Origin: Gemmatimonadota bacterium
GTDB lineage: Bacteria; Gemmatimonadota; Gemmatimonadetes; Longimicrobiales; Gaopeijiaceae
DNA length: 64,000 bases
Reading direction: 5' to 3'
Assembly: GCA_030428885.1 (NCBI GenBank)
Contig: JAUIEJ010000003.1
Location: forward strand, 124,001-188,000
Positions within the stretch are counted from its first letter, which is position 1, and the number at the start of each line of letters is the position of its first letter. The position numbers were made by a program, and so were the translations under genes. Shown here in pieces: positions 1-64,000 of this stretch. The notes under the pieces were generated by a model. It was not told the origin of the DNA. It saw only the letters and a list, made by a program, of their open reading frames with translations, and made no database searches.

Positions 1-1704
1 ATGCCCTACGTGGCGGGCACGCTCCTCACCATCACGTCGTTCTTCCTGGTGGTGCTGCTCTTCGCCGACGTGAACCCCTTCGAGACCCTGGGATTCACGC
101 CGGCCGACGGGGCGGGGCTCAATCCCCAGCTCCAGAATTACTGGATGACGATCCACCCGCCCACGCTGTACCTGGGCTTCACCGCGTTCACCATTCCCTT
201 CGCCTTCGCGGTGGCGGCACTCCTCAACGGGCGCCTGGATTCCCGCTGGATCGTCCTCACCCGGAAGTGGACCCTGCTGTCGTGGTTCTTCCTGGCCAAC
301 GGAATCATCTTCGGGATGCGGTGGGCCTACGAGGAGCTGGGGTGGGGCGGCTACTGGTTCTGGGACCCGGTGGAGAACGCCTCCCTGCTTCCGTGGCTCA
401 CGGCCACGGCGTTCCTCCACAGCATCCAGATCCAGGAAAACCGGGGCATGCTGAAGGTGTGGAACATGGGGTTGGTGATCCTCACCTTCCTCCTGACCAT
501 CTTCGCCACCTTCCTCACCCGCTCGGGGCTCATCGAGTCGGTCCACACCTTCGCCCAGGAACTGAAGATCGCCTTCATCTTCCTCGGCTTCATGGCGTCG
601 ATCCTCATGGCCGGGCTGGTGTTGGTGTTGTACCGCCTGCCCAAGCTGAAGAGCGAAAACCAGATCGAATCGTTCGTCAGCCGTGAGGCGGCCTTCGTCT
701 TCAACAACCTGATCCTCCTGGGCGCCACCTTCGCCGTCATGTGGGGCACGCTCCTGCCCCTCATCAGCGAAGGGTTCACCGGTCAGGAGATCACCGTGGG
801 CCCGCCGTTCTTCAACCGGGTCAACCTTCCCATCGGCCTGGCTCTCCTGGCCCTCATGGGGATCGGCCCCGTCATCGCCTGGCGCCGGGCCTCCAAGAAG
901 AACCTGAAGAAGAACTTCCTCTGGCCCCTGGTGGTCGGGGTGGTCACCGCCGCCGGCCTCTGGGCCGCCGGTGCGCGCCATGGCATGGCCCTCCTGACGT
1001 TCGGCATCTCGGCCTTCGTCATGGCCATCATCGTGGTGGAGTTCTGGAAAGGCACCCGGGCCCGGGCCCGCATCGAGGGCGAGGGGGTGGTGAAGGCCTT
1101 CTACCACCTGGTGGCCCGGAACCGGCGCCGGTGGGGGGGCTACATCGTCCATGTGGGGGTGGTGTTCGTCTTCACCGCCTTCGCCGCGGCGCCGTGGTAC
1201 GGCGAATTCCTCCAGACCCTGGAGCCCGGCGAGACCATGACGGCGGAGTCGCCGCTGGGGCACACCTACGAGATGACCTACGAGGGCATCTCCACCAACA
1301 TCCGGGATCCCGACAAGAACCTGCAGTGGCAGGCTACGGCCCTGGTGAGCGTGCGCCGCGACGGGGAGCCCCTCGGGACGTTCACCACCGAGAAGCGCCG
1401 CTACATTCGCCCGGAAGCCCAGATCGTCACCGAGGTGGGGATCAAGTCCTTCCCCATGGAGGACCTCTACATCATCCTGGCCGACGCCGATCTCGACCGG
1501 ATCCTCCAGGGTGACGCCGGCGGTCAGGCCGTGACCTTCAACGTGCTGGTGAAGCCCCTCATCGCCTGGATCTGGGCCGGGGGACTCATCATCACCCTGG
1601 GCAGCCTCATCTCCATGTGGCCCAGTGCGGGCGCGGTCCGGGCGCCCACGGCGGCCCGGGGCCGGGGCACCACCGGGGCCGAGCCCCTCCCGGCAGGAGA
1701 CTGA
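1..1704 (+). CDS. ccmF: Cytochrome c maturation protein CcmF, 5' truncated by window edge
   Basis: Integral membrane haem lyase subunit of system I cytochrome c biogenesis, acting with CcmH on apocytochrome c at the periplasmic face. The visible 567 residues carry the tryptophan-rich haem-handling motif (WGGYWFWDPVENASLLPWL, about residues 115-133), many hydrophobic helices and a periplasmic segment before the last helix, as in the family. CcmF is usually about 650 residues, so the ATG at base 1 is probably internal and the start lies left of the window. It heads a run of ccm genes on the same strand; the next start is 3 nt after its stop. Confidence 0.95.
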   Translation: MPYVAGTLLTITSFFLVVLLFADVNPFETLGFTPADGAGLNPQLQNYWMTIHPPTLYLGFTAFTIPFAFAVAALLNGRLDSRWIVLTRKWTLLSWFFLANGIIFGMRWAYEELGWGGYWFWDPVENASLLPWLTATAFLHSIQIQENRGMLKVWNMGLVILTFLLTIFATFLTRSGLIESVHTFAQELKIAFIFLGFMASILMAGLVLVLYRLPKLKSENQIESFVSREAAFVFNNLILLGATFAVMWGTLLPLISEGFTGQEITVGPPFFNRVNLPIGLALLALMGIGPVIAWRRASKKNLKKNFLWPLVVGVVTAAGLWAAGARHGMALLTFGISAFVMAIIVVEFWKGTRARARIEGEGVVKAFYHLVARNRRRWGGYIVHVGVVFVFTAFAAAPWYGEFLQTLEPGETMTAESPLGHTYEMTYEGISTNIRDPDKNLQWQATALVSVRRDGEPLGTFTTEKRRYIRPEAQIVTEVGIKSFPMEDLYIILADADLDRILQGDAGGQAVTFNVLVKPLIAWIWAGGLIITLGSLISMWPSAGAVRAPTAARGRGTTGAEPLPAGD

Positions 1705-1707
1705 GCC

Positions 1708-2139
1708 GTGGCGCTTCTGGGGGCTCTCCTGCTGGTGGCGGCCGTGGTGCTCTTCATTCTCCTTCCCGTGGCCCGGGGGCAGCACGCCTCCCTGACCCGT
1801 GAAGACGACGAGATGACCGAGGCCGAAGCCCGGCGCCGGGTGACGCTCCTCGCCCTCCGGGACGTGGAGTACGACTACCACACGGGCAAGCTCGACGAGG
1901 CCGACTACATGGCGCTGCGGAAGGAACTGTCCGCCGAGGCCCTGGCGGCGCTCCGGGCGTTCGAGGGTGAAGAGGGCGCCACGGACGTGGACATCGAGGC
2001 CGAGATCGCGGCGGTGAAGGCGGGCCTCGCCGCCGGCACCACCTGCGGCGCCTGCGGCCACCGCAACCCCGACGGGAGCCGGTTCTGCGCCGCATGCGGC
2101 CAGGCCCTGGCGGCCCGGGAAGCGACGCCTTCGTCGTGA
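1708..2139 (+). CDS. CcmI-like membrane-anchored zinc-ribbon protein
   Basis: A 143-residue protein inside the ccm operon, starting with GTG after an AGGAG-type ribosome site. Residues 3-20 form one hydrophobic anchor. The next part resembles the N-terminal region of CcmI/CycH-type proteins, with an acidic helix then LRDVEYDYHTGKLDEADY. The C-terminus is a four-cysteine zinc ribbon (C113, C116, C127, C130; CGACGH then CAACG). Its position between ccmF and ccmA suggests a part in apocytochrome handling or complex assembly, but that is inference. The stop overlaps the GTG start of ccmA by 4 nt. Confidence 0.75.
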   Translation: MALLGALLLVAAVVLFILLPVARGQHASLTREDDEMTEAEARRRVTLLALRDVEYDYHTGKLDEADYMALRKELSAEALAALRAFEGEEGATDVDIEAEIAAVKAGLAAGTTCGACGHRNPDGSRFCAACGQALAAREATPSS

Positions 2140-2873
2140 CCGCCCCCGGCGGCCCCCGGCTCGAGGCCGAGGGGTTGGCCCGGACCTTCGGAGCGCAACG
2201 CGCCGTGGACGGCGTGTCGTTCCGTCTCGACCCGGGCTGCGTCCTCTCCCTCCTGGGGCCCAACGGCGCCGGCAAGACCACCTTGCTGCGCATCCTGGCG
2301 GGGGGGCTGCGTCCCTCCGAAGGCGTCGTGCGCCTGGGAGGCGAGGCCCTGGATACCCGGAGTCCCGAGTGGCAGTCCCGGGTGGGCGTGTTGTCCCACC
2401 AGGGGTTCCTCTACGGCCATCTCACGGCCCGGGAGAACCTGCGCTTCTACGCCGATCTGTACGACCTGGACGACGCCTCGGACCGGGTGGAGGCGGGACT
2501 CGACTCGGTGGAACTCACCCCCCGGGGCAACGACGAGGTGCGCACCTTCTCCCGGGGCATGAAGCAGCGACTGGCCCTGGCGCGGACGCTTCTCCACGAG
2601 CCCGACGTGGTGCTCCTGGACGAGCCCTACACGGGCCTCGACGCCCACGCCGCCGCCGTCCTGCGGGGAGTCCTCGAGACCCTTCGCGACGGGGCCCGGA
2701 CCGTGATCCTGGTGACCCACAACCTCACCGAAGGGCTGGAACTCGCCGACCGGGTCGCCATCCAGGTCCGGGGGCGCTGGGTGGTGGACGCCCCCAGCGC
2801 CCAATTCGACGCCGCCACCATCCACGACCGCTACCGCGAGGTGGTGGAGGGTGCGGGCGGGGGGGCGCCGTGA
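2136..2873 (+). CDS. ccmA: Haem exporter ATP-binding protein CcmA
   Basis: ABC ATPase of the CcmABCD complex that releases holo-CcmE during system I cytochrome c maturation. The 245-residue protein has Walker A GPNGAGKT at 41-48, an ABC signature-like FSRGMKQR and Walker B VVLLDEP followed by TGLD, normal for this short family. I chose GTG at 2136 because it overlaps the previous stop (GTGA) and gives a family-length protein; longer upstream starts would run far into the previous gene. Its own stop overlaps the ccmB start by 4 nt. Confidence 0.93.
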   Translation: MTAPGGPRLEAEGLARTFGAQRAVDGVSFRLDPGCVLSLLGPNGAGKTTLLRILAGGLRPSEGVVRLGGEALDTRSPEWQSRVGVLSHQGFLYGHLTARENLRFYADLYDLDDASDRVEAGLDSVELTPRGNDEVRTFSRGMKQRLALARTLLHEPDVVLLDEPYTGLDAHAAAVLRGVLETLRDGARTVILVTHNLTEGLELADRVAIQVRGRWVVDAPSAQFDAATIHDRYREVVEGAGGGAP

Positions 2874-3550
2874 AGGGCTACCTCGGGCAGCTCGGGGCGG
2901 TGGTCCGCAAGGATCTCACCCAGGAGCTCCGCACGCGGCAACGCCTGGCCACCATGGGGGCCTTCACCGTCCTGGTGGGGGTGCTGTTCAACTTCTCGGT
3001 GGATCCGGCGCTGGTTAGCATGCAGGACATCGCCGCGGGCCTCATCTGGCTGACCCTGATCTTCGCCGGCGTCATGGGCGTGGGGCGCACCTTCTCCCTG
3101 GAGGCCGAGGACGGCGCCTTCCAGGGGGTGCTCCTGAGCCCCATCCCCCGGGACGCACTCTACCTGGGCAAGGTGGCGGCCAACGTGGTGCTGGTGAGCG
3201 TGGTGGTGGCCCTCATCGTGGGGGTCTTCGGGCTCTTCTTCCAGCTCGACTACGGGGCCCATCCCCTGGCTCTGGCCCTGACCCTCTTCTGCGGGGTGGT
3301 GGGGTTCGTGGCCCTGGCGACCCTCTTCGGGGCCGTCACCGCGGGCACGACCCTGGGGGAGTCCCTGCTCCCCGTTCTGCTTTTTCCCCTCCTCGTCCCC
3401 ATGGTAGTTTACGGCGTCGGCGCCACGAACCGGCTCCTCATGGGTCGCCCCCTGACCGAGGTCGAGGGCAACATCCGGATTCTGGGCGCTTTTGCCGTCG
3501 CCGCCGTGGCGGTGGGGGCCGGACTCTTCCGACACGTGGTGGAGGACTGA
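2870..3550 (+). CDS. ccmB: Haem exporter permease CcmB
   Basis: Membrane subunit of the CcmABCD ABC complex. The 226-residue product has six predicted hydrophobic segments, and the N-terminal RKDLTQELRTRQ and the GRTFSLEAEDGAFQGVLLSP stretch are characteristic of CcmB. The GTG start at 2870 overlaps the ccmA stop (GTGA), which supports translational coupling. Length and order ccmA-ccmB-ccmC match known ccm operons. Confidence 0.94.
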   Translation: MKGYLGQLGAVVRKDLTQELRTRQRLATMGAFTVLVGVLFNFSVDPALVSMQDIAAGLIWLTLIFAGVMGVGRTFSLEAEDGAFQGVLLSPIPRDALYLGKVAANVVLVSVVVALIVGVFGLFFQLDYGAHPLALALTLFCGVVGFVALATLFGAVTAGTTLGESLLPVLLFPLLVPMVVYGVGATNRLLMGRPLTEVEGNIRILGAFAVAAVAVGAGLFRHVVED

Positions 3551-3554
3551 CGTG

Positions 3555-4253
3555 ATGACTCGACGACGGGACGTGGCTCGCGGGGCCGCCACCCTGGGCA
3601 CGGCCCTGGCGCTCCTGGGGGCCGCTCTTTTCCTGGTCCTGCTGTGGATGGTCTGGTTCTGGGTGCCCACCGAGGCGGTCCAGGGCGTCGTGCAGCGGAT
3701 CTTCTACGTCCATGTGCCGTCGGCCTGGGTGGCCTTCATGGCTTTCGGCATCGTGGCCCTCTGCTCGGCCATGTACCTCTGGCTCAAGGACGAGCGCTTC
3801 GACCGGGCGGCGGTGGCGGCGGCGGAGGGGGGCATGGTCTTCACCACCATCGTGCTCCTTACGGGTCCCCTCTGGGGCAAGATCGCCTGGGGCACCTACT
3901 GGACCTGGGAGCCCCGCCTCACCCTGACGCTCCTCCTCTGGTTCATCTACCTGGGGTACTTCCTGGTGCGCCAGGCCACCGAAAACCCGGAACGGGGCAA
4001 ACGGTTCGCCGCCGTGGTGGGCATCGTGGGGGCGTTCGACATCCCTCTCATCCACGTGAGCGTCCTCTGGTTCCGCTCCCTCCATCCCCAGCCCGTGGTC
4101 CTGAACACCGAGGGCCCGGCGCTGGATGCCGACATGGGCATCACCATCGGGGTGGCGGTCCTCACCTTCACGATCCTCTTCCTGGGCCTCATGATGCTGC
4201 GCTACGAGGTCGAAACCGCCCGGGCCCGGGCGGCCCTCCTGGAGGCCGGTTGA
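3555..4253 (+). CDS. ccmC: Haem transporter/handling protein CcmC
   Basis: Six-helix membrane protein that loads haem onto CcmE. The tryptophan-rich loop (WGTYWTWEPRLT) and the two flanking histidine motifs (HVPSAW and HVSVLWFRSLH) that hold haem are all present. The ATG at 3555 is taken as start (232 residues); a GTG immediately before it at 3552 is equally possible. It follows ccmB with a 4-nt gap and precedes the ccmD-like gene. Confidence 0.94.
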   Translation: MTRRRDVARGAATLGTALALLGAALFLVLLWMVWFWVPTEAVQGVVQRIFYVHVPSAWVAFMAFGIVALCSAMYLWLKDERFDRAAVAAAEGGMVFTTIVLLTGPLWGKIAWGTYWTWEPRLTLTLLLWFIYLGYFLVRQATENPERGKRFAAVVGIVGAFDIPLIHVSVLWFRSLHPQPVVLNTEGPALDADMGITIGVAVLTFTILFLGLMMLRYEVETARARAALLEAG

Positions 4254-4255
4254 CC

Positions 4256-4489
4256 ATGATCCGCGTTCCCTTCCTTCGCGTGCTCCTCCTCGCCCTGGGC
4301 GCGGTCCTCCTCGATCTGGGACCGCTGGCCGCCCAGGCCACCGAACTGGGTCGCCAGAGCCTGGGCCGGCCCTACTGGCACCTCTTCGCGGCCTACGCCA
4401 TCGTCGTGCTCCTCATCGCCGGTTGGGTGATCTCCATCGCCCGGCGCCTCGGGCAGGTGGAGCAGCGGCTTCCCGACCTCGACGGGTAG
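4256..4489 (+). CDS. CcmD-like small membrane protein
   Basis: A 77-residue protein with two hydrophobic segments. The first (about 8-27) looks like a signal sequence or anchor. The second (about 44-65: [16 protein letters not shown]) ends in a basic stretch and the VEQRLPDL tail, the usual layout of CcmD. CcmD stabilises the CcmABC complex and is poorly conserved, so the call rests mostly on size, topology and position directly after ccmC. Confidence 0.7.
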
Positions 4490-4496
4490 GCCCGCC

Positions 4497-5555
4497 GTGG
4501 CCGACGTCGACCAGGGGCCGGTCGTCGATCTCCGCAGCGACACCGTCACCCGGCCCACCCCGGCCATGCGCCGGGCCATGGCCGAAGCCGAAGTGGGCGA
4601 CGACACCCTGGGCGACGACCCCACGGTGCAGGCCCTGGAATCCCGGGTGGCCGACCTCCTGGGCAAGGAGCGGTCCCTCTTCTTCCCCTCGGGCGTCATG
4701 GCCAACCAGACCGCCCTGGCCGTCCAGGGACGATGGGGCAGTGAAGTGGTGGTGGAGGCCGACGCCCACGTCTTTCATTTCGAAGAGGGGGCGGCGGGCG
4801 CTTTGAAAGGTCTGCAGCTCCACCCCGTGGCCACGGGCGACGGTGTGCTGCGGCCCGAACACCTGGATCGGGCGGTGCGACCCGGGTCCCGTTACCTGCC
4901 CCGAACGTCGCTGGTCTGCATCGAGAACACCCACCTGGGGTCCGGCGGACGGGTGGTGCAGCCCGCCGACGTGGGGGCCCTGGCCGACGCCGCCCACGAG
5001 CGGGGGCTGCCGGTGCACATGGACGGCGCCCGCCTGTGGCACGCCGCCGCGGCCACGGGGCGCGACCTCACCGACTTCACCCACCCGGTGGACACGGTCA
5101 TGGTGTGCCTGAGCAAGGGGCTGGGCGCTCCGGTGGGGTCCATGTTGGCGGGGCCCGCCGACGTCATGGGCGAAGCCTGGCGCGTGCGTCGACGATTCGG
5201 CGGCGGCATGCGGCAATCGGGGATTCTCGCCGCGGCGGGGCTCCACGCCCTGGAGCATCACCGGACGGGCCTGGTCGAGACCCATGCCCGCGCCCGGGAA
5301 CTGGCCGACGCCTTCGACGCCCTGGACGGCTTTTCCGCCGTGGCGCCCGAGACCAACGTCCTCCTCGTGGACCTGGCCCCCGAGGCCGGCGACGTGGACG
5401 AATTCTTGGGTTTTCTGCGGTTCCACAGAATTCTGATGTTGGAGTTCGCCCCCCGGCGGCTTCGGGCCGTCCTTCACCGGGACGTCGATTCGTCAGGTAT
5501 GGCGCGCGTTCTGGCCGCTCTCGCTCGCTGGGCCCGGGGCGACGGGGGGGTGTGA
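4497..5555 (+). CDS. ltaE: Low-specificity L-threonine aldolase
   Basis: PLP enzyme cleaving L-threonine/allo-threonine to glycine and acetaldehyde. The 352 residues keep the family N-terminus ([12 protein letters not shown]), the nucleotide-free PLP cradle, the HMDGARLW aspartate motif and the Schiff-base lysine in [12 protein letters not shown] near residue 207. The GTG start lies 7 nt after the ccmD-like stop, so it is probably in the tail of the ccm operon, with no functional link to haem handling. Confidence 0.93.
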
Positions 5556-5574
5556 GATGTGGCACGTTTTTCGC

Positions 5575-5580
5575 TATATT
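5575..5580 (+). promoter_or_regulatory. Candidate -10 element upstream of the secreted protein gene
   Basis: TATATT stands in an AT-rich patch within otherwise very GC-rich DNA, 86 nt before the ATG at 5666. It fits the TAnnTT pattern seen before several other genes of the window. No good -35 hexamer is visible. Confidence 0.4.
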
Positions 5581-5665
5581 TACTCGTGATGCGTCGCGGC
5601 GCCCATTGCGGAATGCACGACGGCTGACCTTTTCCCAATCGACGAAGGGATGGAGGATCACGACG

Positions 5666-7093
5666 ATGATTACCGCTCGGGGTATGAAGTGGACTTCGGG
5701 GCTCCTGGCTGCGGTGGTGCTTGCCGCGTCGGCTCAGGTGGCGTCCGCTCAGTCCACCAAGATGCCCAGCACGCTGCGTTACGGGTCCGGCTATCTGGAC
5801 GTGCCCAGCGCCAGCGTGCTTCCGCACCTGGCCATCCAGGGCACGTATTCCGGATTCTGGGCATCCCTCGACCGGCGGCCCCTGGTCGACGATCGGGGTC
5901 TCATCGTCGGCTCGGATGCCGACGGTCTGGACAAGTACCACAGCAACGCGTCCATCGCCCTGGGTCTCTTCGACCGGGTCGAGGTGGGTGCGTCGCTCCA
6001 TTCGTTCAACGACGCCGACCAGGGGGGCAACCTCTTCGGGGCGTTCGGTCAGATCGCGCTGCTGCGTCCCGCTGCCCAGGGCCTCGGTCTCGCCGTGGGT
6101 GCCCGGTATGCCGGCGCGCCGGACTACGATGACGGGATCGACTACGCTCCCAACCGCCTGGGCTTCCCGGACCGCCGTCTGCGGGCCGAGTACACCAACG
6201 GCTACACGGTGGACAACGAGATCACCCTCTACGCGGTGTCCTCGGTGTTCCTCCGCGGGTTCGAGAGCGAGTGGTTCCCGGCCCACGACTGGACCCTGTC
6301 CCTCGGCTGGGGCAACGGCCAGTTCAACGAGGGTGAGGACCTGGATTTCTACCGCTACGCCGACTCCGAGGGCGTGTTCGCCGCGGCCGTCATGCACACC
6401 TCCCTGGGCGAGGGCAAGCTCCTCAACCTCATGGGTGAGTACAACGGCTTCGACGTGAACCTCGGCGCCCAGCTCGACCTGGGTGGCTTCCGCATCGGCG
6501 CCCACCTGCTGGGTGCGAACTACCTGGAGGAGCTCAGCATCTATCGCTCCGCCAAGTTCGGCATCCTGGGGTCCATGGCTCTCTGCCCCCAGGACGGGTT
6601 CCTGTGCAAGCCTCAGCTCATGGAGCGCGAGGCCCCCGATACGGTTCGCCTCCCGGCGCCTCCGCCCGACACGGTGGTGGTCACGCGTGAGGTCGGCCGT
6701 CCGCTGCCCGAGGGCAACCCGGCGAGCATCTGTCTGGCCACCGGTCAGGACGTCCAGATTCTCCTGACGGCTCAGGGCGACACCCTCGTCGGTCCCGACC
6801 GGACCTCGATCCGCCAGTTGCGTCCCGGTGTCGTCTTCGCCGGTACCTACGCCGAGGGTCGGGCCTGGTACACCAACGACGAGTCCATCGCCTTCGAGGA
6901 AGCGTCGTACGACAAGTCGGGTGGTGAAGTCAGCCTGCAGTGCCCGAACATCATGCGGGTCGGTGAGCACATGGGTGTGCCGCTCTTCGTGATGCGGAAC
7001 GCCGAGCGTCCGTTCGAGACGCTCTACGTGCCGGTCCGCCCGGGTGTCTGGCAGGCCTACCAGACCGGTCTCCAGCGTACGCGGGGAGACTGA
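5666..7093 (+). CDS. Secreted, probable outer-membrane protein of unknown function
   Basis: I do not recognise a named family. The 475-residue product has a clear signal peptide (about 1-28, ending ASAQ). A strand-rich region to about residue 330 looks like a beta-barrel (alternating aromatic/hydrophobic strands such as FDRVEVGASLHSF). It is followed by a proline-rich hinge (RLPAPPPDTVVV) and a C-terminal domain of about 130 residues with two cysteines. The ATG follows GGAGG at 5652-5656. Codons ending in T (ggt, cgt) are commoner than in neighbours, which may mean high expression. The gene stands alone, with a strong hairpin after it. Confidence 0.75.
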   Translation: MITARGMKWTSGLLAAVVLAASAQVASAQSTKMPSTLRYGSGYLDVPSASVLPHLAIQGTYSGFWASLDRRPLVDDRGLIVGSDADGLDKYHSNASIALGLFDRVEVGASLHSFNDADQGGNLFGAFGQIALLRPAAQGLGLAVGARYAGAPDYDDGIDYAPNRLGFPDRRLRAEYTNGYTVDNEITLYAVSSVFLRGFESEWFPAHDWTLSLGWGNGQFNEGEDLDFYRYADSEGVFAAAVMHTSLGEGKLLNLMGEYNGFDVNLGAQLDLGGFRIGAHLLGANYLEELSIYRSAKFGILGSMALCPQDGFLCKPQLMEREAPDTVRLPAPPPDTVVVTREVGRPLPEGNPASICLATGQDVQILLTAQGDTLVGPDRTSIRQLRPGVVFAGTYAEGRAWYTNDESIAFEEASYDKSGGEVSLQCPNIMRVGEHMGVPLFVMRNAERPFETLYVPVRPGVWQAYQTGLQRTRGD

Positions 7094-7121
7094 AGCCCAG
7101 GGGAGTTCGCTCCCTGAAGCA

Positions 7122-7158
7122 CGATCGCCCGTCCCGGTTCGTCCGGGGCGGGCGATCG
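7122..7158. terminator. Strong hairpin between convergent genes
   Basis: A 16-base arm (starting CGATCGCCCG) pairs with its complement around a short TTCGT-type loop. The + strand continues with TCGTTTC, a weak T tract. It lies between the convergent genes ending at 7093 and 7199, so it can serve both strands. Confidence 0.75.
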
Positions 7159-7198
7159 TCGTTTCAGGGGGACTCCCGGCGGGGGGAGCGACCGGGGG

Positions 7199-7624
7199 TC
7201 AGGGGAGGTGGCGTTCCACGACCCGGTTCAGGCCGTCCAGGACGGCCAGCACCGACCCCTTCACCAGGTTGCCGTCTTCGGCGGCCTCGGCGCCCAGGAG
7301 GCGCAGGTGTCGGCCGGCGTCGTCGACTTCCACCGAGACGATGACGAGCCAACTGTCGAAGGCACGGAGGGCCTTGATGCCGCCCAGCACCGGGCGAAAC
7401 GTGTCGTCGGTAGCCGCGGTGACGGCGGCCAGGGTGGCGTCGGCGGCCATGCGGAGGTCGCCCTCCCGGGTCATGAGACCCCGGCCCGTTCCCGTCCAGC
7501 GTCGCCCGCCGTACTCCAGGGTGACGTCCACGTCGCCGCGACCGTCGGCTCCGGGTCGGTAGTCGACCTGGGCCACCCGGAGGCGAGGCGTGTCGGTGAG
7601 AGGGGAAGAAGCCATGACGGGCAT
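7199..7624 (-). CDS. Conserved protein of unknown function
   Basis: A soluble alpha/beta protein of about 141 residues with no signal or membrane segment. After a variable N-terminus come DVDVTLEYGGRRWTGTGRG, a helix rich in alanine, a hydrophobic strand (SWLVIVSVEV) and the C-terminal LVKGSVLAVLDGLNRVV. I do not recognise a family and assign no function. The start is uncertain: ATG codons at 7627, 7624 and 7615 are in frame, and 7624 has GGAAG at the best spacing. It is divergent from recA. Confidence 0.6.
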   Translation of the reverse strand: MPVMASSPLTDTPRLRVAQVDYRPGADGRGDVDVTLEYGGRRWTGTGRGLMTREGDLRMAADATLAAVTAATDDTFRPVLGGIKALRAFDSWLVIVSVEVDDAGRHLRLLGAEAAEDGNLVKGSVLAVLDGLNRVVERHLP

Positions 7625-7794
7625 CATGGCTTCCGAAGCGGGCCCGGAGCAAGGCCGCAGGACCCCATCCGTCCCGAACCGGGCCTTCACCCGCCCCCCG
7701 GGCGGGGCCAGACTTCACCCTCGAACGGTCGTCGTGGCTCGGGGTGAACTCGCCGTCGGGCCTACGGGGACTTTCGCATTCTCTTCGGGTACCC

Positions 7795-7800
7795 TAGAAT
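7795..7800 (+). promoter_or_regulatory. Candidate -10 element of recA
   Basis: TAGAAT lies 42 nt before the recA ATG, in an AT-richer patch that starts CTTTCGCATT. The -35 region (TTTCGC, 17 nt upstream) is weak. The same TAGAAT hexamer precedes the gene at 29024. No LexA-type dyad is evident in this region. Confidence 0.35.
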
Positions 7801-7842
7801 GGGTCGCTGTCGCCTCTCGCCGAACCTCCGGAGTGGACATCC

Positions 7843-8901
7843 ATGGCCTCCGCCACCGACCAGAAGCAGAAGGACCTGAGCACCGCCATCAGCCAGATCG
7901 AGCGCGCCTACGGCAAGGGCGCCATCATGAAGATGGGCACGGAAGGGGCCAAGGTCGCCATCGAAGCCATCTCCACCGGCGCCATCAATCTCGACGCCGC
8001 CATCGGCATCGGGGGCATTCCCCGGGGCCGCATCAGCGAGATCTACGGCCCCGAGTCCTCGGGAAAGACGACCATCTGTCTCCAGGTCATCGCCAACGCC
8101 CAGAAGAAGGGGGGGATCGCCGCCTTCATCGACGCCGAACACGCCCTGGACGTGGGCTACGCCCGCCGCCTGGGCGTGGACGTGGACAACCTCCTGGTGT
8201 CCCAGCCCGACACCGGTGAGCAGGCGCTGGAGATCGCCGAGGTCCTGATCCGGTCCAACGCCGTCGACGTGGTGGTCATCGACTCGGTGGCGGCCCTGGT
8301 CCCCCGGGCCGAGATCGAGGGAGAGATGGGCGACTCCCACGTGGGGCTCCAGGCGCGCCTCATGAGTCAGGCGCTGCGGAAGCTCACCGGAGCCGTCAAC
8401 CGCTCCAACACCGCCGTGGTCTTCACCAACCAGATCCGGGAGAAGGTGGGGGTCATGTTCGGCAGCCCCGAGACCACGTCCGGGGGCCGGGCGCTGAAGT
8501 TCTACGCCTCCCTCCGCCTGGACATCCGGCGCATCGGGGCCATCAAGGACGGCCAGGACATCACGGGCAACCGCACCCGCGTGAAGGTGGTGAAGAACAA
8601 GACCGCGCCGCCCTTCCGGCAGGCCGAGTTCGACATCATGTACAACGAGGGAGTCAGTCACACCGGACTCCTGGTGGACATCGGGGTCGAGCACGACATC
8701 ATCGAGAAGTCCGGCGCCTGGTACTCCTACGGGGATCTGCGCCTGGGGCAGGGGAAGGAGAACGCCAAGACCTTCCTCACCGAAAACCCCGACGTGGCCG
8801 AGGAGGTCGACGCCCGGGTCCGGGCCGCTCTGGACCTTCCCGGGGGACTCGCCTCGTCCGACGACGACGGGGCCGGGGACGAGGGCTCCGACGACGATTG
8901 A
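7843..8901 (+). CDS. recA: Recombinase RecA
   Basis: Strand-exchange ATPase of homologous recombination and SOS induction, acting on single-stranded DNA. The 352 residues include Walker A GPESSGKT (69-76), Walker [11 protein letters not shown], the L2 DNA-binding loop with [17 protein letters not shown], and an acidic C-terminal tail ([15 protein letters not shown]) that in this family modulates DNA binding. The ATG at 7843 gives the normal length. It is transcribed alone, between its own promoter region and a long hairpin before alaS. Confidence 0.99.
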
Positions 8902-8937
8902 TCCTGGGCCCGTTTCGACCGCGGCCAGGGTCGCTCT

Positions 8938-8972
8938 CCGGTCCGGGGGTCCATTGAGGGCCCTCGGACCGG
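8938..8972 (+). terminator. 15-bp hairpin after recA
   Basis: CCGGTCCG (8938-8945) pairs with CGGACCGG (8965-8972), and the stem continues inward through G-C and G-T pairs to a five-base loop ATTGA (8953-8957). There is no T run, so it may be factor-assisted or may fold in DNA. The candidate alaS -35 lies in and next to the loop. Confidence 0.55.
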
Positions 8973-8983
8973 TCGGTTATCTT
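8954..8983 (+). promoter_or_regulatory. Candidate alaS operon promoter
   Basis: TTGAGG (8954-8959), an 18-nt spacer, then TATCTT (8978-8983), 38 nt before the alaS ATG. The -10 matches the TAnnTT form seen at other starts in the window. It overlaps the recA hairpin. Confidence 0.5.
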
Positions 8984-9021
8984 GGGTATTGCCGCCTTTC
9001 ACCCCCAATCCACGGCATCCC

Positions 9022-11658
9022 ATGAAGGCAGCCGAGATCCGTCAGCGCTTCCTGGACTACTTCGCTTCCCGCGGCCACGACGTGCGGCCCAGCTCGTCGC
9101 TGGTGCCGGGCGACGACCCGACCCTGCTCTTCACCAACGCGGGCATGGTGCAGTTCAAGCGGGTATTCCTGGGGCTGGAGGAGGTGCCGTACCGGCGGGC
9201 CGTGACGTCCCAGAAGTGTGTCCGGGCCGGGGGAAAACACAACGACCTCGAGGAGGTGGGCAAGACCGCGCGCCACCACACCTTCTTCGAGATGCTCGGC
9301 AACTTCTCGTTCGGCGACTACTTCAAGCGCGACGCGGTGGCGTACGCCTGGGAGTTCCTGGTGGACGACCTGGGGCTCGACCCGGCGCGCCTGGTGGTCA
9401 CGGTGCACCACACCGACGACGAGGCCGAGGCGCTGTGGATCGAGGAGGTCGGCGTGGATCCCGGCCGGATCTTCCGCCTGGGCGACAAGGACAACTTCTG
9501 GCAGATGGCCGACACCGGCCCCTGCGGCCCCTGTTCCGAATTGCACTACGATGTGCGTCCGGCGGAGGAACGCTCGGGGCCCCTGGACCGGGAGTCCTTC
9601 ATCGAGATGGGGGAGGACGGGCGGTTCGTCGAGCTCTGGAATCTGGTCTTCATGCAGTTCGACCGGGACGCCGAGGGGACCATGCATCCCCTGCCGGCAC
9701 CGTCCATCGACACGGGGGCCGGTCTGGAGCGGCTGGCCGCCGTGCTCCAGGGGGTCGACTCCAACTTCCACACCGACCTCTTCCGGCCCCTGATCCAGCG
9801 GGTGGCCGAGGTGGTGGGGCGGGAGTACGCCCCCGACACCGAGGCGGGCGTCTCGTACCGGGTGCTGGCCGACCACGCCCGGGCCGTGGCGTTCCTCCTG
9901 GCCGACGGGGTGTTTCCCTCCAACGAGGGTCGGGGCTACGTGCTCCGGCGGATCCTGCGCCGGGCCGTTCGGCACGCGTGGATGCTGGGCCGACGTGAGC
10001 CCACCCTGGTCCACGTGGTGGACGCGGTGGTGGACGCCATGGGCGACGTCTACCCCGAACTCCGGACCCGCCACGAGCACCTGCGCACCACGACCCGGGC
10101 CGAGGAGGAGCGGTTCCTGGCCACCATCGAAGGGGGCCTCGATCGGTTCGACGAGCTGGCGCCCCGAGGCCGGGCCGGCACCATCCCCGGGGGCGAGGCC
10201 TTCCGGCTCTACGACACCTTCGGCTTCCCCCTGGACCTCACCGAACTCATGGCCGAGGAACGGGGCTGGTCCGTGGACGCCGAGGGGTTCGAGGCGGCGC
10301 TGGAGGCCCAGCGCGCCCGGAGCCGGGCTGACCGGGCTTCGTCGGGCGTGGAAGTCGAGGGCGCCGAAAGCCTGGACGGCTGGTCCGGCACGCCCGAGGC
10401 CGAACAGCGTTTCGTGGGCTACGGCGAGCTCGAGGTGCACACGGAGGTGGCGGCCTGGCGCCGGGACGGCCATCGGGCGGGGCTGATCCTGGCCCTCAAC
10501 CCCTTCTACCTGGAGTCGGGGGGCCAGATCTCCGACTCGGGCGTGGTGCAGGGCGAGGGGTGGACCCTCACCGTGGACGAGGTCCGGTCGGTGGGCGGAC
10601 GCAGCGCCGTGTTCGGCGCAGTGGACGGCGGGTGGCACGAGGCTCCCGGATCGGTGACGGCCCGGGTGACCCGCGGGGTGCGTCACGATACGGAGCGCAA
10701 CCACACGGCGACCCACCTGCTCCACGCGGCCCTCCGGGAGACCCTGGGGGAGCACGTGGTGCAGCGGGGTTCGCTGGTGGCGCCGGACCGCCTGCGGTTC
10801 GACTTCGCCCACACCGCCCCCATGACCGACGAGGAGCGGGCCCGGGTCGAGGCCCGGGTGAACGAAGGCATCTGGAGCGACCACCCGGTGGTGATCCGGG
10901 AGATGGCCCACGCCGAGGCGGTGTCCCGGGGCGCCATGGCCCTCTTCGGCGAGAAGTACGGCGACGAGGTGCGGGTGGTGGAGATCCCCGGCGTGTCCAT
11001 GGAACTGTGCGGCGGGACCCACGTGCGTCACACCGGTGAGATCGGGCTCTTCAAGCTCGTGTCCGAGTCGGGGGTGGCCGCCGGCGTGCGCCGGGTGGAG
11101 GCCCAGACCGGGCCCGGCGCCTTCCGCCACATGGCGGCGATCGAGCGTCGCCTGGACGAGGCCGCGGCGGCGCTGAAGACCCAGCCCGACAACGTGGTGA
11201 AGCGGGCCGAGCAGATCCTGGAGGAGCGGGCCGAGCTCCAGACGCTCCTGGACGACCTCCGGAAGGGGGGCGGGGCGGGGGAGACCGTGGTCCTGGAATC
11301 GGAGATCCCGGCCGACGACGGCGCCTTCCGGCTCCGGGCCGTACGCCTCAAGGCCCGGGACGCCGACGATGCCCGGGCGTGGGGCGACGCCTTCCTGGAG
11401 TCGGTGGGCAGCGGCGTGGCCGTGGTGGCCGCCGATCTGCCGGGAGAGAAACACTCCCTCTTCACCTTCGTCACCGACGACCTCATCGGGCGGGGCGTCC
11501 GAGCCGACGCGGTGGTCCGGGAGATCGCCGCCGTGGTCGACGGCCGGGGTGGAGGGCGCCCCCACATGGCCCAGGCCGGGGTGGGCGATCCCGCGAAGTT
11601 GAACCGGGCCCTGGAGTCCGCCGAGGGCGTGGTGCGGAACCTGGCGGGGGTGTCGTGA
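9022..11658 (+). CDS. alaS: Alanine-tRNA ligase
   Basis: Charges tRNA-Ala with alanine in the cytoplasm. The 878-residue protein has the class II catalytic core (KCVRAGGKHNDLEEVG, FFEMLGNFSFGDYFK), the editing domain with HTATHLLHAAL and CGGTH zinc-type motifs, and the C-terminal coiled and DHHA1-like region. I take ATG 9022, where the family sequence begins (MKAAEIRQRFLDYF); an upstream start at 8989 would add 11 atypical residues. It heads a seven-gene run with 4-nt overlaps. Confidence 0.98.
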   Translation: MKAAEIRQRFLDYFASRGHDVRPSSSLVPGDDPTLLFTNAGMVQFKRVFLGLEEVPYRRAVTSQKCVRAGGKHNDLEEVGKTARHHTFFEMLGNFSFGDYFKRDAVAYAWEFLVDDLGLDPARLVVTVHHTDDEAEALWIEEVGVDPGRIFRLGDKDNFWQMADTGPCGPCSELHYDVRPAEERSGPLDRESFIEMGEDGRFVELWNLVFMQFDRDAEGTMHPLPAPSIDTGAGLERLAAVLQGVDSNFHTDLFRPLIQRVAEVVGREYAPDTEAGVSYRVLADHARAVAFLLADGVFPSNEGRGYVLRRILRRAVRHAWMLGRREPTLVHVVDAVVDAMGDVYPELRTRHEHLRTTTRAEEERFLATIEGGLDRFDELAPRGRAGTIPGGEAFRLYDTFGFPLDLTELMAEERGWSVDAEGFEAALEAQRARSRADRASSGVEVEGAESLDGWSGTPEAEQRFVGYGELEVHTEVAAWRRDGHRAGLILALNPFYLESGGQISDSGVVQGEGWTLTVDEVRSVGGRSAVFGAVDGGWHEAPGSVTARVTRGVRHDTERNHTATHLLHAALRETLGEHVVQRGSLVAPDRLRFDFAHTAPMTDEERARVEARVNEGIWSDHPVVIREMAHAEAVSRGAMALFGEKYGDEVRVVEIPGVSMELCGGTHVRHTGEIGLFKLVSESGVAAGVRRVEAQTGPGAFRHMAAIERRLDEAAAALKTQPDNVVKRAEQILEERAELQTLLDDLRKGGGAGETVVLESEIPADDGAFRLRAVRLKARDADDARAWGDAFLESVGSGVAVVAADLPGEKHSLFTFVTDDLIGRGVRADAVVREIAAVVDGRGGGRPHMAQAGVGDPAKLNRALESAEGVVRNLAGVS

Positions 11659-11945
11659 CGGCGGGCACCCTCCGGGACTGGATCGACGGCCGCACCCCTC
11701 CCGTCCCCGCGGCCTTCCGCCCCACCGTGGAGCCCTCCGCCCCCGAGGCGGCGGTGTCGGCCGCGGCGTGGGTGCGCGAGGCCCGGGCGGCTCTTCAGCG
11801 CATGGACGGCGATGCCCGGGCCCGGGACGGGGCTTTCGCCCTCCTGGCCGCCGACGGGTTCGCCACGTGGGCGTGTGAGGTGGCCCTGGAGGCCGACGAC
11901 CCCGGCGCCGCCCTGGGCGTCGTACTGGATGCGCTGATGGAATGA
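11655..11945 (+). CDS. Small protein of unknown function in the alaS operon
   Basis: A 96-residue soluble, acidic, alanine-rich protein with no recognisable domain or membrane segment; it looks helical (for example AAWVREARAALQRMDGDARARDGAF). The evidence that it is real is positional: its GTG overlaps the alaS stop (GTGA) and its stop overlaps the next ATG (ATGA), so removing it would break a continuous chain of coupled genes. No function can be assigned. Confidence 0.6.
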   Translation: MTAGTLRDWIDGRTPPVPAAFRPTVEPSAPEAAVSAAAWVREARAALQRMDGDARARDGAFALLAADGFATWACEVALEADDPGAALGVVLDALME

Positions 11946-12745
11946 TCGACCTCCACTCCCACCTCGTTCCCGACGTCGACGACGGCGCCCGTTCCCTCGA
12001 CGGTGCCCTGAAGGCGGTGGGCCGCCTCGTGGACGAGGGGGTGGAGCGCATCGTCACCACGCCCCATTTCGACGCCTCCTGGGTGCGGGATCCGGCCCGG
12101 TTCGACGCCCGCATGGACCAGGTCGACCGGGCCTTCGAGGAGCTCCGGGCCGGCGTGGCCTCGGCCTTCCCCGATCTTCCCCTGGGACGGGGCTTCGAGA
12201 TCATGCTGGACGACCCCTTTCCCGACCTCTCCGACCCTCGGCTGCGCCTGGGCGGGACCCGCTTCGTCCTGGTGGAATGGCCCCGCTTGCGCATCCCGCC
12301 GTCCACGCCCGACGTCATCGAACGGATCCGGGAGCAGGGGTGGATTCCCGTCATCGCCCACCCGGAGCGGTACGCCTCCCTCCTGCGCAACTTCCCCATC
12401 GTGGGGGCGTGGCGCCGGGCCGGCGCCTGCCTCCAGATGAACCACGGCTCCCTCCTGGGACGCTACGGTGACGAGGCCCGGACCGCGGCCCGCCGGCTCC
12501 TGGAGGGCGGGTGGATCGACGTGCTGTCGTCGGACTTCCACGCCCGGCCCCACCTCTCCACCTTCGTGTCCGAGATCCGGGCCTGGTTCGCCCAGCGGGA
12601 ACTCGACGAGGTCTTCGAGCTCCTCACCATGGGCAATCCCTCCCGCATCCTCGCCGACGAACTTCCCGACGCCGTCCCCTCCGTGACCCTGGAACGGGGG
12701 CTGTGGGACCGGCTCACCGGGTTCCTCCGCCCTGGAGACGCATGA
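11942..12745 (+). CDS. PHP-family tyrosine-protein phosphatase, CpsB/YwqE type
   Basis: Metal-dependent phosphatase of the polymerase-and-histidinol-phosphatase fold; relatives dephosphorylate bacterial tyrosine kinases that control polysaccharide export. The 267 residues show the metal motif H5-S-H7 at the N-terminus, TPHF, and IAHPERY further on, with SSDFHARPH near the C-terminus. No tyrosine kinase lies beside it here, although a kinase-like pseudo-ATPase is encoded at 42096. It overlaps both neighbours by 4 nt and precedes a phosphoheptose isomerase, so envelope sugar metabolism is a plausible setting. Confidence 0.85.
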   Translation: MIDLHSHLVPDVDDGARSLDGALKAVGRLVDEGVERIVTTPHFDASWVRDPARFDARMDQVDRAFEELRAGVASAFPDLPLGRGFEIMLDDPFPDLSDPRLRLGGTRFVLVEWPRLRIPPSTPDVIERIREQGWIPVIAHPERYASLLRNFPIVGAWRRAGACLQMNHGSLLGRYGDEARTAARRLLEGGWIDVLSSDFHARPHLSTFVSEIRAWFAQRELDEVFELLTMGNPSRILADELPDAVPSVTLERGLWDRLTGFLRPGDA

Positions 12746-13746
12746 ACGAGCGCCTGATCCACGACCACCTCATGGCACTGGCCCGCACCGCCGAGGCCGC
12801 CGCCCACGGCGTCACGGGCGAAGTGGCGGAGGCGGCGCGACGGGCCCACGACGCCCTGCGGGCCGGCCGCACCCTCTTCTTCTGCGGCAACGGGGGGTCG
12901 GCGGCGGACAGCCAGCATCTGGCCACCGAGTACGTGGTGCGCTTCGCCCGGACCCGGGGTGCCCTCGCCGCCGTGGCCCTCACCGTCGACACCTCGATCC
13001 TCACCGCCGCGGCCAACGACTTCGGCTTCGAGGCGGTCTTCGCCCGGCAGGTGGAGGCCCTGGCTCGCCCCGGCGACGTGCTGTTCCTCCATTCCACCAG
13101 CGGGCGGTCGCCCAATCTGCTCCGGGCCGCCGAGGCCGCCCGGGCCCGGGGCGTGACCACCATCGGCATGCTGGCCGGCGACGGAGGGCCCCTGGCCGAT
13201 CTCGTGGACCTGGCCGTGGTGGTGCCCACCGCCGTGACGGCCCACGCTCAGGAGCTTCACATCGCCCTGGGTCACGCCATCTGCGATCTCGTGGACGCGG
13301 CCTGGGCCGACGACCCGGCGGACGACCAACACGGGGGGGGCGCCGAAGCGGTGGCCCTCCTGGCGTCGCTGCGCCGGCGCGAGAAGGCCCAGACCCTCTG
13401 GTACCGGGCGCTGGCGGCCCGGGCCGAAGACCACGGCGACGCCGAATTGTCGGAGCGGTTCAACGGCCTCCACGCCGACGAGCAACATCACCTCTCCCGC
13501 CTCACCGCTCGGCTCCTGGAGCTCGGGGTCCAGCCCGACGATCTCCGGGAGGTGGAGCGCCCCCTCCTCCCCGAGGGTGACTGGACGCCGGCGGTCCAGG
13601 AGCGGGAAGACGGCGAGGTCGCCGCGTACGAGGAGGCCCTCGCCCCGGGGGTGCTGGACGACGAGAGCCGGGCGGTGGTGGAGGAGATCCTGGCCTCGGA
13701 ACGCCAGCACGCCCGGAGCCTGGGCGGCAAGTGGATGCCGGCATGA
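12742..13746 (+). CDS. Phosphoheptose isomerase (GmhA-type SIS domain) fused to a ferritin-like diiron domain
   Basis: The N-terminal half (about 1-195) is a GmhA-type SIS isomerase, which turns sedoheptulose 7-phosphate into heptose 7-phosphate for lipopolysaccharide. It keeps CGNGGSAADSQHLATEY with H59 and E63, and Q170/H178 at the spacing used for zinc and catalysis. The C-terminal part (about 205-334) is unlike GmhA and reads as a four-helix ferritin/rubrerythrin-type bundle: E214, then E247-x-x-H250, then an acidic helix (E287-E298), then E320-x-x-H323. E, ExxH, E, ExxH is the diiron ligand pattern. The ATG overlaps the previous stop (ATGA). The fusion is unusual and its purpose unknown. 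Confidence 0.88.
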   Translation: MNERLIHDHLMALARTAEAAAHGVTGEVAEAARRAHDALRAGRTLFFCGNGGSAADSQHLATEYVVRFARTRGALAAVALTVDTSILTAAANDFGFEAVFARQVEALARPGDVLFLHSTSGRSPNLLRAAEAARARGVTTIGMLAGDGGPLADLVDLAVVVPTAVTAHAQELHIALGHAICDLVDAAWADDPADDQHGGGAEAVALLASLRRREKAQTLWYRALAARAEDHGDAELSERFNGLHADEQHHLSRLTARLLELGVQPDDLREVERPLLPEGDWTPAVQEREDGEVAAYEEALAPGVLDDESRAVVEEILASERQHARSLGGKWMPA

Positions 13747-14510
13747 GCGCCCCTCTTCTGGATCTTTCGGGCAAGACGGCCCTGGTCACGGGCGGCTCCC
13801 GGGGCGTGGGCCGGGCCACGGCGCTGCTCCTGGCCCGAGCCGGCGCCGACGTGGGCATCGCCTACCAGTCCAGCCACGATCGGGCGGAGCGAACCGTGGC
13901 CGATTTGGAGGCCCTGGGCGCCTCCGCCTTCGCCCGAGCCGGAGATCTGGCCCTCCGCGACGAGGTCGAGGCCTTCGTGGACGAAGGTGTGCAACGGTTC
14001 GGCGGAATCGACATCGTGGTGGGCAATCACGGCGTCTGGCCTCCCGACGACGTGGCCCTGGCCGACATGGACGATGCGCGCTGGCGCCGGACCATGGCGG
14101 TGAACCTCGACTCGGTGTTCCACCTCTGCCGGGCCGCCGCCCGGTGCATCCGGGACGACGGCCGGATCGTCCTGGTCTCGTCCACGGCGGGGCAGCGGGG
14201 CGAGGCCTTCCACGGCGACTACGCCGCCAGCAAGGGCGCCATGATCTCGCTGGTGAAGGGGTTCTGCGTGGAACTGGGACCCCGGGGCGTCACCGTGAAC
14301 TCGGTGGCCCCGGGGTGGATCGACACCGAGATGGCCCACCCGGCCTTCGAGGGGGGGGAGCGGGAGCGCATCGCCGGGGCCATTCCCCTGAAGCGCATCG
14401 CCACCGCCGACGACGTGGCGGGCCCCATCGTGTTCCTCTGCTCCGAACTCGGGCGCCACGTCACGGGGGAGATCCTCAACGTCAACGGCGGCGCGGTGCT
14501 GGTGGGGTGA
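13743..14510 (+). CDS. Short-chain dehydrogenase/reductase
   Basis: NAD(P)-dependent oxidoreductase of the classical SDR family, close in form to FabG. The 255 residues show the glycine motif [13 protein letters not shown], the catalytic serine in VLVSSTAG, the YAASK active-site tyrosine and lysine, and the C-terminal [10 protein letters not shown] end. Substrate cannot be read from sequence. It overlaps its neighbours by 4 nt on each side (ATGA upstream, GTGA downstream). Confidence 0.92.
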
Positions 14511-15862
14511 CGGCCGAGCGCGAGCCCGTGGCCCTGGTGGCCCCCGACGAGGTGCGGTGGATCGTGCGCACCCTGGAAGACGCGGGCTACGAAACCTGGG
14601 CCGTGGGGGGAGCGGTGCGGGACGGGCTCCGGGGCGCCGGCTCCACCGACTGGGACTTCGCCACCCGGGCGCGCCCCGGCCAGGTGCGCCGGCTCTTTCA
14701 CCGCACCGTGCCCCTGGGCGTGGAGCACGGCACGGTGGGCGTGCTGGACCGGGAGGGCGTGCTCCACGAGGTCACCACCTTCCGGAAGGACGTGGAGACC
14801 GACGGGCGCCACGCCGTGGTGGCCTTCGCCGACCGCATCGAAGACGATCTGGCCCGGCGCGACTTCACCATCAACGCCCTGGCCTGGCACCCCCTCCGGG
14901 ACGACCTCCTGGATCCCTTCCACGGCCGGGACGACCTGGCCGCCCGCGTCCTCCGCACCGTGGGCGCCCCCGAGGAGCGGTTCCGGGAGGACTATCTCCG
15001 GGTCCTTCGCGCCCTCCGGTTCGCGGGCCGCTTCGATCTGACCATCGACCCCGCCACCTGGTCGGCGCTGCGGGAGGCGGTCCCCCACCTCCCGGTCCTG
15101 TCGCCGGAGCGGATCCGCGAGGAGCTGCTGAAGGTGTTGGGGGGCGAGGCGCCGGCCTCCCGGGCCCTGACCCTCTATCGCACGTCGGGAGCCACCGCGG
15201 TGGTGGCCCCCGAACTCCACGCCCTGGACGACGAGGCGTGGGCCCGGACCCTGGCGGAGGTGGACGCCGTCTCGAACCGGCGCCCGTGGCTGCGCATGGC
15301 AGCCCTCCTGGGCCGGGTCGGCGGCCCGCCCCTCCGCCTCGACGAGCCCGATCCCGGGCAGGTGGCCGACCTCCGGGCCGCCGACGACACGGCGGCCCGG
15401 GCCGTGGTCCGGGCCGTGGCCCTCCTGAGCCGCCTCCGGGTGTCGAACCGCCAGCTCGACGACGTGGCCGGGTGGGTGGCCCAGGGCGTGGAGCCGCCCC
15501 GGCTGGACGACGGCCCGGCCCGCCGGCGGTGGCTCGCCCGGGTGGGTCCCGAGCGCCTCGACGGGTACGCCGACCTGTGGCGGGCCCGGGCCGCCGCGGC
15601 GCCCGGCGCCGCCGCCGACCCCGGTCCGATCATCGCCGCCCTCCAGGCCGAGGTGCGGAGCGGCGCGCCCCTGGCCGTGGGCGACCTGGCCGTCTCGGGG
15701 CGGGACCTCATCGCCCTGGGTCACCGCCCGGGCCCCCGGTTCGGCGAAATCCTCGACGACCTCCTGGATCGGGTGCTGGACGACCCGGCCCTCAACACCC
15801 GCGACACGCTCCTCCCCCTCCTGGAGGCCCGGGCCGCCACCGGCGACGAGGGGGCCCGGTGA
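14507..15862 (+). CDS. CCA-adding enzyme / poly(A) polymerase family nucleotidyltransferase
   Basis: Class II nucleotidyltransferase that completes or extends RNA 3' ends. The 451 residues contain GGAVRDGL, the metal-binding DWDFAT (DxD), [10 protein letters not shown], the RRDFTINA and [11 protein letters not shown] motifs, then a helical C-terminal region. Whether it adds CCA to tRNA or a poly(A)/poly(AC) tail cannot be decided by eye; the window's tRNA-Gln lacks an encoded CCA, so a CCA-adding activity is needed somewhere. The GTG start overlaps the SDR stop. Confidence 0.92.
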
Positions 15863-17259
15863 GCGGCACCCCGGACCTCTTCGGGGCCGAGTCCCCCACC
15901 GAATCCTCGGGCGCGGGGCCCCGCCGCCCCCGGCCCGGCGCCCCCCTGGCCGCCCGCATGCGCCCCCGCACCCTGGACGAATTCCGGGGGCAGGAGCACC
16001 TCCTGGGCGAGGGAAAGGCGCTGCGCACCATGCTGGAGCGGGGCACCCCCGCCAGCATGATCCTCTGGGGCCCGCCGGGGAGCGGAAAAACCACCCTGGC
16101 CCGGCTGGTGGCCGCCGAGACCGACACCACCTTCGTGCCCTTCAGCGCCGTCACCGAAGGCATCGCCCGGGTGCGGGAGATCATCGCCGAGGCCGGGGAG
16201 CGGCTTCAGGCCACGGGGCGCCAGACCATCCTGTTCTGCGACGAGATCCACCGCTTCAACAAGGCTCAGCAGGACGCCTTCCTCCCCCACGTGGAGGCGG
16301 GCACGGTGACCCTCATCGGGGCCACCACCGAAAACCCCTCGTTCGAGATCGTCCGCCCGCTCCTCTCCCGGGCACCGGTGTTCGTGCTCGAGCCCCTCTC
16401 GGCCCCCGACGTCCAGGAGATCCTGGAGGCGGCGCTGGCGGATCGGGACCGGGGGCTGGGCACCATGGAGCTCCAGGTCGACGAGGGGGTCCTGGCCGGT
16501 CTGGCCGAGGAAGCCGACGGCGACGCCCGCCGGGCTCTGGGGGCGCTGGATGCCGCCGGACGGCTGGCGGGTCCCGGGGGCCGCATCACCGTCGAGGTCG
16601 TGCGGGAAGCCCTCCAGCATCGCTTCGCCGTCTACGACAAGGGCGGCGAGGAGCACTTCAACATCATCTCGGCCCTGCACAAGTCGGTGCGGGGCAGCGA
16701 CGCCGACGGCGCCCTCTACTGGCTCGCCCGCATGATCGAGACCGGCGAGGATCCGCTCTACATCGCCCGACGCGTGGTGCGCATGGCCTCGGAAGACATC
16801 GGCCTGGCCGATCCCCGGGGGCTGGAGATCGCCCTGGCGGCGCGGGACGCGTTCCATTTCCTGGGACCCCCGGAAGGTGAACTCGCCCTGGCCGAAGCCG
16901 TCGTCTATCTGGCCCTGGCCCCCAAGTCCAATCGCCTCTACGTGGCGTGGGCCCAGGCTCGGGCGGCGGCTCGGGACACCCCCGGCGAGGCTGTGCCCCT
17001 GCACATTCGCAACGCCCCCACGGGGCTCATGAAGAAGCTGGGCTACGGCGCGGGCTACGCCTACGATCCCGACGCCGAGGCGGGCGTTTCGGGTCAGACC
17101 TACCTTCCCGAGCGACTGGCCGGCCGGCGGTTCTATACCCCGGGGCGATTCGGCTTCGAGAAAACCCTGGGCGAGCGCATCACCTGGTTCGACGCCCGCC
17201 GACGGGAGGCCCGCCGGGGAGCGTCCGACGCCGGAGAGCCCGACGACGCCCCGGAATGA
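15859..17259 (+). CDS. rarA: Replication-associated recombination protein A (RarA/MgsA), AAA+ ATPase
   Basis: Clamp-loader-like AAA+ ATPase that acts at stalled replication forks. The 466 residues carry [16 protein letters not shown], Walker [12 protein letters not shown], Walker [17 protein letters not shown], sensor ATTENPSFE and the family C-terminal domain ([15 protein letters not shown]...). The GTG start overlaps the preceding stop by 4 nt, making it the last of seven coupled genes from alaS onward. A downstream hairpin is not obvious. Confidence 0.96.
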
Positions 17260-17356
17260 CTCCCGCCCCTTCGTCGCCCCCGCTATCGTAGACGTTCCCG
17301 CTCCCTCCAGCCCCCTGACGCCGATTCCCACCCAGCTCATCGACAACCACCGGCCC

Positions 17357-18625
17357 GTGGACCGGGCGGTCCTCGTGTCGGCCCCGCCCCGGGACCTGGA
17401 TCCCCGTGTGGCCGAGGAACACCTCCAGGAACTGGCGCGCCTCACCGACACCGCCGGAGGCGAGGTGGCAGCGGTGGTGCGCCAGCGTCTCGACTCCCCC
17501 TCGCCCAAGACGTACATCGGACAGGGCAAGGCCGAGGAACTCAAGCAGGTGGTGGAGTCCAGCGGCGCCGACCTCGTCATCTTCGACGAGGAGCTGTCGC
17601 CGGCCCAGGGCAAGAATCTGGAGCAGGTCACGGGCGCCCGGATCATGGATCGCCCCGAACTGATCCTGGACATCTTCGCCACCCGGGCCCGCTCGAAGGA
17701 GGCCCGCATGCAGGTGGAGCTGGCCCAGCTCGAGTACCTGCTGCCCCGGCTCAAGCGCATGTGGAGCCACCTCTCCCGGACCCGGGGCGGCATCGGCCTC
17801 CGGGGTCCCGGTGAGACCCAGCTCGAGACCGATCGACGCCTCATCGGCACCCGCATTGCCGACCTCAAGAAGAAGCTCCGGGACGTGGCCCGGGCCCGGG
17901 AGATCCAGCGCCAGTCGCGCCAGGGGGAGTTCCGGGCGGCGCTGGTGGGCTACACGAACGCCGGCAAGTCGTCCCTGCTGCGGGCGCTGTCGGGCTCCGA
18001 CGTCTTCGTGGAGGACCGGCTCTTCGCCACCCTCGACTCCACCACCCGCAGCGTGGAACTGGGGGACGGCTATCAGGTGCTGGTCACCGATACCGTGGGC
18101 TTCATCCGCAAGCTGCCCCACCACCTGGTGGCGTCGTTCCGCTCCACCCTGGAAGAGGCCCGGGAGGCCGACGTGCTGCTCCACGTCATCGACGCTTCCC
18201 ACCCCGATCGGGAGGAGCAGGAGCAGGTGGTGGCCGAGGTCCTGGCCGACCTGGACCTCGACGACCGGCCCCAGGTGCTGGTCTACAACAAGACCGATCG
18301 CCTCACCCACGGCGAGGAGGAGTCCCTCCGGGACCGGGTGCGAGCCTTCACCTCGGTGCCCGCCGTATTCGTCTCGGCCCATCAGCCCGACACCCTCGAT
18401 GCCCTGAGGAGCGCCCTGAAGGCTCGCATGCGGGCCCGGCTCCACGAGGTGCGCCTGGACCTCCCGGCCCGGGACGGCGAGGTGCTGGCGCTCCTGTACC
18501 GGGAGGGCGAGGTGGTGCACCGGGACGACCAGGGCGCCCGCATCGATCTCACCGTCCGGGTGCCCGAAGCGGTGCTGGGCCGGCTCCGGAAGCGCGAGGG
18601 CATCCGGGTCCTCGACGTGGCGTAG
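17357..18625 (+). CDS. hflX: Ribosome-associated GTPase HflX
   Basis: GTPase that splits stalled or heat-damaged ribosomes. The 422 residues include the N-terminal HflX domain (SPKTYIGQGKAEEL), the glycine-rich linker (RTRGGIGLRGPGETQLETDRR) and the G domain with GYTNAGKSSLL, DTVGFIRKLP and NKTD. The start is uncertain. GTG 17357 is used here but has no ribosome-binding site, and reading upstream in frame gives residues that align with other HflX N-termini, with possible ATC (17339) or CTG (17315) starts. The message could be leaderless. Confidence 0.95.
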   Translation: MDRAVLVSAPPRDLDPRVAEEHLQELARLTDTAGGEVAAVVRQRLDSPSPKTYIGQGKAEELKQVVESSGADLVIFDEELSPAQGKNLEQVTGARIMDRPELILDIFATRARSKEARMQVELAQLEYLLPRLKRMWSHLSRTRGGIGLRGPGETQLETDRRLIGTRIADLKKKLRDVARAREIQRQSRQGEFRAALVGYTNAGKSSLLRALSGSDVFVEDRLFATLDSTTRSVELGDGYQVLVTDTVGFIRKLPHHLVASFRSTLEEAREADVLLHVIDASHPDREEQEQVVAEVLADLDLDDRPQVLVYNKTDRLTHGEEESLRDRVRAFTSVPAVFVSAHQPDTLDALRSALKARMRARLHEVRLDLPARDGEVLALLYREGEVVHRDDQGARIDLTVRVPEAVLGRLRKREGIRVLDVA

Positions 18626-18641
18626 CCGGAGGGGCCGGGCG

Positions 18642-19532
18642 GTGGAACGTCTTCTGGTGGTGGGTCCGGGCCGGATCGGCCTCGCCCTGGGCTACGCCCT
18701 CTGGCAGGCCGAAGCGGTGCGCCACCTGGTCTACTGTGGCCGGCGGCCCGATCCGCCGTCCCACCCCCTCTTCGGCCAGGGCGTGGCCGACTACCACTTC
18801 GGTCTCATGGCGCCGCCCCCGGGCACCGACGCCGTGCTCCTGGCCGTGCCCGATCACGTGCTCCCCGAGATGGCCCACGCCCTGGCGGGGCAGGGGCGTC
18901 CCGCGCCCGGACTGGCGGCCCTCCATACCTCCGGGGCCCTGAGCACCGAGGTGCTGGCGCCCCTCCACGCTGCGGGGTACGCCGTGGGTTCGATCCATCC
19001 GCTTCAGACCGTGGCCCACCCGGTGACCGGCGCGGAGCGGCTCCGGGGGGCGGGATTCGCGGTGGCCGGCGAGCCCGCGGCGCGGCGGGTGGCCCAGGAG
19101 ATGGTGCGGGCCCTGGAGGGCGACACCCTGGAGATTCCCGTGGCCCGGCGGCCCCTCTACCACGCCGCCGCGGTCCTGGCCTCCAACGGGATCACGGCGC
19201 TGGTGGCCGTGGCCGCCGACCTCCTGGTCCAGGCCGGTGCCGACCCGGATCGGGCCGTGGGCGCCCTGGTGTCGCTGGCCGAGGGCGCTCTGGACGACGT
19301 GGCCGCCCAGGGCCTCCATCCGGGCCTCACCGGTCCCGCGGTCCGAGGCGACCTGGAGACCGTGGACCTCCACCTCCGGGCCCTGGAAGGCGACGCTCGA
19401 GAGGTGTACCGTGCCCTGAGCCGCGTGCTCGCCGACATCGCCGAGGCCCGGGGCGTGGATCCCGATCGGGTGGGCGCGCTCCGGTCCCTGCTTCAAGCCC
19501 CCTCCGGGGTCCCCACCGAGGAGACGACGTGA
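18642..19532 (+). CDS. Rossmann-like and DUF2520 domain protein
   Basis: Predicted NAD(P)-binding protein. An N-terminal Rossmann fold ([17 protein letters not shown], then [14 protein letters not shown]) is followed by an all-helical dimerisation domain like those of 6-phosphogluconate and ketopantoate reductases, with [11 protein letters not shown] at the junction. The family is conserved but its substrate is unknown; homologues often sit near pantothenate genes, which is not the case here. GTG at 18642 follows GGAGG with good spacing after hflX, and the stop overlaps pdxJ (GTGA). Confidence 0.85.
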
Positions 19533-20263
19533 GGTTTTTCGTCAACATCGATCACGTGGCCACCGTGCGGGAGGCCCGGAAGACCGACGAGCCCGATCCG
19601 GTGCGTGCCGCCGTCCTGGCCGAACTGGCCGGGGTCGACGGGATCACCGTGCATCTGCGGGAAGACCGGCGTCACATCCAGGACCGGGACGTCCACCTCC
19701 TGGCCGAGACGATCCGCACGCCCCTCAATCTGGAACTCGCGGTGGTGGACGCCATCGTGGACATCGCCTGCGACCTCCGGCCCCACCAGGCCACCATCGT
19801 GCCCGAGAGCCGCCAGGAGATCACCACCGAGGGTGGGCTGGATCTCTCCACTCCCCAGGCCGTGGAGCGGGTGCGCCCGGTGGTGGAGCGGCTCCAGGGG
19901 CACGGCGTCCGCACCTCGCTCTTCATCGATCCCGATCCCGGGGCGCTGGAGGCGTCGGCGGCCCTGGGCGTGGACGCCGTGGAACTCCACACCGGCGAGT
20001 ACGCCCACGCCCGGGGTGCGGCCGCCGGCCGCCAGGTGGAGCGCCTGCAGGCCGCCGCCGGACAGGGCCGGGAACTGGGCCTCGCGGTCCACGCCGGGCA
20101 CGGCCTCACCTACGAGAACGTGACGCCGGTGGCCGCCATCGAGCCCATCGAGGAACTCAACATCGGCCACAGCGTCGTCTCCCGGGCGGTGCTCGTGGGC
20201 ATGGAGGCGGCGGTGCGGGAGATGGCCGCCCTCCTGCGTCGGGCCCGGGGAGGCCCGTCGTGA
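19529..20263 (+). CDS. pdxJ: Pyridoxine 5'-phosphate synthase
   Basis: Final ring-closing step of DXP-dependent vitamin B6 synthesis, joining 1-deoxyxylulose 5-phosphate and 3-amino-2-oxopropyl phosphate. The 244-residue TIM barrel shows [15 protein letters not shown] at the start, [23 protein letters not shown] and [10 protein letters not shown], all family hallmarks. It overlaps neighbours by 4 nt on both sides. Confidence 0.97.
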
Positions 20264-21312
20264 ACTGGAAGACCGCCCTGGGCTTCGTCCTCTCGGCCTT
20301 CCTCATCTGGTGGACGCTCCACGACACCGATCTGGCCGCCGTGTGGGCCGCCATCCGGGGCGCCGACTTCCTCTTCCTGGGGGCGTCGGTCTTCGTGGCC
20401 ACCACGGGGTTCTTCTGGCGGGCGCTGCGCTGGAAGGTGCTCCTCCACCCGGTGGAGCCCGACACCCGGTTCGGCGACCGCTGGGCGGCGGTGAACATTG
20501 GCTTCATGGCCAACAACGTCCTTCCCGCCCGGGTGGGCGAGTTCGCCCGGGCCTACAGCTTCGCCCGTCTCGATCGCCGGGTGAGCGTGAGCGCCGCCTT
20601 CGGGTCGCTGGTGGTGGAGCGGGTGCTGGACGCCCTGGTGCTGGCGTCGTTTCTGGTGGGCACGGTGCTGATGCCGTCGTTCCCCGACGTCGATCTGGGG
20701 ACCCGCTTCACGGCCATTCTCCAGAGCGCCGTGGTGTTGCTCGCGGGCGTGGGGGTGGTTCTGGTGCTGCTCCTTGTGTTTCCCACCTTCGTGGTTCGGG
20801 TCACGGAGGCCGTGGCTCGCCGGGTGCTCCCCGAGGGCATCGCGGTGCGGGTCATCGAGGCCCTGGAGGCGTTTCTCCAGGCCCTGGGGGTGGTGCGGAG
20901 CCCCATCCTCCTGATCCAGGCCCTGGCCTGGTCGTTCTTCTTCTGGTTCTGGCACGGCATCTCGTTCTGGCTCGGCATGCGGGCCTTCGACATCGATGCC
21001 GGGTGGGTGGCCGCCTTCTTCACAGAAGCCGTGGTGGGCTTCGGCGTGGCCCTGCCGGCGGCGCCCGGCTTCTTCGGCACCTTCCACGCCTCGGCCGAAT
21101 TCGCCCTGGACACGGTCTACGCCGTGGGCGAGATCCCGACGCTGGCCTTCGCCTACGGCTACCACCTGGGCGGCTTCATTCCCGTGACCCTCATGGGCCT
21201 CTGGTACGCCAACCGGCTGGGGCTCTCCCTGGGCGACGTGCGGGAGAGCGAGGCGAAGGTCGAGGCCGAGGTGGACGCCGAGTTCGGCGACGCGGTGGAC
21301 GGCACCCGGTGA
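20260..21312 (+). CDS. Lysylphosphatidylglycerol synthase-type membrane protein (UPF0104 flippase-like)
   Basis: A 350-residue polytopic membrane protein with about eight hydrophobic helices, the family motifs [10 protein letters not shown] and [15 protein letters not shown], and the conserved ERVLD near residue 125. Members resemble the flippase half of MprF/AglD2 and are thought to move lipids or lipid-linked substrates. It has no synthase domain. It lies between pdxJ and ispE with 4-nt overlaps on both sides. Confidence 0.85.
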
Positions 21313-22223
21313 GGGAAGTCCGGGTCCGGGCCCCCGCCAAGATCAATCTCGCCCTCCGGATCCTGGGGCAGCGGCCGTCGGGGTTCCACGACCTGGAGAC
21401 GGTGTTCCAGGCCGTGGACCTCTGCGACGAGCTGGTGGTGCGGGTCCGGGAAGCGCCGGGGGTGGCGCTGGAGGTGCACGGCGCCGACGTGGGACCCCCG
21501 GCCGACAACCTGGTGGTGCGGGCCGCAACGGCGTTTTTCCGGGCCGCCGGGGTGGAGGGCGGCGCGGAGGTGGAGCTCATCAAGCGCATTCCCGCGGGAG
21601 CGGGGCTGGGTGGCGGCTCGTCCGACGCCGGGGCGACCCTCCGGGCCCTGGCGGCGCTCCGGCCCGGCGCCGTGGACGCGGGGGGGCTTCACGGCCTGGC
21701 CGCCGAACTGGGCTCCGACGTGCCGTTCTTCGTGGGCGAGGCCGGGCGGGCCCTGGGCCGGGGGCGGGGCGAGTTGCTCACGCCCCTGCCGCCGCTGCCG
21801 CCGGCCCCGGTGGTGGTGGGCCTACCGCGGGTCCACGTGGCCACCGGACCGGCCTACGGCGCCCTGGCCCGGGCCCGCCTCGCCGCCGGCGGCCGGGTGC
21901 CGCCGCCTCTCTATCGCCGGGACGCCGGCGACGTGCCCCACGACTGGGCCGGCGTGGCCGCCGGCGCCGTCAACGACTTCGAACCCACGGTGACGGCCGC
22001 CTCGCCGCCCGTGGCCCGGGCCCTGGAGGCCCTGCGGGCCACCGACGCCCGAGTCGCCCTCCTGTCGGGGAGCGGCGCCGCCGTCTTCGCCGTCTACGAC
22101 GACGCCGGGTCGGCGGAGCAGGGAAGGGCGGCGGCCGCCGCGGCCTGCACCGAGTCGACCTTCGTGGTGGTCTCGACCCTCGCCGCCCTTCCGGCCTTGA
22201 ACGGGCCGGGTCCCTCCGTCTAG
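21309..22223 (+). CDS. ispE: 4-diphosphocytidyl-2-C-methyl-D-erythritol kinase
   Basis: GHMP kinase of the MEP isoprenoid pathway. The 304 residues start VRVRAPAKINLALRIL, contain the ATP motif PAGAGLGGGSSDAGATL, SDVPFF and the C-terminal LLSGSGAAVFAVY. The GTG start overlaps the previous stop. Both ispE and pdxJ in this operon draw on the DXP branch point. Confidence 0.96.
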   Translation: MREVRVRAPAKINLALRILGQRPSGFHDLETVFQAVDLCDELVVRVREAPGVALEVHGADVGPPADNLVVRAATAFFRAAGVEGGAEVELIKRIPAGAGLGGGSSDAGATLRALAALRPGAVDAGGLHGLAAELGSDVPFFVGEAGRALGRGRGELLTPLPPLPPAPVVVGLPRVHVATGPAYGALARARLAAGGRVPPPLYRRDAGDVPHDWAGVAAGAVNDFEPTVTAASPPVARALEALRATDARVALLSGSGAAVFAVYDDAGSAEQGRAAAAAACTESTFVVVSTLAALPALNGPGPSV

Positions 22224-22226
22224 CTT
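22197..22226 (+). promoter_or_regulatory. Candidate tRNA-Gln promoter
   Basis: TTGAAC (22197-22202), an 18-nt spacer and TAGCTT (22221-22226) sit at the very end of ispE. Predicted transcription begins about 20 nt before the mature tRNA 5' end. Confidence 0.6.
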
Positions 22227-22254
22227 CCGACCCGCCGGGTTCGCGCCCGGCCCC

Positions 22255-22325
22255 TGGCCCGTCGTCTAATGGCAGGACACCGGTCTTTGGAACCGGCGGT
22301 GGTGGTTCGAATCCACCCGGGCCAA
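22255..22325 (+). tRNA. tRNA-Gln (TTG anticodon)
   Basis: A complete cloverleaf can be drawn. The acceptor TGGCCCG pairs with CGGGCCA, the D arm contains GTCTAATGGCAGGAC, the anticodon stem CCGGT/ACCGG holds loop CTTTGGA with TTG at 22287-22289, and the T arm contains GGTTCGAATCC. The 5' T and weak first pairing are typical of tRNA-Gln. The 3' CCA is not encoded, so it must be added enzymatically. Confidence 0.95.
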
Positions 22326-22384
22326 TGCAGGTCTCCCCCCCGACCTGTCCCGCCCCCCCGGCCTCGCCGTAGCTTCACCGGGCC

Positions 22385-24247
22385 ATGCCCACCCCCACCC
22401 CCCGCCCGTCGCCTCGCCGCCCCGGAGTCCCCCGGACTCCGTGGGGGGGTGCTTGGCTCCTGGCCGCGGCCCTGGTGGCCACACCCCTGGCCGCCACCCC
22501 CCAACCTCGGGCGCAGGAGGTTCCCGACTCCGCCGCGGCGCGTGACGCCGCCCGGGACGCCCAGGGACGCTTCGAGCGCGAGCGCATTCGCCGCATTCCC
22601 CGGGATCGAGCGGGCTTCTCCGGTGCCGGGTGCGACGATCGGGTGGGGCGCATGTGCGTGTTCCTCGAGGGGCGCTCCGACTGGTGGTGGCGCGAGGCCG
22701 AAGATCCCGAGCTCACGGCCGCCCGCGCCGACCTCCTCGAGGCCCTGGCCCGGGCCGCCGCCGCGGCCCCCGGCGACCGCTGGATCCTGGGCCAGCGCGT
22801 GATCTACCTCGGCGAGGCCGGGCGCTGGGACGAGGCGCTGACCCTGGCGCGCCGCTGCGGTCTGGCCCCCGCCGACGCCTGGTGGTGTCCCGCCCTGGAG
22901 GGTCTCGCTCTCCACGTCACGGGGCGGTACGAGGGCGCCGAGACCGCCTTCGACGAAGCGCTGGACGCCATGGACCCCGACGAGGCGCGGCGCTGGCGCT
23001 CGGTGGAGGTGCTCCTGGACGAGCGGGGCGACGACGCCCGGAAACGGGCGCTTGAACGGGGCGATTCGGCGGCCCTCCGCCGGTTCTGGCGCCTCTCCGA
23101 CCCCCTCTTCCTGGCGCCGGGCAACGACCGCCTCACCGAACACTTCGCCCGCCGCACCTGGTCCGTGACCCGGGAAGGAGCCCGGAACGCCTACGCCATG
23201 TCGTGGGGGTGGGACCTGGACGAACTCCTGCTGCGGTACGGGTGGGAGGTGGGGTGGGAGCGCCGGGACCCCGGGCCCGGATCCATCGGCGCGAGCACGT
23301 CGGCGGTGGGCCATCAGGATCCCCGGAGCCAGGGCTTCGTGGCGCCGGCCGCGGCGTGGGACGCCTCGCCCGAGAGCGAACCCGACCAGTGGAATCCCGG
23401 CAGCCGCCGGCGGCCTCGCACCGGCTACGCGCCGGCCTACGCCCCCACCTTCCTGGATCTCGACGCCCCCGTGGCGATCCTGCCTCGGGGCGATTCGGCG
23501 GTGCTGGTGGTGCGGGCCCCGGGCCTCCCGCCCGACACCACCTTCCACGCCGGCCACCATCACCCGCCGCCTCCCGAGCCCCCCCTCGTCGGCGCCACTG
23601 GGCCTCGCCACGGCCTCTTCGCCCTCCCTCTGGCCGAGGGCGGACGGCTCCACGCCGCCACGGCCCCGGGGCTCGACGGCGCACTCCGCCTCACCGTGCC
23701 CGCCGGCGATCACGTCGTGTCGGTTGAGGTGTGGGACCCGGCGTCCCGCACGGCTGCCCGCATGCGCCGCGGCCTTCGGGTGGCCCGGGTGCCCCGGGAC
23801 GTGGCGGCCCTCTCGGATCTGCTGCTGGCCCGGGCCCGGGGTCCGGTGCCCGATTCCCTCGGGGGACTCCTGGGCGACCTCGTGACCACGCCCACGTTCG
23901 CCCCCGGCGACACCATCCGGGTGGGGTGGGAGGTCCACGGCCTGGGCTGGAGGGCGGGGGAGGTCCTGGACTACACCCTCACCGTGCGGGAGGAGGCCGG
24001 CGGGGTCTTCACCCGCCTGGGGCGGACCCTGGGGCTCGTGGGCGACCGGCGGGGCACCGACCTGGCCTGGCTCGAGGAGGGACCCCGGGCCCCGGGGCCC
24101 GTCTTCCGCGCCGTGGACATCGTCCTGCCCCCGGATCTGGCCGAAGGCGACTTCCGGGTGCGGCTGGAGCTGGGGTCGGAGGGGCGGGGCGCCCTGGTGA
24201 CCCAGCGGGACGTGCGGGTCAGGAGGAGGGAACCGCAGGGGGGGTGA
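22385..24247 (+). CDS. Large secreted protein of unknown function, possibly GWxTD-related
   Basis: The 620-residue protein has a signal peptide (arginine-rich start, hydrophobic core about 24-40, Ala-rich cleavage region). It continues with helical TPR-like repeats (about 120-210), then TRNAYAMSWGWDLDELLLRYG-type sequence that loosely recalls GWxTD proteins, and a C-terminal beta-rich region. The function is unknown; secretion to the periplasm or surface is the safest statement. A TAGCTT hexamer ends 9 nt before the ATG, so the message may be leaderless. Confidence 0.65.
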   Translation: MPTPTPRPSPRRPGVPRTPWGGAWLLAAALVATPLAATPQPRAQEVPDSAAARDAARDAQGRFERERIRRIPRDRAGFSGAGCDDRVGRMCVFLEGRSDWWWREAEDPELTAARADLLEALARAAAAAPGDRWILGQRVIYLGEAGRWDEALTLARRCGLAPADAWWCPALEGLALHVTGRYEGAETAFDEALDAMDPDEARRWRSVEVLLDERGDDARKRALERGDSAALRRFWRLSDPLFLAPGNDRLTEHFARRTWSVTREGARNAYAMSWGWDLDELLLRYGWEVGWERRDPGPGSIGASTSAVGHQDPRSQGFVAPAAAWDASPESEPDQWNPGSRRRPRTGYAPAYAPTFLDLDAPVAILPRGDSAVLVVRAPGLPPDTTFHAGHHHPPPPEPPLVGATGPRHGLFALPLAEGGRLHAATAPGLDGALRLTVPAGDHVVSVEVWDPASRTAARMRRGLRVARVPRDVAALSDLLLARARGPVPDSLGGLLGDLVTTPTFAPGDTIRVGWEVHGLGWRAGEVLDYTLTVREEAGGVFTRLGRTLGLVGDRRGTDLAWLEEGPRAPGPVFRAVDIVLPPDLAEGDFRVRLELGSEGRGALVTQRDVRVRRREPQGG

Positions 24248-24249
24248 CG

Positions 24250-24278
24250 TTGACGCTTTGCCGCATCGCGCCTAACTT
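24250..24278 (+). promoter_or_regulatory. prs operon promoter
   Basis: TTGACG (24250-24255), a 17-nt spacer and TAACTT (24273-24278) followed by TGCGG. This is the best sigma-70-like promoter in the window. It begins 3 nt after the upstream stop and lies about 86 nt before the prs ATG. Confidence 0.7.
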
Positions 24279-24364
24279 TGCGGGCTGTCGCATTCGACGG
24301 ACCCGGGGGTGGAACGGCCGCTGTCCCCGGGCCCACGATTCCACGGGTCACGCGTTCGATCTCC

Positions 24365-25330
24365 ATGGCAGACCAATCGGGTCACGGTCCGATGCTCATC
24401 CTGGGCGGTCGAGCCAACCGCCCCCTCGCCGAAGAGGTGGGGGAGATCCTGGGGCAGTCCGTCGACAGCGCCACGATCCGCGACTTCGCCGATGGCGAGA
24501 TCTTCGTGCGGATCGACCGCAACGCCCGGGGGCGGGACGTCTTCATCGTCCAGCCCACCTCGGCGCCCGCCGAGAACACCATGGAGCTCCTGCTCCTCAT
24601 CGACGCGGCCCGCCGGGCCTCGGCGGCCCGGGTCACGGCGGTGGTGCCCTATTTCGGGTACGGCCGGCAGGACCGGAAGGACCAGCCCCGGGTGGCCATC
24701 GGCGCGAAGCTCATGGCCAACATGCTGGTGGCCGCCGGCGCCGACCGGGTGGTCTCCATCGACTTCCACCAGCACCAGATCCAGGGGTTCTTCGACATTC
24801 CCGTCGATCACCTCTACGCGGCGCCCGTGTTCACCCGGTACTTCCGTGAGAAGGGTCTGGAAGACCTGGTGGTGGTGGCGCCCGACGTGGGATCGGCCAA
24901 GATGGCCCGGGGCTACTCCAAGCGTCTCGGGGCCACCTTCGCCATCATCGACAAGCGGCGCCCGGCCCCCAACGTGGCCCAGGTGCTGAGCGTCGTCGGC
25001 GACGTGGACGGCAAGAACTGCATCCTCACCGACGACATGGTGGACACCGGGGGCACGCTGGCCAACGCCGTGGTGGCCCTGAAGGAACGGGGCGCCAAGG
25101 CGGTGTACGCCGCGGCCACCCACGCCCTGCTCTCGGGCAAGGCCGTGGAGCGGCTGTCGTCGGTCCCCCTGGAGGAATTCGTGGTGACCAACACGATCCA
25201 CATTCCCGAAGACCGGCGGTTCCCGCACCTCAAGGTGCTGTCGGTGGCCGGTCTCCTGGCCAACGCCATTCGGTACATCCACTCCAACGAGTCCGTCAGT
25301 CAGCTTTTCGAGCTGCGGGACGACGATTAG
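24365..25330 (+). CDS. prs: Ribose-phosphate pyrophosphokinase
   Basis: Makes PRPP from ribose 5-phosphate and ATP for nucleotide, histidine and tryptophan synthesis. The 321 residues show the flexible ATP loop GYGRQDRKDQPR, SIDFHQHQIQGFF, VAPDVGSAKMAR and the PRPP motif CILTDDMVDTGGT. I chose ATG 24365 because the family sequence begins there; an upstream GTG at 24278 overlaps the -10 of the promoter. It is followed by rplY and pth, the conserved prs-ctc-pth order. Confidence 0.98.
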   Translation: MADQSGHGPMLILGGRANRPLAEEVGEILGQSVDSATIRDFADGEIFVRIDRNARGRDVFIVQPTSAPAENTMELLLLIDAARRASAARVTAVVPYFGYGRQDRKDQPRVAIGAKLMANMLVAAGADRVVSIDFHQHQIQGFFDIPVDHLYAAPVFTRYFREKGLEDLVVVAPDVGSAKMARGYSKRLGATFAIIDKRRPAPNVAQVLSVVGDVDGKNCILTDDMVDTGGTLANAVVALKERGAKAVYAAATHALLSGKAVERLSSVPLEEFVVTNTIHIPEDRRFPHLKVLSVAGLLANAIRYIHSNESVSQLFELRDDD

Positions 25331-25369
25331 ACCCCTACGAAGCCCGGATCCCACCGGCAGGAACGAACC

Positions 25370-26044
25370 ATGAGCAGCAACAACGCCACGCTGAAGGCCG
25401 AAAAGCGCGACGCCACGGGCAAGGGCGTGGCCCGGAAGCTCCGGGCCGCAGGCCGTCTCCCCGCCGTCGTCTACGGACAGGGCGAGGACGCCCTGGCCAT
25501 CACCCTGGACGCCGCCGAGACCGAGTACCTCTTCCACAACATCTCGGTGGAAAACACCATCGTGGACCTCACGGTGGAGGGCGAGGGGGACTCGTTCCAG
25601 ACGCTGGTGCGGGAGATCCAGGTCCACCCGTTCCGTCCCGACGTGCTCCACGTGGACTTCTACCGCCTCCAGAAGGGCGTGAAGGTCGACGTGGAGATCC
25701 CGGTGAACCTGAACGGGGTTCCCGCGGGCGTGAAGAGCGGCGGCGGCGTGCTCCAGCAGGTCATCCACGAGCTCCCCGTGTCCGTGATCCCGTCGAAGAT
25801 CCCCGAGAGCTTCGAGATCGACGTGTCGGGCCTCGAGGTCGGCGACTCGATCCACGTGTCCGAGCTGGAGCTTCCCGACGGCGTCGAGGAGATCGCCCTC
25901 GATCCGGAGCGCACGATCTGCACGGTGCTGGTGCCCCGGGCCGAGCCGTCCGAGGACGAAGAGGAGACCGACGCCGAGGATCTGCTCGAGCCCGAGATCG
26001 TGGGCGCCGAGGAGTCCGAGGACGACGGCGAGGGCGAGGAGTAG
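25370..26044 (+). CDS. rplY: 50S ribosomal protein L25/general stress protein Ctc
   Basis: Binds 5S rRNA in the large subunit. The 224-residue long form has the N-terminal L25 barrel (LKAEKRDATGKGVARKLRAAGRLPAVVYG) and the C-terminal TL5/CTC domain, ending in a very acidic tail (EDEEETDAEDLLEPE...). It follows prs by 39 nt. The last codons, GAGGAG, also provide the ribosome-binding site for pth. Confidence 0.97.
   Translation: MSSNNATLKAEKRDATGKGVARKLRAAGRLPAVVYGQGEDALAITLDAAETEYLFHNISVENTIVDLTVEGEGDSFQTLVREIQVHPFRPDVLHVDFYRLQKGVKVDVEIPVNLNGVPAGVKSGGGVLQQVIHELPVSVIPSKIPESFEIDVSGLEVGDSIHVSELELPDGVEEIALDPERTICTVLVPRAEPSEDEEETDAEDLLEPEIVGAEESEDDGEGEE
26037..26041 (+). promoter_or_regulatory. 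Ribosome-binding site that decides the pth start (ATC)
   Basis: AGGAG at 26037-26041, inside the end of rplY, is 9 nt before an in-frame ATC at 26051 and 21 nt before the first GTG at 26063. Only ATC is at a normal distance. Confidence 0.55.
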
Positions 26045-26050
26045 CGGCCC

Positions 26051-26620
26051 ATCGCCGACAAGGTGGTGGTGGGTCTGGGCAACCCGGGCCCCCGGTACGA
26101 TGCCACCCGGCACAACGTCGGGTGGTGGGTCGTGGACCGGCTCGCCTACGACTGGGACTTCCCCACCTTCGAGACGGATGGGGCGGGACTCACGACCCGG
26201 GGGCCGGTGAAGGGACGAGAGGTCGAGCTGCGCAAACCCACCGTGTTCATGAACCGGAGCGGGCTCGCGCTGGTCGACCTGCTGGAACGGGACGACTTCG
26301 TCCCGGCCACGGATGTGCTGGTGGTGGTGGACGACGCCGCCCTGGACCTGGGGCGGGTCCGGTTTCGTCCCTCGGGCGGAGCCGGTGGGCACAACGGACT
26401 CCGGTCCGTGGCCCAGGTACTGGGGACCGAAGCCTGGCCCCGGCTGCGCATCGGCGTGGGGCGCTGCCCCGACGACGTCGATCTCGCCGATTGGGTGCTG
26501 TCGCCCATGGACGTGGACGACGAGGAGACGGTGGTGGAGCTCCTGCCCGAGATGACCCGGGCCGTGGAGCTCTGGCTGGACGAAGGGACCGAGGCGGCCA
26601 TGAACCGCTTCAATCGATGA
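26051..26620 (+). CDS. pth: Peptidyl-tRNA hydrolase, probable ATC start codon
   Basis: Recycles peptidyl-tRNA released from ribosomes. The core shows [32 protein letters not shown] and [10 protein letters not shown] motifs; N11 and H21 (numbered from ATC) are the catalytic residues, in the same register as E. coli Pth counted from its Met. No ATG, GTG or TTG gives that register: the first standard start is GTG 26063, which removes four residues of the first strand and has no placed ribosome site. The 26051 start is inference; the gene itself is certain. Confidence 0.88.
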
Positions 26621-26702
26621 ACCACGCCCCGCGGGGCGCGGACGACGCGGGGCGGCTCCGACCCCCCATGACACGAACCGCACCGAGGAAACGAGTCATC
26701 TC

Positions 26703-28823
<2,121 letters not shown>

Positions 28824-28851
28824 CCGGCCTCCGGCAGGCCCCTTCCGGGGC

Positions 28852-28894
28852 CGACACGGCCCGGCGTCTCCTTCGGGGGCGCCGGGCCGTGTCG
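28852..28894 (+). terminator. Terminator hairpin after hppA
   Basis: Perfect 15-base arms, 28852-28866 (CGACACGGCCCGGCG) and 28880-28894, enclose a 13-base loop. No T run follows. It is the strongest inverted repeat in this intergenic region. Confidence 0.7.
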
Positions 28895-28983
28895 CGTCGG
28901 TGCCCTTCGTCCCGGGTCCCCGCGACTCGTCCCGCCTCCCGGCGCTTCACGGGACCCGGCGACACACCGGGGCGGTTCGCGCG

Positions 28984-28989
28984 TAGAAT
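28984..28989 (+). promoter_or_regulatory. Candidate -10 element for the plug-like protein gene
   Basis: TAGAAT lies 34 nt before the ATG at 29024. The same hexamer precedes recA. No -35 match is visible. Confidence 0.3.
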
Positions 28990-29023
28990 CCAGCGTACGA
29001 ACCCCAACCGCTTCGAGGTCTCC

Positions 29024-31519
29024 ATGGGCCGCCTTTTCGCTTCGGCCGCCGCCGCCCTCCTTCTGTCGTTCACCGCCCCCCTGGCCGCCCAGCAGGTGGA
29101 GGGGCGGGTGTCGTCTCCCGGTCGCTGGCTCGTCACCCTCCGGGCGCCCCAGGACGGCGCGGTGGTGGCCCGGGGGGTGTCCGATCCCCAGGGGCGCTTC
29201 GCCCTCCCCGCGTCGGCGGGCCCGTGGCGCCTGGAGGTGGCGGCGGCCCACACCCGGGTGTCGGCGCTGGAGGTCCAGGTCCCGGCCGAGGGGTTGGCCG
29301 GGGTGGCGCTGGAGGCCCCCGTGGATGCGGGTCCGCTCCCGGCGCCTCCTGCGGACGATGCCTGTCGCGTGGGCCCCGATCCCGCCTCGCCGGCGGGGGT
29401 GGCGTGGACCCGGGCCCGCCGCGCCCTCTCGATCCTGGTGGAGGGGTTGGCCGAGGGGGCCGTGACCCTGGACGCCCAGGTGTACGAACGGGAACTGGGC
29501 GACGACGGTCGCAGCGTGCTCCGGGAGGACCCGGCGGTGACCCGCACCGGCGTGCGGCGGATTTCGCCTCCCGTGGACCCGGCCGATCTGGTGTCCCGGG
29601 GTTTCGTCCGGGAGGAAGACGACGGCAGCTACCGCTTCTTCGCCCTGGGGCCCGAGGTGCTGTTGTCCGACGCCTTCGGCGACACCCACTGCTTCCGGCT
29701 GCGGCCCGACGGCGGCCCGGCCCTCACGGCCCTGGCCTTCGCCCCCACGGACCGGGCGGCGGCCGACGAGCGTCCCGACGTGGCGGGAGTCCTCTGGCTG
29801 GAGACGGCCACCGGGCACCCCCTGCTCCTGGAGTACGGCTACCGGAACTTCGATCTGGGCATTCCCCTCACGGGCGTGGGCGGGCGCACGACCTTCGTGG
29901 CGTTGCCCGACGGCAGTTGGGTGGCGGCCGAATCGTGGCTGCGCATGCCCCTCCTGGAGGTGGAGCAGGATCCCGACGGCGGGCCGCCGGAGCGCTGGGG
30001 ACTCCGGGGGGTGCGGGAGCAGGGCTTCCGGGTCACGGGGGTGCGGTCGGGCGACGACGGGTGGAACCTGGGAGGGGAGGGCGGCGTGGTGGAGGGCACG
30101 GTGATGCTCCACGCCGGAGGCGACGTACTGGAGGGGGCGCGGGTGTTCCTGCCCGGCACGCCCCACGAGGCGTGGACCGACCCCCGGGGTCGGTACCGGT
30201 TCGAGGGACTGCTGGACGGCGTGTACAACATCGTGGCCCAGCACCCGCGTCTGGATCCCCTGCCCGTGGGGGCGGCGGGGCGGGTGAGTGTGGAGAGCGG
30301 CCGCTCGGCCCGTTTCGACCTGTCGGCCCCCGATCCCCAGGCGGCGGCTCTCCAGCTCTGTCAGGGCCAGGAGACCCGGGGAGACCACGTGGTGCTGTCG
30401 GGGCAGGTGCGGGATTCCCTCACCTCCGAAGCCCTGGCCGGAGTCCCTCTCACGCTGCGCTTCCGGGACCCGCGCCGGTCCGGCGCGCCCCTCTTCCAGA
30501 CCCAGATCTTCAGCGGCACCGGCGGGGAATACCTCTACTGCGACCTGCCGCCCGACGCCGAGGTGAGCATCCGGGCCGACACGCCGGGCTCGGACGCCCG
30601 CTCCGACGAGTCGTTCGTCACGGGCCGGGACGGATCCATCCGCCGCGACCTCACCGTGGTGCTGTCCACCGAGCAGGGCCCCTCGGGGGTGTTCGGTCTC
30701 GTCACCGACGCCACCTCGGGCGAGCCGCTGGAGTCGGCGGTGGTGTCGATCCAGGACTCGGAGGTGTCGGTCCTGACCAACCGGAACGGATTCTACGCCT
30801 TCAACGACCTCCCCCAGGGCCTCTACGTGCTCGAGGTGTCGAACCTGGGCTACCGGCCCCGGGAGGTGGTGGTTCGCCTGGCGGGAAGCGGGGCCTACAA
30901 GGTCGACGTGGATCTGTCGGTGGAGGCCATCGCCCTGGAGGGCATCACCGTGACCGCGGTGCCCCGGCGCCTCTTCGGCGACATGGTGGACATGCAGCGC
31001 CGCATGGAGCTGGGCTTCGGTGACTTCGTCATGAAGGAGGAGCTGGAGAGGCGAGGCGGCTCCCTGGCCACGGCGCTCCAGGGGCGTGCCGGGGTGCGGG
31101 TGGTCACGGGGGCCGGCGGCTTCCGGGAGCGCTACATCGTGCTCCGGTCCGGCCGTGACCTGCCGGGCTCCGGAGCCCGGGCCCAGGGGGGAACGGAGAA
31201 CCAGGCTCAGCTCCAGGCCCTGGGCCAGGCCGAGACGTTCTGCTACCCGGCGGTCTACGTGGACGGCAGCCGCTGGAGCCGCCCCAAGTCCGGCGGAGTG
31301 GGCCACGACCCCGTGGACTTCAGCGAGTTCTACACCATGGACCTGGAGGCGGTGGAGATCTACAAGGGTGCGGGCTCGGTGCCCGGCGAATTCGGCGGTG
31401 GAGACGCCGCCTGCGGAGCCGTGGTGGTGTGGACCCGCCGGGGCGGTGTGGGCGCTCGCGGGACCGCCCGGGGCGGCGGAGGCGAGGGCGGAGGGGACGA
31501 GGGCGTCCCGATGCTGTAG
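29024..31519 (+). CDS. Secreted protein with carboxypeptidase-regulatory-like repeats and a TonB-plug-like domain, no barrel
   Basis: The 831-residue product has a signal peptide (about 1-22, ending LAAQQ), an N-terminal region of unknown fold and three beta-sandwich repeats of the carboxypeptidase-regulatory type. The third repeat (about 555-640) contains TNRNGFYAFNDLPQGLYVLEV. A plug-like domain follows (about 640-820) with LATALQGRAGVRVV, CYPAVYVDG and MDLEAVEIYKGAGSVPGEF. A TonB receptor would continue with a barrel of about 500 residues; here the gene stops. Such barrel-less forms are common in Gemmatimonadota, and their role is unknown. Two cysteines near the C-terminus may form a disulfide. 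Confidence 0.8.
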   Translation: MGRLFASAAAALLLSFTAPLAAQQVEGRVSSPGRWLVTLRAPQDGAVVARGVSDPQGRFALPASAGPWRLEVAAAHTRVSALEVQVPAEGLAGVALEAPVDAGPLPAPPADDACRVGPDPASPAGVAWTRARRALSILVEGLAEGAVTLDAQVYERELGDDGRSVLREDPAVTRTGVRRISPPVDPADLVSRGFVREEDDGSYRFFALGPEVLLSDAFGDTHCFRLRPDGGPALTALAFAPTDRAAADERPDVAGVLWLETATGHPLLLEYGYRNFDLGIPLTGVGGRTTFVALPDGSWVAAESWLRMPLLEVEQDPDGGPPERWGLRGVREQGFRVTGVRSGDDGWNLGGEGGVVEGTVMLHAGGDVLEGARVFLPGTPHEAWTDPRGRYRFEGLLDGVYNIVAQHPRLDPLPVGAAGRVSVESGRSARFDLSAPDPQAAALQLCQGQETRGDHVVLSGQVRDSLTSEALAGVPLTLRFRDPRRSGAPLFQTQIFSGTGGEYLYCDLPPDAEVSIRADTPGSDARSDESFVTGRDGSIRRDLTVVLSTEQGPSGVFGLVTDATSGEPLESAVVSIQDSEVSVLTNRNGFYAFNDLPQGLYVLEVSNLGYRPREVVVRLAGSGAYKVDVDLSVEAIALEGITVTAVPRRLFGDMVDMQRRMELGFGDFVMKEELERRGGSLATALQGRAGVRVVTGAGGFRERYIVLRSGRDLPGSGARAQGGTENQAQLQALGQAETFCYPAVYVDGSRWSRPKSGGVGHDPVDFSEFYTMDLEAVEIYKGAGSVPGEFGGGDAACGAVVVWTRRGGVGARGTARGGGGEGGGDEGVPML

Positions 31520-31553
31520 GTTGGGGCGACCCCTCCTCCAACCTCGGGACCCC

Positions 31554-32747
31554 ATGCCGGATCTCAGCTTCGACGCCGCCGTCGCCTTCGCCCAGGATCT
31601 CATCCGCATTCCGTCGCCTCCGGGCGCCGAGGGCCAGGTGGCCGATCGGATCCTGGAGGAGTTCGACACTCTGGGCTTCGCCGACGTGATGCGCGACGAC
31701 GCGGGCAACGTGGTGGGGCGGGTGAAGGGACGGGGCTCGGGCCCGTCGGTGATGCTGAACGCCCACCTGGACATCGTGTCCGAGGGCGACCCGGCGGAGT
31801 GGGAGTATCCGCCCTTCGGCGGCGTGGTGGTGGATGGCGTGCTCCACGGCCGGGGCGCCATGGACATCAAGGGACCCCTGGCCCTCATGACCTACGCCGC
31901 CGCCGCCACCGGCGGTGGCCTGGAGGGCGACGTCATCGTGGCCCACACGGTCTTCGAGGAGCGGGGCGGGTTGGGCATGAAGCACCTCCTGGAGAGCGGG
32001 GTGGCCACGCCCGACGTGGTGATCATCGGCGAGTCGACCCACGGGGACGTCTGCATCGGGCATCGGGGGCGGGCCGAACTGGAGGTGGTGCTGCGGGGGC
32101 TGGCCGGACACGCCAGCGCCCCCGCCCGGGCCCGCAACGCCCTGGACCTGCTTCCGGCGGTGCTGGAGGCCGTGCGTTTCGTGGCCGCCGATCAGCCGGG
32201 CAACGAAGTGCTGGGCCCCGCCACTCTGGCGGCCACGTCCGTGGAGGCGTCGCCCTCGAGCCGCAACGTGATCCCCGATACGGTGGTGGTGGCCCTGGAC
32301 TGGCGGATCCTCCCCGGGACCACCCGCGACGACCTGGTGGAGGCGGTCCGCACCGCCATCCACCGGCGGGTGCCCGAGCTTCCCGACGGCCTGGGGCTCG
32401 AGGTGCGCATGGCCCTGGAGGAGCAGGTCACCTACACCGGCCTGGAGCGGGACCGCAATCTCCTCACGCCGGGATTCCTCATGGCCCCCGACGACCCGGT
32501 GGTGCAGGCCGCCGCCCGGGCCGTGGGGCGCAGGGACGGCGACGGCCCCGCCGTCGTCCGTCCCTGGACCTTCGCCACCGACGGGGGCTGGAGCTGCGGC
32601 GTCCACGGCATCCCCACGGTGGGCTTCGCCCCCGGCGAGGAGCGCCACGCCCACACCAACCGGGAGCGCCTGGACCTCGCCGAGGCCCGGTGGGCATACG
32701 AGCGCTACCCGGCCCTCATCGAGGCCGTCATGGGGGCGGTGGGGTAG
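31554..32747 (+). CDS. M20-family zinc metallopeptidase/deacylase
   Basis: Cytoplasmic dizinc amidohydrolase of the ArgE/DapE/CPG2 group. The 397 residues have the metal motifs LNAHLDIV, GRGAMDIKG, VFEERGG and the final EERHAHTNRE histidine, with the GLAGHASAP dimerisation domain between. The substrate (dipeptide, acetyl- or succinyl-amino acid) is not readable. It follows the secreted gene by 34 nt, across a 9-bp hairpin (31518-31544). Confidence 0.9.
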   Translation: MPDLSFDAAVAFAQDLIRIPSPPGAEGQVADRILEEFDTLGFADVMRDDAGNVVGRVKGRGSGPSVMLNAHLDIVSEGDPAEWEYPPFGGVVVDGVLHGRGAMDIKGPLALMTYAAAATGGGLEGDVIVAHTVFEERGGLGMKHLLESGVATPDVVIIGESTHGDVCIGHRGRAELEVVLRGLAGHASAPARARNALDLLPAVLEAVRFVAADQPGNEVLGPATLAATSVEASPSSRNVIPDTVVVALDWRILPGTTRDDLVEAVRTAIHRRVPELPDGLGLEVRMALEEQVTYTGLERDRNLLTPGFLMAPDDPVVQAAARAVGRRDGDGPAVVRPWTFATDGGWSCGVHGIPTVGFAPGEERHAHTNRERLDLAEARWAYERYPALIEAVMGAVG

Positions 32748-32762
32748 GGAGGAGGCCTCTCC

Positions 32763-34121
32763 TCAGGCGTTGGGATCGGCGGGGCGGGACCGGGCCGGAG
32801 GCCCGGCCAGGGTCGCCCCGGGCGTCCCTTCGCTCCGACCGGCCTGCAGCGCCTTGCGATTGGCCGCCCGGAGCACCTCTTCCAGGTCGAGTCCCAGGGA
32901 CGAAGCCAGCGCCTCGACGGTGCCCAGGGCGCCCCGCACCTTCTGGTTGGCGGCGTTGGCCACACCGTCTCCGTCCCCGCCGTCCAGCACCACCAGGCGG
33001 TCGATCTCCGTGCCCTTCACGGCGTCCACGGCCGTGGTGAGGAGCTCGGGGAGCTTCTCGGCCAGGAAGACCGCGAAGGCCTGCTCGCCGCCCTGCTGCA
33101 CCTCGGCATAGAGCCGCCGCAGCACCTCGACCTGGGCCTTGCCTCGCTCCAGGATCGGGGCGGCCTCGGCTTCGGCCGCCGCCTTCCTGGCCTCCCGGTC
33201 GGCCAGGGCCGGCTCGATGACGTCGGCCCGCAGCCGCTCCTGCTCCCGCGACACCCGCTTCTGCTCGAGTTCCCGCTGGGCCTCCACCTCGGCCTGTTCG
33301 GCCTTCACCCGGGCGGTCCGCTCGGCGATTTCACCTTCCTCGTCGAGTTGGGCCTGGCGCACCCGCAGGGTGTTCTGGGCCTCGGCCACGTTCACGGCCG
33401 TCTCGGCTTCCCGCACCTCCGCCCGCTTCCGGGCCTCGGCCTGGGCCTCCCGGGTGTCGGCCTCGGCGTTGGCCTCGGCGATTTCGGCCTCCCGCACCGC
33501 TTCGGCGGCCTTCTTCCGTCCGATGGCCTCCAGGTATCCTCGCTCGTCGCTCACGTTCTGGATCTTGAGCACGTCGAGATGGAATCCCAGTGCCGCGAGA
33601 TCCTCGCCCGCGTCTTCGGCCAGCGCCTTGGCGAAGCCGAGCCGGTCTTCGTTCACCGCCTCGGGAGTGAGGGTGGCCAGCACGCCCCGGAGGTTACCCA
33701 TGAGGGTGTCCTTGGCCATGGACTGGATCTCGACCTCGGTCTTACCCAGGAGCCGCTCCACCGCGTTGTTGAAGGTCGTCTCGGGCTCGGAGGCGATCTT
33801 GACGTTGGCGATGGCCTCCACGTTCAGCGGGATGTTGCCCTTCGAGAAGGCGTTCTTCACCGAGATCTCGATGGGAAACGTCTCCAGGCTCACGTGCTGG
33901 ACCGTCTCCACGATGGGAATCCGCAGGGTGCGGCCGCCGATGACCGAGCGGTACCCGATGCGTTGGCCGCTTTCGAGTTGGCGGTTGCGCCCCGTGATCA
34001 CCGCGGCCCGGTTGGGGGGCACGATGACGATGAGGGCCTTCACGGTGGCGACGATCACCACCGCCACCACCAGGACGACCAGGGCCAGCACGGCGGCGCC
34101 GATCAGGGTCTCGGTTCCCAT
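32763..34121 (-). CDS. Flotillin/SPFH-domain membrane scaffold protein
   Basis: The 452-residue protein has an N-terminal membrane segment (about 8-35), an SPFH domain (VPPNRAAVITGRNRQLESG and following), and a long alanine/glutamate-rich coiled coil (about 210-340, AEANAEADTREAQAEARKR and similar), which is the flotillin/YqiK layout. Flotillins organise membrane microdomains. The YqiJ-like NfeD gene lies just upstream at 34214-34855, the usual partner. Confidence 0.92.
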   Translation of the reverse strand: MGTETLIGAAVLALVVLVVAVVIVATVKALIVIVPPNRAAVITGRNRQLESGQRIGYRSVIGGRTLRIPIVETVQHVSLETFPIEISVKNAFSKGNIPLNVEAIANVKIASEPETTFNNAVERLLGKTEVEIQSMAKDTLMGNLRGVLATLTPEAVNEDRLGFAKALAEDAGEDLAALGFHLDVLKIQNVSDERGYLEAIGRKKAAEAVREAEIAEANAEADTREAQAEARKRAEVREAETAVNVAEAQNTLRVRQAQLDEEGEIAERTARVKAEQAEVEAQRELEQKRVSREQERLRADVIEPALADREARKAAAEAEAAPILERGKAQVEVLRRLYAEVQQGGEQAFAVFLAEKLPELLTTAVDAVKGTEIDRLVVLDGGDGDGVANAANQKVRGALGTVEALASSLGLDLEEVLRAANRKALQAGRSEGTPGATLAGPPARSRPADPNA

Positions 34122-34213
34122 GGGGTCACTCCTGCAAGAGTCGGGTCGAGCCGACGGAAGGGGGTTCGAAGAGGGTACGGTTCAACAGGGGGGCGCCTTC
34201 ACACGGCCGGGCG

Positions 34214-34855
34214 TCACGATTCGCCGCTCTCCAGGGCCTCCAGATCGTCGCCCTCCAGGGGCGCCACCCGGGCCACGCCCCCGTCCATGTCCACCACGAT
34301 GACGCGGCGCCAGTCGCCGGGATCGCCGTCGGCGGCCGAGTGGGGCAGGGCCCGGAGGCTCAGCCGACGCCCGTCTCGTTCCACCATGATGGCGCCGGGG
34401 CTGGCCACCCCCATGGGGAGCGACACGGTGCCCGGCAGCCCGATGAAGGACTGGTCTCCGGCGTGGGCGCCCGACGCGGTGCGGACGAGGTAGTGGAACA
34501 CCAGGCTGACCAGGAGTCCCGAGGCGATGCCGCCCACCACCGAAAAGGCCAGGGTGGTGATGAGTCCCACGCCCGCCCACGTGAGGAGCGAACCCGTGGC
34601 CCCGAAGCCGAAGAGGGCGTAGACCACGGTGCGGATGGAGAAGATCCGGCTGGCGGCGTCGCCGCTCTCGGCGCCGTCGAGCTCCGCCACGCCCTCGAGC
34701 ACGTCGCCTTCCAGGGCGTCGAGCTCCAGGTCGCCGCCCATGTCCAGATCCAGTCCCCCCTCCATGTCCAGATCGCCTTCGCCCCCTCCTCCCAGCACGG
34801 AGAGGAGCAGGAAGCCGCCGCCGACGATCAGCGAGAACAGGTAGAGAGCCAGCAT
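34214..34855 (-). CDS. NfeD/YqiJ-like membrane protein, flotillin partner
   Basis: A 213-residue protein with N-terminal hydrophobic segment (MLALYLFSLIVGGGFLLLSVLG), an acidic Gly/Asp/Leu-rich insertion (about 25-60), two further helices, and a C-terminal OB-fold-like domain (GTVSLPMGVASPGAIMVERDG). NfeD proteins accompany flotillins, as here. I chose ATG 34855, where the first helix starts; an upstream start at 35011 would place arginine/proline-rich residues before it. Confidence 0.82.
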   Translation of the reverse strand: MLALYLFSLIVGGGFLLLSVLGGGGEGDLDMEGGLDLDMGGDLELDALEGDVLEGVAELDGAESGDAASRIFSIRTVVYALFGFGATGSLLTWAGVGLITTLAFSVVGGIASGLLVSLVFHYLVRTASGAHAGDQSFIGLPGTVSLPMGVASPGAIMVERDGRRLSLRALPHSAADGDPGDWRRVIVVDMDGGVARVAPLEGDDLEALESGES

Positions 34856-34900
34856 GGCGCCGCGGGTGGGGGACGGGAGTTGGAGAGGGCGTCCGCCCGG

Positions 34901-34906
34901 AAGATA
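34901..34906 (-). promoter_or_regulatory. Candidate -10 element of the nfeD-flotillin operon
   Basis: On the minus strand TATCTT lies 45 nt before the nfeD ATG, again the TAnnTT form. A -35 hexamer is not convincing. Confidence 0.4.
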
Positions 34907-34957
34907 CACACCCCGGGAGCGTCCCGCAGGAGCCGCGCCCCCGCCCCGCGCCGTCGA

Positions 34958-34987
34958 TTGACCCCCCTTCGCACCCCGAATTACCTT
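34958..34987 (+). promoter_or_regulatory. ychF promoter
   Basis: TTGACC (34958-34963), 18 nt, TACCTT (34982-34987), followed by TTCAGGCT. It is 92 nt before the ychF ATG. The sequence CTTTTCAGGCT from the -10 onward is repeated at the rpsF promoter. Confidence 0.65.
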
Positions 34988-35079
34988 TTCAGGCTGTCCG
35001 CGCCCCGGCACGGCCGTGCGGGGTCGGCTCGCGCCCCCGTACGTCGCTCCTCTCCCGCACGTCGTCAGGAACGGTCTCC

Positions 35080-36177
35080 ATGCTGAAGGTCGGCATCGTC
35101 GGGCTGCCCAACGTGGGCAAGTCCTCGCTCTTCAACGCCCTCACCGCCGCCGGCGCCCCGTCGGAGAACTACCCGTTCTGCACGGTGGATCCCAACGTCG
35201 GCACGGTGGAGGTGCCCGATCCCCGGCTTCTGCGTATCCATGAGCTCACGGGGTCCAAGACCATCGTGCCCACGGTGATCCAGTTCGTGGACATTGCCGG
35301 TCTCGTGAAGGGGGCCTCGGAAGGGGAGGGCCTGGGCAATCAGTTCCTGGCCAACATCCGGGAAGTCGACGCCATCGCCCACGTGCTGCGCTGCTTCGAC
35401 GACCCCGACATCACCCACGTGCTGGGCGACGTGGATCCGGTGCGGGACCGGGAGATCGTGGAGACCGAGCTGGCCCTCTCCGACCTGGACATGGTGGAGC
35501 GGCGCCTCGACCGGGTCTCGAAGAAGGCCAAGAGCGGCGAAAAGGAGGCCATCGCCGAGCAGGCCGTGCTCCAGAAGGTGTTCGCGGCCCTGAGCGAGGG
35601 GCAGCCCGTGCGCCGGGTGGAGTTCGCCCCGGAGGAGCGGAAGATCCTCAAGAGCTTCCAGCTCCTCACCGCCAAGCCCGTGCTCTACGTGGCCAACGTG
35701 GCCGAAGACGACGTGGTCGGAGGCGACAACGAGTGGGTGCAGGCCCTGCGCGAGGCCGTGGAGGCCGAGGGCGCCGGCGAGGTCGTGGTGATCTGCTCGG
35801 CCATCGAGGCCGAGCTGGCCGAGCTCGAGCCCGAGGAAAAGGCCGAGTTCCTGGCCGACATGGGGCTGGAGGAGCCGGGCCTCGATCGCCTGATCCACGC
35901 CGCCTACCATCTCCTGGGACTCCTGACCTTCTTCACCACCGGCGAGAACGAATCTCGTGCGTGGACGGCCCGCCAGGGCTCCACCGCCCCCGAGGCCGCC
36001 GGCGTGATCCACTCCGACTTCCAGCGGGGCTTCATCCGGGCCGAGACCATCGCCTTCGACACCTACCAGCAGGTGGGCTCGTGGAAGGACGCCCGGGACC
36101 AGGGTCTGCTGCGCAGCGAAGGGAAGGACTACGTGGTGAAGGACGCCGACATCATGCTGTTCCGGTTCAACGTCTGA
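35080..36177 (+). CDS. ychF: Ribosome-binding ATPase YchF/OLA1 type
   Basis: Obg-related P-loop protein that binds ATP and the 50S/70S ribosome. The 365 residues carry GLPNVGKSSLFNAL, FVDIAGLVKGASEGEGLGNQFL and the C-terminal TGS domain (FTTGENESRAWTARQGSTAPEAAGVIH, in segments). It is monocistronic, with its own promoter and a convergent neighbour 12 nt downstream. Confidence 0.97.
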   Translation: MLKVGIVGLPNVGKSSLFNALTAAGAPSENYPFCTVDPNVGTVEVPDPRLLRIHELTGSKTIVPTVIQFVDIAGLVKGASEGEGLGNQFLANIREVDAIAHVLRCFDDPDITHVLGDVDPVRDREIVETELALSDLDMVERRLDRVSKKAKSGEKEAIAEQAVLQKVFAALSEGQPVRRVEFAPEERKILKSFQLLTAKPVLYVANVAEDDVVGGDNEWVQALREAVEAEGAGEVVVICSAIEAELAELEPEEKAEFLADMGLEEPGLDRLIHAAYHLLGLLTFFTTGENESRAWTARQGSTAPEAAGVIHSDFQRGFIRAETIAFDTYQQVGSWKDARDQGLLRSEGKDYVVKDADIMLFRFNV

Positions 36178-36189
36178 GGGGGACGGACC

Positions 36190-36618
36190 TCAGCCGCCCC
36201 GCCCCGGCATCGTTACGGATTCGATGACCTGGGCCGAGTCGCTCCCGAAGACCCGGATCTTCAGATAGAGGGAGTCCAGGGGTCGGCCTTCGTGGAAGTT
36301 GACGGGGCCCAGGTCGGGAATCGTGTCGAAGGACTCACCGTCGCGGCCCACGACCAGGTCGAAACATCGGGGCAGGTGGCCGGTGTTGATCTCCCCCATT
36401 CCGATCCGGAACGATCCATCCGGCGCCACCCGGCGGGCGAAGCGCTCATACGCCAACCCGCCACGGCAGAAGCGGAGACCGCCAAGCGACGAGAGCTCCA
36501 GGCTCGGCCCCACGTCTTCGCCCACGACCTCGCCGACGATCAACCCGGTCCACGTGGACTCGTCTTCGCTGGCGCAGGCGGCGACGCACGTTCCGAGGAG
36601 GAGCAGGACGAACCGCAC
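36190..36618 (-). CDS. Small lipoprotein of unknown function
   Basis: A 142-residue product starting at GTG 36618: VRFVLLLLGTCVAAC forms a short signal sequence with the lipobox VAAC, then CASEDESTW. The mature part has two cysteines and is beta-rich (SFRIGMGEINTGHLPRCFDLVV). No family is recognised. The upstream minus-strand hexamer TAGGTT (36685-36680) is a possible -10. The start is chosen because it places the signal peptide at the N-terminus; longer readings put it internally. Confidence 0.6.
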   Translation of the reverse strand: MRFVLLLLGTCVAACASEDESTWTGLIVGEVVGEDVGPSLELSSLGGLRFCRGGLAYERFARRVAPDGSFRIGMGEINTGHLPRCFDLVVGRDGESFDTIPDLGPVNFHEGRPLDSLYLKIRVFGSDSAQVIESVTMPGRGG

Positions 36619-36857
36619 CGCGCGGCGGAGGTCGGGAGGTGTGGCCAACGTCCATGCCGGTTGGGAGGGTGGGTCCCGGAACCTAGGGGGACTCCGGTCC
36701 TGGAGGGTAGGAGCACCCCGCCTTTCGGGCGTCGATCGGCCCCACACGCTACCTTGCATCCACCCCGCCGCCGGATTCCGCCGGTCGCGGGGTGCGGTGC
36801 GGGGGGGCCTGCAGGTCTCGGCCGCCCGCTCACTCGGGGTGCCCTGGGAGGGTGTGG

Positions 36858-37226
36858 ATGAAGCTGGAGCTGCGATCGGGGGTGTGGAAGGTGGACGTGG
36901 AGTCTGCGGGAGACCGGGGGATCCACTGGGTCCACCTCCGGGGGGCGGGGGAGGGGGCGTCCATGCACGCCCGCATGGGGATCCAGGACGTGAGTTTCCG
37001 GGGCTCCATCGAGGACGCCTTCACCTGGCCCGAGGAGCGCCGCCTGGACGTGGACGGAGCGAGTTGGCGGATTCGTCCGGTGGCCGGGACGGGCGACGGC
37101 GACGGGCCGGGGCCTGCCGTGGAGGCCCGGGCCGACGATCGTTCCCTCACCTTCGAACTCCCGGCCGGGGTGACCCTGGGAGCCGCCACCGACGCAGAGC
37201 TCAGCGACCTCGTCCGGGGCGGGTAG
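36858..37226 (+). CDS. Hypothetical beta-rich protein
   Basis: The 122-residue protein begins MKLELRSGVWKVDVES after a GGAGG site with 6-nt spacing. It lacks a signal peptide and looks beta-rich (KVDVES, IHWVHLRG, LTFELPAGVTL). No family is recognised. A TACCTT hexamer at 36750-36755 is a candidate -10. Confidence 0.5.
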   Translation: MKLELRSGVWKVDVESAGDRGIHWVHLRGAGEGASMHARMGIQDVSFRGSIEDAFTWPEERRLDVDGASWRIRPVAGTGDGDGPGPAVEARADDRSLTFELPAGVTLGAATDAELSDLVRGG

Positions 37227-37417
37227 CGCCGTTGGATCCGGGTCGAAGAAACACCGGGTCTCAGCCGTGTTCGCGTTGAAGTAAAACGACTTGCGGCGTG
37301 TTCCTCGAGCGAATTCGAGATGTGCTGACCCGGGGGCGAGTGCAATCCACCCCGCTGCGTGAACGTACTGGATAGGCGTTCGCGGCCCGCGAGTCGAACC
37401 CTGTTGCAGGAGGCCCG

Positions 37418-38164
37418 GTGTCCCTCGTTCGCACGGCGGTTGCAGCGCTCCTCGCCCTGGCGGCCCTCGCCCCCCTCGTCTTTCCCCTCCACGCCCAGTC
37501 CATCCGGGGGCGGGTGCTGGACGGTGAGGTCGGCGGGCCCATCGCCGCCGCCCAGGTCGTGGTGTCCCGCCCCGGCGGCGAACTGGTGGAGCGGGCCGCG
37601 GCCGACTCGGCCGGCGCCTTCGTGATTCGCCTGGAGCGGGCCGGAGGGTACTGGATCCGGGCCGAGGCCCTGGGCTACGAGCCGGGGGACTCGTCGTGGG
37701 TCGACATCGTGAGCCCCACGGACATGGTGGAGGTGGAACTGCGCCTGACCACCGGGCCGCTGGAGATCGAGGGATTCACGGTGGTGGCCCAGGGCCTGGA
37801 CGTGCGCCACCGAGCCACCTTCGCCGGCTTCCGGGAGCGCCATCTCACGGCGTTGGACGTGGGGAGCGCCCGGGTGCTGGCCGCGTCCGACCCCGAGATG
37901 TCCACGGCGGGGAACGTGGGGGACGTGTTGACCTGGCTCCCCACGGAACGGGCGAAGTGCACCGTGGTCTACGTCGATGGCGTGGTTCAGCCCTATCTCG
38001 ACGTCGAGCGCTTCGTGATGCAGGGCGTGGCGGGTCTCGAGTACTACATCAGCCAGACCGACGCCCCCATCGAGTTTCGGGACGGGGGGCAGCCCTGCAT
38101 CCGGTCCCTGGACTGGACGGTGCTGGTCATCTGGCGCTCGGGGCCGGACCGGGGAGGGGAGTGA
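37418..38164 (+). CDS. Secreted protein with carboxypeptidase-regulatory-like and short plug-like region
   Basis: The 248-residue product starts at GTG after AGGAGG. It has a signal peptide (about 1-26, ending HAQS), one carboxypeptidase-regulatory-like sandwich (IRGRVLDGEVGGPIAAAQVVVSR) and a shortened plug-like tail with VVYVDGVVQPYLDV and VAGLEYY. It is a compact version of the gene at 29024. Its 3' end overlaps the convergent metallopeptidase gene by 38 nt. Confidence 0.7.
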   Translation: MSLVRTAVAALLALAALAPLVFPLHAQSIRGRVLDGEVGGPIAAAQVVVSRPGGELVERAAADSAGAFVIRLERAGGYWIRAEALGYEPGDSSWVDIVSPTDMVEVELRLTTGPLEIEGFTVVAQGLDVRHRATFAGFRERHLTALDVGSARVLAASDPEMSTAGNVGDVLTWLPTERAKCTVVYVDGVVQPYLDVERFVMQGVAGLEYYISQTDAPIEFRDGGQPCIRSLDWTVLVIWRSGPDRGGE

Positions 38165-39335
38165 GCCCCGGGCGGTCCATTCCCGGCAACGGCGAGGTCT
38201 CCAGGAGGATCCGCCGCTCCCCCAGGATGGCCGGCATCACCCCGTAGACGGTGTCGAGCTCGTCCTCCAGGGTCATGACCGCCCGGAGCAGCTCCAGATA
38301 GGCCACGTCGTGGGTCGACGGTTCGGCCGTGCGCATGCAGGGGCCCATGGGCGAGGGGAGCCGGCAGGTGTGGCCCGCGCCCAGGACGTGCATGACCTCG
38401 TGCATGAACACCGTCTCCCACGGGATCCAGCCGTCGGCGAGGCGCAGCGGCTCCAGGCCCGAGATCAGGACCTTCCCGGCCTCGGTCCACAGGCGTCGCA
38501 TCTCGAACGTGTCGAAGCGGCCCCCGGCCGCCCACGTGCCCAGATCCTCCCGCCAGGTGGGGGGATCGGCCCGGGGAAACGCCGGTCCGGCCCAGCGTCC
38601 CGGGAGCCAGACGAGGCGCACCACGCCGGGTACGGGATGGGGTTCCAGGGGGCCCGCGTCGTCGGGCCACCACGTCGGGTCGGCCTCCACCGGCTCGAAC
38701 CAGTCCACCCCGTACACCGTCTCCAGGCGGTCCAGCACGGCCCAGAGCGCCGCGGAATCGGCGGGGGTGAACGACGGGTCACCGTGCCGATGGTCGAAGG
38801 CCGCCGCCACGGGCAGGGCCTCGTCGGGCCACGCCGTGAGGTCCAGTTGGTAGCGGGTGGGGGCACCCAGGGGCAGGGCCTGCCCGAACCAGTAGCTGTA
38901 GAGGAACGTCTCCGTGTCGTCCACCACCGGATCCAGGGGTACGGGAACCACCACGCCGGCGTGGAGTCCCCGACGAATCGTCCAGCGGCGGGGCACGAGG
39001 ACCAGGTCCAGCGCCTCGGCGGGAGGGGAGGGGAAGGGCAGGAGGAACGGGTGCACGGTGCGGGGCGCCGGACCGTCCACCCGCAGCTCCCCGGGTCCGC
39101 CGTCGCCTCCCACGTGGATCGTGAACGCGCCGTCGCCGGCCACCGCCGCCGAGTCCCGGCGCCCCGTGCCCCGGTCGATCCAGACGGCATGGAGTCCCCC
39201 GAACTCCGCTTCTCCCCCGGCCACGTGGGCGCGCCCCCGGAGGGTCAGCCCCGAAGGGCCCGCTCCTCCCTCGGCGCCGCAGCCCACCATGCCCAGCGCC
39301 AGCGCCGCCCCTGCCCAACGGATCGTCCTGCCCAT
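38127..39335 (-). CDS. Metzincin-type zinc metallopeptidase lipoprotein
   Basis: The 402-residue protein begins with a lipoprotein signal (ALALGMVGC, Cys19), so it should be lipid-anchored in the envelope. The active-site motif H312-E-V-M-H316-VLGAGH322 is the extended HExxHxxGxxH of metzincins. The region before it is beta-rich and unclassified. I chose ATG 39335, which puts the signal at the N-terminus; longer readings are disordered. The substrate is unknown. Confidence 0.78.
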
Positions 39336-39426
39336 GGCCCAGCCCTCGGTCGCGGGAGAATGGGGGATCGGAGGCCCCCTGTCGGGACGATCCAGGGGCC
39401 CGATCTCTGTCGCGGGGGCCGCTGCC

Positions 39427-39455
39427 TTCCACCCGCCCTCGATCCGCCCTATCTT
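39427..39455 (+). promoter_or_regulatory. rpsF-rpsR operon promoter candidate
   Basis: TTCCAC (39427-39432), 17 nt, TATCTT (39450-39455), followed by TTCAGGCT. The 11-mer CTTTTCAGGCT is shared with the ychF promoter. It lies 100 nt before the S6-S18 ATG. Confidence 0.5.
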
Positions 39456-39500
39456 TTCAGGCTCACAACCGATCCCGCTCCACCCGCCCCCCGGCACCGC

Positions 39501-39535
39501 AGTCGAGGGACCCCGGGAACGGAGCCCGTACGACT
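39501..39535 (+). promoter_or_regulatory. Structured leader of the S6-S18 gene, possible autoregulatory element
   Basis: AGTCG (39501-39505) pairs with CGACT (39531-39535), and inside it CGGG (39514-39517) pairs with CCCG (39525-39528), giving a stem with a large one-sided bulge containing ACCCC. An RNA motif bound by the S6:S18 pair is known in many bacterial rpsF leaders; a match to that motif is not established here. Confidence 0.3.
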
Positions 39536-39555
39536 TCACACGGTCCGAGGGAAGC

Positions 39556-40179
39556 ATGCGGCTCTACGAAGTGGTGTACATCTTCGATGCCACGCTGGAC
39601 GAAGCCGGCGTCGACGCGAAGCTCGAGAAGTTCCACACGATCCTCACCGACGCCGGTGCCGAGATCGTGGCCGTCGACCACTGGGGCGCTCGTCAGTTGG
39701 CGTATCCCGTGGGCAACCACAAGTCGGGCTACTACGTGGTGGCCCACCTCGAGGCTCCCCCCGAGTCCCTGGCCGAGTTCGAGCGCATCGTGAAGCTCGA
39801 CGACGAGTGCCTGCGCTACCTCGTGGTGCTCAACGAGGGCGAGCCCACCACGGGCATGTCCCTCGTGTCCGAGCCCCGCCCCGGGGCCGCCGAGGACGAG
39901 GATGCGGACGACGACGAGGACGAGGAAGAGGACGACGACGACAGCCCCCCCGAGTTCCAGGGCGGGCGCGGACGGCGTCGTCGCCACGAGGGTCCGGCCA
40001 TCGTCCTCCTGAACTACAAGGACGTGTCGACCCTGTCGCGCTTCCTCACCGAGGGCGGCAAGATCCTGCCCCGGCGCACCACGAAGGTGTCGTCGCGCTT
40101 CCAGCGTCAGTTGGGCACCGCCGTGAAGCGGGCCCGCTACCTGGCCCTGATCCCGTACATGCGGGACCACGAGGCCTGA
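39556..40179 (+). CDS. Fused 30S ribosomal protein S6-S18
   Basis: A single 207-residue reading frame contains two ribosomal proteins. Residues 1-100 are S6 ([43 protein letters not shown]). Residues 113-129 are an almost uninterrupted Asp/Glu run, 138-144 a basic patch (RGRRRRH), and 147-207 the S18 core ([39 protein letters not shown]). No separate S18 gene is seen in the following operon. The cysteine motif often found at the S18 N-terminus is missing. S6 and S18 bind 16S rRNA as a pair, so a tether is plausible. The operon order then follows the usual rpsF-rpsR-DUF2232-rplI pattern. Confidence 0.93.
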
Positions 40180-40184
40180 CGCCG

Positions 40185-41147
40185 GTGGAGGCGTCCACCC
40201 CGACCCCTCCCGCGACGCAGGACGGAACCCGGGGGGAGTGGAAGCGGGCGTTGGCCCTCTTCCTGCTCCTCCTGGCGTTTTCGTCCATCTCGCCCATGGT
40301 GCTGGTGGGGATGCCGTTCGTGCTCCTGGTGCTGCTCCTGCCCATTCGGAAGTTCGGAGCCCTGGGACTCGCGGCCCTCATCCTGGTCCTGAGCCTGGGG
40401 GCCCAGGACTCCACGGGGCTGTGGTATGCCGAGCGGGGGTGGGCGTTGCTGGTGGGGGGGTGGTTCGTGGCGCTGACGTTGCGGTGGCCCGCGTCCCGGT
40501 TTTCGACCCGGGGACTGGGGGCCGCCGCCGGCGCCCTGCTGACCACGGGAGCCTGGTTCGCGGTGCGACCCATGGCGTGGTCGGTGCTGGACTGGCGGGT
40601 GGGCGAGCGCATCCGTCACGGGGTGACCGCCGCCATGGAGACCATGCAGTTGGTCCGGGGCGGCGATCCCGTGCCGACGCCCCTGGCCGAGGCCGTGTAC
40701 TCCACGGCCGAGAGTCAGGCGCTGCTGTTTCCGGCGCTCATCGCCCTGTCGTCGGTGGCGGCGCTGGGGGTGGCGTGGTGGATGTACGTGCGGGTGGCCC
40801 TGGGGCGGAAAGGCGCTCTGGGACCCCTGAAGGACTTCCGCTTCAACGACCATCTGGTGTGGTTGTTCGTGGGAGGGCTGCTGGCCCTCCTCCTGGGCGC
40901 CGGTGAGCTGTGGACGCGGGCCGGGTCCAACGCGGTGCTGTTCATGGGCACGCTCTACGCCCTCCGGGGCGCCGCCGTGGTGCTGTTCGTCAACGGCGGC
41001 ATCTCGGCTCTGGGCGTGGTGCTCGTGACGCTGGGCATGCTGTTTCTCGCGCCGGCCCTGCTGGTGGGAGCGCTGGTCATCGGACTTGGGGACACCTGGC
41101 TCGACATTCGTACGCGAGCCGCGCGATCCGCGGAGGCGGGTCGTTAG
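40185..41147 (+). CDS. DUF2232/YybS-type membrane protein
   Basis: A 320-residue integral membrane protein with about eight hydrophobic segments, starting at GTG 40185, 5 nt after the S6-S18 stop. Proteins of this kind commonly lie between rpsR and rplI in Gram-positive and other bacteria, and the position is the main reason for the call. The function is unknown. A conserved-looking loop KDFRFNDHLVWLFV lies in the second half. Confidence 0.75.
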   Translation: MEASTPTPPATQDGTRGEWKRALALFLLLLAFSSISPMVLVGMPFVLLVLLLPIRKFGALGLAALILVLSLGAQDSTGLWYAERGWALLVGGWFVALTLRWPASRFSTRGLGAAAGALLTTGAWFAVRPMAWSVLDWRVGERIRHGVTAAMETMQLVRGGDPVPTPLAEAVYSTAESQALLFPALIALSSVAALGVAWWMYVRVALGRKGALGPLKDFRFNDHLVWLFVGGLLALLLGAGELWTRAGSNAVLFMGTLYALRGAAVVLFVNGGISALGVVLVTLGMLFLAPALLVGALVIGLGDTWLDIRTRAARSAEAGR

Positions 41148-41165
41148 ACACACGAGGAGAGGATC

Positions 41166-41630
41166 ATGAAGGTCATTCTGAAGGCAGACATGGATAACCT
41201 GGGCGCCGCCGGCGAGGTCGTCGACGTGAAGCCCGGGTTCGCCCGCAACTACCTCCTGCCCCAGGGCTACGCCTACGAGGCCAGCGAGGCCAACCTCAAG
41301 CGGATCGAGGAAGAGCAGCGCAAGGCCGAGGAGCGGGCCCGCCGCGACTACCTGGAGGCCCGCCGCCGTGCGGCCCAGCTCGCCGAGGCCAGCCTCACCT
41401 TCCTGGCTCGGGCCGGCGAGGGCGAGGACGCCAAGCTGTTCGGTTCGGTGACCAGCGCCGACGTGGCCGAGCGCCTGAACGCCGACGGCGGACTGGACTT
41501 CGAGCTCGACAAGCGGCTCGTGCAGCTCGACGAGCCCATCAAGGCCCTGGGTGCCTACCAGGTGCCGATTCGGCTCCACGCCGAGGTGACCATCGAGGTC
41601 GACGTCCGGGTCGAGCGGGACGAGGCGTGA
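41166..41630 (+). CDS. rplI: 50S ribosomal protein L9
   Basis: Binds 23S rRNA and stretches out from the large subunit through a long helix. The 154 residues have the N-terminal domain (MKVILKADMDNLGAAGEVVDVKPGFARNYLLP in two parts), the charged connecting helix (about 42-75) and the C-terminal domain with LFGSVTSADVAERL. GAGGAGAGG provides the ribosome site. Its stop overlaps rsfS by 4 nt (GTGA). Confidence 0.97.
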   Translation: MKVILKADMDNLGAAGEVVDVKPGFARNYLLPQGYAYEASEANLKRIEEEQRKAEERARRDYLEARRRAAQLAEASLTFLARAGEGEDAKLFGSVTSADVAERLNADGGLDFELDKRLVQLDEPIKALGAYQVPIRLHAEVTIEVDVRVERDEA

Positions 41631-42025
41631 CCTCCGAGGTCCTCCCCGACGTGATCCACCGGGCCGGGGAACTGGCCCTGGAGCGGAAGGCCCAGGACGT
41701 GGTGGCCCTGGACCTCCGGGGCATCAACACGGCCACCGACTTCTTCGTCCTGGCGTCGGGTACGTCCGACATCCAGGTGAAGGCCGTGGCCGACCACATC
41801 GTCGACGAGTTGAAGAAGGAAGGGCATCGGGCCGACCACGTGGAGGGAATGGGGGGAGGCCGGTGGGTGCTGCTGGACTACATCGACTTCGTGGTCCACG
41901 TCTTCCACACCCAGTCCCGGGAGTTCTATCAGCTCGAGACGCTCTGGGGCGATGCGCCCCGGACCGAGTTCTCCGACGAGGAGCCCGGCGGCGGCGCCGT
42001 GACCGGGAGTTCGGAGGCTTCGTGA
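41627..42025 (+). CDS. rsfS: Ribosome silencing factor RsfS
   Basis: Binds L14 and blocks subunit joining during nutrient limitation. The 132 residues show ALERKAQDVVALDLRG, the TDFFVLASGTSDIQVKAVAD block, WVLLDYIDFVVHVF and the LETLWGDAP end, all typical. GTG 41627 overlaps the rplI stop by 4 nt. Confidence 0.96.
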   Translation: MTSEVLPDVIHRAGELALERKAQDVVALDLRGINTATDFFVLASGTSDIQVKAVADHIVDELKKEGHRADHVEGMGGGRWVLLDYIDFVVHVFHTQSREFYQLETLWGDAPRTEFSDEEPGGGAVTGSSEAS

Positions 42026-42052
42026 CCGGTCGCGCAGGTGTGGCGCCCTCGT

Positions 42053-42058
42053 TACCTT
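42053..42058 (+). promoter_or_regulatory. Candidate -10 element before the pseudo-ATPase/SPOR gene
   Basis: TACCTT lies 37 nt before the ATG at 42096 and matches the recurrent TAnnTT form. No clear -35 hexamer is seen. Confidence 0.35.
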
Positions 42059-42095
42059 GCCCGGCGCCGATCGACTCCACAGCAGCCCGGATGCC

Positions 42096-43619
42096 ATGAC
42101 GCCCGACGTCTCCTGGCAGAGCATCTCCATCGACGTCCCGGGGTCCCCGCCAAGCGAGTTGGACCGGACCGGGGCCGTGGCCCTGGTGCCGGCGGGGGAT
42201 CGGGCCTTCGCAGCCGCGGCGGCCCTCACCCTGGCCCGATCCCTGGCCCGCGGAGGCCGGCGGGTCTTTCTCTGCGACCTCGATCTCCAGGCGCCCCGCC
42301 TCCACGTCATGGCCGGCGCCATCCGGGGACCCGGGGTCACCGACTTCGTGCTCTACGGGTCCAGCCCGGGCCACGTGGCCACCGAGCTCGAGGAGCGGCT
42401 GCTCTTCGTGTCGGCGGGAACCCCGGTGGTGGCCTACGAGTCGGTCTTTGCCAGCGACCGCTGGGCGTCGCTCATGGAGGCGGCGAATCACGCGCAGGCG
42501 TGCCTTCTGCTCTTCGTCCCGGCCGACCTCAAGGGCGTCGGGGGCGTTCTGGCCCGGGTCGACACCGTGGTGGCTCTCGGTCGGCCCGACGAGGTGCCCG
42601 ACCTGGGCGACGCCGCCGACCGCCTGCTCCTGGGACTCCGTCCCGCCGACGGCTCGGACGATTCGGCTTCGGCCCCGTCGTCCGACGCCTTCGCCTCGGC
42701 CGCCGACTCGCTCCCGGACCCCCTGGCCGAGGGCTCTCGCCCCGCGCCCCGCCACGAATCCCGGAACGACGACGTCTGGGCGGCCGACCCCGCCGCCGTG
42801 GGACCCGATCCCGACGACGACGAGGAACCCACCATGACCCTGGCCGCCGCATCGGCGGTCAATCGGGCCCACCGGAAGTCGCCTCCGAAGAAGAGCCGGG
42901 CCGGCTGGGTGTTCCTGATCCTCTTCCTGATCCTCATCGCCCTGGTGGTGGCGGGATGGATGGGGCTGATCCGGGTTCCGGGCATCGTGCCCCGTCGCGC
43001 CGACGCCGAGGAGTCCCAGGTGCGGGAGGCCGCCGCCCCCGACGACGGGGCCCCCGAACCGGGCCTCACCGGGTCGGAGTCGGCACCGGCCGCCGGGGCT
43101 CCCCTCGCCGGGGACGCGCCCCTGCAGGCCTGGACGCTCCGCATGGGGGCCTTCCGGGATCGCCCGGTGGCCCGGAGCGAGGCCGATCGTATGGCCACAG
43201 CCGCCCCGGATCAGCTCTTCGCCGTGGTGCCCGTGGACGTCTCCGGGGCCCGGTGGTACCGGGTCGTCTCGGCGGTGGTGGCCGACGCCGATGAAGCCGA
43301 AGCCCATCGGGCCCGACTCGCCGCCGCGCTCCAGGCCACCGACGCCCAGGGATGGCTCGCCCGGTCCGCGCCGCTGTCGTTTCTCGTGGCCGAGATGCCG
43401 GACGAGGCCGAGGCGCGGCGACGGGCCGACGAGCTCACGGCCGGCGAGATCGACGCCTTCGTCCTGGCCGTGCCCGGCGCCGACGGGGCCCGCTGGTTCC
43501 GGGTCTACGCAGGCGCCTACGCCGATGCCGCCGAAGCCGGCGTCATGCGACGCCTCCTGGACGGGGCGGGGCTGCTGGAGGCCCCGCTGGTGGAGCGACG
43601 GGGGATCCTGCCCGAATGA
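42096..43619 (+). CDS. MinD/ParA- or BY-kinase-like pseudo-ATPase with one membrane segment and two SPOR-like domains
   Basis: The 507-residue protein has three parts. Residues 25-170 resemble the MinD/ParA and CpsD-type kinase fold, but where the Walker A GK[ST] should be the sequence is PAGDRAFAAAA, whereas the second motif (CDLDLQAPRLH, 60-70) is kept; ATP binding is therefore doubtful. A charged linker and one membrane helix (about 268-290) follow. Residues 343-415 and 425-500 are two SPOR-like modules (AWTLRMGAFRDRPVARSEA; FLVAEMPDEAEARRRADEL), a fold that binds denuded peptidoglycan in relatives. The stop overlaps smc by 4 nt (ATGA). Confidence 0.72.
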   Translation: MTPDVSWQSISIDVPGSPPSELDRTGAVALVPAGDRAFAAAAALTLARSLARGGRRVFLCDLDLQAPRLHVMAGAIRGPGVTDFVLYGSSPGHVATELEERLLFVSAGTPVVAYESVFASDRWASLMEAANHAQACLLLFVPADLKGVGGVLARVDTVVALGRPDEVPDLGDAADRLLLGLRPADGSDDSASAPSSDAFASAADSLPDPLAEGSRPAPRHESRNDDVWAADPAAVGPDPDDDEEPTMTLAAASAVNRAHRKSPPKKSRAGWVFLILFLILIALVVAGWMGLIRVPGIVPRRADAEESQVREAAAPDDGAPEPGLTGSESAPAAGAPLAGDAPLQAWTLRMGAFRDRPVARSEADRMATAAPDQLFAVVPVDVSGARWYRVVSAVVADADEAEAHRARLAAALQATDAQGWLARSAPLSFLVAEMPDEAEARRRADELTAGEIDAFVLAVPGADGARWFRVYAGAYADAAEAGVMRRLLDGAGLLEAPLVERRGILPE

Positions 43620-46600
43620 GGCTCCAGTCGCTGCGCGTCCACGGCTTCAAGTCGTTTGCCGACGCCACCGAAGTCCAGTTCCACGACGGCGTCACGGCCA
43701 TCGTGGGGCCCAACGGATGCGGCAAGTCCAACATCTCCGACGCCATCCGCTGGGTGCTGGGCGAACAGCGGCCCACCGCGATCCGCGGCGCGAAGATGGA
43801 GGAGGCCATCTTCCAGGGATCGGTGCATCGTCGCCCGGTGAACCGGGGGTCGGTGACCATGACCGTCACCAACGAGGACGGCGCCCTGCCGGTGCCCTTC
43901 GAGGAGGTGGAGATCGGCCGCATCGTCTATCGGGACGGCGGGAGCGACTACTCCATCAACCGGTCGCTGGTGCGGCTCAAGGACGTGGTGGACCTGACCC
44001 GGGACACGGGACTCGGGGCCGGCGCCAACGTCATCGAGAACCGCATGATCGACTCGATCCTCTCGGACCGGGCCGACGAGCGCCGGGGGCTCTTCGAGGA
44101 GGCCGCCGGGATCGGCAAGTACAAGGATCGCCGCAAGGCGGCCCTGCGCCGGCTGGAGCGGGCCGAGAACGACCTCCAGCGCCTCGAGGACGTCATCGCC
44201 GAGGTGGAGAGCAAGGTGCGCTCCCTGGCGCGTCAGAAGGGAAAGGCCGAGCGCTACATCGGCCTGAGGGACCGGCGCCTCGACGTGGAGGTGGCGGTGG
44301 TCCGGAATCAGCTCGACGTCCTGGGATCGCGGCTGGCCGAGGTCACCCGGGCCCTGGAGGGCGAGTCCCCCGAGGGCGAGGGCATGGTGGCCGAGGTGCA
44401 GGCCGCCGAGGCCGAATACGAGACCCTGCGGCTGCGCCAGGTGGAGGCCCAACGGGACCGGGGCGCCGCCGCGGCCCACCTGGACGAGGTCCGGACCCAG
44501 TTGGTGCGGTGGGAGCGCGACCTCGCCGTGGCCGATGAGCGGGCGTCGTACGCCCGCCGGCGCCTCTCCCAGATCGACGACGAACGAGGGGCGTCCCGGG
44601 AGCGGGCCGAAGGGCTCGCCGTGGAGGTGGCCACCCTGCGGGAGGACGCCGAGGCGGTCCGGGAGGAGCTGGAGCAGCTTTCCACGGCCCTGGGCGAACG
44701 GAAGGCCGCGGCCGATGCGGTGCGCACGCGCCTCCAGGAGGTACGCACCGAGCTCGAGGCGTTCGAGACCCGGGAGCGCCAGGTGGCCCGGCGGGGCGCC
44801 CAGCTCGAAGGCGACGCCGAGTCGTCGGATGCCCAGGCCGCCGAGCTCGATCGGCGCCTGGAGCGCCTCACCCGGGAGATGGAGGAGGCCTCCGACGCCC
44901 TCTCCGACCTCGCCTCCCAGGGCGATCTCTTCTCCGGGCGCCTCGACGAACTCCGGGCCGGCACCGACGCGGCCCGCGGGGCCATGGAGTCGGCCCGGGC
45001 CGAGGTCGAGGCCGCCCGCACGGCGCTGGAAACCGCCCGGGCCCACGAGGTGGAGGCCTCCGACGAAGCCGCCGGTCTCGACGCCCGGCGCCGGGCCCTG
45101 GAGGCGCTGGAACGGGACCGGGAGGGCATGGAGCCCGCCCTGCAGGCGGTGCTGGACGCCGGGATCGACGGCGTCCACGGCCCCCTGGTGGAGTTCGTGG
45201 GCGCCGACGCCGAGGCCGTGAAGGCCGTGGAGTCGTGGCTCGGCCCCCTGGCCCGGGGGCTGGTGGTGGCCGACCGGACGGCGGCCTCGGCGGTGGAAGT
45301 GTGGTTTCGGGACCGTTGGACCCGGGGCGGGGGACTCATCGTCCTGCCCCTGGACGCCGCTCCCGACGCCGGGGCCGCCGGCTCGCTCTTGAAGGCCGCC
45401 CGCCCCCAGGGCGCCGGAGCCCCGTGGGTCGAGGCCCTCCTGGCCGGCGTGGATCTGGTGGACGACGGGGGACTCCTGGACGGCGGCGCCGGCCCGCGGG
45501 TCACCCGGGGCGGATCGGTACGGGAGGCCCGGGGCGTGGTCCGTCTGGGCAATCCCACGGGCGCCGGGGGCCTCCTGGAGCGCCGCGAGGAGCTCAAGCG
45601 CCTCGAGGGCGCCACCGAGAAGGCCCGGGCCGCCGCCGCGGCCGCCCGGGAAGCCCGGGAATCGGCCCGGGCCGCCCTCACGGAGCGGGAGTCGGCGCTG
45701 GAAGAGGCCCGCACCGTGTTCCGGGGAGCCGAAGACACCTTCCGGGAGGCCGAGGCCGAGGTGGCCGCCGCCGTGGACCGCCGCGACCGCATGGACCGGC
45801 ACCGGGACGAGCTCGCCCGCCAGATCGAGGGCACCCGGGCCGCCGCGGCCCGGGCCCGGGAGCGGGGTACCCAGGCCCGGGAGGACCGGGCCGCCCTCGA
45901 CGCCGAAGAGGGTTCGCTCCGGGAGCGTCGGGACGAGGCCCGGGGGCGGGTGGACGCCGTCCAGGAGGAGTGGGAGGCCGCCCGGGGCGAACAGGCGCGC
46001 CTGGAGGTCCAGCTCACGCGCCTCCAGGGCGAGGCCTCGCGCCTGGACGACCGGATCCAGGCCATGGAGCAGGCCCGGGCCGGGGCGCTGGAGCGGGTCA
46101 CGGCCCTGGACGCCGAGGAGGGCCGCCTCCGGGAGGAGCTGGACCAGGTCACCCAGCTCCAGGAGAAGGGCGCCGACGCCACCGAGGCGCTCTTCGGTCA
46201 GCGGGAGGCCGCCGAGGGGGATCTGCGCCGGAAGGACGAGGCCCTGGCCCTGGTGGCCGAGGCCCTCACGGCGGCCGAGAAGAAGGCCCGGGTCGCCCGG
46301 CAGGCCGAACGGGAGGCCACCGACCGGCGCCATCGGCTGGAGCTGGAGCGCCAGGAGCTGGACGGGCGCATCGGCCGCATCCAGGAGCGCCTCGAAGGGG
46401 AGTGGGGCCGCCCCCTGAAGCAGCTCCTGGACGAGGCCCAGCCCGTGGAGGGGACCGCCGAAGAACTCCAGGCCGAGCTCCGGGAGATCGTCCAGGGCCT
46501 GGACCGCATCGGGCCCGTGAACATGCTCGCCGTGGAAGAACACGAGGAGGAGAGCCAGCGGCTCACCTTCCTCAAGGAACAGCACGCCGACCTCATCACC

Positions 46601-47131
46601 GCCCGGAACGACCTGAAGACGGCCATCCGGGAGATCAACGAGACCGCCACGTCCCTGTTCCACGGCACCTTCGAGCGGATCCGGGAGAACTTCAAGTCGG
46701 TCCACCAGCGGCTCTTCGAGGGCGGCGAGGCCGACATCTGGCTCGCCGAGGAAGACGACCCCCTGGAGTCCCCCATCGAGATCCACGCCTCGCCCCGGGG
46801 CAAGAAGACCCAGCGGATCGATCTCCTCTCGGGCGGCGAGCGGGCCCTCACGGCCCTTTCGCTTCTCTTCTCCATCTATCTGGTGAAGCCCAGCCCCTTC
46901 TGCGTCCTGGACGAGGTCGACGCGCCTCTGGACGAGAACAACATCGGGCGCTTCATCCGCCTGCTCCACGACTTCAAGGAGCAGACCCAGTTCGTGGTCA
47001 TCACCCACAATCCCCGGACCATCGAGGCCGCCGATTGGATCTACGGCGTCACCATGGAGGAGCCCGGGGTGAGCACCGTGGTGGGCGTGCGTCTCGAGGA
47101 CGCCCTGGAGCAGGCGCGGGGCGCGGCCTGA
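43616..47131 (+). CDS. smc: Chromosome segregation ATPase SMC
   Basis: Condensin subunit that loops and compacts DNA. The 1171 residues have Walker A GPNGCGKS (31-38) after MRLQSLRVHGFKSFAD, two long Glu/Arg/Ala-rich coiled coils, a hinge around 505-650 (DGVHGPLVEFVGADAEA), and the C-terminal signature LLSGGERALTALSLLF with VLDEVDAPLDENN. ATG 43616 overlaps the previous stop (ATGA). The kleisin partner genes are not in the window. Confidence 0.97.
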   Translation: MRLQSLRVHGFKSFADATEVQFHDGVTAIVGPNGCGKSNISDAIRWVLGEQRPTAIRGAKMEEAIFQGSVHRRPVNRGSVTMTVTNEDGALPVPFEEVEIGRIVYRDGGSDYSINRSLVRLKDVVDLTRDTGLGAGANVIENRMIDSILSDRADERRGLFEEAAGIGKYKDRRKAALRRLERAENDLQRLEDVIAEVESKVRSLARQKGKAERYIGLRDRRLDVEVAVVRNQLDVLGSRLAEVTRALEGESPEGEGMVAEVQAAEAEYETLRLRQVEAQRDRGAAAAHLDEVRTQLVRWERDLAVADERASYARRRLSQIDDERGASRERAEGLAVEVATLREDAEAVREELEQLSTALGERKAAADAVRTRLQEVRTELEAFETRERQVARRGAQLEGDAESSDAQAAELDRRLERLTREMEEASDALSDLASQGDLFSGRLDELRAGTDAARGAMESARAEVEAARTALETARAHEVEASDEAAGLDARRRALEALERDREGMEPALQAVLDAGIDGVHGPLVEFVGADAEAVKAVESWLGPLARGLVVADRTAASAVEVWFRDRWTRGGGLIVLPLDAAPDAGAAGSLLKAARPQGAGAPWVEALLAGVDLVDDGGLLDGGAGPRVTRGGSVREARGVVRLGNPTGAGGLLERREELKRLEGATEKARAAAAAAREARESARAALTERESALEEARTVFRGAEDTFREAEAEVAAAVDRRDRMDRHRDELARQIEGTRAAAARARERGTQAREDRAALDAEEGSLRERRDEARGRVDAVQEEWEAARGEQARLEVQLTRLQGEASRLDDRIQAMEQARAGALERVTALDAEEGRLREELDQVTQLQEKGADATEALFGQREAAEGDLRRKDEALALVAEALTAAEKKARVARQAEREATDRRHRLELERQELDGRIGRIQERLEGEWGRPLKQLLDEAQPVEGTAEELQAELREIVQGLDRIGPVNMLAVEEHEEESQRLTFLKEQHADLITARNDLKTAIREINETATSLFHGTFERIRENFKSVHQRLFEGGEADIWLAEEDDPLESPIEIHASPRGKKTQRIDLLSGGERALTALSLLFSIYLVKPSPFCVLDEVDAPLDENNIGRFIRLLHDFKEQTQFVVITHNPRTIEAADWIYGVTMEEPGVSTVVGVRLEDALEQARGAA

Positions 47132-47255
47132 CGCCACGAGCGGGGGTGGGCTCCCGGGCCGTGAACGGTCCCGGACCCCTCGGGTAGCACGACGTCACCG
47201 GGACCGGGACCGGTCCGGCACACTCCGATCTTCGACGGTTGCAGAGGTATTTCCC

Positions 47256-48305
47256 ATGCTGGTGGTCATGAAGCACAACGCCTCGCCCGACGCCATCGAG
47301 GCCGTGGTCGACGCGATCCAGGACATGGGCTACGGGGCCCGTCCCATGCCCGGGGGTCAGCGCACCGCCGTGGGCCTCATCGGTAACGATGGACGCGTCG
47401 ACACCGCGCGCCTCGAGGGCATGGAGGGCGTCCTCGAGTGCATCGCCGTCACCAAACCCTACAAGCAGGTGTCCCGGGAGTGGCGGGAGCAGGACACCCT
47501 GATCCACCTCGACAACGGCACGGTCATCGGCGGCGACGCCATCGTGCTCATGGCCGGGCCCTGCGCCGTGGAGAGCGAGGAGCAGATCCTCACGGCGGCC
47601 CGACAAGTGAAGGACGCCGGGGCCACCGTGCTCCGGGGGGGCGCGTTCAAGCCCCGCACGTCGCCCTACTCCTTCCAGGGACTGGGCGAAGAGGGACTCC
47701 GTCTCCTGGCGCTGGCGCGGGAGCAGACCGGTCTGGCCATCGTCACCGAGGCCGTGGATCCCGACGGGGTGGATCTGGTGGCCGAATACGCCGACATCAT
47801 CCAGATCGGTGCCCGGAACATGCAGAACTACCCCCTTCTGCGCCGGGCCGGGCAGTCGGGGAGGCCCGTGCTCCTGAAGCGGGGCATGAGCGCCACCATC
47901 ACCGAGTTCCTCCTGGCGGCCGAGTACCTCCTGGCCGAGGGCAACGACGACGTGATCCTGTGCGAGCGGGGCGTGCGCAGCTTCGACACCCACACGCGCA
48001 ACCTCCTGGATCTCACGGCCGTTCCCGTGGTGAAGAGCCTCTCCCACCTGCCCATCCTCGCCGATCCGAGCCACGGCACCGGGCTCCGCTCCAAGGTGGT
48101 GCCCATGGGACGCGCCGCCGTGGCCGCCGGGGCCGACGGACTCATCGTGGAGGTCCACCCCGATCCCACCCGAGCCCTCTCCGACGGGGCCCAGTCCCTC
48201 TATCCCGAGCAGTTCGCCGAGATGGTGGGGCAGATCCGGGTCATCGCCCGGGCCATCGGCCGGGATCTGGCCGTGGCCGAGGGCATGGGTCCGGACGAAG
48301 CCTGA
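47256..48305 (+). CDS. aroF: 3-deoxy-7-phosphoheptulonate (DAHP) synthase, I-beta type with N-terminal regulatory domain
   Basis: First step of the shikimate pathway, joining PEP and erythrose 4-phosphate. The 349 residues begin with a ferredoxin-like regulatory domain (about 1-70) like that of the Thermotoga enzyme, which binds aromatic amino acids in relatives. The barrel shows [47 protein letters not shown] and ADPSHGTG. Position after smc is not functionally linked. Confidence 0.95.
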
Positions 48306-48381
48306 CCCCGCGGCCCGACGCGCCATTCCGGCGCCCGGCCGGGCGCCCCAGGGTCGTGCTCCTCATGGCGGAGGCGACACC

Positions 48382-48747
48382 CTGGACACCCACACCATCG
48401 GTCGGCGATTCGAGGATCGGGCGGCGGCCTGGCTCCAGGCCCGGGGCTGGACCGTGGTGGAGCGGAACGTCCGTCACCGGCGCCGGGAGATCGATCTCGT
48501 GGTGCGCCGCGGTACCATGGTGGCCTTCGTGGAGGTGAAGGGACGCCGGGGCGGGGAGAAGGGCGACCCGCTGGAGGCCATCACCGCCCGGAAACGGCGC
48601 GAAATCGAAGCGGTGGCCCGTTGGTGGGTGGCCCGCCACGGCCGGGAGGGCGAGCTCTACCGGTTCGACGCCGTGGCCGTACGGGCGTCCCGCCGCGGCG
48701 CCGTGGCGGTGGAGCACGTGGAAGGCGCGTGGTTCCTGGGCGAATAG
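48382..48747 (+). CDS. yraN: UPF0102/YraN nuclease-like protein, probable CTG start codon
   Basis: A restriction-endonuclease-like fold of unknown function, often near rnhB. The 121 residues read GRRFEDRAAAWLQARGW, VERNVRHRRREIDLVVRRG, AFVEVKGRRGG and WWVARH, with the conserved ExD/ExK nuclease residues. No in-frame ATG, GTG or TTG precedes the conserved part; the first standard start, GTG 48454, would delete the first conserved helix. A CTG at 48382 has GGAGG (48370-48374) 7 nt upstream, so that start is preferred by inference. Confidence 0.8.
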   Translation: MDTHTIGRRFEDRAAAWLQARGWTVVERNVRHRRREIDLVVRRGTMVAFVEVKGRRGGEKGDPLEAITARKRREIEAVARWWVARHGREGELYRFDAVAVRASRRGAVAVEHVEGAWFLGE

Positions 48748-48758
48748 GCGGCCCCGCG

Positions 48759-48787
48759 TTGACCTCGGACCGCGGTCCGGGTACGTT
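48759..48787 (+). promoter_or_regulatory. SRP RNA promoter
   Basis: TTGACC (48759-48764), 17 nt, TACGTT (48782-48787); transcription would begin near 48792, exactly where the SRP RNA closing helix starts. Confidence 0.65.
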
Positions 48788-48791
48788 CGTT

Positions 48792-48898
48792 GTGCCCCAG
48801 GTCCGCAGGGCGGGAGCCCACCAACCCCGTCAGGACCTCGCCGGTAGCAGCGGTACGTGCGGTGATCGCAGCTGCGGGTAGCCTGGGGCACTTTTTTT
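48792..48898 (+). ncRNA. ffs: Signal recognition particle RNA, small bacterial type
   Basis: The 5' end GTGCCCCAGG (48792-48801) pairs with CCTGGGGCAC (48882-48891) to close a long hairpin, followed by seven T residues (48892-48898) that complete a terminator. The conserved domain IV signature is present (GTCAGGACC and GGTAGCAGC around 48829-48850). Its place directly upstream of dnaX-ebfC-recR matches the arrangement in Bacillus and others. The apical loop reads TCGCC rather than the usual GGAA. Confidence 0.88.
48892..48898 (+). terminator. Rho-independent terminator of the SRP RNA
   Basis: Seven T residues follow directly after the GC-rich closing helix of the SRP RNA. The dnaX ATG comes only 18 nt later. 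Confidence 0.8.
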
Positions 48899-48916
48899 GT
48901 CCTCCCGTTGGCGCCC

Positions 48917-50635
48917 ATGTCCCATCAGGCTCTCGCGCGCAAGCACCGGCCCCGCTCCTTCGCGGAGGTCTCGACCCAGGAGCACGTCTCCGAGACGCTG
49001 CGCCGGGCCGTGTCCGGGGACCGGGTGGGCCACGCGTACCTCTTCTGCGGTCCCCGGGGGGTGGGCAAGACGACGCTGGCCCGGGTTCTGGCCATGGCCC
49101 TCAATTGCCCCCATCGGGGCGAAGACGGGGAGCCCTGCGGCGTCTGCGAGTCGTGTGAGCGCATCTGGAGCGGGCAGACGGCTCTGGACGTGGTGGAGAT
49201 CGACGCGGCCTCCAACCGGGGCGTGGACGCGGCCCGGGACCTTCGGGAGCGCGCCTACTACGCGCCGTCGGAGGAGGGCCGGTTCAAGATCTACATCGTG
49301 GACGAGGCCCACATGCTCACCCGGGAGGCGTGGAACGCCCTCCTGAAGATCCTGGAGGAGCCGCCGGCCCGGGTGATCTTCATCTTCGCCACCACCGAAC
49401 CCCAGAAGATCCAGCAGAGCGCCGCGCCGATCCTGTCGCGCTGTCAGCGGTTCGATTTCCGGCGCATCGCCGTGTCGGGGATCGTGGCCCAGCTCGAGGC
49501 CGTGCTGGAACGGGAAGGCCACAGCGCCTCCGACGAGGCCCTGCGGCTCCTGGCGAGAAAGGCCGACGGCGGCATGCGCGACGCCCTCTCGATCCTGGAC
49601 CAGGTCCTGGCCATGGGGGGCGGCGAGCTCGACTCCGAGAGTGTGCGTCGGGTTCTGGGACTGGTGGAGGAAGAGCGCTACCTGGACCTGCTGGATCTGC
49701 TCCGGGACGGCCGGCACGGGGACGTGTTTTCGTTCGTGGAGGCCCTCCTGGACGAGGGCTACGACCTGGTGGAGTTCTACCACGGGCTGGTGGACGTCCT
49801 CCGCATCGTCCTCCGACTCCGTCTGTCGGGTCCCGAGGCGCTTCCCGACCTCCCGGGTCACCTGGCCGATGCGTTCGGCCGGCGGGCCGAGGCCTTCGCA
49901 CCGGGCGATCTGGTGCGCATGCTGGCCCTGGCATCGGAGCTCGAGAGCACGGGGAGCCTGCGCCGGAGCGGACAACCTCGTCTGCTCGTGGAGATGCTTC
50001 TCCTGCGCCTCAGCTACCTGGATCGGACGGTCGATCTGGAGGAACTGCTCCGGGGCCTTGGGGGTGCCCCGGTTGCGCCGGACCCTCCTGACCGGGGGGC
50101 GCCCCGCCCCCGTACGGATGCTCCGGCGGCCCTGTCGGCGGCCTCGCCGGCCTCCGCCCCGGCGCCCCGGAGAGCCCCGGCGCCCGCGCCCGAGTCCCCC
50201 GAGACGCCGGCTCCCCCTCCGGAGCCGCGCCGGGCGCCGCCGCCCCCCCGGGGAGGGGATCTCGGGGCCGCGTGGGACTGGGTCCTGGAGTCGGGGACGG
50301 GGGTGCCCTCGGGCATGGCCGGGTTCCTGCGCAACGCCGATCCGGTGCTCCGGGGAAGCGATGTGGTGGTCCACCTCCCGGGACCGGCGGCCGAGCGACT
50401 CGCCGCCGATGCCGGCGAGAAGCGGGGGCTCGAGCGGGCGCTGGAGCACGCCCTGGGACGGCCCGCGGTCCTCGTCGTGGAGGTGGCGGGGCCCGGGGCG
50501 GATCGCTCGCCGGGAGAGACGGCGGGGCGGGTGACGCAGGACACCGTGCGGGAGACGCGGCTCAAGGAACTGGTGAACCAGGAACCCGCCCTGGGGCGCG
50601 CGGTAGAAGAACTCGATCTCGAACTTCTGGATTGA
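48917..50635 (+). CDS. dnaX: DNA polymerase III subunit gamma/tau
   Basis: Clamp-loader ATPase of the replisome. The 572 residues contain the AAA+ module with GPRGVGKTTLA, a zinc module (C64, C74, C77, C80), the VVEIDAASNRGVD and YIVDEAHMLTREAWNALLKILEEPP motifs, and a Pro/Ala-rich linker (about 395-450) before the C-terminal tau-like domain. ATG 48917 is chosen over TTG 48908 by family start (MSHQALARKHRPRSF). It begins 18 nt after the SRP RNA terminator. Confidence 0.97.
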   Translation: MSHQALARKHRPRSFAEVSTQEHVSETLRRAVSGDRVGHAYLFCGPRGVGKTTLARVLAMALNCPHRGEDGEPCGVCESCERIWSGQTALDVVEIDAASNRGVDAARDLRERAYYAPSEEGRFKIYIVDEAHMLTREAWNALLKILEEPPARVIFIFATTEPQKIQQSAAPILSRCQRFDFRRIAVSGIVAQLEAVLEREGHSASDEALRLLARKADGGMRDALSILDQVLAMGGGELDSESVRRVLGLVEEERYLDLLDLLRDGRHGDVFSFVEALLDEGYDLVEFYHGLVDVLRIVLRLRLSGPEALPDLPGHLADAFGRRAEAFAPGDLVRMLALASELESTGSLRRSGQPRLLVEMLLLRLSYLDRTVDLEELLRGLGGAPVAPDPPDRGAPRPRTDAPAALSAASPASAPAPRRAPAPAPESPETPAPPPEPRRAPPPPRGGDLGAAWDWVLESGTGVPSGMAGFLRNADPVLRGSDVVVHLPGPAAERLAADAGEKRGLERALEHALGRPAVLVVEVAGPGADRSPGETAGRVTQDTVRETRLKELVNQEPALGRAVEELDLELLD

Positions 50636-50637
50636 TC

Positions 50638-50955
50638 ATGACGAATCTCGAACAGCTCATGCAGATGGGCCAGCAACTCCAGGCCCGCATGTCCAAGCTC
50701 CAGGAGAGCCTGGACAAGCAGTCCGTCACGGCGACGTCCGGCGGCGGCATGGTGACCGTCACCGCCGACGGCAAGGGCGAGGTTCGTCAGGTGAAGATCG
50801 ACCCGGCCTGCGTCGATGCCGACGACGTGGAGATGCTGGAGGATCTGGTCCTGGCCGCCGTGAATCAGGCCCAGGCCCGCGCCCGGGAGCTGTACGAGGC
50901 CGAGATGCGGAAGGCCACCGGGGGGCTGCCCATGCAGCTTCCCGGCCTGTTCTGA
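50638..50955 (+). CDS. ebfC: Nucleoid-associated protein YbaB/EbfC
   Basis: Small DNA-binding protein of the dnaX-ybaB-recR unit. The 105 residues show the family core (MQMGQQLQARMSKLQESL, VTVTADGKGEVRQVKIDP) and an acidic/alanine helix. It starts 2 nt after the dnaX stop. Confidence 0.95.
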   Translation: MTNLEQLMQMGQQLQARMSKLQESLDKQSVTATSGGGMVTVTADGKGEVRQVKIDPACVDADDVEMLEDLVLAAVNQAQARARELYEAEMRKATGGLPMQLPGLF

Positions 50956-50971
50956 GCCGACGGGAGCGCAG

Positions 50972-51562
50972 GTGTCGGCCATCGACCAGCTCACCGGGGA
51001 GTTTTCCAAGCTCCCCGGGGTGGGAACCAAGACCGCCCTCCGGCTCGTCTATCACCTCATGAAGGGGTCGAAGGACGAGGCGCGGCGGCTGGCTGCGGCC
51101 ATCCGTGACGTGGCCGACCGGATCCGCCCCTGCGGGCGCTGCGGGAACTTCTCCGAGAACGAGTTGTGCGACGTCTGCTCCAATCCGCGGAGGGACGAGT
51201 CGATACTGTGCGTGGTGGAGGAAGCCTACGAAGTGGGCGCCATCGAACGCACCGGGGAGTTCCGGGGGCGGTACCACGTCCTGGGAGGGCATCTGTCCCC
51301 CCTGGACGGAATCGGCCCCGAGGAATTGCGGATCCACCCGCTCATGGAGCGGGTCGGAGGAGACGGCGGGGTGAACGAGATCATCCTGGCCACGAGCTCC
51401 GGTGTGGAGGGCGAGGCGACGGCGGTCTACCTCGAAAGCCTCCTTCGCCCTGCGGGGGTTCGGGTCACGCGCCTCGCACGGGGAATTCCCGTGGGAAGCG
51501 ATCTCGAATACGTGGACGGAAGCACGCTCGCCGAAGCGTTGGCGGGCCGTCGGGAGATGTGA
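50972..51562 (+). CDS. recR: Recombination mediator protein RecR
   Basis: Works with RecO/RecF to load RecA on gapped DNA. The 196 residues show the helix-hairpin-helix (FSKLPGVGTKTALRL), the C4 zinc finger (CGRCGNFSENELCDVC) and the Toprim domain (CVVEEAYEVGAIERTGEF and following). GTG 50972 is preceded by GGGAG. It completes the conserved dnaX-ebfC-recR set. Confidence 0.97.
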   Translation: MSAIDQLTGEFSKLPGVGTKTALRLVYHLMKGSKDEARRLAAAIRDVADRIRPCGRCGNFSENELCDVCSNPRRDESILCVVEEAYEVGAIERTGEFRGRYHVLGGHLSPLDGIGPEELRIHPLMERVGGDGGVNEIILATSSGVEGEATAVYLESLLRPAGVRVTRLARGIPVGSDLEYVDGSTLAEALAGRREM

Positions 51563-51885
51563 TGACCGAGGAGTCGACGACGATGAGCCGGAACCTGAGG
51601 ATCGCCGGAATCACGCTCGTGGCCGCTGCGGCCGCCGGCGCACTGGCGGCGTGGCTCGTGCGGGATCAGATGAGCCGCCACCGGAAGGACCTCTTCTCGC
51701 CCCACGCGCTTCGGCGCCTGGCGGCACTGGGCCACATGGCCCGGGCCGAGGCCACGGTGGACCACATCACGCTGCTCCGGGACTTCATCGCCTGGGAGCC
51801 GCGGCGCCTTCTGCGGAAGCGCGCCCGGGCCGTTCTCGAACGCATGGAAGATGAAGCCGAGGGAATCCTCGCCGAGGCGGGGTGA
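51562..51885 (+). CDS. Small single-pass membrane protein of unknown function
   Basis: A 107-residue product with one hydrophobic segment (ITLVAAAAAGALAAWLV, about 15-31) and a charged C-terminal helix. ATG 51562 overlaps the recR stop by 1 base; GTG 51559 and ATG 51583 are alternatives. The size and a helical, Arg/Ala-rich cytoplasmic part give no family. The AT-rich stretch after it (about 51893-51930) probably holds the promoter of the next operon. Confidence 0.55.
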   Translation: MTEESTTMSRNLRIAGITLVAAAAAGALAAWLVRDQMSRHRKDLFSPHALRRLAALGHMARAEATVDHITLLRDFIAWEPRRLLRKRARAVLERMEDEAEGILAEAG

Positions 51886-51893
51886 GGGTCATC

Positions 51894-51924
51894 TTGCCAT
51901 CGCATCGGCCGGATAAGACTTTAA
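51894..51924 (+). promoter_or_regulatory. AT-rich promoter-like stretch before mglA
   Basis: TTGCCA (51894-51899) followed by GGATAAGACTTTAAG, an AT-rich island in very GC-rich DNA. The spacing to a clear -10 is not standard, so only the region, not exact hexamers, is proposed. Confidence 0.35.
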
Positions 51925-52020
51925 GCTCTGACGTACACGGCCCTCCGGGCCTTCTCGAAGCCGGCGATTCGTTCGCCGCTCCAGTCCGCTCGTTCCCACG
52001 GGGGTCGTGGGTGAAGGTCC

Positions 52021-52032
52021 ACCTGCGCAGGT
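52021..52032. repeat. 12-bp perfect palindrome in the mglA leader
   Basis: ACCTGCGCAGGT is a perfect inverted repeat, flanked by direct AGGTCC copies (52015-52020, 52030-52035) and enclosed by GGTGA (52010-52014) and TCACC (52046-52050), which can pair. It could be an operator or an RNA hairpin. Confidence 0.45.
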
Positions 52033-52093
52033 CCCAATCCGAGTCTCACCGCTTCGCCGGTGCCCGTTCCGGCTGGAAGAGGAGCGTCGACAC

Positions 52094-52672
<579 letters not shown>

Positions 52673-52706
52673 CTCCGTTCCTCCGCCTCCGTCGAGGGAG
52701 TTCGGC

Positions 52707-53348
52707 GTGACCGAGCGTCGGTGGACCCTCCCCAACATCATCACCGTAGGCCGGATCGTGGCCTGCCCGGTGGTGTTCGTTCTGGTCATGAGCCCGGACT
52801 CCGCCCTGCGGATTCTGGGCTTCGTGGTGTTCCTGGCCGCGGCCCTCTCGGATCTGTGGGACGGCTATCTCGCCCGGAAGCACGGGTGGATCACCGACAT
52901 GGGGAAGCTGCTCGACCCCCTGGCCGACAAGCTGCTCCTGGCCGTGACGCTGATCCCCATCTACCTGATCTCCCAAAGTCCCGGGGTCCTGGGGGACATT
53001 CCCTGGCTGGGTCCGCTGCCCCTCTGGATCGTGGTGGTGATCTTCGGCCGTGAGATCCTGGTGACGCTCCTGCGCCAGGTGGCCAAGCGGAAGGGCGTGG
53101 TCATCGCCGCCGGCACGTCGGGCAAACGAAAGGCCCTGGTCCAGAACCTCTTCGCCGGGGGCGTCCTGCTGTGGTATCCCCTGGAGCGCATGGCGGCGGA
53201 CGGGGCGTGGTCCGGGGCGTTCTGGTCGGTGTGGTCGACCTTCCATCGGGTGTGGATCGTGGTGACGCTGGCTCTGGCCGTCTTCCTCACGGTCTACTCC
53301 CTCCTGGACTATTTCTGGAAATACCGGGGCATGCTGGGGGTGCGATGA
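52707..53348 (+). CDS. pgsA: CDP-diacylglycerol-glycerol-3-phosphate 3-phosphatidyltransferase
   Basis: Makes phosphatidylglycerol phosphate at the membrane. The 213 residues have several hydrophobic helices and the CDP-alcohol motif DLWDGYLARKHGWITDMGK, LLDPLADK with all conserved acids. The GTG start lies 34 nt after mglA. Its stop overlaps cinA (ATGA). Confidence 0.93.
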   Translation: MTERRWTLPNIITVGRIVACPVVFVLVMSPDSALRILGFVVFLAAALSDLWDGYLARKHGWITDMGKLLDPLADKLLLAVTLIPIYLISQSPGVLGDIPWLGPLPLWIVVVIFGREILVTLLRQVAKRKGVVIAAGTSGKRKALVQNLFAGGVLLWYPLERMAADGAWSGAFWSVWSTFHRVWIVVTLALAVFLTVYSLLDYFWKYRGMLGVR

Positions 53349-54670
53349 CCGGGTCGGGGGTCCGGGCGGTGGTGGTCACGGTGGGCGAGGAGCTCCTCTC
53401 CGGCGCCACCGTCGACGGAAACGCGGCCTGGCTCGGCCGCGCTCTGGCCGGGCTCGGGATCCCCGTGGACCATCGCCTCACGGTGGGAGACCGGGACGAC
53501 GACATCGTCCGGGCGGTACGCACCTCCCTGGACCGCGCCCCGGTGGTGCTGGTGACGGGCGGATTGGGGCCCACCGCCGACGACCGCACCCGGCCCGCCG
53601 TGGCCCGCGCCCTGGGGGTCGACCTCGTGGAGGACCCGCTCCTGGTGGAACGGCTCCGGGAGCGCCTCCGGGCTGCGGGGCGGGGAGCGCCCACTCCGGG
53701 TCTGCGCCGGCTGGCGCTGCGGCCCACCGCCGGGCGGGCCCTTCCCAATCCCGCCGGCGCCGCACCGGGGCTGGTCTTCGATGCCGGCTCGCCCGACGCA
53801 CCCGGCAGGGTGGTGCTCCTGCCCGGGGTCCCCCGGGAGATGCGGGCCCTCTTCCCGGCGGTGGCCCAGGAACTCCGGGCCGTGTTCGGCGATCGCCTGC
53901 GTCCGGTGGTGAACCGGGTGATCCACACCACCGGCATCCCGGAGTCGGAACTGGCCCCCCGGGTCGACCGGGCCCTGGCCGACGCCGCCGCCGAGGTGGA
54001 GGTGGCCTTCCTCCCCGATCTCACCGGGGTGGACCTGCGCCTCACCACCGCCGTGGAGCCCCCGGGCGACGAAGGGGCCCGGGAGCGGGCCGCGGCGCGA
54101 CTCGACGGGGCCGAGGCCGCCCTGGCTTCCGTGCTGGACGGAGTCCGCTTCGAGGCTGCCTCGGGCGATCTGGTGGAGACGGTGGCGGGGCTGCTGGAGG
54201 GCCGGGGGTGGTGGCTGGCCACGGCCGAGAGCTGCACAGGAGGCCTGCTGGCCCAGCGGTGGACGGCGCGGGCCGGGGCCTCCCGCACCTTCCGGGGCGG
54301 CGTCGTGGCCTACGCCAACGAGGTGAAGGAGGGGTGGCTCGGCGTCCCGGCGGCGGTCCTGGAGGCCCAGGGAGCGGTGTCGGAGGCGGTGGCGGTGGCC
54401 ATGGCCACGGGGGCGTGTCAGGCCCTGGACGCCGAGTGCGGGGTGGGCATCACGGGCGTGGCCGGTCCCGGCGGCGGGACGCCGGACAAGCCCGTGGGCA
54501 CCGTGTGGATCGCCGTGAGCGTGCCGGGTCCCGGTGGCGGCCGGCGCACCGAAGCCTTCCGCGGGCAGTATCCCGGCGACCGGGAGGCGGTGCGGGTCAT
54601 GGCGGCCCAGGCGGCGCTGCACCGCCTCTTCCGCATGCTCGCGGCCCCGTCCGAGGAGGCCGGGTCGTGA
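53345..54670 (+). CDS. cinA: CinA family protein (competence/damage-inducible, NMN-related)
   Basis: The 441 residues join a MoeA-like N-terminal domain (VGEELLSGATVDGNAAWLGRAL, GGLGPTADDRT, LPGVPREM) and the C-terminal NMN deamidase-type domain (TAESCTGGLLAQRWT, GITGVAGPGGGTPDKPVGTVW). Homologues cleave ADP-ribose and deamidate NMN. ATG 53345 overlaps pgsA by 4 nt and its stop overlaps the next gene (GTGA). Confidence 0.93.
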   Translation: MTGSGVRAVVVTVGEELLSGATVDGNAAWLGRALAGLGIPVDHRLTVGDRDDDIVRAVRTSLDRAPVVLVTGGLGPTADDRTRPAVARALGVDLVEDPLLVERLRERLRAAGRGAPTPGLRRLALRPTAGRALPNPAGAAPGLVFDAGSPDAPGRVVLLPGVPREMRALFPAVAQELRAVFGDRLRPVVNRVIHTTGIPESELAPRVDRALADAAAEVEVAFLPDLTGVDLRLTTAVEPPGDEGARERAAARLDGAEAALASVLDGVRFEAASGDLVETVAGLLEGRGWWLATAESCTGGLLAQRWTARAGASRTFRGGVVAYANEVKEGWLGVPAAVLEAQGAVSEAVAVAMATGACQALDAECGVGITGVAGPGGGTPDKPVGTVWIAVSVPGPGGGRRTEAFRGQYPGDREAVRVMAAQAALHRLFRMLAAPSEEAGS

Positions 54671-55575
54671 CCGGTCCCGCCGCCGTGGACGTCCGGGTGC
54701 CCACCTCCGACGGGACGGTCCTGGTGGGACGCCGTTGGGATCCTCCGGCCGGCACGAGCGCGGTGGGTCGCGTCGTGGTGGTGCACGGCCTGGGCGACCA
54801 CGCCGGGCGCTACGACGAGCTGGCCCGGGCCCTGGCCGGCGGAGGCTGGCGGGTGGTGGCGGTGGACCAGCGGGGCCACGGGCGCAGTCCGGGACGACGG
54901 GGCGTGCTTCGGAACCTGGACACCCTGGTGGACGACGTGGTGTCGGTGGCGGCGTGGGCTCGGCGCGAACTGGACGCCCCGGGAGATCCGGTGCTCCTGG
55001 GCCACTCCATGGGCGGGCTGGTGGCCCTCCGGACGCTCCAGACCCGCGACGAGGCGTGGCGGGCCGTCGTCCTCTCGGCGCCCTGGCTCGCCACCGCCCT
55101 TCCCGTGGCGGCCTGGAAGCGGGCACTGGAGCCGTTCCTGGCCCGGCTCCTTCCCGACGTTACCGTGCCCAGCGGCCTGAAGAGCGAACACCTGACCCGG
55201 GATCCGGAGCGGATGCGGGCCCGGGACGCCGACCCCCTCGCCCACGACCGGGCCTCGGCGGGGCTGGCCGTGGCCGTGGCGGCGGCGCAGAAGGCCGCTC
55301 TGGCCTCGTCCGTACCTTCGGGCGTACCTGTTGTGCTGGTCCTCCCCGGCGCCGACCCGGTGACCGACGTCTCGGTGGCCCGGGAATGGGCCCGGACGCG
55401 GGGCGGCCCGGAGGTGGAGGTCGTGGGCCTGGAGGGGTGGCGCCACGAACCCCATCAGGAACGGGGTCGCAGGGACTTCTTCCGCGACCTGCTGACGTGG
55501 TTGGACCGACCCCGGGGGGCTCAACAGAGCACCCGGGAATGGGTATCTTCTTCGGGGCATGCCCCCGATCCGTGA
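54667..55575 (+). CDS. Alpha/beta hydrolase, monoacylglycerol lipase-like
   Basis: The 302-residue protein has the oxyanion stretch VVVHGLGDHAGRY, VDQRGHGRSPG, nucleophile elbow GHSMGG, the acid in GADPVT and the histidine in WRHEPHQE, resembling lysophospholipase/monoacylglycerol lipase. The actual ester substrate is unknown. GTG 54667 overlaps the cinA stop by 4 nt. The last 15 codons include the likely grpE -10. Confidence 0.87.
   Translation: MTGPAAVDVRVPTSDGTVLVGRRWDPPAGTSAVGRVVVVHGLGDHAGRYDELARALAGGGWRVVAVDQRGHGRSPGRRGVLRNLDTLVDDVVSVAAWARRELDAPGDPVLLGHSMGGLVALRTLQTRDEAWRAVVLSAPWLATALPVAAWKRALEPFLARLLPDVTVPSGLKSEHLTRDPERMRARDADPLAHDRASAGLAVAVAAAQKAALASSVPSGVPVVLVLPGADPVTDVSVAREWARTRGGPEVEVVGLEGWRHEPHQERGRRDFFRDLLTWLDRPRGAQQSTREWVSSSGHAPDP
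55521..55549 (+). promoter_or_regulatory. Candidate grpE promoter
   Basis: TCAACA (55521-55526), 17 nt, TATCTT (55544-55549), 47 nt before the grpE ATG and within the end of the hydrolase gene. No CIRCE-type repeat was seen. Confidence 0.4.
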
Positions 55576-55596
55576 CGAGACTCCAGAGACGACGCG

Positions 55597-56229
55597 ATGA
55601 CTGATCCCACCGCCAACGATACGCCCGACCTCCCGGACCTGGACGATCCGCCTCGGGACGCCGGTGAGCCCCTGGACCTCGGCGACGTCGCCGGCGCCAC
55701 CGACGGCGTCCGGGGGCCCACGCCCGAGGAGGTCGAGGAAGCGCTGGCCGAAGCCGATGCGGACGCCGACCTGGATCGCCTCCAGACCGAGTTCGACGAG
55801 CTCAACGACCGGCACGTGAGGCTGGTGGCCGAGTTCGCCAATTTCCGCCGCCGCTCCGCCGATGAGCGCACCGGGACCTGGGACCGGGCCCAGGCCGATC
55901 TGGTCCGGAAGTTCCTGGACGTGCTGGACGACCTCCAGCGCGTGGCCCTCCTGGATCCGGAGGACGAGGCCGTCACGGTCCAGTCCATCGTGGAGGGGAT
56001 CGACCTGGTGGAGCGGAAATTCGTTCGGGCCCTGGAGGACGCCGGGGCCGAGGTGCTGTCGCCCCCCTCCGGCACGGCCTTCGATCCGGAGCGCATGGAA
56101 GCCATGATGCGCGTGCCGGTGGACGACGACGACCTCGACGACACGGTCTCCGACGTGTTCGGCAAGGGCTATCTGTTCCGGGGCCATCTCGTGCGGCCGG
56201 CCCGGGTGAGCGTCCACAAGGCCGACTGA
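55597..56229 (+). CDS. grpE: Nucleotide exchange factor GrpE
   Basis: Releases ADP from DnaK. The 210 residues consist of an acidic N-terminal extension, a long helix ([27 protein letters not shown]), a four-helix bundle with [11 protein letters not shown] and the beta-wing [16 protein letters not shown]. It starts 8 nt before dnaJ on the same strand. dnaK is not in this cluster. Confidence 0.94.
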
Positions 56230-56236
56230 GGCGACC

Positions 56237-57373
56237 ATGGCGGCGTCCAAGGATTTCTACGAGGTGCTGGGCGTCTCCGAGAAGGCGTCCTCCGACGAGA
56301 TCAAGAAGGCCTACCGGAAGCTGGCGAAGAAGTACCACCCCGACGCCAACCCCAACGACCCCAGCGCGGCGGAGCGCTTCAAGGACCTGGGCGAGGCCTA
56401 CGCCGTTCTATCGGACGCGGAGAAGCGGAAGCAGTACGACCAGATGCGGCGCCTGGGGGCCTTCGGGTTCGGCGGCGGATCGGGTCGCAGCGGGTCGGGG
56501 TCCCGGCGCGGGAGCTCCCCCGGGGGCGGCTCCGGCGGAATCTCCTTCGACGATCTCCAGGGATTCGGCGGAATCGGCGACATCTTCAGCTCCATCTTCG
56601 ACCTGGGGTCGAAGGGCAAGGGCTCGGGGCCGTCGAAATCCGGGGGGCCCCGGAAGGGCCAGGACGTGGAGTACGTGGTGGAGCTCTCGTTCGAGACCGC
56701 GGTGAAGGGGGGGAAGATCTCCATCGACGTGCCCATCACCGAGGAATGCGCCACCTGCTCCGGTTCCGGTGCGGCGCCGGGGTCGGCGGTGAAGACCTGC
56801 GGGGAGTGCGGCGGTTCGGGGCAGGTGAGCTTCGGACAGTCGGGCTTCGCCGTGAAGCGGCCGTGCCCCGCCTGCCTGGGTCGGGGCCGGATTCCCGAGA
56901 CGCCCTGCCCGGCCTGCTCGGGGCGGGGCAGCCTTCGCCAGGCCCGCAAGGTGCAGGTCACCGTGCCCAAGGGCGTGGACACGGGCTCGAAGCTCAAGCT
57001 GTCGGGGCAGGGGGAGCGGGGGGCGGCGGGCGGGCCTCCCGGCGACCTGGTCATCACCTTCAAGGTGAAGGACCACCGGTTCTTCGAGCGCGACGGCCTG
57101 AACATCCACGTCACGGTGCCCATCAACATCGTCCAGGCCGCCCTGGGTTCGAAGATCAAGGTCCGTACGGTGGGCGGCGCCCGCGTGGTGCTGCGCATCC
57201 CGCCGGGCACCCAACCCGGGACCCGCTTCCGCATTCGCGGTCAGGGGGTGGAGAAGGGCGAGCGGGTGGGCGACCAGATCGTGGAGGTGAAGGTGGAGAT
57301 CCCGGAGGAACTCGACGCCGACTCCCGGAAGGCCCTGGAGATGTTCGGCTCCACCGCCGCCATGCGGCACTGA
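56237..57373 (+). CDS. dnaJ: Chaperone protein DnaJ
   Basis: DnaK co-chaperone. The 378 residues show the J domain with HPD at YHPDANP, a Gly/Ser/Phe-rich linker (about 75-130), four zinc repeats ([32 protein letters not shown]) and the C-terminal substrate domains. It is complete. ATG 56237 is 8 nt after grpE. Confidence 0.97.
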
Positions 57374-57391
57374 CCCCGCACCCCATCGACC

Positions 57392-57625
57392 ATGTCCAGG
57401 ACCATCGTGGACGCCGATCTCCGGCAATGGGAAGTGTTCGCCTCGGCCGGGCCCTCGGGCTACGCCGACCCCGCCGCTCTCGTGTTCCGCTGCCGCTCCG
57501 ACGGGGACGTGCCCAGCCGGGGCCTGACGGTGGAGGGCGACAAGTCCGAGGCCGAGGCGGCGGTGCTCCGATCCACCTCCGACGAACTCCGAGCACTCCT
57601 GGAGCGGGCCCAGCCCCTCAGTTGA
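57392..57625 (+). CDS. Small protein of unknown function downstream of dnaJ
   Basis: A 77-residue soluble protein (MSRTIVDADLRQWEVFASAG, VFRCRSDGDVPSRGLTVEGD) without a membrane segment. It starts 19 nt after dnaJ and its 3' end overlaps the convergent mnmA gene by 8 nt. The start WEVFASAGPSGYADP looks conserved rather than random, but no family is known to me. Confidence 0.6.
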   Translation: MSRTIVDADLRQWEVFASAGPSGYADPAALVFRCRSDGDVPSRGLTVEGDKSEAEAAVLRSTSDELRALLERAQPLS

Positions 57626-58760
57626 GGGCGTCGGTGGACGCCGCCCGACGGGCTCGGGCGATGCGTCCCCCACCCAGGACGGCGTCGTCGACCGCGAACA
57701 CCACGGCCGACTGACCGGGGGTGACGGCGCGTTGGGGCTCCCGGAAGGCCAGGACCAGAGCCTCTTCCTTCCGCTCCACCACCGCGGCGTCCACGCCGGG
57801 AGCCCGGTGCCGGATCTGGACGCGCACGGCATCGCCGGGGCCCGGCGGGGTGGCGAGCCAGTTGAGGTCCTCCACCACGAGCCCACCGCTGTCCAGGGCC
57901 TCCCGGGGGCCCACCACCACCTCCCGGGTGTCGGGACGCACCTCCACGACGAACCGCGGGTCCGCCGATCCGCCCCCGAGCCCCCGCCGCTGACCGACGG
58001 TGAAGCCGGCGTATCCCTCGTGCTCCCCCACCACCTCCCCGTCCAGGGTCACGATGGGTCCGGGCTCCAGGGCGGCGTGGCGGGGTGTGAGGCGCTTCTT
58101 CAGGAGGTCCCGGTAGTCGCCCGTGGGGACGAAGCAGATCTCCTGGGACTCGGGCTTGTCGGCCGTCACCAGCCCCAGGGCCCGGGCGCGCTCCCGGACT
58201 TCGGGCTTGGTGAGATGGCCCAGGGGGAAGAGGAGTCGGGGGAGGAGCTCGGGAGGGAGTCCCCAGAGAAAGTACGCCTGGTCCTTCCGGGCGTCGGCCC
58301 CCCGGAACAGGCGGCTGCCCTCGGGTCCGTGTTCGATGCGGACGTAGTGCCCCGAGGCGATGGCCCGGCAGTCGAGCTGGAGCCCCCGGGCCATGAGGTC
58401 GCGGAACTTGGTGTAGGCGTTGCAGCGCACGCAGGGATTGGGGGTGCGGCCCCGGGCGTACTCCCGGACGAAGTCGTCGATGACGTCGCGGGTGAAGTCG
58501 TCTTCCACGTCGAAGACGTAGTGGGCGATGCCCAGCCGGTCGGCCACCCGGCGGGCGTCGGCGATGCCGTCCAGGCCGCAGCAGCTCTTGCCGTGGTCGC
58601 CGGTGCCGGTGTAGCAGAACGTCTTCATGGTGACGCCCACCACCTCGTAGCCGGCGTCCACCAGGAGCGCCGCCGCCACCGACGAGTCCACGCCGCCCGA
58701 CATGGCGGCCAGCACCCGGTCGCCGGGGCGGGCGCCCGGCACCTCCAGGGGCGCGATCAC
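57618..58760 (-). CDS. mnmA: tRNA-specific 2-thiouridylase MnmA (CxxC type)
   Basis: Adds sulfur to U34 of tRNA-Lys, -Glu and -Gln, using sulfur that begins with cysteine desulfurase. The 380 residues have the PP-loop SGGVDSS (21-27), cysteines C110 and C113 in NPCVRCN and C209 in SQEICFVP. The E. coli enzyme has one cysteine at the first site; the CxxC plus C pattern is that of [4Fe-4S]-dependent relatives. GTG 58760 overlaps the stop of the desulfurase gene by 4 nt. Confidence 0.95.
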   Translation of the reverse strand: MIAPLEVPGARPGDRVLAAMSGGVDSSVAAALLVDAGYEVVGVTMKTFCYTGTGDHGKSCCGLDGIADARRVADRLGIAHYVFDVEDDFTRDVIDDFVREYARGRTPNPCVRCNAYTKFRDLMARGLQLDCRAIASGHYVRIEHGPEGSRLFRGADARKDQAYFLWGLPPELLPRLLFPLGHLTKPEVRERARALGLVTADKPESQEICFVPTGDYRDLLKKRLTPRHAALEPGPIVTLDGEVVGEHEGYAGFTVGQRRGLGGGSADPRFVVEVRPDTREVVVGPREALDSGGLVVEDLNWLATPPGPGDAVRVQIRHRAPGVDAAVVERKEEALVLAFREPQRAVTPGQSAVVFAVDDAVLGGGRIARARRAASTDALN

Positions 58761-59926
58761 GCCGACGGCGCCGGGGTCCGGAGTCGCTCCACCACCCGGA
58801 CCGTGACCGCGGCGGCCCGGTCGACCTCGTCGTCGGTGGTGGATCGTCCGAACGAGAAGCGGAGGGCCGGGAGGGCCTCGTCACCGTACATGGCCCGGAT
58901 CACGTGGCTGCCCCCGGTGGAGCCGGACTGGCAGGCCGACCCACCGGAGACGGCCAGTCCCTCGAGGTCCAGGGAGATGGTGAGGAGCTCTCCGTCCACG
59001 TCCGGCAGACCCACGTTGCAGACGTGGGGCGCGCGCTCGGTGCCCCCGCCGTGGATCCGGAGTCCGGGGATCGCGGCGGCGAGGCGGCCCTCCAAATGCT
59101 CCCGGAGAGCCTCGAAGCGGGTCGCCAGCGCGGTCTGCTCCGCCACGGCCCGGGTCACGGCCTCGGCCAGGCCCACGGCGCCGGCCACGTCCTGGGTGCC
59201 CGGGCGCAGTCCCCGCTCCTGGCCGCCGCCGTGGAGGCGGGGATCCAGGGCGGTGTCGGTGCCCACCAGGAGGGCGCCCGTACTCTTCGGGCCGTAGATC
59301 TTGTGGCCCGTGACGGAGAGGCAGGCCACGCCCGAGTCGGCGAAATGCACGGGCACCTTGCCCACGGCCTGGACCGCATCGGTGTGGACCGGCACCCCCA
59401 CCGCGCCGGCCCGACGGGCCACCTCGGCCACCGGCTGCACGACTCCGGTCTCGTTGTTGACCCACATGAGGGAGACGAGGCAGGGGGGCTCGCCGGCCAG
59501 CGCCTCGTCCAACGCCCCCAGATCCACGACGCCCTCCCGGCCCACGGGAAGGACCGTCGTTCGGCCGCCCCGGTCGCCCACGGACCGGGCGGCGTCGAGC
59601 ACCGCCTTGTGCTCGGTGGCCACCGTGACGACGCAGGGCTGCCCCCCGGCGGAACGCACCGACTCGGCCCGGCCCAGGATGGCCAGGTTGTCGGACTCGG
59701 TCCCCCCCCGGACGAAGATCACGTCGCTGCGGCGAGCCCCCAGGGCCTCGGCGATGCGGGCCCGGGACTCCTCCAGGGCGGCCCGGGCCGCCCGGCCCCA
59801 GCGGTGGGTCGACGACGGGTTGCCGAAGTGGTCGTCGAGGTACGGCTCCATGGCCGCCTTCACCTCGGGGCGCATGGGGGTCGTGGCCGCGTAGTCCAGG
59901 TAGATCGGGTCCATGGGTTCTCGCAT
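58757..59926 (-). CDS. Cysteine desulfurase (IscS/NifS family)
   Basis: PLP enzyme moving sulfur from cysteine to acceptors such as MnmA. The 389 residues show IYLDYAATTP at the start, H106 in ATEHK, the Schiff-base K209 in VTGHKIYGPKS and the catalytic C332 in SGGSACQSGS. The next gene is mnmA, so its sulfur probably goes to tRNA as well as Fe-S clusters. Two ATGs, 59926 and 59914, are in frame. 59926 lies 7 nt after a minus-strand TACCTT, which would make it a leaderless start. Confidence 0.93.
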   Translation of the reverse strand: MREPMDPIYLDYAATTPMRPEVKAAMEPYLDDHFGNPSSTHRWGRAARAALEESRARIAEALGARRSDVIFVRGGTESDNLAILGRAESVRSAGGQPCVVTVATEHKAVLDAARSVGDRGGRTTVLPVGREGVVDLGALDEALAGEPPCLVSLMWVNNETGVVQPVAEVARRAGAVGVPVHTDAVQAVGKVPVHFADSGVACLSVTGHKIYGPKSTGALLVGTDTALDPRLHGGGQERGLRPGTQDVAGAVGLAEAVTRAVAEQTALATRFEALREHLEGRLAAAIPGLRIHGGGTERAPHVCNVGLPDVDGELLTISLDLEGLAVSGGSACQSGSTGGSHVIRAMYGDEALPALRFSFGRSTTDDEVDRAAAVTVRVVERLRTPAPSA

Positions 59927-59932
59927 GGCGTT

Positions 59933-59942
59933 AAGGTATACC
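59933..59942. promoter_or_regulatory. Divergent promoter region with GGTATACC palindrome
   Basis: On the minus strand TACCTT (59938-59933) ends 6 nt before ATG 59926, giving transcription at the start codon. The overlapping palindrome GGTATACC (59935-59942) could serve both directions. No -35 match. Confidence 0.4.
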
Positions 59943-59977
59943 GGTCGGTCGCACTCGTGTACCACTGCACCCCCACC

Positions 59978-60355
59978 ATGCCCCGAACCGCTCCCACCTA
60001 TCCCGATGGCCGCCCCCGCTCCTTCCGGGCCACGGTCCACGGCACGGTGTTCGCCGACCGCCAGCGCCATCTGGACCGCATGCGGCGCGGCGACCCGTTG
60101 ATTCTGATTCCCGACCCGCCGGGGCAGACCGAGCCCGAGGTCTGGGTGCATCTCGCTTCGGGGGAGCCTGTGGGACACCTCCCTCCCGAGATCTCGCTCT
60201 GGCTCTGGCCCTGGCTGGTGGCCGGAGGCACCGCCCAGGGGCGGGCCTCGGCGGTCCACGGCGCCGAGGTGCCGAGCTGGCGGCGTCTCGTGGTGCAGGT
60301 GGACTGCCGCAGCGGGGTCTCACACGAGGATGCGGGAACGGGGCCCGAAGGGTGA
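59978..60355 (+). CDS. HIRAN-like domain protein
   Basis: A 125-residue protein that is essentially one domain: HGTVFADRQRHLDRMRRGD, LILIPDPPG, VWVHLASGEPVGHLPPEI, then VPSWRRLVVQVDC, resembling HIRAN domains that bind DNA 3' ends in helicases. No helicase is attached. The gene is divergent from the cysteine desulfurase, 51 nt apart. The function is not known. Confidence 0.6.
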   Translation: MPRTAPTYPDGRPRSFRATVHGTVFADRQRHLDRMRRGDPLILIPDPPGQTEPEVWVHLASGEPVGHLPPEISLWLWPWLVAGGTAQGRASAVHGAEVPSWRRLVVQVDCRSGVSHEDAGTGPEG

Positions 60356-60371
60356 CAGGGCCCGGGAGGCG

Positions 60372-61661
60372 CTACTCGGCCCGGAGTGCTTCCACGGGTT
60401 GGAGCCGGGCGGCCCGATAGGCCGGAAGCAGGCCGAACAGCATGCCGGTGAAGGCCGCCGAGGCCAGGGCCGCGGCGATGGACCACAGGGGGATCCGGGC
60501 CGGGATCGGCGTGAAGTGGGCCGTGGCGAAGGCGGCGGCGGCGCCCAGGATCAAGCCCGCCGCGCCGCCCAGCATGGTGAGGACGCCGGCCTCCACCAGG
60601 AACTGCCAGAGGATCTCCCGCCGGGTGGCCCCCAGGGCCTTCCGCACGCCGATCTCCCGGGTGCGCTCGGTGACGGAGATGAGCATGATGCCGATGACCC
60701 CCACGCCCCCCACCAGAAGTCCCGCGGACGAGAGGGCGAGCATCACCAGGAAGAACACCCCGGTGAGGCGGTTGAACGAGTCCACGAGCTGGGCCGAGGC
60801 CAGGAGGGCGAAGTTGTTCTCCTCCCGGGGCCCGAGTCCCCGAGCCGACCGGAGGCTGGCGATGACCTCGTCCTGGGCCTGGGACTGGCTGTAGGCCGAG
60901 TCCGGGACCACGAGGATCTGGGCCTGGGAGTCGTCGGCCTTGAGGCGCTTCAAGGCGGCGGTGTAGGGCACCACCAGCCAGTGCTCGTTGACCCCGGAGA
61001 AGATGTTGTCCACGGGCTCGAAGACCCCGATGACCCGGAAGTCGTCCCGCACGTCCCGGAACGGACTGGAGAGCCGCACCGTCTTGCCCACCGGGTCGAG
61101 CTGCCCGAAGAGTTCGGTGGCCAGGGCCGCCGACATGACCACCACGGCCCGGGACTCCCGGACTTCGGCGGGGGTGAAGTCCCGGCCGGCCAGGAAGTCG
61201 CCCTGGGCGTAGCGCGGCCAGCCCGCCGAATAGCCGATGGCGCCCACGCCGGTGAGCTGCTGGTTCTCGAACTCCACGTTGGTCTGGAGCTGGAGATTGT
61301 ACAGCGCCTCGTCGATGGCCGGGAGGCGGTTGATCCGCTCGGCTTCGTCGGGGGTGATGATGGGCTTGTTCCACCACGGGGGGCGCCCGTCGCCGGGTCC
61401 GAAGCGCACGGCGGTGAAGTCGAAGCGCACCACGATGAAGTTCTGGGGACCCGCCGACTCGAAGGCCTCCAGCACCGACGAGCGGATGCCGGTGATGAGG
61501 GCCGCCATGGTCACCACCACCGACACGCCGATCCCCACGCCGAGGATCGTGAGCCCGGCCCGGACCCGGTTGGCGCCGATGGCCTCGAAGGCGATGCGCA
61601 CGCCCTCCATGAGGGTGGTCCACGCCCCGGCCCCGTGGTCCGACGGGCGACGGTCATTCAT
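60372..61661 (-). CDS. MacB-type ABC transporter permease
   Basis: A 429-residue permease with one N-terminal helix (VRAGLTILGVGIGVSVVVTMAAL), a large periplasmic MacB-PCD domain (about 65-290) and three C-terminal helices with ERTREIGVRKALGATRREIL, the FtsX/MacB coupling motif. It overlaps the upstream permease gene by 8 nt, so the two likely form one transporter. No ATPase is fused to it. Confidence 0.92.
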   Translation of the reverse strand: MNDRRPSDHGAGAWTTLMEGVRIAFEAIGANRVRAGLTILGVGIGVSVVVTMAALITGIRSSVLEAFESAGPQNFIVVRFDFTAVRFGPGDGRPPWWNKPIITPDEAERINRLPAIDEALYNLQLQTNVEFENQQLTGVGAIGYSAGWPRYAQGDFLAGRDFTPAEVRESRAVVVMSAALATELFGQLDPVGKTVRLSSPFRDVRDDFRVIGVFEPVDNIFSGVNEHWLVVPYTAALKRLKADDSQAQILVVPDSAYSQSQAQDEVIASLRSARGLGPREENNFALLASAQLVDSFNRLTGVFFLVMLALSSAGLLVGGVGVIGIMLISVTERTREIGVRKALGATRREILWQFLVEAGVLTMLGGAAGLILGAAAAFATAHFTPIPARIPLWSIAAALASAAFTGMLFGLLPAYRAARLQPVEALRAE

Positions 61662-62895
61662 GGCGAAGGGCGTCCACGGGGTCGAGCTTGGAGGCCTGGG
61701 CCGCGGGATAGACCCCCGCCGCCACTCCCACGGTGATGCCCAGAACCACCCCCAGGGTGACCCACTGGGGCGCCACCACGGCCGGGAGGGGCGACACGGC
61801 CCGGACCACGCCCGCCAGGGCGATGCCCGCCCCGACGCCCACCAGCGCCCCCAGGGTGGAGAGGGTGGCCGACTCCACCAGCACCTGGCTCAGGATGTCC
61901 CGGCGCCGGGCGCCGATGGCCTTGCGCACGCCGATTTCCCGGGTGCGCTCCATGACCGAGACCAGCATGATGTTCATGATGACGATGCCTCCCACCACCA
62001 GGGAGATGGCCACCAGTCCCGGCAGGGCGGTGAAGAGGATCGTCGAGATGCGGTCCCAGAAGCTCAGGGAATCGTCGGCGGTTTCGGCGGCGAAGTCGTT
62101 GGGCTCGGCGGGGCGCAGCCGGTGCCGCACCCGCATGATGCCCTCGACCTCGGCCTGGATGGGGCGGACGTCGCCGGGATCCACCGCCTGGACCAGCACC
62201 TCGTCCACGAAGCCCCGGGGCGCCACCAGCGACCGGATGGGCGACCGGGCCGGGGCCACGAGCTGGTTGTCCAGGGATTGGCCGAAGAGCGTGCCCTTCT
62301 CCTCGAGGACGCCGATGACCCGGTAGGGGAATCCCCGCACCCGCACCGAGCGGCCGATGGGGTCGATGCCCTCGAACAGCACGTCGGCGGTCTGGGACCC
62401 CAGAACGGCCACCGGAACGCCCTGCTCGTTCTCCTGGGGCGAGAAGGCCCGGCCCCGGGCCACGGCCCAGTCCCGGATCGCGAAGATCTCGGGAGACGCC
62501 CCCACCAACTGCACGTTGGAGACCGTGCGACCGTTGTCGGCGGTCACCTCGCCCCCGCCGCCCGACAGCACGCCCACCCGGGCCGGGAGGGTGAGGGCGG
62601 CCCGGATGGCCTGGGCGTCGTCTTCGGTGATGCGGGGGCGGCGGGCCCGCCGGCGCCACTCCTCGGCGTCGACGTTGATGTTGACCTGAGGGGTGCGGCG
62701 CACCGTCACCGTGTTCACCCCGAAGATCTGCGACGAGAAGTCCTCCTTGATGTAGCGGTCCATGCCCTCGACGACGCTCACCACCACGATGAGGAACATG
62801 ACCCCGATGATGACCCCCAGCACGCTGAAGAAACTCTTCAGCCGCTGCGAGGCGATCTGGGTCATCGCCAGTCGGACACCCTCCCAGAATTGCAT
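61654..62895 (-). CDS. MacB-type ABC transporter permease
   Basis: The 413 residues show the same layout as the downstream permease: N-terminal helix (FFSVLGVIIGVMFLIVVVSV), periplasmic domain and three helices with ERTREIGVRKAIGARRRDIL. It begins 18 nt after the adaptor gene. The two permeases are related copies that differ clearly in the periplasmic part. The ATPase must be encoded elsewhere, perhaps beyond the right edge. Confidence 0.92.
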   Translation of the reverse strand: MQFWEGVRLAMTQIASQRLKSFFSVLGVIIGVMFLIVVVSVVEGMDRYIKEDFSSQIFGVNTVTVRRTPQVNINVDAEEWRRRARRPRITEDDAQAIRAALTLPARVGVLSGGGGEVTADNGRTVSNVQLVGASPEIFAIRDWAVARGRAFSPQENEQGVPVAVLGSQTADVLFEGIDPIGRSVRVRGFPYRVIGVLEEKGTLFGQSLDNQLVAPARSPIRSLVAPRGFVDEVLVQAVDPGDVRPIQAEVEGIMRVRHRLRPAEPNDFAAETADDSLSFWDRISTILFTALPGLVAISLVVGGIVIMNIMLVSVMERTREIGVRKAIGARRRDILSQVLVESATLSTLGALVGVGAGIALAGVVRAVSPLPAVVAPQWVTLGVVLGITVGVAAGVYPAAQASKLDPVDALRHE

Positions 62896-62913
62896 GGGCG
62901 CGGGGGCTCGGGA

Positions 62914-64000
62914 TCAGGAACCGGAGTCGTCGGAGTCGGGCCCGTCCTCTCGCTGGACCGGATCGCCGTCCCGGAGGGTGCGGATGGTCTGGTAGGGGCC
63001 CGACACCACGGTCTCGCCCGGCTCCAGACCTTCCAGCACCTCGAAGAACTCGTCGCCGGCGATGCCCACGGTGACGGGGCGGAACGAGGCGATGCCCTCG
63101 TTCACCACGAAGACCCCCTCCAGCTCCGGCGGCTCGTCGCCGCTTCGGGCCGCGACGATGGTGTCCTCCCGCACGGTGAGGGCGATGATGGGCACGGCCA
63201 CGGCGTCGGTCCGGGTGTCGGTGACGATGTCGGCGGTGGCCGACAGGTCGGGTCGGAGGTCGGCGTCGGTGGGATCCAGGGTCAGGACCACCTCGAAGTC
63301 GATGGCCTGCTGCTGCCCCGCCGCGGCGTTCTGCGACGGCGGCCGGATGGCCGAGTTGCCGATCTCCGTGACCCGGGCCGTGAAGTCCCGGTCGGGAAAG
63401 GCGTCGATCTCCACGGTGGCCGAGTCGCCCAGGGCGAGGCGGGGCACGTCGGTCTCGTCCATCTGGACCACGACCTCCACCACCGCCAGGTCGGAGATGG
63501 TGAGGATCAGGGAGCCCGGGTTGTTCATGGTGCCCATGACCACCGTCTCGCCCACCTCGACGTTGAGGCGGGTCACCTTGCCGGCCAGGGGGGCCCGGAA
63601 GACCGTCTTGGCCAGGCGGTCCTCGGCCTCCTCCAGCGCCGCCTGGGCCACCTGCACCCCGTACTCGGAGGCGTCCATGTTGGCCCGGGCCACCTCGAGG
63701 TTGGTCTCGGCGTCCTCCACCTGCTGGCGGCTCACCAGGAGGGAGTCCCGCACCCAGAGGCTCCGGATCCGCTCGTGCTCCCGGCTCTGGCGGGTCAGGT
63801 TGGCGCTCTGCTGGGCCGCCTGGGCCTGGGCCTGGCTGACGCTGGCCTGGGCCCGGGAGCGGGCGGCCTCGAGCTGGGTGCGATCGAGGCGGAGGAGGAC
63901 GTCGCCCACCTCCACGTCGTCGCCTTCCTCCACCAGGAGGTCGGCCACCCGGGCGGCGACGTCGGAACTGATGTCCACGCTGCGCCGAGCCCGGATGTTG
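62914..64000 (-). CDS. Efflux adaptor subunit (MacA/HlyD family), 5' end beyond the window
   Basis: Periplasmic adaptor linking a permease pair to an outer-membrane channel. The visible part has lipoyl-like halves (VADLLVEEGDDVEVGDVLLRLD and AGKVTRLNVEVGETVV), a helical hairpin rich in Gln/Ala (about 65-150), and the barrel domain with VVEVVVQMDETD. The N-terminus lies beyond base 64000. It is the first gene seen of the minus-strand adaptor-permease-permease unit. Confidence 0.9.
   Translation of the reverse strand, partial: NIRARRSVDISSDVAARVADLLVEEGDDVEVGDVLLRLDRTQLEAARSRAQASVSQAQAQAAQQSANLTRQSREHERIRSLWVRDSLLVSRQQVEDAETNLEVARANMDASEYGVQVAQAALEEAEDRLAKTVFRAPLAGKVTRLNVEVGETVVMGTMNNPGSLILTISDLAVVEVVVQMDETDVPRLALGDSATVEIDAFPDRDFTARVTEIGNSAIRPPSQNAAAGQQQAIDFEVVLTLDPTDADLRPDLSATADIVTDTRTDAVAVPIIALTVREDTIVAARSGDEPPELEGVFVVNEGIASFRPVTVGIAGDEFFEVLEGLEPGETVVSGPYQTIRTLRDGDPVQREDGPDSDDSGS

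Follow-up and report, generated by a model that had tools for sequence, protein, structure and literature searches.

Translation of pth, which encodes peptidyl-tRNA hydrolase (Pth), most likely begins at an AUC codon in the species from which the window originates and in two related species, the window being the whole stretch of 64,000 nucleotides that was analysed. The explanation that best fits the results as a whole, and which we hold with good confidence, is that pth starts at this codon (26051); initiation there would be weak, coupled to translation of the upstream gene rplY and presumably limited by IF3. The rare AUH start that hflX appears to use across the whole class is the more striking result and a stronger lead than pth.

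Sequence features at the pth start

The window comes from a draft genome of 5.39 Mb in 23 contigs (labelled G000). The order of genes is prs, rplY, pth and a proton pyrophosphatase-like gene, the two outer names having been assigned by eye. The features of the start region are listed below.

25370 to 26044, forward strand: rplY (50S ribosomal protein L25/Ctc), the gene upstream of pth, identified by PF14693, PF01386 and TIGR00731
26037 to 26041, forward strand: AGGAG, an SD-like sequence within the last rplY codons, 9 nt before the ATC, from the sequence and SD statistics
26042 to 26044, forward strand: TAG, the stop codon of rplY, in the pth frame and two codons ahead of the ATC, from the sequence
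26051 to 26053, forward strand: ATC, the proposed start of pth, from register, SD spacing, conservation in G000, G001 and G004, and the column of five relatives
26051 to 26620, forward strand: pth (peptidyl-tRNA hydrolase), 189 codons plus stop, identified by PF01195, TIGR00447 and a structure model
26063 to 26065, forward strand: GTG, the earliest standard start available and the rival start of pth, with no SD-like sequence at 4-11 nt

The product of rplY scored 148.5 bits with TIGR00731 (cut-off 73.1) and also matched PF14693 and PF01386. The product of pth was identified as Pth with PF01195 (189.7 bits, cut-off 27, E 5.7e-56) and TIGR00447 (162.5 bits, cut-off 100). The 3' end of rplY reads GAG GAG TAG, after which the same frame continues with CGG CCC ATC (26051) GCC GAC AAG GTG (26063) GTG GTG GGT CTG GGC AAC. 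The original prediction placed AGGAG 9 nt before the ATC, which is borne out by a gap spanning 26042-26050, with the ATC lying 6 nt after the rplY stop. It also named GTG 26063 as the only standard start, 21 nt from AGGAG, in agreement with the sequence read, where ATG, GTG and TTG are absent between the in-frame rplY stop (26042) and this GTG, which lies 12 nt downstream of the ATC.

Among 178 conserved starts in this genome, 16.3% have an SD-like 5-mer at 4-11 nt, versus 3.1% of 872 internal standard codons. ATC 26051 has such a 5-mer at 9 nt, the long end of the range, a spacing of 9-11 nt having been found in 4 of the 29 5-mer sites, and GTG 26063 has none. Since AGGAG is located in the GAG-rich coding tail of rplY, specifying an acidic C-terminal tail, the motif is weak evidence by itself.

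A hairpin predicted at 26045-26085 covers the AUC in G000 and G001 and is absent in G004; thus, the ATC common to G000 and G001 could partly reflect pairing. The folding energy near the pth start was the lowest in G001 and the third-lowest in G000 among 108 family loci that differ in GC content, and the window gave a z of -1.0 versus shuffles. A regulatory hairpin over the AUC was considered unsupported on the basis of this z value, the differing GC content and the different folding of G004.

Counting the ATC as residue 1 yields the register claimed for it, with N11 and H21, neither of which varies among 47 aligned relatives and which we take to be the conserved active-site Asn and His. The AlphaFold model of the window Pth (mean pLDDT 95.5, pTM 0.92) has its first strand at residues 4-8, and the GTG corresponds to residue 5. 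The contention that a GTG start removes part of the first strand was slightly overstated: Lys4 is lost and Val5 becomes Met, but the strand itself is kept. Given these positions, a shorter Pth started at the GTG would probably fold, and the structure does not decide between the two codons.

GTG 26063 is the one real rival start for pth. According to this alternative the protein is four residues shorter, beginning Met-Val-Val-Gly-Leu-Gly-Asn, the ATC is untranslated spacer, and coupling to rplY operates without an SD sequence. The codon is a standard one and is present in all four species that have no nearby standard codon upstream, and with the model strand beginning at residue 4 only Lys4 of residues 4-8 would be lost. 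On the other hand, no SD-like sequence precedes the GTG at 4-11 nt, and Lys4 is at least 90% conserved in the 47 relatives and encoded by AAG in G000, G003 and G004. In favour of the GTG, it directly follows a Lys/Ala codon in all four species, although GTG accounts for 61% of the Val codons of this genome. The comparisons with relatives given below also bear on this alternative, which is judged unlikely.

Start codons of pth in related genomes

The pth gene was found in 113 of the 121 family genomes searched, one locus being taken per genome, and the start regions of 109 of the 113 were resolved by script. The script motif missed G052, G010, G040 and G036; G010 and G040 show standard starts before the Lys and G052 shows ATG. 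A standard codon directly precedes the conserved Lys (position -8) in 75 of the 109 resolved loci (38 ATG, 26 GTG and 11 TTG) and is found only further upstream in 31. In five of the 31 (G011, G140, G017, G049 and G012), all from other genera, ATG, GTG or TTG occupies column -10, exactly the column of the window ATC, which is the outcome of the alignment of relatives' 5' ends that accompanied the original prediction as a means of checking it. The layout in G012 is a near replica of the window, with a stop, two codons, TTG, two codons and AAG.

In only 3 of the 109 resolved loci, those of G000 (the window), G001 and G004, does no standard start precede the GTG, and each of the three has ATC at that column. 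Upstream of the G004 gene the pth frame stays open over 244 codons that include no ATG, GTG or TTG. In the other 106 resolved loci a standard codon lies at -8 or farther 5', which speaks against a start at the GTG; these loci include G003 (locus L114), counted among the 31, with its upstream standard candidates at least 32 codons back, inside rplY. The ATC triplet is also invariant in all three species versus 4 of 15 flanking positions, a small sample chosen post hoc. Because starts occupy the ATC column in other genera, and the GTG column is not required by any resolved relative beyond the clade and its sister species, the ATC is favoured over the GTG, and the start originally proposed is supported.

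Use of both codons, the AUC for full-length Pth and the GTG for a truncated one, with IF3 setting the ratio, would be compatible with the presence of both in frame in all three ATC species. Nothing in the relatives points to two forms, however, and the GTG has no SD sequence, leaving this alternative very improbable. Production of Pth solely as part of an RplY fusion, through read-through or frameshifting, would accord with the rplY stop lying in the pth frame in G000 (TAG) and G001 (TAA). The stop nevertheless differs between species and is out of the pth frame in G004, and on the latter ground the fusion was rejected. A sequencing or assembly error at the start codon, which the draft state of the genome (23 contigs) might suggest, is ruled out by the identical ATC in two congeners with Pth protein identities of 77% and 71%, one of them a single-contig assembly. 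The pth ATC is therefore inherited by the clade.

The ATC occupies the pth start column in three of the six genus genomes, which belong to one clade, and in none beyond that clade. A maximum-likelihood tree of 57 Pth rows groups G000, G001 and G004 with support 100/82 and the three with G003 with support 98/97, leaving G002 (pth start GTG) and G005 (ATG) outside the four. On the simplest history suggested by the tree, the ancestor of these four species would have lost the standard pth start once, and ATC would have become fixed in three of them.

The sister species G003 has neither the ATC nor a nearby standard start. A CTG lies five codons before its GTG, close after GAGGG, and is a possible further non-canonical pth start.

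Among wider pth loci, 6 of 69 were flagged as without a start at -8 or earlier within 22 codons, 11 of 80 having been unmatched by the script; none of the six is a clear parallel because all their frames are open upstream. In genus g25 (for example L147, L156 and L166) most pth genes encode an extended N-terminus and have standard starts located 13-37 codons ahead of the conserved Asn; the g25 genes are not parallels of the ATC case.

Probable non-canonical starts of hflX and infC

The second gene of the window that appears to have a non-canonical start is the following.

17324 to 18625, forward strand: hflX, with the apparent start ATT at 17324, identified by TIGR03156 and a conserved AUH start column

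The window HflX scored 456.1 bits with TIGR03156 (cut-off 216.75). The hflX loci compared (L260-L279 and L317-L362) were mostly the best-scoring ones, comprising 34 of 114 matching family genomes and 25 of 32 in another order, and the script accepted an AUH displaced from the column by one codon in either direction or by four codons downstream. Within the best 34 of 114 from the family the column reads AUH in 33 (24 ATT, 7 ATC and 2 ATA), the single exception having GTG four codons later. An SD-like motif was present at 4-11 nt in 29 of these 33 loci, and in 25 of the 33 no standard codon occurs between the in-frame stop and the AUH. The motif was absent from four of the five loci of the window's own genus (G000, G001, G002 and G003). 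AUH was also found in 5 of 7 loci from elsewhere in the order (with one of the seven unresolved) and in 17 of the best 25 of 32 loci of the other order; the remainder of these 25 include five in which that very column holds ATG, GTG or TTG, and one that has ACG.

In several genomes in-frame stops are found one or two codons upstream of the hflX AUH. The exchange between AUH and ATG, GTG or TTG in one column, together with the close upstream stops, indicates a start rather than a conserved internal isoleucine. Because it is class-wide and standard starts occur at the same column in some members, the hflX start is older and better supported than that of pth.

Both genes were recovered in a scan of 725 kb of G000 versus 800 kb of G001, with gene selection, in which 457 ortholog pairs were ranked by a combined codon-usage score for the coding-likeness of the conserved segment ahead of the first standard start. 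The highest ranks were those of pth (8.1) and hflX (7.8). Mechanically 148 of the 457 pairs were flagged, and the combined score exceeded 2 in five: pth, hflX and three others whose first standard start is an ATG following an aligned leader of 2 to 6 codons. The scan is blind to genes with a chance upstream start and passed over infC itself.

A one-sided pass listed eight genes, among them two ambiguous cases named by eye. For the ylxQ-like gene after a nusA-like gene (G000:C10:238918-239394), the G001 ortholog is without a standard start before the conserved N-terminus. The peptidase-like gene (G000:C10:249100-250563) has GTG in G000 and no standard start there in the G001 ortholog.

The infC genes, encoding IF3, were read by eye in the six genus genomes, and all nine read as starting with ATC, ATT or ATA. 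Two infC paralogs are present in G000, G001 and G002 (L211-L219; for example G000:C1:32109 and G000:C20:284038). Since both infC genes and hflX read AUH in the same genus, pth seems to be a later addition to a set of translation-factor genes subject to start-codon discrimination.

Known systems and a proposed role for IF3

Besides infC, a few genes have known natural AUH starts, and pth would be another case. The infC starts are AUU in E. coli, ATC in Streptomyces and AUA in S. aureus, with repression by IF3 described (PMC5472188, PMC13009471). The likeness to pth lies in AUH taking the place of AUG in a translation-factor gene; IF3 repression is described for infC, whereas for pth we infer it, and the pth ATC is confined to one three-species clade. 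A GTC start repressed by IF3 is described for Streptomyces sigR and was tested by mutation and IF3 dosage (PMC5472188). As would be true of pth, sigR is an individual gene distinct from infC whose expression is held down by a non-canonical start, but the codon and gene differ, and the sigR case is experimental while that of pth is predicted from sequence. Conserved non-canonical starts are further reported for S. aureus ccpN (AUA) and cvfC1 (AUU), with reporters giving ∼10% of AUG expression in poor medium, and a natural AUH start for S. aureus citZ (PMC13009471); E. coli pcnB is referenced there as another natural AUH case. The ATC start of Listeria rnhC is described as experimentally confirmed (PMC13068326). 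The conserved non-canonical starts of ccpN, cvfC1 and rnhC resemble that of pth, although the genes and phyla differ. Closest at hand is hflX of this class, a translation-recycling gene with an AUH start in the same genome, its distribution being class-wide and that of pth restricted to one clade. No report of pth or hflX with an AUH start was found in the open-licence literature.

In vitro, weak third-base pairs at the start codon are disfavoured by IF3 (PMC10158994), and in E. coli re-initiation is lowered by excess IF3 (PMC2268962). In the mechanism proposed, ribosomes ending rplY, or 30S subunits on AGGAG, would initiate with fMet-tRNA at the AUC, and IF3, rejecting codons mismatched at the third base, would keep this initiation weak. 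Pth output would consequently be low, tied to rplY translation and varying inversely with IF3 activity, rising when IF3 is limiting. We infer that IF3 screening may serve as deliberate low-level control of pth, an idea that fits the AUH starts of the two infC genes and hflX of the genus as well as the precedents elsewhere. A broader proposal, advanced tentatively and which may well prove wrong, is that start-codon discrimination by IF3 governs a small ribosome-recycling regulon in the class, comprising both infC genes, hflX with its class-wide AUH, and pth in one clade, all of which would rise jointly when IF3 is scarce relative to ribosomes.

Annotation pipelines that assume ATG, GTG or TTG starts would shorten Pth to a form beginning at the GTG and place the HflX start at an inner codon. 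Pth recycles stalled tRNAs. If the starts are real, two translation quality-control genes join the very short list of natural AUH starts, and whether the level of IF3 sets the supply of other recycling factors through the choice of start codon becomes directly testable. Were the regulon true, IF3 and HflX would split ribosomes and Pth would clear peptidyl-tRNA, all increasing together.
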